A program made the translations under genes and the position numbers. A stretch of DNA of 37,191 bases from an uncultured Bacteroidia bacterium (GTDB lineage Bacteria > Bacteroidota > Bacteroidia > J057 > CALLMJ01), in the NCBI GenBank assembly GCA_938006875.1, contig CALLMJ010000088.1, positions 1-37,191 of the forward strand, read 5' to 3'. Position 1 is the stretch's first letter. Each line of letters begins with the position of its first letter. Below are positions 1-37,191 of the stretch, piece by piece. The notes beneath the pieces are model-generated. The model saw nothing but the letters and a program-made list of their open reading frames with translations, made no database searches and was not told where the DNA came from.

Positions 1-294
1 CCTTTATTTCAAATTCCTGCTGAAGCCGCTAAACAAGCAGTAGAGAATGATGTGCATCTTATTGGAGTATCGTCACTCGCCGCAGGACATATGACTTTAG
101 TACCACAACTTATACAAGAACTCCGAAAATATGGACGTGAAGACATCAAAATTATTGTAGGAGGAGTCATACCACCACAAGATTACGAACCTTTAAAACA
201 AGCAGGAGCTTTTGCTGTGTTTGGTCCCGGTACTATTATCCCCAAAGCCGCTATTGAAATTTTAGAAAAAATGATTCTAGAAATTGCGGAATAG
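1..294 (+). CDS. Methylmalonyl-CoA mutase, C-terminal fragment (B12-binding domain)
   Basis: This is the last 97 codons of a gene whose start lies before the window; the frame is open from base 1 to the TAG at 292-294. The residues [10 protein letters not shown], the following [10 protein letters not shown] and the FGPGT turn are the conserved end of the cobalamin-binding Rossmann domain of the methylmalonyl-CoA mutase large subunit. The enzyme interconverts (R)-methylmalonyl-CoA and succinyl-CoA using adenosylcobalamin. The DxHxxG histidine that coordinates cobalt would lie upstream of base 1 and cannot be checked. An apparent GTG start at 52 is internal and not a real start. A related acyl-CoA mutase is possible, but the VIPPQDY signature favours methylmalonyl-CoA mutase. 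Confidence 0.9.
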
Positions 295-374
295 TCTTAA
301 TAAAACTTTTTAGAAATGAAATTAAAAAATTAATTACTTGATAATCAATTGCAAGATTAAAAAAGTAAAAAAAA

Positions 375-406
375 TTTGGTGATTATAATGAAAAAAAGTA
401 ATTTTG
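375..406 (+). promoter_or_regulatory. Promoter of the SRP RNA gene
   Basis: The sequence has TTTG at 375-378 and TAATTTTG at 399-406 with 20 bases between them. This matches the Bacteroidota housekeeping-sigma consensus (TTTG, 17-23 bases, TAnnTTTG). The expected start of transcription is close to 412, which is exactly the first base of the paired SRP RNA stem. Confidence 0.8.
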
Positions 407-411
407 CGGTT

Positions 412-507
412 GCAAGGCGATACGACAGTTCCTTGGTCACTCCGCCAGGTCCGGAAGGGAGCAACGGCATCAGGTTGAGCAGTGCGATATCGCTCTTGCT
501 TTTTTTG
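412..507 (+). ncRNA. ffs: Signal recognition particle RNA, small bacterial type (4.5S-like)
   Basis: The apical domain carries the universally conserved core AGGTCCGGAAGGGAGCAAC with a GGAA tetraloop, which binds the Ffh M domain. The outer stem is visible: GCAAGGCGATA at 412-422 pairs with TATCGCTCTTGC ending at 499, with one bulged A. A run of eight T at 500-507 follows directly and should end transcription. The folded part is about 88 nt, the size of a minimal 4.5S-type RNA without an Alu domain. With Ffh this RNA delivers nascent membrane proteins to FtsY. It has its own strong promoter at 375-406. Confidence 0.93.
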
Positions 508-553
508 TTTGATAGGATTTCTATATCCTTTTTTCAATGTTGATTTTTATTTT

Positions 554-1210
554 ATGCAGTTTTTTATAGATACCGCAAACCTTAAAGAAATTCAAGAAAT
601 ACAATCTTGGGGTATATTAGATGGTGTTACCACAAACCCTACTTTAATGGCAAAAGAAGGTGTTTCAAATATCGAGGAACATTACAAAAAGATTTGTGAG
701 CTAGTGCCTAATGGAGCTATTAGTGCTGAAGTCATTTCAACAGATTTTGAGGGAATGATGAAAGAAGCTCATCAATTAGCGAAAATCCATGAAAATATTG
801 TTATTAAAATTCCTTTTATCAAAGAAGGAATCAAAGCGATTGCCGCATTAACTTCTGAAAATATACAAACCAACTGTACCTTAATTTTTAGTCCTGTTCA
901 AGCTTTGATAGCCGCAAAAGCGGGTGCTACTTATGTAAGCCCATTTTTAGGAAGATTAGATGACATCGGTCATGATGGTATGGATTTAATTCGTTCTATA
1001 CGCCAAATTTTTGATAATATGGCTTGCCCAACCATGATATTAGCCGCTAGTATTCGCCACACCCTTCATGTTTTACAATGCGGCGAAGCAGGTGCAGATG
1101 TTTTAACAATGCCTTACAAAGTTTTTGAAGGTATGATTAAACATCCGCTAACTGATATTGGTTTAGAAAAATTTTTAGAAGATTATCATAAAGTTTTCGG
1201 TAAAAAATAA
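554..1210 (+). CDS. Transaldolase / fructose-6-phosphate aldolase family protein
   Basis: The 218-residue protein is a single class I aldolase barrel of the short transaldolase family (FSA/TalC type), which is usually about 215 residues. Diagnostic parts are the N-terminal MQFFIDTAN, the GVTTNPTL motif and VIKIPF, which carries the Schiff-base lysine. In this family the enzyme moves a dihydroxyacetone unit between sugar phosphates in the non-oxidative pentose phosphate pathway. Sequence alone does not separate transaldolase from fructose-6-phosphate aldolase activity. The start was placed at the ATG at 554 because family members begin MxFFIDTAN; the longer reading upstream runs back into the SRP RNA. 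No separate promoter was recognised in the short gap after the SRP RNA. Confidence 0.9.
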
Positions 1211-1288
1211 ATGTTTATAAGAAATAATCTTTGATTTTTCAGTGTAAACCCATAAAACCCTGAACAAATAGCAGTCAGATATTTATGA

Positions 1289-1325
1289 TTTGCTTTTTTT
1301 CGTTTTATAAAAAACTCTATTTTTG
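1289..1325 (+). promoter_or_regulatory. Promoter of ppa
   Basis: TATTTTTG at 1318-1325 fits TAnnTTTG, and TTTG is present at 1289-1292. The 25-base spacing is longer than the usual 19-20, so the upstream box is less certain than the -7 box. The -7 box ends 23 bases before the ppa start codon. Confidence 0.5.
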
Positions 1326-1348
1326 TCAATTAATCAATTATTAAAAAA

Positions 1349-1885
1349 ATGAATTTGTGGCATGAATTAAATCCCGGTAAAGATGCACCTAAGATGGTAG
1401 ATGCAATTATTGAGATTCCTAAACGTTCTCGTGTTAAATACGAAATTTGTAAAGATACAGGTCTTTTAAAGCTAGATAGAATTCTATATCCTAGCGCGCA
1501 TTATCCTACTAACTACGGATTTATTCCTCAAACTTTTTGTGGTGATGGCGACCCCTTAGATATTTTAGTTCTTTCTGATGACCCTTTTGAACCTCGTTGC
1601 ATTGTATCTGCTAGGGTTATTGGTGTCGTCAATATGGTAGATGGTGGTGATGCTGACGATAAAATTTTAGCAGTTGCCAATAAAGATATTACTCATTCAC
1701 ACATAAATGATATTTCTGATTTGCCTGCTCATACATTAAAAGAGATTCAAAATTTTTTTGAAACCTATAAAATCCTTGAAAACAAAAAAGTAGAAATTAA
1801 CGGTATTTTTAACCGTGAAAAAGCTTACGAAATTATTTTAGATAGCATTAAACTTTACGAATCAACTTATAAAGTAAAAAGCTAA
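1349..1885 (+). CDS. ppa: Inorganic pyrophosphatase, family I
   Basis: The 178-residue protein is the size of a bacterial soluble pyrophosphatase. It carries the family I signature DGDPLDI with metal-binding Asp66, Asp68 and Asp71, followed by Asp98, Asp103 and Lys105 of the active site. The substrate-binding EIPKRSRVKYE stretch lies at residues 22-32. The enzyme hydrolyses pyrophosphate to two phosphates and so pulls nucleotide, tRNA-charging and coenzyme-A ligase reactions forward. The gene is monocistronic: it has its own promoter near 1318 and a strong terminator at 1909-1940. All family catalytic residues I can place are intact. Confidence 0.95.
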   Translation: MNLWHELNPGKDAPKMVDAIIEIPKRSRVKYEICKDTGLLKLDRILYPSAHYPTNYGFIPQTFCGDGDPLDILVLSDDPFEPRCIVSARVIGVVNMVDGGDADDKILAVANKDITHSHINDISDLPAHTLKEIQNFFETYKILENKKVEINGIFNREKAYEIILDSIKLYESTYKVKS

Positions 1886-1908
1886 TCATTAAAGTTTTTA
1901 TTTCATAA

Positions 1909-1940
1909 AGGGTTTAGTTTTTGCTAAACCCTATTTTTTT
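1909..1940 (+). terminator. Rho-independent terminator of ppa, overlapping the stop of the opposing gene
   Basis: AGGGTTTAG at 1909-1917 and CTAAACCCT at 1924-1932 form a nine-base-pair stem with a six-base loop, followed by a T run at 1934-1940. The T run favours the + strand. The 3' arm covers the stop codon of the converging gene (1931-1933 on -), so the hairpin may serve weakly in both directions. Confidence 0.8.
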
Positions 1941-2815
1941 ATAATCCGGTAATTGTAAATTTCATTGAAGTTTCCTAATTCTAGTTTTAAAAAGTAAATC
2001 CCAGTAGGTTCTAAACTTATATCTAAATAATTTTGATTAGCTTGATAAATATTAACCTCTTGAATGATTTGACCTAAGGAATTATAGATAGAAATTCTGC
2101 CTTTTTGAACAGTTTTTTTATAGTCCACAATAAACTGTCCATTAGTGGGATTGGGATAAATTTTTATTTCTTGCTGAAAAGGTTTGTTTTTGTTTACTTT
2201 GACAAAATCGCAGCTTGGTGAAATTTGAAAGTCATGAAAACCTAATTCTGGGTCTTCGTAACATCGTAATCCATCATAATAATTTAAATAGGAAACTAGC
2301 CCATGACAATACTGAGAAAAATCAGGTTGAGGCTTTTTTAAAAAACCAATTTTTTCAATAATATAACCTTCATAATCCGAATTATTGGAAGTTACCCTTA
2401 ATTGTTTTAAAGAATGTTGATTAATTTGAATATTAGTAACTTCCTCCACAATGATATTCAATTCACAATCGCCACTTTTTACTTTCCATGATTCATTTTT
2501 TTGTTTTGAAAAGTCATATAATAAAGTAAAAGTTTGAGAATAAAAATCATAATAAAAAACTTGCTGATTTTCTTGATAAACAAACATAGTATCGGAAAAA
2601 CCTTCAATAGAAGAACCCTTTTTTAAAATCATTCTACAATTTTGTTGAAGAACAAAAGTATCTTTTATAACATTCCATTGGATAAAATCTAGTTCATTTC
2701 CATTATTACAACAGCCACTACCAATTTGGTAAGTCCATTGAGCACCTATGGGTGCAAAATTTTGAGAATGCAAATAAAAAGGAATAAAAAGAAGTAAAAA
2801 TAAAAATCTCTTCAT
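1931..2815 (-). CDS. Secreted protein with T9SS type A sorting domain
   Basis: The 294-residue protein starts with a clear Sec signal peptide (MKRFLFLLLFIPFYLHSQ). It ends in an approximately 75-residue domain with KIYPNPTNGQF, then ISIYNSLGQII and GIYFLKLE, the hallmark of the type IX secretion C-terminal tail (TIGR04183 type). It is therefore expected to cross the outer membrane by T9SS and lose the tail or be anchored at the surface. The middle part, which includes a CC pair near residue 36, belongs to no family I recognise. It lies 10 bases downstream of mnmA on the same strand and is probably cotranscribed with it. Function of the passenger is unknown. Confidence 0.85.
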   Translation of the reverse strand: MKRFLFLLLFIPFYLHSQNFAPIGAQWTYQIGSGCCNNGNELDFIQWNVIKDTFVLQQNCRMILKKGSSIEGFSDTMFVYQENQQVFYYDFYSQTFTLLYDFSKQKNESWKVKSGDCELNIIVEEVTNIQINQHSLKQLRVTSNNSDYEGYIIEKIGFLKKPQPDFSQYCHGLVSYLNYYDGLRCYEDPELGFHDFQISPSCDFVKVNKNKPFQQEIKIYPNPTNGQFIVDYKKTVQKGRISIYNSLGQIIQEVNIYQANQNYLDISLEPTGIYFLKLELGNFNEIYNYRIIKK

Positions 2816-2825
2816 ATCAATAGAA

Positions 2826-3917
2826 TTAAAGTTTCATAATCCAACCGCCACCCAGAACGTCATCGCCTTCATAAAAAACAGCAGATTGTCCGGGAGTAAT
2901 GGCTTCAACTTTCTCATGAAAAATGATTTCAGCATGTTGTTCATCTAATTGCTTAACGCTAGCACTTGCTCCCTCATGTTTGTAGCGAATTTTTGTAACC
3001 GTTAGAGTTTCTTCATATAAATTATCGTATTTAATCAAATTTAGTCCACGAACTTTGGTGTAATTTTGATATAATTCTTCTTTTTTACCAATAACCACTG
3101 TATTAGTATTAGGCTGAATATCAATTACATAATAAGGTTCACCCATAGGAATCAAACCTTTTCTCTGCCCAATTGTATAAAAAGGATACCCCTCATGCTT
3201 TCCGACTATCTTACCATTGGATAAAACAAAATTTCCATTTTCTAATTGATGAATTAATTCAGGTTTTTTACGTTTTAAAAAACTTCTATAATCATTATCA
3301 GGAATAAAACATATTTCGTAGGATTCTGATTTATTCACTAAATTATGAAACCCCATTTCTTTAGCCATTTTTCGAATGGTTTCTTTTTTAAATTGACCCA
3401 TTGGAAAAATAGTTTTTTGTAAAGAAGATTGAGGTAAACCCCATAAAACATAAGATTGGTCTTTATTATGGTCAATTCCTTTGGATACAACCAATCTACC
3501 ATTTTCTTCTCTTTTGTTAGCGTAATGGCCAGTTGCTATATAATCACAACCTAAAGTTTTAGCCCTTTTTAGAAGCGCATCCCATTTGATATAAGTATTA
3601 CAAATAATACAAGGATTAGGAGTTCTGCCTGCAAGATATTCTTCCACAAAATTATCAATAACGGATTCCCCAAATTCTTCACGAATATCTAAAACATAAT
3701 GAGGAAACCCCAAACGGACAGCCACCTCACGAGCATCATTAATGGAATCCAAGCTACAACAGCCTGTTTCTTTTTTTGAGCCCCCAGCAGTTGCATAATC
3801 CCAAGTTTTCATAGTAATACCGACTAATTCATAACCTTGTTCATGAAGCATTACCGCCGCAACAGAACTGTCTATTCCGCCACTCATTGCTACCAGAACT
3901 TTTCCATTTTTACTCAT
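2826..3917 (-). CDS. mnmA: tRNA-specific 2-thiouridylase MnmA
   Basis: MnmA activates U34 of tRNA-Lys, -Glu and -Gln with ATP and inserts sulfur to give 2-thiouridine. The PP-loop SGGIDSS is at residues 12-18. The two catalytic cysteines are Cys103 in NPCIIC and Cys203 in YEICFIP, about 100 residues apart as in the E. coli enzyme (Cys102/Cys199). The region FYTIGQRKGL starts the central tRNA-binding domain, and the C-terminal beta barrel follows. The length of 363 residues is normal. A CC pair at residues 53-54 (TGCCSLDS) lies in the usual substrate-loop region. It stands first in a two-gene unit with the T9SS cargo gene. Confidence 0.95.
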   Translation of the reverse strand: MSKNGKVLVAMSGGIDSSVAAVMLHEQGYELVGITMKTWDYATAGGSKKETGCCSLDSINDAREVAVRLGFPHYVLDIREEFGESVIDNFVEEYLAGRTPNPCIICNTYIKWDALLKRAKTLGCDYIATGHYANKREENGRLVVSKGIDHNKDQSYVLWGLPQSSLQKTIFPMGQFKKETIRKMAKEMGFHNLVNKSESYEICFIPDNDYRSFLKRKKPELIHQLENGNFVLSNGKIVGKHEGYPFYTIGQRKGLIPMGEPYYVIDIQPNTNTVVIGKKEELYQNYTKVRGLNLIKYDNLYEETLTVTKIRYKHEGASASVKQLDEQHAEIIFHEKVEAITPGQSAVFYEGDDVLGGGWIMKL

Positions 3918-4211
3918 ACCTTGCGAAACAAAATCATTGAAAAAAAAGTTGAAATAACTTACAAATTTATGGAATTAACAAATAAAAGTCAAGGGTTACT
4001 AAATCATCCCGCTTATTAAAAATACATTTGGAGAGTAGTGTTAGTGCTTCAATTTACTTTTATTCTAAAAATTACAAATTCTGGTTGTAGATATTCTATA
4101 AGGATATAAAGGACATGAAGCAAAACTACCTTTAGTTTGTTCAGGAAAAACTCAACCCATCTAACTCTCGAAGTGTAGAGAAGTAATTATTATTACTGAA
4201 TGATTCTCTAA

Positions 4212-5105
4212 TTAAACCCTTAAACCTAACGTGGGTATCAAAAGATTTAATGATTTTTCTTGAATTTTAACGCAGAATTTTTTGCCTGTTCTAATAGATT
4301 CACCATCTACATGACCATAATCATCTCCACTCCTTTCAATCCAAACTTCTTTGAAATTCCATCTTCCATATTCTTTTAATTGGTGACAAGTAGCATTAAA
4401 AATTTTATAAATAGCAATAGGTAATTTAGTATGTGGAACAACATCTAATTTGCAAATTTGAAGAATGCCATCAACAGCAGAAGAACCGGGAGAAAAATAA
4501 GCACCATTTCCAAATTGCGAAGTGTTTGCAATGGATAATATTTGAGGTTCAATTTCAAAGGTTTCTTGACCAGCAATAGTTATTTGGTATTTTTCTGTTT
4601 TTTGTTTTATATATTCAGAGAAGGCAAGTTTGATATAAGGAATTAGTCCTCTATGAGTTAAGGAACTAAACATATGGGCAACTTTGGCGTCAATTCCTGT
4701 ACCCATAAAACCAATAAAAGGAATTTCATTAACAAGACCAGTATCAATTCTAATAATTTGACCTTTTTCAATTAATTCTAATGCTTTTAAGACATTTTTA
4801 GGAATATGAAAATGCCTTGAAATACCGTCTCCAGAGCCATTGGGTATAATTCCTAAATTAATATCAGTACCAATAAAATGTTTTCCTACACAATGAACTG
4901 TTCCATCACCACCCACTGCAAAAACTATATCATAGTTTCCAATTTTGGCTTCATTTACTAATTCTTCTAATTGTTCTTTATGTTCCCATACTCTAATTAA
5001 AGAATCAGGATGTAGGTTTTTTGAATATTTCTCAATAGTATCTTTTACTTGCAAATAATTTTTATGACCAGATTTCGGATTAATTATAAAGTATGTTTTT
5101 TTCAT
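4212..5105 (-). CDS. Diacylglycerol/lipid kinase family protein (YegS/BmrU type)
   Basis: The 297-residue protein has the DAGK catalytic fold: INPKSGH at residues 8-14, the nucleotide-binding GGDGT at 65-69, and the PNGSGDG loop at 88-94. The C-terminal half includes VDGILQICKLDVVPH and the GHVDGE motif, which place it in the YegS/Rv2252/BmrU family. These enzymes phosphorylate the hydroxyl of a lipid such as diacylglycerol, or sphingosine-like bases in sphingolipid-making Bacteroidota. The substrate cannot be decided from sequence. It seems monocistronic, with nearly 300 non-coding bases on each side. No convincing promoter was found; TAATTTG upstream is one base short of the -7 consensus. 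Confidence 0.85.
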   Translation of the reverse strand: MKKTYFIINPKSGHKNYLQVKDTIEKYSKNLHPDSLIRVWEHKEQLEELVNEAKIGNYDIVFAVGGDGTVHCVGKHFIGTDINLGIIPNGSGDGISRHFHIPKNVLKALELIEKGQIIRIDTGLVNEIPFIGFMGTGIDAKVAHMFSSLTHRGLIPYIKLAFSEYIKQKTEKYQITIAGQETFEIEPQILSIANTSQFGNGAYFSPGSSAVDGILQICKLDVVPHTKLPIAIYKIFNATCHQLKEYGRWNFKEVWIERSGDDYGHVDGESIRTGKKFCVKIQEKSLNLLIPTLGLRV

Positions 5106-5262
5106 TTACAGCAAAAGCATGCAAATTACTTTAAAAAATAATAATAAAAAAATCACTGAATAAAAACATTGTTTTTGGGGGAATTAAAAATACTTATATT
5201 ACAAAAATGTTAAAAAATATTTTTTTGATTTACAATTAGTTAATTTTAATTTTTCAAAAAGA

Positions 5263-5294
5263 TTTGGAAAAAGATTTTGCTTGCACTACTTTTG
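5263..5294 (+). promoter_or_regulatory. Strong promoter of a short RNA or leader
   Basis: TTTG at 5263-5266 and TACTTTTG at 5287-5294 are separated by exactly 20 bases, a full match to the Bacteroidota consensus. Transcription should begin near 5300. No gene longer than 12 codons follows before the terminator at 5339-5371. Confidence 0.75.
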
Positions 5295-5299
5295 TAAAC

Positions 5300-5371
5300 C
5301 GTTTTTAGAACGACTGAATGAAGTGCAATTTGAGTAATAAGAACTACTTTTTATAAAGTAGTTCTTTTTTT
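5300..5371 (+). ncRNA. Candidate small RNA or attenuating leader upstream of an OppB-type permease
   Basis: A consensus promoter (5263-5294) and a perfect rho-independent terminator (5339-5371) define a transcript of about 72 nt. It resembles no RNA family that I recognise. It contains a 12-codon reading frame starting at ATG 5318 (MKCNLSNKNYFL) whose stop falls in the terminator loop, so translation would run through the 5' arm of the hairpin. The sequence AGAACGAC near 5317 is an imperfect copy of the terminator 5' arm (AGAACTAC). The permease gene begins 30 bases after the terminator with no second promoter visible, which makes conditional read-through plausible. A free-standing small RNA is the main alternative. 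Confidence 0.55.
5339..5371 (+). terminator. Rho-independent terminator before the permease gene
   Basis: AAGAACTACTTT at 5339-5350 pairs perfectly with AAAGTAGTTCTT at 5355-5366 (12 base pairs, four-base loop), followed by T through 5371. This is the longest perfect terminator-type hairpin I found in the window. It lies between a strong promoter and the permease start codon. Confidence 0.85.
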
Positions 5372-5400
5372 ATTAGCTATTTTATATATTTATTACTAAA

Positions 5401-6399
5401 ATGAAAATTGCACGAAACATTTTATTGACAATAAGCGTAATTTGGGGAGTGGCAACAATAATTTTTATCCTTTTCAGAGGAATTATGGACCCTTCACAAA
5501 TGATGGCAGGACAAAGGGTAGATGCTCAAACCCTTCTAAATATCCAAAAAGATTTAGGATTAGATTTGCCTTTATATCAGCAATATTTTATTTATTTAAA
5601 CGATTTATCTCCTATTGGCTTTGTTAAAAATTATCACCAAGGTTTTTCTTTTATTGGCAATTTAGGTTTTAAAATTCCGTTTTTGGGAATTTCCATTTAT
5701 TATAAAGAAAGTGTTGGGTATTTATTTTTTCAACATGTATTTGCTACATTTTTACTTGCAACACTTTCTGTTTGTTTTGCATTTTTTCTTGCTTATTTAA
5801 TTTGTAAATATATTTACATTAAAAATTCTCTTTTTTATAAGAATTTGCTTCAAATAATTACTAATTTATGGATAGCAAGCCCTTCCTTTATACTCAGTAT
5901 TTTGCTTTTATGGGTTTTTAGTTTACAATTCAATTGGTTACCCATTTCAGGTTATTTTATCCAAAAAGACCCATTAAATTTAACCAATTACTGGGATTTA
6001 TCCTATTTTATTTTACCCGTTGCTGCATCGAGTTTAAGACCTTTTTCTTTATTTTTTCAAATGATTTTTCAACTTCTAGATAATGAAAATCAAAAAGATT
6101 ACGTTAGAACAGCAAAAGCAAAAGGTTTAAACCTTCATCAAATTTATGACCAACATATCTTCTTAAATATTTTACCCACCTTAATCAGTTTATTTTTTAA
6201 TTGGTGGGCTTCCTTATTATCTGGGGCTTTTTTTATAGAATATATTTTTGATTATCCAGGTATTGGAAAATTATTAGTAGAATCTATTTTACAAAATGAT
6301 TATCCTATGGTTTCAGGCTTATGTTTAATGATTTCGGTGTTATTTTTAGTTTTAAATACTCTTAACGAAGTTCTAGTGGTAAAATTTAGAATTCATTAA
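5401..6399 (+). CDS. ABC transporter permease, OppB/DppB family
   Basis: The 332-residue protein has the N-terminal transmembrane helix typical of dipeptide/oligopeptide permease B subunits. It is followed by an external segment and about five further helices. The EAA-type loop that contacts the ATPase is visible as RTAKAKG at residues 236-242. Such permeases import peptides, nickel or other small solutes together with an OppC-type partner, one or two ATPases and a binding lipoprotein. None of those partners is in this window, and the next gene is on the other strand, so this is an orphan here. The only promoter I can see lies upstream of the terminator at 5339-5371. Substrate unknown. Confidence 0.85.
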   Translation: MKIARNILLTISVIWGVATIIFILFRGIMDPSQMMAGQRVDAQTLLNIQKDLGLDLPLYQQYFIYLNDLSPIGFVKNYHQGFSFIGNLGFKIPFLGISIYYKESVGYLFFQHVFATFLLATLSVCFAFFLAYLICKYIYIKNSLFYKNLLQIITNLWIASPSFILSILLLWVFSLQFNWLPISGYFIQKDPLNLTNYWDLSYFILPVAASSLRPFSLFFQMIFQLLDNENQKDYVRTAKAKGLNLHQIYDQHIFLNILPTLISLFFNWWASLLSGAFFIEYIFDYPGIGKLLVESILQNDYPMVSGLCLMISVLFLVLNTLNEVLVVKFRIH

Positions 6400-6423
6400 A
6401 CCACATATCGGGTCAAGTTTTAT

Positions 6424-6454
6424 TAAAAAAATAGGCTGCTCAATTCAACAGCCT
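6424..6454 (-). terminator. Rho-independent terminator of odhB
   Basis: On the minus strand AGGCTG and CAGCCT (6433-6438 and 6449-6454 on +) form a six-base-pair stem. It is followed by ATTTTTTT, the complement of 6424-6431. It starts about eight bases after the odhB stop codon. The plus-strand side lacks a T run, so it is probably one-directional. Confidence 0.7.
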
Positions 6455-6461
6455 AAAAAAT

Positions 6462-7700
6462 TTATATTTCTAATAATAACCTTGATGGGTCTTCTAACAA
6501 CTCTTTTACTCTTACTAAAAACGAAACAGACTCTTTACCGTCAATAATTCTATGGTCATAAGACAAAGCTATGTACATCATGGGTCTTACCTCCACTTTT
6601 CCATCAACTACAATAGGTCTATCTTTAATCGCATGCATTCCTAAAATAGCGCTTTGAGGAGGATTGATGATAGGCGTGGACATCAAAGAACCAAAAACAC
6701 CTCCGTTGGTTATAGTAAAAGTTCCATTCATCATTTCCTCAACTTTTAATTTACTATTTCTTGCTTTGGTTGCTAAATCTAAAATTTCTTTTTCTATTTG
6801 TGCTAAACTTAATGATTCACAATTTCTTACTACTGGTACAACTAATCCTCTTTCCGTAGAAACTGCAATTCCCATATCCACATAATCAAAATAAACAATT
6901 TCATCATTATCTATTTGAGCGTTTATCACAGGATAGGCTTTAATAGCTTCTGCACAAGCTTTTGCAAAAAATGACATAAACCCTAATCCTACTCCATGAG
7001 TTTCTTTGAATTTATCTTTATATTTAGCTCTTAAAGCAACAATTGCAGATAAATCTACCTCGTTAAATGTAGTTAGCATAGCAGTTTCATTTTTTACGGA
7101 AACCAATCTTTCTGCTAATTTTTTACGAAGCATACTCATTTTTTCTCTTCTAACATTTCTTGAACCATAATTTACAGTTGTAATACTGGAACTAGATTTT
7201 TCAGAGGTGGCTGGAACTTTTGAAGATGTTTCAGGAGTTTGAAGTTTATTTAATACATCAGTTTTAGTAATTCTACCATCTTTACCAGTTCCTTCTACAT
7301 CTTTTATTCCTTTTTCTTCCATTAATTTTTGAGCAGAAGCTGATGGAATATTTTTAGCATAGTGTTCATGAGAAGCTGAAGAACTTTTTGCTTCAATATT
7401 AGTTACTGTTGTGGTTTCATCTTTGGCTCCTGTTGTAGTTTCAATTTTGGATGTAGATGAAGTTGCAGAAGTATCAATACTACAAACTACTGTACCCACA
7501 GCAATTACCTCTCCGGGATTTACTAATATTTTTATAGTTCCAGAAAATTCGCTATAAAGAGTTAGCATGGTTTTATCGGATGCAATTTCTGCAATTGCTT
7601 GATCCACTTTAACATAATCACCATCTTTTACTAACCAAGAATCAATAGAAACTTCAGTTACGGATTCCCCAGGGCTGGGTACTTTAATTTCTTTTATCAT
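6462..7700 (-). CDS. odhB: Dihydrolipoyl succinyltransferase, E2 of the 2-oxoglutarate dehydrogenase complex
   Basis: The 412-residue protein has the E2 order of domains. An N-terminal lipoyl domain carries Lys43 in ASDKTM. A Ser/Thr-rich linker follows (about 80-110). A peripheral subunit-binding domain lies at about 114-152, with the [10 protein letters not shown] motif, and a second linker leads into a catalytic domain from about 180. The catalytic signature DHRIIDG puts His383 and Asp387 in place. The enzyme transfers the succinyl group from lipoate to CoA in the TCA cycle. Its start ([14 protein letters not shown]) fits succinyltransferases better than pyruvate E2. The E1 gene is not adjacent. 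A single TATATTTG box lies upstream (7745-7752). Confidence 0.93.
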
Positions 7701-7744
7701 ATATTCTTACTTTAATGGACTTTAATAAAATTGAGAAATTACGG

Positions 7745-7752
7745 CAAATATA
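7745..7752 (-). promoter_or_regulatory. -7 promoter element upstream of odhB
   Basis: Reading the minus strand, TATATTTG fits TAnnTTTG and lies 44 bases before the start codon. I find no TTTG box at the usual distance upstream, so only half of the consensus is present. Confidence 0.4.
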
Positions 7753-7907
7753 CAAACTTTTTCAAGAGTTGGTTTGATAAATTTTATTTACATAAAACAA
7801 GCCATAGCATTCATATTCAAAAAACAAGTTTTCGTTAATTCATACCGTATTTCATTTTAAAAATATTTCTATTTCAATTATTTTGGGTATCAACTTAAAA
7901 GAAATTT

Positions 7908-8729
7908 CTAAATTTTTATTCTAAAATTGTTTATTGCAATAAAATTTGCCTTCAACTGAATTAGTTTTTTAATGATTTCTTGATTTTCAGGGCAATGATA
8001 AACCCTACTTATTTTTTGATATTCATGAACTTTTAATACTAATTCATGATGTTTAAAGTGCATGTTATAAAATTTTATTTTTGATATATTCTCATTTGAA
8101 ATTTTTGGGGGATTAAACATATCCGCTTCTTTTTTTATAGATGGTGCAACAAAGGCTACCGCAGAATCTTTTCTTTGTTCTAAATATTCATTTAAAGGAC
8201 TTCTTGAATTCCATAAAGTAGCATCTGTAATCACAAAAATAAACTTTCCTCTCAAGTTCTCTAAATTGGGAAATTCTTTTAAAAGTTTATTCGGAGTAAA
8301 TAATTGATTTTTACAGAAAATACTTTCAAGGAGTTTATCAAAATCATTTGGAGTATTAGAATTTTTCCAATTTTGTTTTTTATCAACGAAAACAGTAATC
8401 ACGGGATGATTAGGATAATTTTGAGACCAATTTTTCAAAAAAATAAGGTAATCTTTAAAACCTCCATTCATATTATTGAAATTACCTTTTTTGAAAGGGC
8501 TATGCCTGACATACCAGTCTTCATGCAGTTTTTTTTTCCTCCATAAAGAATAAGTATCCCAAATATCAATTTCAATGGTATGAACATAGTTTAGGACTTC
8601 TTCCAAATGGTTTGCATACTTTATTTCATAGGAATTATGGCTAGCAATGGTAAAACTTTGATGATAGTAAATATCTTGAGCAAATAAAAAATTGTATACT
8701 AAAAAAAATCCAAATATAACCAGAATCAT
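7908..8729 (-). CDS. PI-PLC-like phosphodiesterase with N-terminal membrane segment
   Basis: The 273-residue protein opens with one hydrophobic segment (residues 1-18, MILVIFGFFLVYNFLFAQ), a signal peptide or anchor. It then shows the TIM-barrel pattern of phosphatidylinositol-specific phospholipase C-like enzymes: IASHNSYE with His31, IEIDIWD with Glu53/Asp55, and VRHSP with His76. The order His, acidic metal ligands, His agrees with the calcium-dependent PI-PLC-C1-like family. It would cleave a phosphodiester, perhaps a phospholipid, outside the cytoplasm; the substrate is unknown. I chose the ATG at 8729 because the longer reading starts at a TTG inside the preceding terminator hairpin. 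It appears monocistronic. Confidence 0.65.
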   Translation of the reverse strand: MILVIFGFFLVYNFLFAQDIYYHQSFTIASHNSYEIKYANHLEEVLNYVHTIEIDIWDTYSLWRKKKLHEDWYVRHSPFKKGNFNNMNGGFKDYLIFLKNWSQNYPNHPVITVFVDKKQNWKNSNTPNDFDKLLESIFCKNQLFTPNKLLKEFPNLENLRGKFIFVITDATLWNSRSPLNEYLEQRKDSAVAFVAPSIKKEADMFNPPKISNENISKIKFYNMHFKHHELVLKVHEYQKISRVYHCPENQEIIKKLIQLKANFIAINNFRIKI

Positions 8730-8734
8730 AGTTA

Positions 8735-8762
8735 CAAAAATGCCCAACTGATAAAGCTGGGC
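8735..8762 (-). terminator. Rho-independent terminator of the secreted-protein gene at 8790-9566
   Basis: On the minus strand GCCCA and TGGGC (8742-8746 and 8758-8762 on +) pair around an AGC/GTT-containing loop, followed by ATTTTTG. It ends only six bases before the ATG of the PI-PLC-like gene. Confidence 0.6.
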
Positions 8763-8789
8763 TTAAAATCTATTTTTGTAATAAAAGAA

Positions 8790-9566
8790 TTATCTTTGTT
8801 TCCCTTTATCTTTGTTCATTCTGTCTTTTAATTCTTTTTGGAATTGAAGTAATGTTAAACCTTCTTTTTCGGGTTTTAAAGCAACTACTTGGGGTTTTAA
8901 CCTTACATCATCTTCATAAGTTTTTGACATAATGGTTTGTAGTGCTCTTAAAAATATTTGAATGTTAGTAGTATTAATTTCAGCAGGAACAGGCAATCTT
9001 TCTGTTACTTTTTGAGATTCAATTCCAATAACATCCATACTCATAGAACCTACAATAGCTTTAGATTCACCTGCTTTCCCTAAATTGGGTAAATCTGCTA
9101 CGTTTTGTTTAGGGTTTTTAGGTGCATAATAATTAGCAGTAATACGAACACCAATACCTACTTTTGCCATACCCAGAGGTTGATTTTGGTCATCATAAAC
9201 TTTAATTACACGATATTTTGTATAATCTGCTGTAACTTGATAACGACCTTTACCTTCAGCCAAAGCTGATGTAGAATATAAGAAATTACCATCTTTTGCA
9301 ATTTTCTTGATATTCATAGACATCGTTTCATTGGGTAATGCACTTAAAATTACAGAATTACTAGCAGAAGATAAATCTTGTAAACCTTCAGCCGTTGTAA
9401 TAAACATCTCAGCTTCATAATCAAAGTTATCTACTGCAATATACTGGTGGAAATCTACCTCTTCTAAAAAGTTACTATCCTTTTTTTTCTTTTGTTTACT
9501 TTTATCTTGTGCATTGGCTAACACCACAAATGCCATCAAGAAGCATAATAACACTTTAACTTTCAT
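8790..9566 (-). CDS. Secreted protein of unknown function
   Basis: Starting at the ATG at 9566, the 258-residue protein has a good Sec signal peptide (MKVKVLLCFLMAFVVLANAQ). A Lys-rich stretch follows (about residues 22-31), then a beta-rich body with no family that I recognise. The C-terminal 40 residues are highly charged and probably helical. It contains no cysteine after the signal peptide and no T9SS tail or lipobox, so the periplasm is the likeliest location. An in-frame TTG 15 bases upstream is a less likely start because it would put a His-containing stretch in front of the signal peptide. It has its own terminator at 8735-8762. Function unknown. Confidence 0.75.
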   Translation of the reverse strand: MKVKVLLCFLMAFVVLANAQDKSKQKKKKDSNFLEEVDFHQYIAVDNFDYEAEMFITTAEGLQDLSSASNSVILSALPNETMSMNIKKIAKDGNFLYSTSALAEGKGRYQVTADYTKYRVIKVYDDQNQPLGMAKVGIGVRITANYYAPKNPKQNVADLPNLGKAGESKAIVGSMSMDVIGIESQKVTERLPVPAEINTTNIQIFLRALQTIMSKTYEDDVRLKPQVVALKPEKEGLTLLQFQKELKDRMNKDKGKQR

Positions 9567-9667
9567 ATGGAATTTACTCAAATTTTGGTTGCGAAATTAC
9601 TAACTATTTTCAAACCATAAACCATTTTCTAAAAAAAAAATCTTTATTTTGCAATTTTATTGTTTTT

Positions 9668-10171
9668 ATGTTAGATTTTTTAAAAATCAAAGGCTTTTTA
9701 TTTGATATTGATGGGGTATTAACCGATGGCTATATTTATTCTTTCACAAACGAAGAAGTCAAAAGAACTTCTATTAAAGATGGTTATGCTTTACAATTAG
9801 CTATAAAAAAAGGTTATAAAGTAGGAATAATTTCTGGTGGGAAATCCGAAGGATTAAGAAAAAGATTGGAATATTTAGGAATTCAAGATATTAACATGAG
9901 TGTTCCTAATAAACTTTTAGTTTATGAAAACTTATTAAATCAATGGAAATTGGATCCTGATGAAGTAGTTTATGTAGGAGATGATATGCCCGATTTTTGG
10001 GTAATGAAAAAGTCTGGTATTTCTGTTGCTCCAGCTGATGCTGCTTTTGATATATTAAAAATTGCTGATTATATTGCAAAAGCAAAAGGAGGTGAAGGTG
10101 TTGCACGTGAAATTATTGAATTGGTTTTAAAAGCTCAAAATCAATGGTACGAAGAAAATTATACTTGGTAA
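9668..10171 (+). CDS. kdsC: 3-deoxy-D-manno-octulosonate 8-phosphate phosphatase (KdsC family, HAD superfamily)
   Basis: The 167-residue protein is a cap-less HAD phosphatase. Motif I is FDIDGVLTDG with nucleophile Asp13 and Asp15, motif II is ISGG, and the metal site is GDDMPD at 104-109. The compact size and the LTDG sequence match KdsC/YrbI, which removes phosphate from KDO 8-phosphate to give KDO for lipopolysaccharide inner core. In some Bacteroidota relatives this family acts on related keto-sugar phosphates (KDN pathway), which cannot be excluded. The stop codon is one base before the next gene, so the two are very likely translated from the same mRNA. Confidence 0.85.
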   Translation: MLDFLKIKGFLFDIDGVLTDGYIYSFTNEEVKRTSIKDGYALQLAIKKGYKVGIISGGKSEGLRKRLEYLGIQDINMSVPNKLLVYENLLNQWKLDPDEVVYVGDDMPDFWVMKKSGISVAPADAAFDILKIADYIAKAKGGEGVAREIIELVLKAQNQWYEENYTW

Positions 10172-10172
10172 A

Positions 10173-11717
10173 ATGATGACAATTATTGATTACAGTTTAT
10201 TTATATTGTTTGGAGTTTTAGTGGTAGGCTTAGGTTTATGGATTAGTTACAAAAAAAGAGGACAAGACGCTCATGGTTTTTTTTTGGCAGGAAATACTTT
10301 ACCTTGGTGGGCAGTCGGTGGTGCTTTAATTGCCTCTAATATATCCGCTGAACAATTTATTGGTATGACCAGCGCAGGTTATACCGTCGGTATGGCTGTT
10401 GCTTCTTATGAGTTAATGGCTGCAGCAAGCTTAGTTTTTATTGCTTTTCTTTTAATGCCCTTTTTCTTACAACATCAAATCTATACCATGCCTCAATTTT
10501 TAGAAATTCGTTATGATTCTACTGTAAAAACCGGTTTAGCTTTTTATTGGGTAATTTTAATTGTGGTAGTCAACATTTCTTCGGTTTTATATTTAGGTTC
10601 TTTAGCCATTGAAAAAATGGGTATTTCCAAAGAATTAGCCATCCTTTTATTAATTATTTATTCCTCTGCTACTTCTATTTTAGGTGGGTTAACAGCTGTA
10701 GTTTGGACAGAAGTCATTCAATTGGTAATTTTAATTTTGGGAGGATTGGCAACAGCTTATTTTTCTACGGCAGAAATCCAAAATAGCTTTTTCAATAGCC
10801 TTGCCTATTTATATGAAAATTTTTCTTCACATTTTGATTTTGTACTAGAACCTAATCACCCTAAATACAATGAATTTCCGGGTTGGGGAATGGTTTTTGG
10901 AGGAATTTGGATTGCCAATTTATATTATTGGGGTATGAACCAATACATTATTCAAAGAGCATTAGGAGCAAAAAATCTTGAAGAAGCTCAAAAAGGAATT
11001 ATTTTTGCCGCATGGGTTAAATTATTGATGCCTTTAATTGTCGTTTTACCTGGAATTGCTATGTTTTATCACAATCCCAACCTAATCAATCCTGACGATG
11101 CTTATCCTATATTAATGGAAAAATTTTTACCTGTTGGAATTAAAGGTTTAGCATTTGCGGCTTTAACCGCTGCGGTGGGTTCTTCTATTAGTGCAATGGT
11201 TAATTCTGCTTCTACTTTATTTACTTTAGATATTTATAAAACCTTATGGAAACAGAATGCTTCTCAAAATGAATTAGTGAAAGTAGGAAAAATTGCTTCT
11301 ACTTTAGCCTTATTATTAGGAGCAATTATAGCACCTAGTATTGGACTCTTCGGACAAGCATTTATTTATATTCAGAAATACACGGGATTTTTAAGTCCTG
11401 CTGTGGTTGTATTATTTTTATGGGGAATGTTATGGAAAAAAGCTTCTGCAATAGCCGCTAATTTTGTGGTTATAATAGCCATTCCCTTCTCTTTTGTGTT
11501 AGATTATTATTTCCCAGAAATCCCTTTTATTCATCAAATGGGTATCTCTTTCTTGTTTTTAAGTTTTGTAATGTTAATTATTTCATATCTAAAAAATCCT
11601 AATAAAAACGACGAAAAAGCCTTAGAATTACCCAACATGCAAATTAGCAAAAATCTAATCTTACAATCCATAGGAATTTTTATAGTGCTTTGTTTGATTT
11701 ATGGAATGTTTTCCTAA
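10173..11717 (+). CDS. Sodium:sugar symporter, SLC5/SSS family (vSGLT-like)
   Basis: The 514-residue protein has the multi-helix pattern of solute:sodium symporters and is closely similar in pattern to Vibrio vSGLT. The residues that bind galactose there have visible equivalents: Gln61 (ISAEQFIG), Glu80 (ASYEL), Asn256 (GMNQYII), Lys283 (WVKLLMP) and the Gln of YIQKYTGF. The Na2-site serines lie in GSSISAM. It should import a hexose or similar sugar with sodium across the inner membrane. Family membership is firm; the sugar is inference. ATG ATG at 10173 gives the first start, one base after kdsC. It is followed by a hairpin repeat rather than a classic terminator. Confidence 0.88.
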   Translation: MMTIIDYSLFILFGVLVVGLGLWISYKKRGQDAHGFFLAGNTLPWWAVGGALIASNISAEQFIGMTSAGYTVGMAVASYELMAAASLVFIAFLLMPFFLQHQIYTMPQFLEIRYDSTVKTGLAFYWVILIVVVNISSVLYLGSLAIEKMGISKELAILLLIIYSSATSILGGLTAVVWTEVIQLVILILGGLATAYFSTAEIQNSFFNSLAYLYENFSSHFDFVLEPNHPKYNEFPGWGMVFGGIWIANLYYWGMNQYIIQRALGAKNLEEAQKGIIFAAWVKLLMPLIVVLPGIAMFYHNPNLINPDDAYPILMEKFLPVGIKGLAFAALTAAVGSSISAMVNSASTLFTLDIYKTLWKQNASQNELVKVGKIASTLALLLGAIIAPSIGLFGQAFIYIQKYTGFLSPAVVVLFLWGMLWKKASAIAANFVVIIAIPFSFVLDYYFPEIPFIHQMGISFLFLSFVMLIISYLKNPNKNDEKALELPNMQISKNLILQSIGIFIVLCLIYGMFS

Positions 11718-11728
11718 ATAGATGATTA

Positions 11729-11824
11729 GGGTGTGCCCCTTACTACGCTGCGGGTCGGGCTGTTACGTTTACACTGAACTTGCCGAAGTGGGTTTCACTT
11801 TGATTCAGCATTTCGGTGAACTCA
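11729..11824 (+). repeat. Intergenic hairpin repeat, composite (copy B)
   Basis: The gap between the symporter and carB holds a GC-richer block unlike its surroundings. The first part, 11729-11767, reads GGGTGTGCCCCTT then GGGTCGGGCTGTTACG. The second part is an imperfect inverted repeat, TGAACTTGCCGAAGTG (11775-11790) against CATTTCGGTGAACTCA (11809-11824). The first part matches, in opposite orientation, the right end of the repeat at 19563-19690 (GGGCGTGCCCCTT, GGGTCGG), which shows that it belongs to a dispersed family. Short palindromic repeats with these words are common between Bacteroidota genes. It may serve as a transcription stop after the symporter gene. Confidence 0.7.
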
Positions 11825-11949
11825 ATAGATCACAATCCTTTTTCCTTTCAGTCAAGAGGCAGTTCAAAAGCCCCTCTTTTCCCTCACTCATAAATTAACT
11901 ATCCAAACTAATAACAAAAAACCGTTTTTTCAAATTCAATTCTTTTCAT

Positions 11950-11957
11950 TAATTTTG
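11950..11957 (+). promoter_or_regulatory. -7 promoter element of carB
   Basis: TAATTTTG fits TAnnTTTG and ends nine bases before the carB ATG at 11967. A weak TTTTTC lies where the -33 box should be. Transcription would start within a few bases of the start codon. Confidence 0.5.
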
Positions 11958-11966
11958 CATTTAAAT

Positions 11967-14783
11967 ATGCCAAAAGATACTTCCATACGTTCAGTGTTAA
12001 TCATAGGTAGCGGTCCAATCATTATAGGGCAAGCCTGTGAATTTGATTATTCAGGCACTCAAGCAGCTAAATCTTTAAGAGAAGAAGGAATTAAAGTTTA
12101 TTTAATCAATTCTAATCCTGCTACAATAATGACCGATAACCTCGTTGCTGATGAGGTTTTTTTATTGCCTTTAACGGTTCAATCTATTGCTCATATCCTA
12201 GAAAATTATTCTATTGATGCAGTACTTCCTACTATGGGTGGGCAAACAGCTCTAAATTTATGCTTGAGTTGTGATGAAGAAGGGTTATGGAAAAAACATA
12301 ATATTCGTATCATTGGCGTAGATTTGGATGCTATCAAAAAGGCAGAAGACAGAGAACAGTTTCGTTTATTGATGAATGAAATTGGTTTAAATGTACCTAA
12401 ATCTAAAATTGCTCGTTCTTATATTGAAGGAAAAGAAGCCGCTCAATATGTAGGTTTTCCTTTAGTAATTCGACCTTCTTTTACGCTTGCAGGTACGGGC
12501 GGTGCTTTTGTACAAGATAAAAATGATTTTGATGCTTTATTAAAAAGAGGTTTACACGCTTCTCCAGTTCATGAAGTTTTGATTGAACAAAGTATTTATG
12601 GCTGGAAAGAGTTTGAATTAGAACTTTTAAGAGACGTAGCAGGAAACGTTATTATTATTTGTTCCATTGAAAATTTTGACCCTACGGGTATTCATACAGG
12701 AGACTCAATTACCGTTGCACCTGCTTTAACGCTTTCTGATAAAGTATATCAACAACTTCGTAACCAAGCCATTAAATTAATGAATGCCTTAGGTTCTTTT
12801 GCGGGTGGTTGTAATGTTCAATTTTCTGTACACCCTGAAACCGAAGAAATAATCGTTATTGAAGTAAATCCAAGAGTTTCGCGTTCCTCTGCATTAGCTT
12901 CCAAAGCTACTGGCTACCCTATCGCCAAAATTGCTGCAAAATTAGCGATTGGTTACCATTTAGAGGAACTTAACAATCCCATCACTGGAAATACTTCTGC
13001 ATTCTTTGAACCTGCTTTAGATTACGTAATTGTAAAAATCCCGCGTTGGAACTTTGATAAATTTCCTGGAGCCAATAGAACACTGGGTTTACAAATGAAA
13101 TCCGTAGGTGAAGCTATGGGAATTGGTAGAAGTTTTAATGAAGCTCTGCAAAAAGCCTGTCAATCACTAGAAATTAAAAGAAATGGCCTTGGTGCTGATG
13201 GAAAAGAAGTGCGTAATCATGACCAACTTTTATATGGTCTAGAAAATCCTTCTTGGAACCGCTTATTTTTTATACATGACTCTATGCTTTTTGGTATTCC
13301 AGAAAGAACAATACGCAATATTACCAAAATTGATAAATGGTTTTTAAAACAAATTGAAGAAGCCGTTGAGCTTGAAAAAGAACTCATGAACTATAGTTTA
13401 GACACTTTACCACGAAAGTTATTGTTAAAAGCTAAAGTTTTAGGGTTTGCAGATAGGCAAATTGCACATTTAGTAAGATGTTGGGAATCACAAATTTATA
13501 ATTTACGTGAAAAATATGGCATCAAACGTGTTTTTAAAACCGTTGATACTTGTGCAGCGGAATTTGAAGCCAAAACTCCGTATTATTATTCTTCGTTTGA
13601 TGATGTGAATGAATCTATACCCAATCATGATAAACCTAAAGTAGTCATTTTTGGTTCGGGACCTAATCGTATTGGGCAAGGAATAGAATTTGATTATTGT
13701 TGTGTCCATGGAGTATTAGCGGCAAAAGAAACTGGTTTTGAAACCATTATGATTAATTGTAACCCAGAAACTGTTTCAACCGATTTTAATATTGCAGACA
13801 AACTCTATTTTGAACCTGTTTTTTGGGAACATATTTACGATATTATTCAGCACGAAAAACCCGATTTTGTTATTCCACAGCTCGGTGGTCAAACTGCTTT
13901 AAAATTAGCCGAAAAATTAGATAAATATAAAATTCCTATTGCAGGTACCTCTTTTAACTCTTTAGATTTAGCAGAAGATAGAGGAAGATTTTCTTCTTTG
14001 TTAAGAGATTTAGGTATTCCGTATCCTTTATTTGGTGTCGCAAAAAATGCCGAGGAAGCTTTAGAACGTGCTAACGAAATTGGATACCCCGTTTTGGTAA
14101 GACCTTCTTACGTGTTAGGTGGGCAAAATATGCGAATCATTATTAATGATGATGATTTAGAAAGACACGTGATTGATGTTCTAAAAGATTTACCCAACAA
14201 CCATGTATTGATTGATAATTATCTCGGCGGAGCTATTGAAGCAGAAGCCGATGCGATTTGCGATGGTGAGCAGGTACATATTATTGGTATTATGGAACAT
14301 ATTGAACCTGCGGGTATTCACTCAGGGGATTCCATGGCGACTTTACCCACTTTTAGTTTATCCGAAAATGTTTTAAACCAAATTCAAGATTATACCATAA
14401 AATTAGGGCTTGCCATGAAAGTTAAAGGATTTTTAAATGTACAATTTGCAATTAAAGACGATACGGTTTATGTTATTGAAGCCAATCCAAGAGCCTCCAG
14501 AACGGTACCTTTTATTTGTAAAGCTCATAATAAACCTTATGTCAATTATGCTACTAAAATTATGTTAGGTACTCATAAAATCAAAGATTTTGAATGGTCA
14601 TACCAACAAAAAGGTTGGGCAATTAAAATTCCAGTTTTTTCATTCAATAAGTTTCCTGAAGTCACTAAAGAGTTAGGTCCTGAAATGAAATCTACTGGTG
14701 AAGAAATTCGTTTTATTGATAGTTTACAAGACCCCTTCTTCTTAAACGCATACAAAGAAAGAAAATTGTATTTAAGTACTTAG
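11967..14783 (+). CDS. carB: Carbamoyl-phosphate synthase large subunit
   Basis: The 938-residue protein joins two ATP-grasp synthetase halves. The first begins with VLIIGSGPIIIGQACEFDYSGTQA and the second with VVIFGSGPNRIGQGIEFDY. EVNPRVSRSSALASKATGYP and EANPRASRTVPF are the metal-binding segments. With CarA it makes carbamoyl phosphate for arginine and pyrimidine synthesis from ammonia, bicarbonate and two ATP. It ends soon after GPEMKSTGEE and so lacks the roughly 130-residue C-terminal regulatory (MGS-like) domain of the 1073-residue E. coli subunit. I believe short CarB proteins are normal in part of the Bacteroidota. carA is not nearby. The ATG at 11967 follows a -7 element; the upstream TTG is part of that element. 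Confidence 0.95.
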   Translation: MPKDTSIRSVLIIGSGPIIIGQACEFDYSGTQAAKSLREEGIKVYLINSNPATIMTDNLVADEVFLLPLTVQSIAHILENYSIDAVLPTMGGQTALNLCLSCDEEGLWKKHNIRIIGVDLDAIKKAEDREQFRLLMNEIGLNVPKSKIARSYIEGKEAAQYVGFPLVIRPSFTLAGTGGAFVQDKNDFDALLKRGLHASPVHEVLIEQSIYGWKEFELELLRDVAGNVIIICSIENFDPTGIHTGDSITVAPALTLSDKVYQQLRNQAIKLMNALGSFAGGCNVQFSVHPETEEIIVIEVNPRVSRSSALASKATGYPIAKIAAKLAIGYHLEELNNPITGNTSAFFEPALDYVIVKIPRWNFDKFPGANRTLGLQMKSVGEAMGIGRSFNEALQKACQSLEIKRNGLGADGKEVRNHDQLLYGLENPSWNRLFFIHDSMLFGIPERTIRNITKIDKWFLKQIEEAVELEKELMNYSLDTLPRKLLLKAKVLGFADRQIAHLVRCWESQIYNLREKYGIKRVFKTVDTCAAEFEAKTPYYYSSFDDVNESIPNHDKPKVVIFGSGPNRIGQGIEFDYCCVHGVLAAKETGFETIMINCNPETVSTDFNIADKLYFEPVFWEHIYDIIQHEKPDFVIPQLGGQTALKLAEKLDKYKIPIAGTSFNSLDLAEDRGRFSSLLRDLGIPYPLFGVAKNAEEALERANEIGYPVLVRPSYVLGGQNMRIIINDDDLERHVIDVLKDLPNNHVLIDNYLGGAIEAEADAICDGEQVHIIGIMEHIEPAGIHSGDSMATLPTFSLSENVLNQIQDYTIKLGLAMKVKGFLNVQFAIKDDTVYVIEANPRASRTVPFICKAHNKPYVNYATKIMLGTHKIKDFEWSYQQKGWAIKIPVFSFNKFPEVTKELGPEMKSTGEEIRFIDSLQDPFFLNAYKERKLYLST

Positions 14784-14787
14784 TAGC

Positions 14788-15369
14788 TTGAAAAATAAAA
14801 AGTTAAAATTCAAATCGGAACTCTATCAATTACTAGAAATTCCTAAGTTTGCAGTCGTAGATATAGAAACTACGGGTGGTACTCAAGATTTTAACAAAAT
14901 CATTGAAATTGCTGTAATTATTACCGATGGTAAAGAAATTTTAAAGGAATTTAGTTCTTTAGTTAATCCTAAAAGAAATATTCCAGAATTTATTACCCAA
15001 CTCACGCAAATTTCTTATGAAATGGTAGAAAATGCTCCTACTTACGAAGAAATTGCTCCTTTTTTACATGAACTTCTTAAAGATTGTTGTTTTGTTGCTC
15101 ATAATGTAAAATTTGATTATACTTTTGTTCAAAGAGAATTTTTTTATTCTGGTATTGAATACAAAAGCGAAAAATATTGCACAGTCAAATTAGGTCGTAA
15201 ACTCGTAAAGTTAGATTCCTATCGTTTAGATAATCTTTGCCAACATTTTGGTATCACAATTAATGATAGACATCGTGCCTATGGAGACGCTCTTGCTACT
15301 ACCTTTTTATTATACGAGTATCTTAAAATTATCAAAGATAAATTTGGTGAAAAGCAACTTTTGTTTTGA
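14788..15369 (+). CDS. DEDDh 3'-5' exonuclease, DnaQ/PolC epsilon-like
   Basis: The 193-residue protein is a lone exonuclease domain. The Exo I residues Asp25 and Glu27 lie in VVDIETTG, the Exo II Asp110 in AHNVKFD, and the Exo III His162 and Asp167 in HRAYGD. Such proteins proofread DNA polymerase III or trim single strands. There is no GIY-YIG nuclease domain, which many Bacteroidota relatives have fused behind it. The start is a TTG four bases after the carB stop: an in-frame stop lies just upstream and no ATG occurs before the catalytic core, so a TTG start is the only sensible reading. It is probably cotranscribed with carB. Confidence 0.85.
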   Translation: MKNKKLKFKSELYQLLEIPKFAVVDIETTGGTQDFNKIIEIAVIITDGKEILKEFSSLVNPKRNIPEFITQLTQISYEMVENAPTYEEIAPFLHELLKDCCFVAHNVKFDYTFVQREFFYSGIEYKSEKYCTVKLGRKLVKLDSYRLDNLCQHFGITINDRHRAYGDALATTFLLYEYLKIIKDKFGEKQLLF

Positions 15370-15471
15370 ATTAGTTTAAGTTCTTCTTCTCAAAAAAATG
15401 AACTATTAAGCATGAAAGAAATAAATACTAATTTTTCATAGAAATTTGTAATTTCGTGGTAAAAAAATACT

Positions 15472-16572
15472 TTGAAAAAATTAGATTGGTATTTGGTACG
15501 TAAGTTTGTAGGTACTTTTATTTTTATGGTAATGATATTAATTATCGTTACGGTTGTAATTGATGCTACTGAAAAAGTGGAAGATTTTCGTAAACATAAA
15601 TTGACCTTGCACGCAATCGTTTTTGATTATTTTGCTTATTTTATTCCTTTTATTGTCAATTTATTAACTCCCATTTGTGTATTTCTTGCTGTAATTTTTT
15701 TTACGTCTAAATTAGCAAATGATACGGAATTTGTGGCGATGCTCAGTGCAGGGATTAGCCTTTATAGATTGTACCTCCCTTATTTTTTTACAAGCATTGT
15801 AATAAGCATTTTAACTTTTTATTTGAATGCTTATGTAGTACCCAAAGCCACTGCCAAAAGAATGGATTTTGAATATAAATATTTAAAACTTCAAATGACA
15901 TACGGCGAAAGGGATATTCATAAAAAAATTGCTCAAAATCAATATTTTTATTGTAGTAGTTACAACCAATATGAACAAACCGCTTATCAATTTTCATTAG
16001 AAAAGATTATTAATGGAAAACTAGAATCTAAACTGTTAGCTACTCGTGGTGTTTATATGGATTCTTTAAAAAAATGGCGTCTAGATAATGTAACCATTAG
16101 AGAATTTTTGATAGAAAAAGTTTCTAATCAAGTGGAATTTATTCCTGAAAAAATTACGCAAATTACCCAATTAGACACAAGCCTTCTTTTAACTCCAGAC
16201 GACATTTATAGAAAAGAATATTTTGCTTATATGATGACTTTAGATGAGTTAGATGAGTATATAGCCTTAGAAACTATGCGTAATTCCGATTTTTTACCTG
16301 AATTATTAATTAACAGAATGGAAAGATTTGCTTTTCCTTTTGCTGCTTTTATTTTAACTTTAATTGGTTTTTCATTGGCAACTGCAAAAAAACGTGGAGG
16401 AATTGCTATGCAATTGGGAGTAGGAATCGTATTAGCTTTTGTGTTTATTGTTTTAGTTCAATTAAGTAAAACCATTCAATTTCCTGGATTATCACAAGAA
16501 ATTAGCTTATGGATACCTAATGTTTTATTTTTCTTTATTGGTTTATATTTACTTTGGAAAGCTCCTAAGTAG
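15472..16572 (+). CDS. LptF/LptG family permease (YjgP/YjgQ)
   Basis: The 366-residue protein has the architecture of the LptF/G subunits: two N-terminal helices, a third around residue 100-125, a periplasmic beta-jellyroll domain at about 125-265, and three C-terminal helices. Starting with LDWYLVRKF and holding FAFPFAAFILTLIGF, it matches the family well. With LptB2 it extracts lipopolysaccharide from the inner membrane and feeds it to the LptC/A bridge. Whether it is LptF or LptG cannot be told, and the partner is elsewhere. The start is TTG, since a stop lies in frame upstream and no ATG occurs before the first helix. TAATTTCG at 15449-15456 may be its -7 box. Confidence 0.85.
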   Translation: MKKLDWYLVRKFVGTFIFMVMILIIVTVVIDATEKVEDFRKHKLTLHAIVFDYFAYFIPFIVNLLTPICVFLAVIFFTSKLANDTEFVAMLSAGISLYRLYLPYFFTSIVISILTFYLNAYVVPKATAKRMDFEYKYLKLQMTYGERDIHKKIAQNQYFYCSSYNQYEQTAYQFSLEKIINGKLESKLLATRGVYMDSLKKWRLDNVTIREFLIEKVSNQVEFIPEKITQITQLDTSLLLTPDDIYRKEYFAYMMTLDELDEYIALETMRNSDFLPELLINRMERFAFPFAAFILTLIGFSLATAKKRGGIAMQLGVGIVLAFVFIVLVQLSKTIQFPGLSQEISLWIPNVLFFFIGLYLLWKAPK

Positions 16573-16599
16573 TGAATTTTTTATTAGTTTTAACGTTTT

Positions 16600-16635
16600 T
16601 TTGTAAAAAGATTTCAATTTCTTTCTGTATTTTTG
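16600..16635 (+). promoter_or_regulatory. Promoter of the S41 protease gene
   Basis: TATTTTTG at 16628-16635 fits the -7 element, and TTTG is at 16600-16603. The 24-base gap is slightly long. The ATG follows 23 bases after the -7 element. Confidence 0.5.
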
Positions 16636-16658
16636 TATACTTTTTAAAGTGATACGCT

Positions 16659-18332
16659 ATGTCAATACTAAAAACTACAAAAAAAACTAAAATCATTATT
16701 GTTTTTGCAATAGCTTTTTTCTCTTTTGGCTTTATCAATAAAGATAAATTTTATGATAACTACTTTGAAATCAGCAAAAATATAGATATTTTCACGAGAT
16801 TGGTTCGTGAAATTAATATGACTTATGTGGATGATGTTGAACCCAATAAATTTGTAAGAACAGGAATTGATGCTATGCTAAAATCCTTAGACCCTTACAC
16901 TCAATTTATTTCTGCTTCCGAAATTGAAGATTACCGTTTTATGAGTACAGGGCAATATGGAGGGATTGGCGCAACCATTTCCAAAAGAAACGGTCGTGTA
17001 ATTGTTGTAGAACCTTATTCTGAATCCCCAGCTTTTAAATCAGGGATTCGTGCTGGTGATGAAATTATTCAAATTGATAACGAAAAAATAGAAAATACCA
17101 AATTGGAAAATACGGATGTTCGTAATTTATTAAGAGGACAACCCAAAACCAAAGTAAAAGTTGTTGTAAAAAAGCCTAATGGTAATACAGAAACTTACCT
17201 CATCGAAAGAGAAGAAATTAAAGTAAAAAATGTTCCTTTTTATGGAATGATTGATAACGAAACAGGTTACATCGTTTTAAATGGATTTACAAAAGATGCT
17301 GCTAATGAAGTAAAACAAGCTTTTGAAAGCCTAAAATCTCAAAACCCTTCTATGAAAGGTGTTATATTGGATTTAAGAGGTAATCCCGGTGGGTTATTAT
17401 TTGAAGCTATTGAAATTGCTAATTTCTTTATTCCCAAAGGAGAAAAAGTAGTAGAAACCAAAGGAAAAATGGAAAGTTCTATGAAGGTTTATACAGCAAA
17501 AAATTCTCCATTGGATTTGGAAATGCCCATAGCAGTATTAATTAATGGAAAATCTGCATCAGCTTCTGAAATTGTTTCTGGTGTTCTACAAGATTTAGAC
17601 AGAGGCGTAGTAGTAGGAAGAAAATCTTTTGGAAAAGGGTTAGTTCAAGCAACTCGTCCTTTAAGTTACAACACCCAACTAAAAGTAACTACTTCAAAAT
17701 ATTATACTCCATCAGGAAGATGTATTCAAGCAATAGATTATGGTCATAGAGATGATGAAGGTACAGCTTCTAAAATTCCTGATAGCCTAAAAAAACCTTT
17801 TAAAACAAAAGTTGGAAGAACTGTTTATGATGGTGGCGGTATTGAACCCGATGTGCAAGTTGAAGAAAAGGAAATTCATAAAATTACAGAAGAGCTTATG
17901 GCTCAATATATTATCTTTGATTTTGCTACTGATTTTGTATTAAAAAATCCTTCTATCCCCGCAGCTAAAGATTTTAAAGTTACTGATGCTATTTACAATG
18001 ACTTTGTTCTGTTTGCTCAAAATAAATTGTTTAAATTTGATACAAAATCAGAAAAACAAATTGAACAAACAGAAAAAGTTCTGGAAACTGAAGGTTATTC
18101 TGACCTTAAATCCGATTTACAAGAATTGAAAAATAAATTAGCCAATAAAAAGAAAGATGATATTCTCAAATACAAATCTGAAATTATTCCTTTTCTTCAA
18201 AGAGAAATTGTTTCCAGATACTATTTAATGCCAGGAGCTATAGAAAATTCTTTTATTTATGATACAGATATTGCAGAAGCAAAAAAAGTCTTGAAAGATA
18301 AATCTCGATATAACAGTATCTTAAAAAAATAA
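16659..18332 (+). CDS. C-terminal processing peptidase, S41 family (CtpA/Prc type)
   Basis: The 557-residue protein has an N-terminal hydrophobic segment (residues 11-26), a helical domain containing SLDPYTQF, a PDZ domain (about 95-180) and the S41 protease core. The Ser/Lys dyad is Ser301 in KSASASEI and Lys326 in SFGKGL, 25 residues apart as in E. coli Tsp (430/455). DLRGNPGG at 238-245 is the core beta-strand signature. A lysine-rich C-terminal extension of roughly 150 residues follows. It acts outside the cytoplasm, cutting C-terminal tails or misfolded envelope proteins. It is followed after 37 bases by a separately promoted SpoIID-like gene. Confidence 0.92.
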   Translation: MSILKTTKKTKIIIVFAIAFFSFGFINKDKFYDNYFEISKNIDIFTRLVREINMTYVDDVEPNKFVRTGIDAMLKSLDPYTQFISASEIEDYRFMSTGQYGGIGATISKRNGRVIVVEPYSESPAFKSGIRAGDEIIQIDNEKIENTKLENTDVRNLLRGQPKTKVKVVVKKPNGNTETYLIEREEIKVKNVPFYGMIDNETGYIVLNGFTKDAANEVKQAFESLKSQNPSMKGVILDLRGNPGGLLFEAIEIANFFIPKGEKVVETKGKMESSMKVYTAKNSPLDLEMPIAVLINGKSASASEIVSGVLQDLDRGVVVGRKSFGKGLVQATRPLSYNTQLKVTTSKYYTPSGRCIQAIDYGHRDDEGTASKIPDSLKKPFKTKVGRTVYDGGGIEPDVQVEEKEIHKITEELMAQYIIFDFATDFVLKNPSIPAAKDFKVTDAIYNDFVLFAQNKLFKFDTKSEKQIEQTEKVLETEGYSDLKSDLQELKNKLANKKKDDILKYKSEIIPFLQREIVSRYYLMPGAIENSFIYDTDIAEAKKVLKDKSRYNSILKK

Positions 18333-18355
18333 TTCTGCAATTTTCTTTTAATTGC

Positions 18356-18363
18356 TAATTTTG
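18356..18363 (+). promoter_or_regulatory. -7 promoter element of the SpoIID-like gene
   Basis: TAATTTTG fits TAnnTTTG and ends six bases before the ATG at 18370. TTCTG about 18 bases upstream is a poor -33 box. The mRNA would begin at or next to the start codon. Confidence 0.5.
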
Positions 18364-18369
18364 CGGTTA

Positions 18370-19530
18370 ATGAAAAACCTTTTTGGGTTAATTTTCTTAG
18401 GTTATGTAAATGCTTATAATTTGTTTAGTCAAATGATTTATGTTCAATTAGAACAAATTGGTGAAATTCAGCAATTTACATTCATTTCTAAAGCAAAAAC
18501 CCATATAACCGTAGGAAATAGTTATCCTGATAAAATTTTTGAAATTCAACAAAATGAAAGTGTTTGGATTGCCTTTAAAGATGGGGAAGTCCTTATCAAA
18601 AAAGGAGACCAATTTATAGGTTTGTATCCTAAGGTTCGTTTGATAACCGATGGAGAAGACCCCTATTTCTCTATTTTAACTAACGGTAAGACCTACACTT
18701 ATGCAGATAATTTGATTATCAAAACCAATCGTTCTAATTTAGTATTGATGAACGAAGTTTTTATTGAGAATTATATTGCGGGAGTGATGGCTGGAGAAGT
18801 GGGTAGTAAAATTAGCCCTGAGTTTTTGAAAGTTCAAGCAGTTTGTAGTAGGACTTACGTTTATAGGGGTTTAGGAAAACATCGTTCAGAGGGTTTTGAT
18901 ATGTGTGATAAAGTACATTGCCAAGCCTATAAAGGTGTAACTATCCATCAAAAAAAATATCAAGTTGCTTGTCATGAAACTAAAAATGAAATTATTACTA
19001 GCAAAGATGGTAAATTGATTGATGCCGTATTTTATGCAAACTGTGGCGGTGCTACTGCTAATTCAGAAGATGTCTGGCCTAATGAAGTAAGCTATTTACG
19101 TTCTGTTAGTGATGGTGCATTTTGCGCAAATTCCATTAATACCCATTGGAAAAAAATGATAGAAAAAACTGAATTTCTTAGTTCTATTGGTAAATATTAT
19201 AGTATTTCTGCATCTTCTTATCAATTTGAGAGAGATGCATCAGGAAGAATTAAATATTTATTGGTAAATGGAAAAAACGAATATAAAATTACAGGGGAAC
19301 AACTTCGTAGAATGTTTGGGTTAAAATCTGCAAGGTTTTCAATCAGTTCACAAGGAAATTACTTATATTTTATAGGGAAAGGGTTTGGGCATGGAGTAGG
19401 AATGTGCCAAGATGGTGCTTATGGTCGTTCGGAAGCAGGTTGGAGATATGACCAAATTATTAAACATTATTATAAAGATGTAGAAATTAAACCTATGGAA
19501 ATTCAGGAGTTTCAAAAATGGAAATATTAG
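18370..19530 (+). CDS. SpoIID/LytB domain protein
   Basis: The 386-residue protein has an N-terminal signal peptide (MKNLFGLIFLGYVNAYNLFSQ). It carries the SpoIID domain with ENYIAGVMAGEVGSKISPEFLKVQAVCSRTY near residue 120-160. The closing signature GKGFGHGVGMCQDGAYGRSEAGW sits near the C-terminus. SpoIID is a lytic transglycosylase acting on peptidoglycan lacking stem peptides; homologues in non-spore-formers such as this are thought to act on cell-wall glycan in the periplasm. The usual serine of the GMSQ motif is cysteine here. The start was moved from an upstream TTG to the ATG at 18370, since the TTG is inside the -7 promoter element. Confidence 0.82.
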   Translation: MKNLFGLIFLGYVNAYNLFSQMIYVQLEQIGEIQQFTFISKAKTHITVGNSYPDKIFEIQQNESVWIAFKDGEVLIKKGDQFIGLYPKVRLITDGEDPYFSILTNGKTYTYADNLIIKTNRSNLVLMNEVFIENYIAGVMAGEVGSKISPEFLKVQAVCSRTYVYRGLGKHRSEGFDMCDKVHCQAYKGVTIHQKKYQVACHETKNEIITSKDGKLIDAVFYANCGGATANSEDVWPNEVSYLRSVSDGAFCANSINTHWKKMIEKTEFLSSIGKYYSISASSYQFERDASGRIKYLLVNGKNEYKITGEQLRRMFGLKSARFSISSQGNYLYFIGKGFGHGVGMCQDGAYGRSEAGWRYDQIIKHYYKDVEIKPMEIQEFQKWKY

Positions 19531-19554
19531 ATTAACAATTTTTCTTGTTTAAAT

Positions 19555-20805
19555 ATGAAAAAGCGTGAGGAATGCGAAGGGGTAGCACTGCCTAATTCAT
19601 TTTTAAATAAAAATGAATTAGGATTGCCGCAACGAAGTGAAGCCCGAAGCTCTCCGACCCTTTGTTTAACAAAGGGGCACGCCCTCATCATTTTTTTTAT
19701 TTTTTTTCATTTGGTTAATGCTCAAATTGTTATTCATAAGTTTATACCCGGTGATTTCCGATTTAGCAACACTCACCGTGTTGAATTATTAAATATTGGA
19801 AATGAACCCAAAAATATTGGTGATTTTTTGATTGTTACCAGAGATTATTCTGTTAAGTTACCTTCAAAAATTGTGCTTTTTCCTAACCAAAAATATATCA
19901 TTGCTCAAAAAAATAGCGTTCTGAAACCAGATTTAGATTTAACCTCGTGTAAGGATTTTTTGTTCAAACCTTATAAAAAAAATGTAGAAGGTAATTACGT
20001 AGTTTTATTTTCAAATTATTTGCAATTTATTGACGGATTTTATTTTTCTCAATTAAAAGATGTTCCATTTTTACCTGAAAAAAATCGTTTAATTCTTGGT
20101 AATGGAAATATTATTCATTATGAAATTCCAGAAAGTCATTTTCCTAAATGGAAATTTTATCCAATTGGTGAAGACCCTGCGATTGGTTTTGAGCAATATC
20201 TAGGAGAATGGAGGCTTACATCTGTTTATCCTCATAAAAAAATTTATTCCCAAGTTCAATTTAAAAATTTTGGTTATAGATTTTTGAATAATGTCATTAA
20301 TTTTTACTTAGAAACTTCAACGGAAGAGAATTTGTCTCACTTTGAATTGCAAAAACTCAATGGAAATCAATTTTATACTATATACAAATTAGAGCCATGT
20401 AACTCTTATAAAGGTGGAATTTATAAATTTGCTGATGCAGATGTAAAACCTAATCAAACTTTGTATTATAGAATTGCTTCTTATGACCAATTTGGTTTAT
20501 GGTCTTATTCAAAAGTGATTGAAGTAGAAACCCAAGAAAATCAGAAAGATTTTTGGTACGAGATTTTACCCCAAAAGCCTAACCCACAACAAGAAATTAG
20601 TTTACGTTTTTTATCTAGCTTTTCTCAGCCACTCAAAGTCAAATTGTTGAATGAAAAAATGCAAGAATTAAGTATAATTTTTAACAGTTTTATTTATGCA
20701 AATCAACAAAATTTATTGAGAATCAAAAAACTACCTACAGGAAAGTATTGGCTGGTTTTTCAAAATGATTTTCAAAGGAAGTTTTATAGTTTTACAGTAG
20801 ATTGA
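19555..20805 (+). CDS. Secreted protein with T9SS-like tail; N-terminus interrupted by an in-frame repeat
   Basis: The 416-residue reading begins MKK, runs about 40 residues through a dispersed repeat, and then meets a typical signal-peptide core (LIIFFIFFHLVNAQ). Removing the repeat would restore an ordinary signal peptide, MKK plus that core. The body starts with a stretch reminiscent of lamin-tail domains (RVELLNIGNEPKNIGDF). It ends with KPNP, two beta strands and LPTGKYWLVFQ, resembling a T9SS type A sorting tail though less canonical than that of the gene at 1931. It lies 24 bases after the SpoIID-like gene. Whether the protein is still exported is open. Function of the body is unknown. 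Confidence 0.7.
   Translation: MKKREECEGVALPNSFLNKNELGLPQRSEARSSPTLCLTKGHALIIFFIFFHLVNAQIVIHKFIPGDFRFSNTHRVELLNIGNEPKNIGDFLIVTRDYSVKLPSKIVLFPNQKYIIAQKNSVLKPDLDLTSCKDFLFKPYKKNVEGNYVVLFSNYLQFIDGFYFSQLKDVPFLPEKNRLILGNGNIIHYEIPESHFPKWKFYPIGEDPAIGFEQYLGEWRLTSVYPHKKIYSQVQFKNFGYRFLNNVINFYLETSTEENLSHFELQKLNGNQFYTIYKLEPCNSYKGGIYKFADADVKPNQTLYYRIASYDQFGLWSYSKVIEVETQENQKDFWYEILPQKPNPQQEISLRFLSSFSQPLKVKLLNEKMQELSIIFNSFIYANQQNLLRIKKLPTGKYWLVFQNDFQRKFYSFTVD
19563..19690 (+). repeat. Dispersed palindromic repeat inserted in a coding sequence (copy A)
   Basis: The block runs from GCGTGAGGAATGCG to GGGGCACGCCCTCATCA and is richer in G+C than the flanks. It contains a perfect 12-base inverted repeat with a four-base loop (19593-19604 with 19609-19620, built on TAATTCATTTTT). 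A second hairpin is CCCTTTGT/ACAAAGGG at 19658-19665 and 19669-19676. Its right end matches copy B at 11729 in reverse orientation. Its ends hold imperfect inverted words (TGAGG and CCTCA). It encodes no protein of its own. It looks like a small non-autonomous element or palindromic repeat family; limits are approximate. Confidence 0.7.
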
Positions 20806-20938
20806 GGAATTCCCTCACTACAATTACTTCAACGTTAAGTGTTTTTCATTGAATGGTTTGTCCGCCTTTCAATTCACTAAAGCTGTATATTTACATGAAG
20901 ATGCTGTGTTATCAGCCCCCATTTCTTTCTCTTTTCTT

Positions 20939-22222
20939 TTATTCGTATGGGTAATATCCTTTCCACTTTTTTTTTAAAAATTGTAAGATTTCGGTTTCTT
21001 TGCCTATGTTTTTAGGTTGATAAAAAATGTGTTTTTCTAAACCCGAAGGTAAAAAGTCTTGATTTCCTTCGTTATCAAAGAGTTCGTAATCATGTGAATA
21101 TTTGTAGCCTGAACTATAATTTAGGTTTTTCATGAGTTGGGTAGGAGCATTGCGTAAATGTAAAGGAACGGAATGATGAGGGTTCTTTTTAATGTAAGCA
21201 ATGGCATCATCAATGGCGGTATAAGCGGCGTTACTTTTTAAAGAAGTGGCTAAATAGGTAGCGGTTTGTGATAAAATGATGCGTGCTTCCGGCATACCGA
21301 TTTTGTTTACCGCATCAAAACAAGCGTTGGCTAATAAAAGTGCGTTCGGATTGGCATTGCCGATGTCCTCAGAAGCTAAAATAATCATTCTCCGAGCAAT
21401 AAACAAAGGGTCTTCCCCCGCTACTAACATTTTGGCTAACCAAAAAACGGCTGCATTCGGGTCAGAACCTCTAAGGCTTTTGATAAATGCAGATATAACG
21501 TCGTAATGGTTTTCTCCGTTTTTATCATATAAGCCTATGTTTTGATGAAGTAATTGCTGAACTTTTAGGTTATCAATAAGTATAATTTCTTCTATGGTGG
21601 TTTGATAAAATAATTCTATGATGTTTAGGGCTTTGCGGGCATCGCCTCCTGAATAGTTATAGATTGCTTCCCATTCTTGTATTTTCCATTTTTTTTGTTT
21701 TAAAAGTTGGTCATTTTGAAGGGCTTGTAAAATAATAGCTTGTATTTCTTCTAAGGTCAAGGGATAAAATACATAAACATGGCAACGAGATATTAAAGCT
21801 GGAATTACTTCAAAAGAAGGGTTTTCTGTTGTAGCACCGATAAAAATTATTATTCCTTTTTCAACTGCGTGCAATAAAGCATCTTGTTGGGATTTGTTAA
21901 AACGATGAATTTCATCAATGAATAAAATGGGTTGTTCGTAAGATTTAGCTTGTTCTAAAATTTCTCTTAATTCTTTAACACTGGATTGAACAGCATTTAA
22001 AGAAAATAATTTTTTTTGTAGTTGGTTAGCAAGGATATTTACGAAAGTAGTTTTACCTGTTCCGGGTGGTCCCCATAAAATAAAGGAAACGCATTTTTTT
22101 TGTTGAATGAGGTTATATAAAGTTTTTCCATGGGCAATAAGATGCTTTTGCCCATAGAAAGTATCAAGGGTTTGAGGTCTTATTCGTTCGGCTAATGGGG
22201 GAAAAGCGTTTTTAGGTTTCAT
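20939..22222 (-). CDS. rarA: Replication-associated recombination protein A, AAA+ ATPase (RarA/MgsA)
   Basis: The 427-residue protein has Walker [10 protein letters not shown] at residues 51-59, Walker B FIDEIHRF at 101-108, and sensor 1 in [10 protein letters not shown]-terminal helices of the clamp-loader-like family follow ([26 protein letters not shown]). RarA forms a tetramer that acts at stalled replication forks and with SSB. Length and motifs are standard and nothing is missing. The gene seems to stand alone. TAATTTTG (22229-22236 on +) lies six bases before the ATG. Confidence 0.95.
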
Positions 22223-22228
22223 GAATTA

Positions 22229-22236
22229 CAAAATTA
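22229..22236 (-). promoter_or_regulatory. -7 promoter element of rarA
   Basis: On the minus strand TAATTTTG is followed by six bases and the ATG. No TTTG box is seen at 19-20 bases upstream. The mRNA would be leaderless or nearly so. Confidence 0.45.
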
Positions 22237-22584
22237 GGAAATTTGTAAAATTTAAATGGGATTTATTTATGCACAGCTGAAAAATAGGTACTTGTAAACT
22301 TTATTGAAAGTTTTTAAAAGCATATATTGCTTAATTCATCATTCTTGAGGGAGAGAAGCTCAGCAATTGCTATAGATAGATAATATTCGTATGGTTTAAA
22401 TCTAAAAAAAGTTTGAAAAATCTACATTCTTTTAAAAACAAAAATTTGGAGTATATATATATTCTGCAATTTCTATTAAAAATAAAAACGAATGCTTGAA
22501 TTGTTATTAATGAAAATCCCATCATTCACATTCTATAAAAAAATAAAATTATCTGATGTGGAAAAACATATAAAAAAAATGATT

Positions 22585-22615
22585 TTTGAGATATCAATAA
22601 TAATTCTTAAAATTG
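22585..22615 (+). promoter_or_regulatory. Promoter of efp-accB-accC
   Basis: TTTG at 22585-22588 and TAAAATTG at 22608-22615 are separated by 19 bases. One base of the -7 element differs from TAnnTTTG. Transcription would start around 22620, some ten bases before the efp ATG. Confidence 0.65.
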
Positions 22616-22630
22616 CAGTTTAATTTAAAT

Positions 22631-23194
22631 ATGGCAGATACATCAGATATCAAAAACGGTTTAGCAATACGCTTCAATCATGACATTTACACGGTTGTAG
22701 AATTTCAACATGTAAAACCCGGTAAAGGTGCAGCTTTTGTAAGAACAAAATTAAAAAGTTTGACTTCTGGTAAAGTTATAGATAATACTTTTCCTTCAGG
22801 TACTAAAATTGAAATTGTTAATTTAACTCGTACCAAGTACCAATATTCATATCCTGATGGCAACGATTTAGTATTTATTCATCCAGAAACTTTTGAACAA
22901 ATCAATATTCCAAAAGAGAAAATTGATGGTGTTGAATTTTTAAAAGAAAATGAAATGGTGGATGTAGTAATAGATAGTGATACAGATAAAATCTTAACTG
23001 TTGATATTCCTATTTTTGTAGTTATGAAAGTAGTTTATACAGAACCTGGTATTAAAGGAGATACAGCTACTAATACTTTAAAACCTGCAACTTTAGAAAC
23101 AGGTGCAGAAGTGAAAGTTCCTTTATTTATTGATAATGATGAGGTTATCAAAGTAGATACTAGAACAAGAACTTATGTTGAACGTGTTAAATAA
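22631..23194 (+). CDS. efp: Elongation factor P
   Basis: The 187-residue protein has the three beta-barrel domains of EF-P. The N-terminal KOW-like domain contains HVKPGKGAAFVRTKLK, with Lys32 at the tip that reaches the ribosomal P site. The C-terminal OB domain ends GAEVKVPLFIDNDEVIKVDTRTRTYVERV, matching the family signature. EF-P relieves ribosome stalling at proline runs. I placed the start at the ATG at 22631 because MADTSDIKNG is the normal family N-terminus; an earlier in-frame TTG lies inside the promoter -7 element. It leads an operon with accB and accC, 28 bases downstream. Confidence 0.96.
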   Translation: MADTSDIKNGLAIRFNHDIYTVVEFQHVKPGKGAAFVRTKLKSLTSGKVIDNTFPSGTKIEIVNLTRTKYQYSYPDGNDLVFIHPETFEQINIPKEKIDGVEFLKENEMVDVVIDSDTDKILTVDIPIFVVMKVVYTEPGIKGDTATNTLKPATLETGAEVKVPLFIDNDEVIKVDTRTRTYVERVK

Positions 23195-23222
23195 CTATTA
23201 ATCACTCAATCAAAAATATATT

Positions 23223-23729
23223 ATGGACTTAAAATCAATTTTAGAAATATTGAGAACTGTTAATAAATCAGATTTGACAGAATTAGAAATTGAAGAAAAA
23301 GATTTCAAGATTAAAATTAAAAAAGGTTCTGGAAGTTATCAAGTAATTCCTCAGCAAATACTACCAGTAAGTGGAAATGTGTTACCTACATCATTAAATT
23401 TACCTGTGTATCCATCAAATCCTCAAGAATTACCAATTTCTTCTACCAATGAAAATAAAGAAGAGGTTGCTCCTGTATCAAAATCCAATACTGTTTTTAT
23501 CAAATCACCGATGATTGGTACATTTTATCGTTCTCCTGGGCCAGATAAAGATCCTTATGTAAAAGTAGGTGATAGAATTAGCCCAAAACAAGTGCTTTGT
23601 TTGATAGAAGCAATGAAATTATTCAACGAAATTGAGTCAGAGGTAGAAGGAAAAATTATAAAAATTTTGGTAGAAAATGCTCAACCTGTTGAATATGACC
23701 AACCTTTATTTGAAGTTGAATTAGCTTAA
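23223..23729 (+). CDS. accB: Biotin carboxyl carrier protein of acetyl-CoA carboxylase
   Basis: The 168-residue protein has the BCCP layout: an N-terminal helix (residues 1-35), a Pro/Ser-rich linker (about 45-90), and a C-terminal biotinyl domain with the attachment sequence EAMKLFNEIES. SPMIGTFYRSPGPD is the usual start of that domain and contains the thumb region of acetyl-CoA carboxylase BCCPs. Biotin on the lysine of AMKL is carboxylated by AccC and handed to AccAD to make malonyl-CoA. It sits between efp and accC, six bases before the latter, so coordinated expression is expected. Confidence 0.96.
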   Translation: MDLKSILEILRTVNKSDLTELEIEEKDFKIKIKKGSGSYQVIPQQILPVSGNVLPTSLNLPVYPSNPQELPISSTNENKEEVAPVSKSNTVFIKSPMIGTFYRSPGPDKDPYVKVGDRISPKQVLCLIEAMKLFNEIESEVEGKIIKILVENAQPVEYDQPLFEVELA

Positions 23730-23735
23730 AAAACT

Positions 23736-25073
23736 ATGTTTAAAAAAATTCTTATTGCAAATAGAGGAGAAATTGCTCTACGTGTTATTCGTACATGTAG
23801 GGAAATGGGAATCAAAACGGTTGCGGTTTACTCGACTGTTGATAAAAATAGTTTGCATGTTCGTTTTGCAGATGAAGCGGTTTGTATTGGTCCTGCACCC
23901 AGTAAAGACTCTTATTTGAATATTCCTAATATTATTTCAGCAGCAGAAATTACAGGTGTTGATGGTATTCATCCGGGTTATGGTTTTTTGGCTGAAAATT
24001 CAAAATTTGCTCAAGTTTGTAAAGATTATAATATCAAGTTTTTGGGTCCAAGCCCCGAAATTATTGATGCGATGGGAGATAAGTCCACTGCTAAAGAGAA
24101 CATGAAAAAAGCAGGTGTCCCTACGATTCCAGGTTCTGATGGATTAATTTCTAGTGTTCAAGAAGCCAAAGAAATTGCTAAACAAATTGGTTATCCTGTG
24201 ATTTTAAAAGCGACTGCGGGTGGTGGCGGTAGAGGAATGCGTTTAGTTTGGAAAGAAGAAGAATTAGAATCTGCTTTTCAACAAGCCTCCCAAGAAGCGG
24301 GCGCTGCATTCGGTAATCCGGGTTTATATTTAGAGAAATACATTCAAAATCCAAGACACGTTGAAATTCAAGTAGTTGGAGACCAGTTTGGTAATGTTTG
24401 TCATTTATCAGAAAGAGATTGTTCTATTCAAAGAAGACACCAAAAATTGGTAGAAGAATGCCCGAGTCCTGTTTTAACGCCTGAAATTCGTGAAAAAATG
24501 GGAGAAGCTGCCATCAAAGCGGCAAAATATGTTAATTATGAAGGTGTTGGTACAGTAGAATTTTTGTTAGATGAAGATGGTTCTTTCTATTTTATGGAGA
24601 TGAATACTCGTATTCAAGTCGAACACCCAGTTACAGAAGAAATCTTTTTGTATGATTTAATCAAAGAACAAATTAAAGTTCATGCAGGTATCCCTATAAG
24701 TGGAAAAAATTACTACCCCTCTGGACGTTTTGCAATGGAAGTTCGTATTAATGCAGAAGACCCCTATAACGATTTTAGACCTTGCCCCGGCGAAATTACA
24801 GAATTTCATTTACCTGGTGGTCACGGAATTAGAGTAGATTCTCATGCTTATAAAGGCTATGTTGTACCTGCTAATTATGATTCAATGATTGCCAAATTAA
24901 TAGTTTCCGCATTTTCTCGTGAAGAAGTTATTGACAAAATGTCTCGTGCATTAGAAGAATTTGTGATTGAAGGAGTAAAAACTACTATTCCATTCCATCG
25001 TAAACTCATGAAAGATGAACGATTTAGAAAAGGACAGTATTCCACGAAATTTTTACAAGAATTTCAATTCTAA
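23736..25073 (+). CDS. accC: Biotin carboxylase subunit of acetyl-CoA carboxylase
   Basis: The 445-residue protein begins [19 protein letters not shown], the biotin carboxylase N-domain. It has the ATP-grasp glycine loop GGGGRGMR and the carboxylase signature [14 protein letters not shown]. The biotin-carboxylase C-terminal domain includes RINAEDP. It carboxylates biotin on AccB using ATP and bicarbonate. Length and motifs match the stand-alone bacterial AccC, with no fused carrier or transferase domain. It is the last gene of the efp-accB-accC unit and is followed by a terminator. Confidence 0.96.
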
Positions 25074-25086
25074 AAAATTATAAGTT

Positions 25087-25123
25087 AAAAGGTGTTGCAA
25101 AATGTAACACCTTTTTGTTTTTT
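25087..25123 (+). terminator. Terminator between accC and skp, probably bidirectional
   Basis: AAAGGTGTT at 25088-25096 pairs with AACACCTTT at 25106-25114, followed by TT, G and a further T run on the + strand. Reading the minus strand, the same hairpin is followed by TTTTAACTT, so it can also end the uppS-bamA-skp transcript. Confidence 0.75.
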
Positions 25124-25164
25124 ATTAAACCATGTTTGTTTTTATTAATTTAAAAAAAAATAAA

Positions 25165-25686
25165 TTAATTGATTCCCATTTTCTTTAAAACTGCTTGGGT
25201 CATATCATATTCAGGATTAAAATATAAAACTGTAACAGCCCCAGATTTATCTAACATAAAATCAATACGTTTTTCTTTGGATAAATCTTCAATAGCTTTG
25301 AAAAGGCGGTCTTGAATAGGTTTTACTTTTTCTTCGCGAAGTTTAAAGAGTTCCCCTTCATAACCAAATTTTTTCTTTTGAAATTCTTTGGCTTTTTTTT
25401 CTTCATTAATAATTTCGTCTTCTCTTTTTCTTTGAACATCAGCAGTTAAAAGCACTTTTTCTGCTTCGTATTTTTGGTACATTTTTTCAATGTTCGCATA
25501 CATTTGTTCTAATTCTTTTTGCCATTTTTGAGAAATTTGATCTACTTCTTGTTCCGCAGCTTTATATTCAGGAATTTTTTCTAAAATAGCTTTAGTATCT
25601 ACGTAACCCCATCTTTGAGCGAATGAAAGGTTGCCGTAAATCATTAAAACAAATACAAAAATGATGGATTTTTTTAACATATTCAT
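25165..25686 (-). CDS. OmpH/Skp-family periplasmic chaperone
   Basis: The 173-residue protein has a signal peptide (to about residue 23, SFAQ), then the conserved GYVDTKAILEKIPEY. A long, strongly charged coiled-coil follows (about 45-135), then a C-terminal strand region. This is the jellyfish-shaped Skp/OmpH fold, which holds unfolded outer-membrane proteins in the periplasm. It lies 11 bases downstream of bamA in the same direction, the usual Bacteroidota setting. Many Bacteroidota have two such genes in a row; only one is here. Confidence 0.9.
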   Translation of the reverse strand: MNMLKKSIIFVFVLMIYGNLSFAQRWGYVDTKAILEKIPEYKAAEQEVDQISQKWQKELEQMYANIEKMYQKYEAEKVLLTADVQRKREDEIINEEKKAKEFQKKKFGYEGELFKLREEKVKPIQDRLFKAIEDLSKEKRIDFMLDKSGAVTVLYFNPEYDMTQAVLKKMGIN

Positions 25687-25697
25687 ATCTTTAAATT

Positions 25698-28196
25698 TTA
25701 TAATTGTTGACCTAAAACAAAAACTGGAGTGGGTTTAAATTTATAACGACCATTATTTCCAATTTCATATTTACCGTCTAATCTATGAGCAAAATCTACG
25801 CCAAGTAAACCAAAGAAAGGTAAAAATAATCTTACCCCAACCCCCGCAGAGGGTTTTAAACTAAAGGGATTAAAGTCTTTTGCATTGTACCAAGAATTAC
25901 CTGCATCTAAATATGCTTGAAACCAAATTGTTGCACTTTGTTCCAAAGTTACAGGCTGGCGTAATTCTAAGGTATATTTACTAAACATAGTTGCACCAGA
26001 AGCATTTACATTTTGTTTTACGAAATCGCTTTGTTCATAACCTCTTAAACCAATAAATTCTCTACCATCAAAAGAACCAAATGCTAAACCAGCACCACCC
26101 AATACAAACCTTTCAAAGGGTGGAGGTCCTATTAAGGGATTATAACCACCGAGAAGTCCATGTCTAAATCTAGCATTGATAACCGTATTCGTTTTTTTAC
26201 TTAATAATACAAACCATGAACCATCAAACTTCCATTTATGGAATTCCATCCATTTGATTTTGTCTGTATAATTTTCTTTAGACCAATCTTTTTTTGTTAT
26301 ATAAGACCATGGAGGAGTAACTTCTACGGACAAGGTCAATTGAGAACCTGTTCTTGGGAAAATGGGAGCATCAATACTGCTTCTATCAAAAGTTTGTCTA
26401 AAACTCAAAATATTAATAAAAGCATTGTTGATATTACCATAAATAGAAATTCCGTTTTTGATGTCGTAATTACGATAATTTAAGCTAGTATAAGAGCGGA
26501 AAAAGTCGTCAGGGAATTTCATTCTACGTCCTAGATCTATAGAAGCACCCGCAGAATTTACTTTATAACCTATCCAAGGATTTTTGAACATAGAATAATT
26601 GGCAGATACGCCCAGCGAGTTAGGTTTTTTTCCACCGAACCAAGGCTCCATAAAAGAAATGGCATAATTCTGGAAGTTGATACCATTTAACTGGGCATTT
26701 AAGGAAAGGCGTTGCCCATCACCTGAAGGGATAGGATTCCATGCGCCTTTTTTGAAAAATCTTTTCGTTGAAAAGTTATTAAAGTTCAAACCTAATGTTC
26801 CAACAAAGCCACCACCGATAATATTCCCGTTCATATCTCTATATCTACCCCCGTAACCACCTTGTAATTGTAATTGGTCGGAAGATTTTTCTTGAACGAT
26901 ATACTTTAAATCGACTGTCCCTTTTTCGGGGTTAGGCATAGGAATTACATTCATTTTTTCTTGGTCAAAGAAACCTAATGCTAAAATTTCGCGTTGAGAA
27001 CGTATTAAATCAGCACGAGAAAATTTTTCTCCGGGTAGAGTTCTTAATTCTCTTTGAATTACATAATCAGAAGTTTTGGTATTTCCTTCAATGAAAATTT
27101 TATCAATGATTGCTTGAGCACCTTCAGTTATACGGATTTCAATATCCACGGAATCTCCTACAATTGCAACTTCTTCAGGCTCCGCTCTAAAAAATAAATA
27201 TCCATCGTCTAAGTATAAAGAACTAATATCTGTACCATTGGGGTCCATACTAAGTCTTCGTTCTAATTTTTGAGTATCATAAACATCTCCTTTTTTAATT
27301 CCAAGAAGTTCAGACAAGTATTCAGAAGAATATTTGGTATTACCCACCCAAATGATATTCCTATAAAAATATTTTTTACCTTCGGAAAGGCTTAAGGAAA
27401 TCATAACACGTTTTGGATTTTCTAACCAAAAAGTATCTGATTCTATTTTAGCATCTCTAAATCCTTTACCATGTAAATAATTTTCCACTTTTTGTAAATC
27501 CTCTTGGAAACTTCCTTTAATAAATTTAGAACGAGCCCAGAAACGATAAAACCTCTTTTCTTTGGTATTTTTCAATTGTTTTTTAATTTTTTTAGCAGGA
27601 ATTTCTGCTAATCCATTGATTAAAATTTTTTTAATTTTTACACGAGGTCCTTTTTTGATATTGATTTTAACAATTTCTCCGTTAGGATTATCAGGGTCTT
27701 TTTGGGTATCAATTTGAACATCACAAGAATAAAAACCTTTATCCTGATAAAAGTTTTTGATGATACGAATGGCTTGTCTTTTTTTAGGTTCTGTTAAGAT
27801 AGTACCACGAACTAATTTAATTTTTTCTCTTAAATCATCTGCATTAGATTTTGAAATACCTTCAAATTTGAATTTAGAAATTCGGGGTCTTTCAGTAACT
27901 TTCAGTTTAATAAACAATTTATTTGCGGCAACGTTATCTAATTCAATCGAAATATCAGAGAATAATTTTTGTTCCCAAAGTTTTTGAATAGCATCAGAAA
28001 ATGCAGAACTAGGGACTTCTATATTAGAACCAACAGACAAACCCGAAAGTAAAATAACAGTGTTTTTATCTGTGTATTCTGTACCTTCTACCAAAATACC
28101 TGAAATTTGATAATTTCCAGGGGGTAGATTTTGGGATTTGGATAAAAAACAAAAAACAAAAATAAAAAACACGAAAATTTGAAATCTGAGCATCAT
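25698..28196 (-). CDS. bamA: Outer membrane protein assembly factor BamA
   Basis: The 832-residue protein has a signal peptide (to about residue 21), a series of POTRA domains up to about residue 440, and a C-terminal Omp85 barrel. The loop-6 motif appears as LRGYE in EFIGLRGYEQSDF, with its conserved arginine. BamA inserts beta-barrel proteins into the outer membrane. The last residues are VFVLGQQL, ending in leucine rather than the aromatic residue usual for the beta signal. Two ATGs stand in a row at the start (28196 and 28193); either is possible. It lies three bases after uppS and 11 before skp, so the three genes should form one operon. Confidence 0.94.
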   Translation of the reverse strand: MMLRFQIFVFFIFVFCFLSKSQNLPPGNYQISGILVEGTEYTDKNTVILLSGLSVGSNIEVPSSAFSDAIQKLWEQKLFSDISIELDNVAANKLFIKLKVTERPRISKFKFEGISKSNADDLREKIKLVRGTILTEPKKRQAIRIIKNFYQDKGFYSCDVQIDTQKDPDNPNGEIVKINIKKGPRVKIKKILINGLAEIPAKKIKKQLKNTKEKRFYRFWARSKFIKGSFQEDLQKVENYLHGKGFRDAKIESDTFWLENPKRVMISLSLSEGKKYFYRNIIWVGNTKYSSEYLSELLGIKKGDVYDTQKLERRLSMDPNGTDISSLYLDDGYLFFRAEPEEVAIVGDSVDIEIRITEGAQAIIDKIFIEGNTKTSDYVIQRELRTLPGEKFSRADLIRSQREILALGFFDQEKMNVIPMPNPEKGTVDLKYIVQEKSSDQLQLQGGYGGRYRDMNGNIIGGGFVGTLGLNFNNFSTKRFFKKGAWNPIPSGDGQRLSLNAQLNGINFQNYAISFMEPWFGGKKPNSLGVSANYSMFKNPWIGYKVNSAGASIDLGRRMKFPDDFFRSYTSLNYRNYDIKNGISIYGNINNAFINILSFRQTFDRSSIDAPIFPRTGSQLTLSVEVTPPWSYITKKDWSKENYTDKIKWMEFHKWKFDGSWFVLLSKKTNTVINARFRHGLLGGYNPLIGPPPFERFVLGGAGLAFGSFDGREFIGLRGYEQSDFVKQNVNASGATMFSKYTLELRQPVTLEQSATIWFQAYLDAGNSWYNAKDFNPFSLKPSAGVGVRLFLPFFGLLGVDFAHRLDGKYEIGNNGRYKFKPTPVFVLGQQL

Positions 28197-28199
28197 ATA

Positions 28200-28994
28200 T
28201 TATGGATTATGAATTTGTTCACTGGTTTTCCCAAAACGTCTTTCTCTTTTTTGATAATCTTTAATGGCTAAAATTAAATCGTTTTTACGAAAATCTGGCC
28301 ATAATGTATCCGTAAAATACAATTCCGTATAAGCAATTTCCCAAAGTAAAAAATTAGAAATTCTATATTCTCCTGAAGTACGAATTAATAAATCAGGGTC
28401 TGGAATACTTTTAGTATCTAAAAATGAATGAAATAGTTCTTCTGTTATATCAAAATTAAGTTGAACTTCTCCACTGGATTTATAGATGCCGGTTGTATAT
28501 TCTAAAGAGTTTTCAAAAACTTTTTGTATTAACTTAAAAGTTGCTTTCAAAATATCTTGCCTACTACCATAGCTTAATGCAAGTACTAAATCCATTCTTT
28601 GATTATTTTTTGTAGAATTTAGAACATATTCTAATTCGTCTTGAGCTTTTATAGGTAATTCGGAAACATTTCCAATAGTTTTTAAACGAATTTGGTTATC
28701 ATTTAAAGTTTTGAGTTCTTTTTTAAGAGTTGAAACCAAAAGTTCCATCAAAGCATTGACTTCTTCTTGAGGTCTTTGCCAATTTTCAGTAGAAAAAGCA
28801 AATAAAGTTAAATATTTTACACCGACTTCAGCAGCAGCTTCTACGGTTTCTCTTACTGCTTTTACAGCAGATTGATGCCCAAAAATTCTTTTAATACCCT
28901 GTTTTTTTGCCCATCTACCGTTTCCATCCATAATAATCGCTACGTGATTTGGAATCTTATGAGCCTCTAATTGATACTCTTCTATTAAACCCAT
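28200..28994 (-). CDS. uppS: Isoprenyl transferase (undecaprenyl diphosphate synthase family)
   Basis: The 264-residue cis-prenyltransferase has the catalytic Asp23 in IIMDGNGRWA, followed by the FSTENWQRP region. The C-terminal signature DLLIRTSGEYRISNF leads into LLWEIAYTELYF. It condenses isopentenyl diphosphate onto farnesyl diphosphate to make the lipid carrier for peptidoglycan and O-antigen. All signature residues are visible and the length is normal. It is the first gene of uppS-bamA-skp, preceded by TAACTTTG 11 bases upstream of the ATG. Confidence 0.95.
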   Translation of the reverse strand: MGLIEEYQLEAHKIPNHVAIIMDGNGRWAKKQGIKRIFGHQSAVKAVRETVEAAAEVGVKYLTLFAFSTENWQRPQEEVNALMELLVSTLKKELKTLNDNQIRLKTIGNVSELPIKAQDELEYVLNSTKNNQRMDLVLALSYGSRQDILKATFKLIQKVFENSLEYTTGIYKSSGEVQLNFDITEELFHSFLDTKSIPDPDLLIRTSGEYRISNFLLWEIAYTELYFTDTLWPDFRKNDLILAIKDYQKRERRFGKTSEQIHNP

Positions 28995-29004
28995 TTCTAA
29001 TTCG

Positions 29005-29012
29005 CAAAGTTA
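29005..29012 (-). promoter_or_regulatory. -7 promoter element of uppS-bamA-skp
   Basis: On the minus strand TAACTTTG fits TAnnTTTG and ends ten bases before the uppS ATG. A -33 box is not clear. Confidence 0.5.
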
Positions 29013-29160
29013 CTATTTTTTATGAAACGAAATTAAAACATGGATTATTCTTTTAATAATTTATGGTGTCATTTTACTTGTGATTTCTAAGTTTAAACTA
29101 ATCTTACCAAAATTCATAAATTCAACCTACTTAAAATTGAAGGAGATTTATCATCAGTAC

Positions 29161-29185
29161 GCATAAAATCAAGTTAAACTTGATT
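29161..29185 (-). terminator. Hairpin after the outer-membrane barrel gene
   Basis: AATCAAGT and ACTTGATT (29167-29174 and 29178-29185) form an eight-base-pair stem with a three-base loop. On the minus strand TTATGC follows, a short T run. It starts five bases beyond the stop codon of the barrel gene. Confidence 0.5.
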
Positions 29186-29190
29186 ATAAA

Positions 29191-29979
29191 TCAAAAATTC
29201 ATTCCTACACCTAATCTAAGGTTTAACATTTGAAATGTAGATTGGTAAATATTACCAACATGATGCTTATGAATTACTTGGGTTCTTCTGTTAATAAAAT
29301 TTACATAATAGGGAGTAGCTTCAGAATTTCCTTGTTTGATGTTATGGATATGAGTAGGGTTTGACATGTCTTCCCCTAATGTAGGATTCATAAAAGATAC
29401 CTCCCCACCTACTGAATAACCTGTATTAAAATCAACAAAACAATTTTTTGTTTTTGAAAGATAGATTTTTGTTCCTAATGCGGGTGTAATATTAAAAGTT
29501 TTTGAATTATGTAAATGTTCTTGTTCTAATGCGACGCATTCATCATCATAACGTGGATCTTCAATATATAAATTTGTTGTAAAAGATGAACCACCCATTC
29601 TTAACATTGCATAGGGTTCTATCATACTTTTTATAGGAATTTGATATTTTAAAACTAACTGGTAAGAAGTAATAGAACTATTCACATTTACATCTACATT
29701 GGCTACTGTATTATCAGGAAAAACATATTCTTGACGAGTATTTTTAGAGCCGTAGATGATGTAATCAATATTACCACCTATCCAAAATGGAAATTTATTA
29801 TTGGGTTTAAACAATCCTTGAAAAATAATTCCGTGACCTTGCCGAATATAAAATCCCATATCTCCTGAAGGCACTCCCATTTTGTACCCAAAGACTAATT
29901 CTAGTTTTTTATTCCACTCATTTTCTTGTGCATTTAACAAATTGAAAATGAGTAAAGAGAAAAATATAATTTTTTTCAT
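29191..29979 (-). CDS. Outer membrane beta-barrel protein with His-rich segments
   Basis: The 262-residue protein has a signal peptide (MKKIIFFSLLIFNLLNAQ). Alternating amphipathic strands such as YQLVLKYQIPI and EPYAMLRMGGSSF follow, with a terminal strand LNLRLGVGMNF that ends in phenylalanine, the pattern of an outer-membrane barrel. Three predicted loop regions are rich in histidine (EHLHNS, THIHNIK, VIHKHHV), with two cysteines elsewhere (DDECVA and NCFVD). No specific family is recognised. It is the last gene of a three-gene unit behind a sigma factor and a probable anti-sigma factor, so it may be one of the targets or the sensed component. Metal binding is inference only. Confidence 0.7.
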   Translation of the reverse strand: MKKIIFFSLLIFNLLNAQENEWNKKLELVFGYKMGVPSGDMGFYIRQGHGIIFQGLFKPNNKFPFWIGGNIDYIIYGSKNTRQEYVFPDNTVANVDVNVNSSITSYQLVLKYQIPIKSMIEPYAMLRMGGSSFTTNLYIEDPRYDDECVALEQEHLHNSKTFNITPALGTKIYLSKTKNCFVDFNTGYSVGGEVSFMNPTLGEDMSNPTHIHNIKQGNSEATPYYVNFINRRTQVIHKHHVGNIYQSTFQMLNLRLGVGMNF

Positions 29980-30038
29980 GACTATATGAAGATTATGGCT
30001 ATATTACGAAATAAAAAATAAAATTGTTTCAAATTCAG

Positions 30039-30398
30039 TTAAAAAATTTTTAAAAACAGTAATAAAATCAAAGCAATAACTGCAAAAATCACTAAAATAG
30101 GAATAAAATTATTTTTTGAGATAGTTTTTTTATTGTCAATGGTTTGAGTTTTATGAGATGCAGAAATTGGTTTTGTTTTATTAACTATCACTCTTTGATT
30201 ATCAATTTTATCTAGTTCTTGAAGAATATGGTTTTGTTCAGAAGCTCTTATCCCAACTATAATATCAAAACGGATTTCCACTTCTTTTCTCAATTCTTCA
30301 TTATGAGCAAGAGTTTTTTCAAATGCACTTGCTTCTTCCGGTGTCATTTCATTTCTTAAATATTTATCAATTAAATCAAATTCGTCTATCTGTTGCAT
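30039..30398 (-). CDS. Probable anti-sigma factor with one membrane segment
   Basis: The 119-residue protein starts with IDKYLRNEMTPEEASAFEKTLAHNEELRKEVEI, the helix pattern of the cytoplasmic domain seen in many anti-sigma factors (short helix, MTPEEAxxFE, second helix). A polar linker and one transmembrane helix follow (about residues 97-117), leaving almost no periplasmic part. There is no zinc-binding HxxxCxxC motif. It lies five bases after the sigma gene, the normal arrangement for a sigma/anti-sigma pair. The assignment rests on pattern and context, not on a named family. Its tiny periplasmic part means that a signal would have to reach it through the membrane helix or a partner. Confidence 0.6.
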   Translation of the reverse strand: MQQIDEFDLIDKYLRNEMTPEEASAFEKTLAHNEELRKEVEIRFDIIVGIRASEQNHILQELDKIDNQRVIVNKTKPISASHKTQTIDNKKTISKNNFIPILVIFAVIALILLLFLKIF

Positions 30399-30403
30399 AT
30401 TAA

Positions 30404-31252
30404 TCAGTTAAATTTGTTCATTTTATTTAAAACGGATATTTTTAGTTTTTTTAAACATTTATTTTTTTGTGTTTTTGATGATTCTGCATTAGCAAAACCC
30501 ATTTTTTCAGCAATTTCTTCATGAGAAAAATTTTTAAAATAAAAATAGCTCAATACCTTCTTGCAGGTATCCGAAGCATTATCAAAAACCTCTAAAACAA
30601 TTTTTTGTCTTTCTGTTAAAGCTTCAAATTCTGTAATTTCATAAAGAAAATCATAACCTTCAAATTCTTCAATTTTAAAATCAAAATCAGAAAAAGTCGC
30701 ATATCTTGCTTTTCTTCTTAAATATTCTTTCCAAATATTTTTACAAATACCAATAAAATAGGTTTTAATTTTTGAAGATTCTTGCAGTTGATATTTTCCT
30801 TCATTGACATTATTAATTAAGGCTAGGATCGCATCTTGAACTACGTCTTCTGCATCTTCTTTGGTTCCACCATGTAGTTTAACATATTGTACAACAGAGG
30901 GTAAGTAAGTCATATTGATATAATAAAATGCCCAACCATCATTATTTTTTAAGCTATTGTAAATTTTTTCTTCTAAATCTTTACTAGATTGGTTTTCTTC
31001 AAATTGTTTTTTACACCAATTGATTAAAAATTTATGAATATCAAAATCTTCTTTTACTCTGTTACTTAAAACTAAACTTCTTAAAACTAAAATTGCTTTT
31101 TTTAATAGATTTTGGGCTTCTCCATCATTATTAACTAACTGAAAAATCTCAGGATAATAATCTTGGTAAATTTGAGAAATAATTTTTACATCTCCTTCTT
31201 TGATAAGGTTAATCACTGATCTTGAATCTTTTTTGGAGAAGAAGAAAGCCAT
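30404..31252 (-). CDS. ECF-type RNA polymerase sigma factor with an N-terminal region-2-like extension
   Basis: From the ATG at 31252 the protein has 282 residues, about 90 more than a usual ECF sigma factor. The functional region 2 lies at about 105-182, with DAEDVVQDAILAL and KTYFIGICKNIWKEYLRRK. Region 4 is at about 222-272, with the helix-turn-helix FSHEEIAEKMGF. Residues 12-85 repeat the region 2 pattern in degenerate form: IKEGDVKIISQIYQDYYPEIFQLV, then KKAILVLRSL, then HKFLINWCKKQF. The longer reading from 31303 is rejected because TATCTTTG (31261-31268) is a -7 element placed inside it. It leads a unit with a probable anti-sigma factor and a barrel protein. Confidence 0.8.
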   Translation of the reverse strand: MAFFFSKKDSRSVINLIKEGDVKIISQIYQDYYPEIFQLVNNDGEAQNLLKKAILVLRSLVLSNRVKEDFDIHKFLINWCKKQFEENQSSKDLEEKIYNSLKNNDGWAFYYINMTYLPSVVQYVKLHGGTKEDAEDVVQDAILALINNVNEGKYQLQESSKIKTYFIGICKNIWKEYLRRKARYATFSDFDFKIEEFEGYDFLYEITEFEALTERQKIVLEVFDNASDTCKKVLSYFYFKNFSHEEIAEKMGFANAESSKTQKNKCLKKLKISVLNKMNKFN

Positions 31253-31260
31253 ATTTATGG

Positions 31261-31268
31261 CAAAGATA
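31261..31268 (-). promoter_or_regulatory. -7 promoter element of the sigma-factor operon
   Basis: On the minus strand TATCTTTG fits TAnnTTTG and ends eight bases before the ATG at 31252. No TTTG box lies at the usual distance, and the gene may be read by another sigma factor. Confidence 0.45.
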
Positions 31269-31309
31269 ATATTTTTTTGATTTCCATAGAAAATAAAACT
31301 CATAAAAAT

Positions 31310-31341
31310 TTTGGTAAATAAAAATTTAAGCAGTATTTTTG
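31310..31341 (+). promoter_or_regulatory. Promoter of tRNA-Gln-prs-rplY
   Basis: TTTG at 31310-31313 and TATTTTTG at 31334-31341 are separated by exactly 20 bases. Transcription would begin a few bases after 31345, leaving a short leader before the tRNA at 31360. No other promoter is visible before prs. Confidence 0.75.
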
Positions 31342-31359
31342 CAAAACTTTTTTAGTTAT

Positions 31360-31430
31360 TGTCCGATGGTGTAATGGTAGCACAGAAGATTTTGGTTCTT
31401 TTAGTCAGGGTTCGAATCCTTGTCGGACAA
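31360..31430 (+). tRNA. tRNA-Gln (anticodon TTG)
   Basis: The acceptor arms TGTCCGA and TCGGACA pair over seven bases. The anticodon stem GAAGA/TCTTT encloses the loop TTTTGGT, whose centre is TTG. The T arm has GGTTCGAATCC with a seven-base loop. The discriminator base is A, and CCA is not encoded. It is followed after 20 bases by the prs start codon without a terminator, so it is probably cut from a longer transcript. Confidence 0.95.
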
Positions 31431-31450
31431 CGAACAATAATCATAAAATT

Positions 31451-32377
31451 ATGGCTTTCAGAATATTTTCAGGTACTGCATCTAAGCATCTCGCAGAAGA
31501 GATAGCCAATTTTTATGGTTATGATTTAGGAGATGTTACCATCAATAAATTTTCTGATGGTGAATTACAGCCTGTTTATGGAGAATCTATTAGAGGTCAA
31601 AATTTATTTATTATACAATCCACCAATCCTCCTGCTGAGAATTTATTAGAACTATTATTAATGGTAGATGCCGCAAGAAGAGCATCCGCTAGTCATATTA
31701 CCGTTGTAATACCCTATTTTGGTTATGCAAGGCAAGATAGAAAAGATAAACCAAGGGTTTCAATAGGATCAAAGTTGATAGCTAATTTATTAACTGCTTC
31801 AGGTGTTGATAGAGTAGTTACAATGGATTTGCATGCAGGTCAAATTCAAGGTTTTTTTGATATTCCATTAGACAACTTAGACGCTACGGCGGTTTTTATT
31901 CCTTATATTCAAAGTTTAAATTTAGAGCAAATTACAGTTGCTGCGCCCGATATGGGGGGCGTAGCAAGAGCAAGAATCTACGCAAAGCATCTTAAAGTGG
32001 ATATGGTTGTTATTGATAAGCATCGCGAAAGAGCTAATCAAGTAGCTTCTATGCAAATTATCGGAGATGTGAAAGATAAAAATGTAATTTTAGTTGATGA
32101 TTTAGTTGATACTGCAGGCACCTTATGTAAAGCTGCTGACCAATTAGTGGCTGATGGAGCTAAATCCGTCAGAGCATTTGTTACGCATCCCGTTTTATCA
32201 GGAAAAGCTTATGAAAATTTAAGTAATTCGCAACTATTGGAATTAATTGTTACGAATACTATTCCATTAAAACAAAATCATGAAAAAATTAAAGTCTTAT
32301 CTATTGCACCCATATTTGCAAAAGCATTAAGAAAAATTCATAATTTTGAGTCAGTAAGTTCGTTATTTTTAAAATAA
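31451..32377 (+). CDS. prs: Ribose-phosphate pyrophosphokinase
   Basis: The 308-residue enzyme makes PRPP from ribose 5-phosphate and ATP for purine, pyrimidine, histidine and NAD synthesis. The ATP-binding RQDRKDKPR is at residues 94-102, DLHAGQIQGFF at 126-136, and the PRPP-binding loop VDDLVDTAGT at 215-224. Length and order are those of class I bacterial enzymes. It is read from the tRNA-Gln promoter and is followed after nine bases by rplY. Confidence 0.96.
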   Translation: MAFRIFSGTASKHLAEEIANFYGYDLGDVTINKFSDGELQPVYGESIRGQNLFIIQSTNPPAENLLELLLMVDAARRASASHITVVIPYFGYARQDRKDKPRVSIGSKLIANLLTASGVDRVVTMDLHAGQIQGFFDIPLDNLDATAVFIPYIQSLNLEQITVAAPDMGGVARARIYAKHLKVDMVVIDKHRERANQVASMQIIGDVKDKNVILVDDLVDTAGTLCKAADQLVADGAKSVRAFVTHPVLSGKAYENLSNSQLLELIVTNTIPLKQNHEKIKVLSIAPIFAKALRKIHNFESVSSLFLK

Positions 32378-32386
32378 AAGTTAGAG

Positions 32387-32953
32387 ATGAAGTCAATTGA
32401 GGTTCAAGGAGAACTACGAAGCAACGTAGGCAAAGTGAGTGCAAAAGCAGCACGTAAAAATGGTAAAGTTCCTGCAGTAATTTATTCTGCTGAAGGTCCA
32501 ATTCATTTTGAATTACCTATTTTAACGGCTCAAAAATTAGTACGTACTCAAGATGTTTATTTGGTGCAACTGCAACTTGGCGATAAGCAATATTCTTGTG
32601 TTATCCGCGAGGTTCAGTATCATTCTGTTTATGATTATATCCTACACATGGATTTTCTCGCTGTTAATGACGAGAAGGCTATAATCATTGAATTACCACT
32701 AAAATTAGTTGGAACAGCAAAAGGTGTTTTAGCAGGTGGAGTATTAGTACAAAAAATGAGAAAATTGAAAGTTAGAGGTGTTCCAACCAAATTACCAGAA
32801 TTTATTTCAGCGGATATTTCTGAATTAGAATTAGGTAAATCTTTAAAAATTAAAGAAATAAAATTGGAAGGGTTTGATATCATGAATAACAAAGATATCC
32901 CTGTTGCTAGTGTAACTATCCCTCGTTCTCTCAGGGTTCAGCAAGGAAAATAG
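32387..32953 (+). CDS. rplY: 50S ribosomal protein L25 (long, Ctc-type)
   Basis: The 188-residue protein has the N-terminal 5S rRNA-binding domain of L25 (residues 1-95), with VGKVSAKAARKNGKVPAVIYS and the strand HMDFLAV. The C-terminal beta domain of the general-stress/Ctc form follows (LVGTAKGVLAGGVL, then RKLKVRGVPTKLPEFI). E. coli L25 has only the first domain, so this is the two-domain type found in most other bacteria. It binds 5S rRNA in the central protuberance. It is the last gene of the unit started by tRNA-Gln and has a terminator behind it. Confidence 0.95.
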   Translation: MKSIEVQGELRSNVGKVSAKAARKNGKVPAVIYSAEGPIHFELPILTAQKLVRTQDVYLVQLQLGDKQYSCVIREVQYHSVYDYILHMDFLAVNDEKAIIIELPLKLVGTAKGVLAGGVLVQKMRKLKVRGVPTKLPEFISADISELELGKSLKIKEIKLEGFDIMNNKDIPVASVTIPRSLRVQQGK

Positions 32954-32983
32954 TTTTAAAAGATTATTTTTTATTTACAAATC

Positions 32984-33020
32984 TAAGGGTGCCTATGTAA
33001 TTTAGTACCCTTATTTTTTT
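32984..33020 (+). terminator. Rho-independent terminator of prs-rplY
   Basis: TAAGGGT at 32984-32990 pairs with ACCCTTA at 33007-33013, and seven T follow at 33014-33020. The loop is 16 bases. It lies 30 bases after the rplY stop. Confidence 0.75.
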
Positions 33021-33045
33021 ATCATTATTAAACTTCATGAGCCCG

Positions 33046-33232
33046 TCACTTTTTTATTAAATAGAAAGTATCATTATGAACATCAAATTGTAAATCATAT
33101 TTAATTTCAAAGCATTTTTCTCCTATTATTCTTTGGATTCTTCCAATTTGAAAAGTTGTGCCTAATTTATAAATATCAAAGCATCCAGCGAATAAGCACG
33201 ACCAAAAAGAAATAATAATTACTTTTTATCAT
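33046..33232 (-). pseudogene. Small lipoprotein gene interrupted by a one-base shift
   Basis: On the minus strand an open frame ending at 33046 reads VIIISFWSCLFAGC followed by about 44 polar residues (ending DTFYLIKK). LFAGC is a textbook lipobox behind a hydrophobic core. The frame has no start codon of its own. An ATG at 33232 gives MIK in the adjoining frame, and dropping one A from the five-A tract (33223-33227 on +) would join it to give a 61-residue lipoprotein beginning MIKVIIISF. The tract also covers the end of the upstream gene, which stops at 33219. Mutation, sequencing error or frame-shifting at AAAAAG are all possible. No family is recognised. Confidence 0.5.
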
Positions 33233-33881
33233 TTACTTTTTCCAAACTATCTACTGATGGTATCTTGTCTTTTGGTTGCAAATCTACAATTCTCCCATTG
33301 CTTTGAATTTTAAATTGTAATTTAGTAGGGGGTATATCCTCAACTTCTAAAACTTTAGATAGAAACTGATAGGTAAGTTGAATATCAAAAGCATTTTGTA
33401 AGGTACATTCTAAAATTTCAGAGCCTTTTTCTTTTTTATGGATTTTAGCTACTTCTAATGCATCTATCCAATTACCAGTGCTTTTTTCAAATGTTACAAT
33501 ATAAAATTCTTGTAAACCACCATTATACAAAATAGCGCCTATAATATTTTCAGAAACTTTAAATTTACCAACATAATAAAAAGAAGTATTTCTTTCATCT
33601 TTTACTTGAATGGTTTCTAAGGTTCCTTCTTTTACTTGAACTTTTTTCCCTTCAAAAAATTTTTTTACATATTCAAATTCAACAGCACCTTTAAAATAGG
33701 TAGAAGCGTTAATATGAAAAGGAAAACTTATCATAGGAATTTCATGATAAAGGGTATCCCAAATAACAGGTTTCTGAATGCTTTCAACTGTTATTTTTTT
33801 TTCTTTATTAGGTTTAGGTTTTTGCCTTTGGCAATGAATAGTAAATAAAGCTATAATGAGCATAAAGAGAAGCAAACGCAT
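33219..33881 (-). CDS. Probable lipoprotein of unknown function
   Basis: The 220-residue protein begins MRLLLFMLIIALFTIHCQ. A short hydrophobic core ends at Cys17, so it is probably a lipoprotein, although His before the Cys is unusual for a lipobox. A charged Lys/Pro linker (residues 18-30) precedes a mostly beta body without a family that I know. Its last codons overlap the start of the frame-disrupted lipoprotein reading at 33046-33232, so the two were probably a coupled pair. TATATTTG (33901-33908 on +) is a plausible -7 element. Confidence 0.7.
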   Translation of the reverse strand: MRLLLFMLIIALFTIHCQRQKPKPNKEKKITVESIQKPVIWDTLYHEIPMISFPFHINASTYFKGAVEFEYVKKFFEGKKVQVKEGTLETIQVKDERNTSFYYVGKFKVSENIIGAILYNGGLQEFYIVTFEKSTGNWIDALEVAKIHKKEKGSEILECTLQNAFDIQLTYQFLSKVLEVEDIPPTKLQFKIQSNGRIVDLQPKDKIPSVDSLEKVNDKK

Positions 33882-33900
33882 AGGTACCTTTTATTTTTTG

Positions 33901-33908
33901 CAAATATA
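33901..33908 (-). promoter_or_regulatory. -7 promoter element of the lipoprotein gene pair
   Basis: On the minus strand TATATTTG fits TAnnTTTG and lies 19 bases before the ATG at 33881. No -33 TTTG is seen at the usual spacing. Confidence 0.4.
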
Positions 33909-33986
33909 GAAAATAATTTAAAATTTTTTAATTTTTTATTTGTTTGATTATTCAATTTATCAACACAATTATTCTAAAAATACCCT

Positions 33987-33994
33987 TATTTTTG
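33987..33994 (+). promoter_or_regulatory. -7 promoter element of the TraB/GumN gene
   Basis: TATTTTTG fits TAnnTTTG and ends five bases before the ATG at 34000, implying a leaderless or nearly leaderless mRNA. No clear -33 box. Confidence 0.45.
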
Positions 33995-33999
33995 TGTTT

Positions 34000-34839
34000 A
34001 TGTTTAGAGGGTTACTTTTCATTATTGTATTCATTCAACAAATACAAGCACAAAGTTTATTATGGAAAATTGAATGTAAAGATTGTCCAGGTCCTTCTTA
34101 TTTATATGGAACTATGCACGTTAAAGATTCTAGGGCATTTCAATTTTCGGATTCTTTACTACCAGCTATTGAAAGTTGTGATTTATTTGCTTTAGAAGTT
34201 GATATGGACTCCATTAATCCCATGAGTTTTTTATCAGTAGTAATGTTGCCATCAGGAAAAACTTTAAAAAATTACTATTCAAAAAAAAAATATAAAATTA
34301 TTGAAAAAAAGTTTTATGAAAGAACAGGTATGAAATTAGCCATGTTCAGCAAAATGAAACCCTTCTTTTTACAAAATATGCTAAGTGAAAAAGTTATTGA
34401 TAATAGTGAAAAAGATTTTTTAGATTTACATTTGTATAATTTAGCAAAAAAAGAGAACAAAAAAATGGTAGGTTTAGAAAATATTCAAGACCAAATTAAT
34501 GCTTTAAATTATATTCCTTTAAAAGAACAAGCTAAAAATTTTTATATTGCATTAACCAAAAATCATTCTGATGATGAAAAATTAATGAAAGAAATGATTG
34601 AAAAATATGCTCAAGCTGATTTAGAAGGGCTATTTGAATTAATTAAAAAAACAGAATATAAAGATGATTTTTTGAAAAAATTATTAGATGATAGAAACGT
34701 TACTATGGCAAATCGTTTTTCTGAATATGCTAAAAAAAATACAATTTTTGGTGCAATCGGAGCCGGACATTTACCGGGAAACAATGGTGTTCTTCAATTA
34801 TTAAAAAATAAAGGTTTTGTAGTAACTCCTGTAAAATGA
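34000..34839 (+). CDS. TraB/GumN family protein
   Basis: From the ATG at 34000 the protein has 279 residues and a signal peptide (MFRGLLFIIVFIQQIQAQ). The two family motifs are present: GTMH at residues 37-40 and GAGHLPG at 254-260, which together form the putative metal-dependent hydrolase site shared with Tiki proteases. It should act in the periplasm or at the outer membrane, perhaps as a peptidase; the substrate is unknown. A longer reading from a TTG at 33940 is rejected since it would bury the signal peptide and span the -7 element. Its stop overlaps the ATG of RNase HI (ATGA). Confidence 0.82.
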   Translation: MFRGLLFIIVFIQQIQAQSLLWKIECKDCPGPSYLYGTMHVKDSRAFQFSDSLLPAIESCDLFALEVDMDSINPMSFLSVVMLPSGKTLKNYYSKKKYKIIEKKFYERTGMKLAMFSKMKPFFLQNMLSEKVIDNSEKDFLDLHLYNLAKKENKKMVGLENIQDQINALNYIPLKEQAKNFYIALTKNHSDDEKLMKEMIEKYAQADLEGLFELIKKTEYKDDFLKKLLDDRNVTMANRFSEYAKKNTIFGAIGAGHLPGNNGVLQLLKNKGFVVTPVK

Positions 34840-35456
34840 AAAAAAAATTTTATGTAGTTTGGAAAGGAAGAAAAACCGGAATTTTTGAATCTTGGGACGA
34901 ATGCGAAAAACAAATTAAAGGTTTTCAAGATGCTAAATATAAAAGTTTTGATAACATTCATTTAGCAAAAACTGCATTTTTTAATCAACCAGAAGAACAT
35001 TTTCAAAAAAAAATAAAAACTCCTATTCATTCTCAAGCCTTAAAGAATCCTCCCATTTTAGAAAGTATAACTGTTGATGGTGCTCATAGTTTTAGTACAC
35101 ATTTATCAGAATATCAAGGTGTTTATACAAAAACAGGAGAAAAAATTTTTCATAATGGACCTTTTCAAAGTGGTTCTAATAATTTGATGGAATTTCTGGC
35201 GATTGTTCATGCCTTAGCTTTATGTAAACAAAAAAATTGGAATGTTCCAATATATTCAGATAGCAAAACTGCAATTAGTTGGGTAAAACAAAAAAAAGTC
35301 AATACCAATATTCAAAAAACATTTGAAAATCAAGAAGTTTTTGAATTGGTTCATAGAGCTTTGCAATGGCTTGAAAAAAATCATTATGAAAATTTAATAT
35401 TAAAATGGGATACAGAAAATTGGGGAGAAAATCCAGCAGATTTTGGTAGAAAATAA
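34836..35456 (+). CDS. rnhA: Ribonuclease HI with N-terminal hybrid-binding domain
   Basis: The 206-residue protein has two domains. Residues 4-45 (YVVWKGRKTGIFESW, then VKGF-like QIKGFQDAKYKSF) form the hybrid-binding domain also found in eukaryotic RNase H1 and viral viroplasmin. Residues 76-206 form the nuclease with the four acidic catalytic residues: Asp81 (TVDGA), Glu119 (LMEFL), Asp142 (YSDS) and Asp202 (NPADFG). It degrades RNA in RNA:DNA hybrids. The start codon overlaps the TraB/GumN stop by four bases, so translation is probably coupled, although no functional link is obvious. Confidence 0.92.
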   Translation: MKKKFYVVWKGRKTGIFESWDECEKQIKGFQDAKYKSFDNIHLAKTAFFNQPEEHFQKKIKTPIHSQALKNPPILESITVDGAHSFSTHLSEYQGVYTKTGEKIFHNGPFQSGSNNLMEFLAIVHALALCKQKNWNVPIYSDSKTAISWVKQKKVNTNIQKTFENQEVFELVHRALQWLEKNHYENLILKWDTENWGENPADFGRK

Positions 35457-35536
35457 TTAGATAAAATGAACAAGATTCTTGTATATTGTGGGATTGAATG
35501 TACATTCTAAAAAATAATATTTTATGAGATAAAAAT

Positions 35537-35567
35537 TTTGTTATTATCTAAAAAAACGTTAAATTTG
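35537..35567 (+). promoter_or_regulatory. Promoter of the SBBP-repeat gene
   Basis: TTTG at 35537-35540 and TAAATTTG at 35560-35567 are separated by 19 bases, a full consensus match. Transcription should start near 35573, about 20 bases before the signal-peptide ATG at 35593. Confidence 0.7.
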
Positions 35568-35592
35568 CAAAATATGTAAACATCATAAAAAT

Positions 35593-35676
35593 ATGATTAA
35601 AAATTTCATTATTTTATGGACTTTATTACCGATATGTACACAAGCACAAAACACAAAAGTGTTTCTGACGCTATGA
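35593..35676 (+). other. Signal-peptide reading frame out of frame with the SBBP protein
   Basis: A 27-codon frame starting at ATG 35593 reads MIKNFIILWTLLPICTQAQ followed by NTKVFLTL and a TGA. The first 19 residues are a good Sec signal peptide and it stands directly behind a consensus promoter. One extra A in the tract at 35655-35658 would continue the reading as QNTKSVSDAMNGADRKFF into the large open frame. So this is best seen as the detached 5' end of the next feature. Confidence 0.6.
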
Positions 35677-37191
35677 ATGGAGCAGACCGCAAATTCTTTA
35701 TTGAAAATCGCGGGCAATGGCACAGCGATGTGCTGTATCTCTGCCGCATGGGCGGTTTAGATGTTTGGATTACCAAGTATGGCGTGAATTACACCTTTTA
35801 CAAAGTTGAGCGTGCAGAAAATCGGTCATTTCGGTACGGCTATGCCTACTCAATGACCGATAAGGTGAGCAACGAAATAGAAAATACCATTTTATTAGGA
35901 CATCGCGTTCTTTACGAACTACAAAACCACAACCCTAACCCCCAAACCGAAGGTAAACAACGCCAAGAAGGCTACTATAACTACCTGATTGGCAACGACC
36001 CCTCAAAACATGCCAGTTATGTAGGCTTGTACAAAGAAGCCTTAGTAAAAAACGTGTATAATGGCATTGACCTACGCTATTACTTCGATAAAGGCTATTT
36101 ACGCTACGATTACATTGTACATGCAGGTGCAGACCCCAGCCAGATAAAGTTTAAGCTACGCGGGCAGTATAATGACTTTGTAAAAGACGGAAAGCTTGTT
36201 TACACCACCCGTTTTGGTGAAGTAGCGCTTGCAGAATTGCACACTTACCAGGGAAATACCACTATACAAAGCAAATTTGTAAAACAAGGCGATGTATATA
36301 CCTTTGCCTTAGGCAATTATGACCGCAGCAAAGACCTGATCATAGACCCCTTAGTATATTCCACATATCTCGGAGGAACTAGTAATGATTATGGCTATGG
36401 CATCTATGTAGATAGTAGTGGTAGTGCGTATGTGACGGGTTATACAAACTCTACCGACTATGATATTACCCCAGGGGCGTTCCAAACAACGAATGGCGGA
36501 GGGCTTGATGTTTTTGTAACGAAGCTCAACGCCACAGGAACAGCACTGGATTATTCTACTTACCTTGGAGGAAGTAATGGGGAGGAGGGCCGTAGCATCT
36601 ATGTAGATGGTAGTGGTAGTGCGTATGTGACGGGTTATACACAATCTACCGACTATGACGTTACCTCAGGGGCGTTTCAAACAACAAATGGTGGAAGTTG
36701 GGATGTTTTTGTAACGAAGCTCAACGCCACAGGAGATCAATTACTCTATTCTACTTACCTTGGAGGAAGTGCTGATGATTATGGCTATGGCATCTATGTA
36801 GATGGTAGTGGTAGTGCGTATGTAACGGGTTATACAAACTCTACCGACTATGATATTACCCCAGGGGCGTTCCAAACAACGAATGGCGGATTGGTTGATG
36901 TTTTTGTAACGAAGCTCAACGTTACTGGAACAGCATTGGTGTATTCTACTTACCTTGGAGGAAGTGGTTATGATGGGAGCTATGGCATCTATGTAGATGG
37001 TAGTGGTAGTGCGTATGTGACGGGTTATACAGGATCTGCCAACTATGATATTACCCCAGGGGCGTTCCAAACGACGCATGGGGGAGGAAGTACTGATGTT
37101 TTTGTAACGAAGTTCAACGCCACAGGAGATCAATTACTCTATTCTACTTACCTTGGAGGAAGTGCTGATGATTATGGCTATGGCATCTATG
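35616..37191 (+). CDS. SBBP repeat (beta-propeller-like) secreted protein, partial, frame break near the 5' end
   Basis: An open frame of at least 525 codons runs off the window. It begins with a roughly 240-residue N-terminal domain opening FFIENRGQW, as found in front of SBBP repeats in Bacteroidota, followed by tandem 65-66-residue SBBP units from 36357. Such proteins are usually surface-exposed or secreted, often by T9SS; the C-terminus is outside the window. The in-frame ATG at 35616 gives MDFITDMYTS, which is not a signal peptide. The real signal peptide is one frame away (35593). G+C is high here (33 of 60 bases at 35701-35760) compared with about 30% elsewhere, with CGC and GGC codons common, which suggests transfer. 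Confidence 0.7.
   Translation, partial: MDFITDMYTSTKHKSVSDAMNGADRKFFIENRGQWHSDVLYLCRMGGLDVWITKYGVNYTFYKVERAENRSFRYGYAYSMTDKVSNEIENTILLGHRVLYELQNHNPNPQTEGKQRQEGYYNYLIGNDPSKHASYVGLYKEALVKNVYNGIDLRYYFDKGYLRYDYIVHAGADPSQIKFKLRGQYNDFVKDGKLVYTTRFGEVALAELHTYQGNTTIQSKFVKQGDVYTFALGNYDRSKDLIIDPLVYSTYLGGTSNDYGYGIYVDSSGSAYVTGYTNSTDYDITPGAFQTTNGGGLDVFVTKLNATGTALDYSTYLGGSNGEEGRSIYVDGSGSAYVTGYTQSTDYDVTSGAFQTTNGGSWDVFVTKLNATGDQLLYSTYLGGSADDYGYGIYVDGSGSAYVTGYTNSTDYDITPGAFQTTNGGLVDVFVTKLNVTGTALVYSTYLGGSGYDGSYGIYVDGSGSAYVTGYTGSANYDITPGAFQTTHGGGSTDVFVTKFNATGDQLLYSTYLGGSADDYGYGIY
36357..37191 (+). repeat. Tandem SBBP coding repeats of 195-198 bases
   Basis: Units start with TATTCTACTTACCTTGGAGG at 36357 (variant), 36552, 36747, 36942 and 37140. 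The spacings are 195, 195, 195 and 198 bases; the fifth unit is cut by the window end. Each encodes YSTYLGGS, then GIYVDGSGSAYVTGYT, then GAFQTT and DVFVTKLNATG. The nucleotide sequence is nearly identical in long blocks between units, so recent duplication or gene conversion is likely. The antisense strand is open through this region only because the same block repeats. Confidence 0.9.

Follow-up and report, generated by a model that had tools for sequence, protein, structure and literature searches.

How can a dispersed repeat sit in frame inside a signal peptide, and how exceptional is such an insertion in its genome? The question is raised by a gene in the window analysed here, a stretch of 37,191 nucleotides from an uncultured Bacteroidia bacterium (contig CALLMJ010000088.1). 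The gene reads MK[KREECEGVALPNSFLNKNELGLPQRSEARSSPTLCLTKGHAL]IIFFIFFHLVNA^QIVIHK, in which the residues in square brackets are encoded by the repeat and the caret marks the cleavage predicted before Q57, at position 19723. As a preliminary description of the locus had proposed, the repeat lies in frame between the n- and h-regions, and the orthologous site is empty in G001, a draft assembly and the only other genome of the genus that was compared. The G001 orthologue (L044/L174; 76% identity over residues 44-415) lacks the repeat and starts with GTG-AAG-CAA (MKQIVAVIGYIFCFQLAYSQV), followed by ATT GTA. Its N-terminus, M-K-Q-IVAVIGYIFCFQLAYS^QVIISK, runs from MKQ straight into the hydrophobic core, and its signal peptide is short. 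The features of the locus are listed in Table 1.

Table 1. Features of the host gene and of the repeat copies in the window
Feature	Coordinates	Strand	Basis
Host gene, 416 aa, putative exported protein	19555..20805	+	ORF; without Pfam/NCBIfam match; orthologue in G001
Start codon and n-region stub, original (ATGAAAAA, MK+K)	19555..19562	+	Orthologue start GTGAAGCAA = MKQ
Repeat copy, sense orientation, in frame, stop-free, 126 bp = 42 codons	19563..19688	+	Covariance model E 2.8e-20 (G000:C88:19563-19688); alignment; BLAST copies
Perfect 15-bp inverted repeat, 2-nt loop, within the repeat copy	19591..19622	+	Alignment, RNA fold
Second hairpin CCCTTTG...CAAAGGG, within the repeat copy	19658..19676	+	Sequence, fold
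Host gene's own signal-peptide h- and c-region (IIFFIFFHLVNA)	19687..19722	+	Aligns with YIFCFQLAYS^Q of G001
Second family copy in the window, 165 bp, intergenic	11725..11889	-	Best-scoring copy genome-wide (covariance model)

Searches of Pfam and NCBIfam returned no match for the host protein, of which the C-terminal ~80 residues look, by their pattern, like a type IX sorting domain. Its C-terminal part (window 20284-20805) matches several other proteins in both genomes, likewise without a Pfam match. Within the repeat of this gene, a single TTG is the only in-frame start codon.

The genome from which the window comes (G000) is a draft assembly of 2.87 Mb in 185 contigs, 97% complete. BLAST of the 19563-19688 block identified 10 places in it. 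A covariance model built from 14 copies matched 115 sites at E<=0.01, including some low-scoring ones whose left end overlaps the 3' end of a gene, and 94 at E<=1e-6. A matching end noticed earlier at 11729-11767 turned out to be the end of the full intergenic copy in the window, and the carB-like gene downstream of that copy has its own ATG. Copies are about 75-205 bp long, with a length-variable middle between conserved ends (GCGTGAGG...GGGCACGCCCAAAT) and a mean G+C of 45% against 30% in the flanks. The term 'palindromic repeat' used in the preliminary description suits the window copy (RNA fold z = -5.0), in which the 15-bp inverted repeat is longer than its counterpart in the 13 other aligned copies. 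It suits the family less well, with a median z of -0.9 (-0.86) and 19% of the copies below -2.

The ends of the repeat pair over only 5 bp (GCGTG/CACGC, mostly retained). Insertion sites and right flanks are AT-rich, and the junction lists of the G000 copies contain no clear target-site duplication. Many copies have a short, variable, hairpin-like stretch in their left flank (e.g. AAGCAAGGCTTTTGATAA, GCAATTTTATTGCGAGATAT), separated from GCGTGAGG by about 7 nt, so that the true left border of the element may lie beyond that of the covariance model. The Y1_Tnp transposase, the sole transposase family searched, is absent from the 97% complete assembly. Within the order, strong matches are found only in both genomes of the genus, and an exact 26-base pattern of the repeat, searched across GTDB species genomes, matched a single MAG, CALLNY01, to which the contigs of G001 correspond. 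A structured non-coding RNA was rejected based on the weak fold of the family and the lack of Rfam matches, as was carriage by a plasmid or virus, for which a search gave no matches. The repeat is most likely a non-autonomous mobile element, its mobility being read from its dispersion.

Besides the window gene, many others carry the repeat. When the 115 copies were mapped to ORFs, 22 were found in frame inside long ORFs whose start codon precedes the repeat by 2-27 codons; gene models were ORF-based and these cases were selected by an open frame. All 22 lie at the N-terminus, within the first ~27 codons, of exported-looking proteins, and no copy was found elsewhere inside a gene, while a crude baseline gives 25% signal-peptide-like ORFs at the same loci. 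The insertion had been called unusual, which does not hold within this genome. In 19 of the 22 genes a separate h-region directly follows the repeat, with sites of the A^Q type or a lipobox C. The repeat would add 40-65 residues, which mostly bring a net positive charge before the h-region and often end in HPSR or KGHA beside the hydrophobic core. Among the hosts are LptD_2, SBP_bac_5, DUF4249, DUF481, a TonB-dependent receptor, two OmpA proteins, Porin_10, MauG, an M28 peptidase, DUF6702 and DUF5683. At least two reading phases are used, on both strands, and a conserved repeat-encoded peptide was rejected on this basis. The remaining copies are intergenic by ORF scan, and the genes adjoining them have their own start codon.

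The LptD_2 host is the sole LptD_2 match in G000, and lptD, which serves outer-membrane biogenesis, is normally essential in Gram-negative bacteria. This gene (L072:1457-3124, G000:C117) has an apparent GTG start 14 codons before the repeat and directly follows a lepA-like gene. An LptD_2 search of the G001 draft gave no matches.

One concatenated search recovered G001 orthologues for 20 of the 22 hosts, with 56-82% identity over the compared region. Eighteen of these 20 lack the repeat and two carry it. Either the window gene gained its copy or G001 lost one; as 18 of the 20 orthologous sites are empty, gain is favoured. Residues in front of the repeat match the start of the orthologue in several genes (MKWN, MIIGLI, KFN). 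At C25:40050, MKWNK[60 aa]AFFLLFFSLSLNAQNYRIEEK corresponds to the repeat-free MKWNNHIFLLLSLFFFHLNAQNYRIEEK of G001, and the MIIGLI... start of C30 is common to both species. The genes with a repeat in both species are C113 and C93:1491, with copy lengths of 129/141 and 192/132 bp, respectively; the differences of 12 and 60 bp are multiples of three. Each pair may go back to one insertion in a common ancestor or to separate insertions in the two species.

C113 (DUF5683) and C24 (DUF6702) lack a hydrophobic stretch after the repeat. Here the repeat itself, in an antisense frame, encodes an h-region and cleavage site, SLFAAAILFLSVKGSA^TP and SLIASAILFLSVKGSA^KP respectively, and the G001 orthologue of C113 has a repeat-encoded FACAAAILFASLKGSA^SP. 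These two G000 genes contain no in-frame start codon within or past the repeat, so that any protein they make must be translated from the ATG in front of it. A LysM gene (C1:12283) may be a third, weaker case. Judged from these sequences, we infer that the repeat has become the signal peptide in two to three genes.

The reading frame of the coding copies was compared with that of the others. Among 87 copies of at least 100 bp outside signal peptides, any one frame is open in 19% of the copies if antisense and in 6% if sense. The frame used is open in all 22 coding copies, with a chance near 3e-18 if the frame were irrelevant, a value that is partly circular as an open frame was required. This circularity is mitigated by a scan of the sequence on either side of every copy, which needs no open frame: it found no frame-broken repeat upstream of a signal peptide without a start, decayed genes being invisible to it. 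Coding copies are antisense to sense in a ratio of 19:3, against 30:42 for those intergenic copies that lie no more than 300 nt in front of a gene (Fisher 2e-4). From the frame openness, an antisense share of 77% is expected, which the observed bias fits (p 0.45). An open-frame filter explains the orientation bias, and a functional preference is unnecessary.

Taken together, the reading that we prefer, with a probability of about 0.7, is that of a mobile repeat that is lost from the mature part of coding sequences, is tolerated where its translation product is later cut away, and has sometimes been exapted. A non-autonomous repeat would have come to occupy about 115 sites in this Bacteroidia lineage and would persist between genes, while insertions into mature coding sequence would be purged by selection. 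In-frame insertions between n- and h-region would survive because the added residues lengthen the cytoplasmic n-region. Translated from the upstream start as part of this n-region, the repeat would be lost when signal peptidase cuts off the signal peptide, leaving export working and the mature protein unchanged. In some genes the repeat itself would have been recruited as signal peptide. The broader claim, that signal peptides act genome-wide as both safe harbour and recruiting ground, is held with somewhat less confidence and appears rather probable. It would comprise a repeat that is kept in coding DNA only where it is cleaved off, rides in lptD and became the signal peptide in two or more genes, including one that is common to both species.

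Other explanations can be given for the same pattern. The repeats might be 5'-UTR insertions, with the real start inside or just after the repeat, the upstream MKK-like stretch being chance or a relic and the frame being open owing to the scarcity of antisense stops in the G+C-richer repeat. Most coding copies do contain an in-frame GTG or TTG and some an ATG; an ATG follows the repeat by 5-12 codons in C86 and C109:9212 and lies in its last codons in C56, and in 72 gene-side contexts a repeat is found at most 300 nt upstream of a gene having its own ATG. This explanation is nevertheless unlikely, given that C24 and C113 offer no such start and the window gene one TTG only, that the residues before the repeat match the true start of the orthologue (MKWN, MIIGLI, KFN), and that about two thirds of the cases should be out of frame by chance. 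Another possibility might be that the insertions have been selected repeatedly, with a long positive n-region tuning targeting as in autotransporters. The mostly positive charge before the h-region, the two carriers common to both species and the repeat-encoded h-regions of C113 and C24 are consistent with this. The absence of a common peptide, the two or more reading phases on both strands, the 18 orthologues that do without the repeat and the 93 other copies outside signal peptides make such a general adaptive role improbable.

A preference of the element for junctions of A-runs and T-runs, which the starts of signal peptides resemble, would make selection unnecessary. The AT-rich insertion sites and right flanks (flank G+C 30%) are in line with it, and such a preference may contribute beside selection. 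As the sole cause we regard it as about as improbable as the adaptive role, because it leaves unexplained both that 22 of 22 copies are in frame and open and that the antisense bias occurs only in coding copies. As to the fate of the host genes, the preliminary description had left three outcomes: inactivated export, tolerance, or a new N-terminus. Most copies agree with tolerance; for C24, and for C113 in both species, a new N-terminus is the fitting outcome. Inactivation in decaying genes would agree with the species-specific insertion in the window gene, and 42 extra residues could make a signal peptide less effective. It is very unlikely in general, because the sole detected LptD_2 gene carries an insertion and the frame is kept throughout, every ORF still being open; moreover, the hosts are 56-82% identical to their orthologues. 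Selection on cleaved leaders remains the preferred reading. The grounds named beforehand as speaking against an insertion are not what was found: other copies are many, and the orthologue without the repeat has the short N-terminus.

Repeats that enter reading frames have been described before. According to a review (PMC2229807), the Rickettsia palindromic elements (RPEs; Ogata et al. 2000) are found in frame in 19 reading frames as well as between genes; their hosts include gmk, whose product is active despite the insert. The present repeat resembles them in being short (RPEs are about 100-150 bp), in occurring both between genes and in frame in conserved genes, and in being tolerated (PMC2229807). 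However, RPEs lie within genes such as gmk, whereas the genic copies in G000 are all in signal peptides and mostly not strongly palindromic; the two are likened by description only. The RU-2/YPAL sequence fused to YPO1552 in enterobacteria (Delihas 2007, PMC2759123) is a precedent with few, single predicted cases, compared to 22 genes in one genome here, mostly with empty orthologous sites. In type V autotransporters, the ESPR gives signal peptides of more than 50 residues, in which the N-domain is long and has a positive charge (PMC2805444). Long, positive n-regions in exported proteins are common to both systems, but the ESPR hosts belong to type V secretion, while here a dispersed repeat is read in differing phases in unrelated hosts (LptD, SBP_bac_5, DUF481, Porin_10, OmpA). 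REP/RAYT systems (PMC3733652) likewise have short, high-copy repeats with hairpins. REPs measure 20-40 bp, compared to 75-205 bp here, and Y1_Tnp is absent from G000, and identity with REP/RAYT was rejected on these grounds. Compared with MITEs, the repeat shows 5-bp terminal pairing and no clear target-site duplication, with a transposase search that covered Y1_Tnp only.

A literature search, with most subscription papers outside its reach, returned no description of a repeat restricted to signal peptides, and this confinement appears unreported. Most of what is known about selfish DNA inserted in frame into bacterial genes comes from Rickettsia, where it is the mature protein that has to accommodate the insert. 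Here a filter becomes visible: each of the 22 copies that are in frame within genes falls in a segment that the protein is expected to lose. This suggests that disposable leaders offer selfish DNA a safe place to land. These genes provide a natural experiment on the amount of added sequence that a bacterial signal peptide can accommodate, and would illustrate a route from mobile DNA to a functional export signal. In such genomes, the N-termini given by gene callers and by signal-peptide prediction may be wrong.

Two further observations concern G001. Five of its repeat-free orthologues (L181, L183, L185, L190 and L193) have unusually long n-regions of about 20-50 residues (e.g. MKIIQSFKNILTWLVSLNVWTWRFSNFFAYCQGQFRILSLRHPMMLRFL...). 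These may be decayed insertions, or the genus may be tolerant of long n-regions. A search for decayed repeats in them returned only marginal matches, and decay is not favoured as their source. In L170 (G001:C105:3278-3400), a repeat lies just upstream of a papain-like protease gene. Where the left end of this repeat meets the flanking sequence an ATG arises (AAAAT|GCG), from which the frame is open into the signal peptide, and a second ATG follows.
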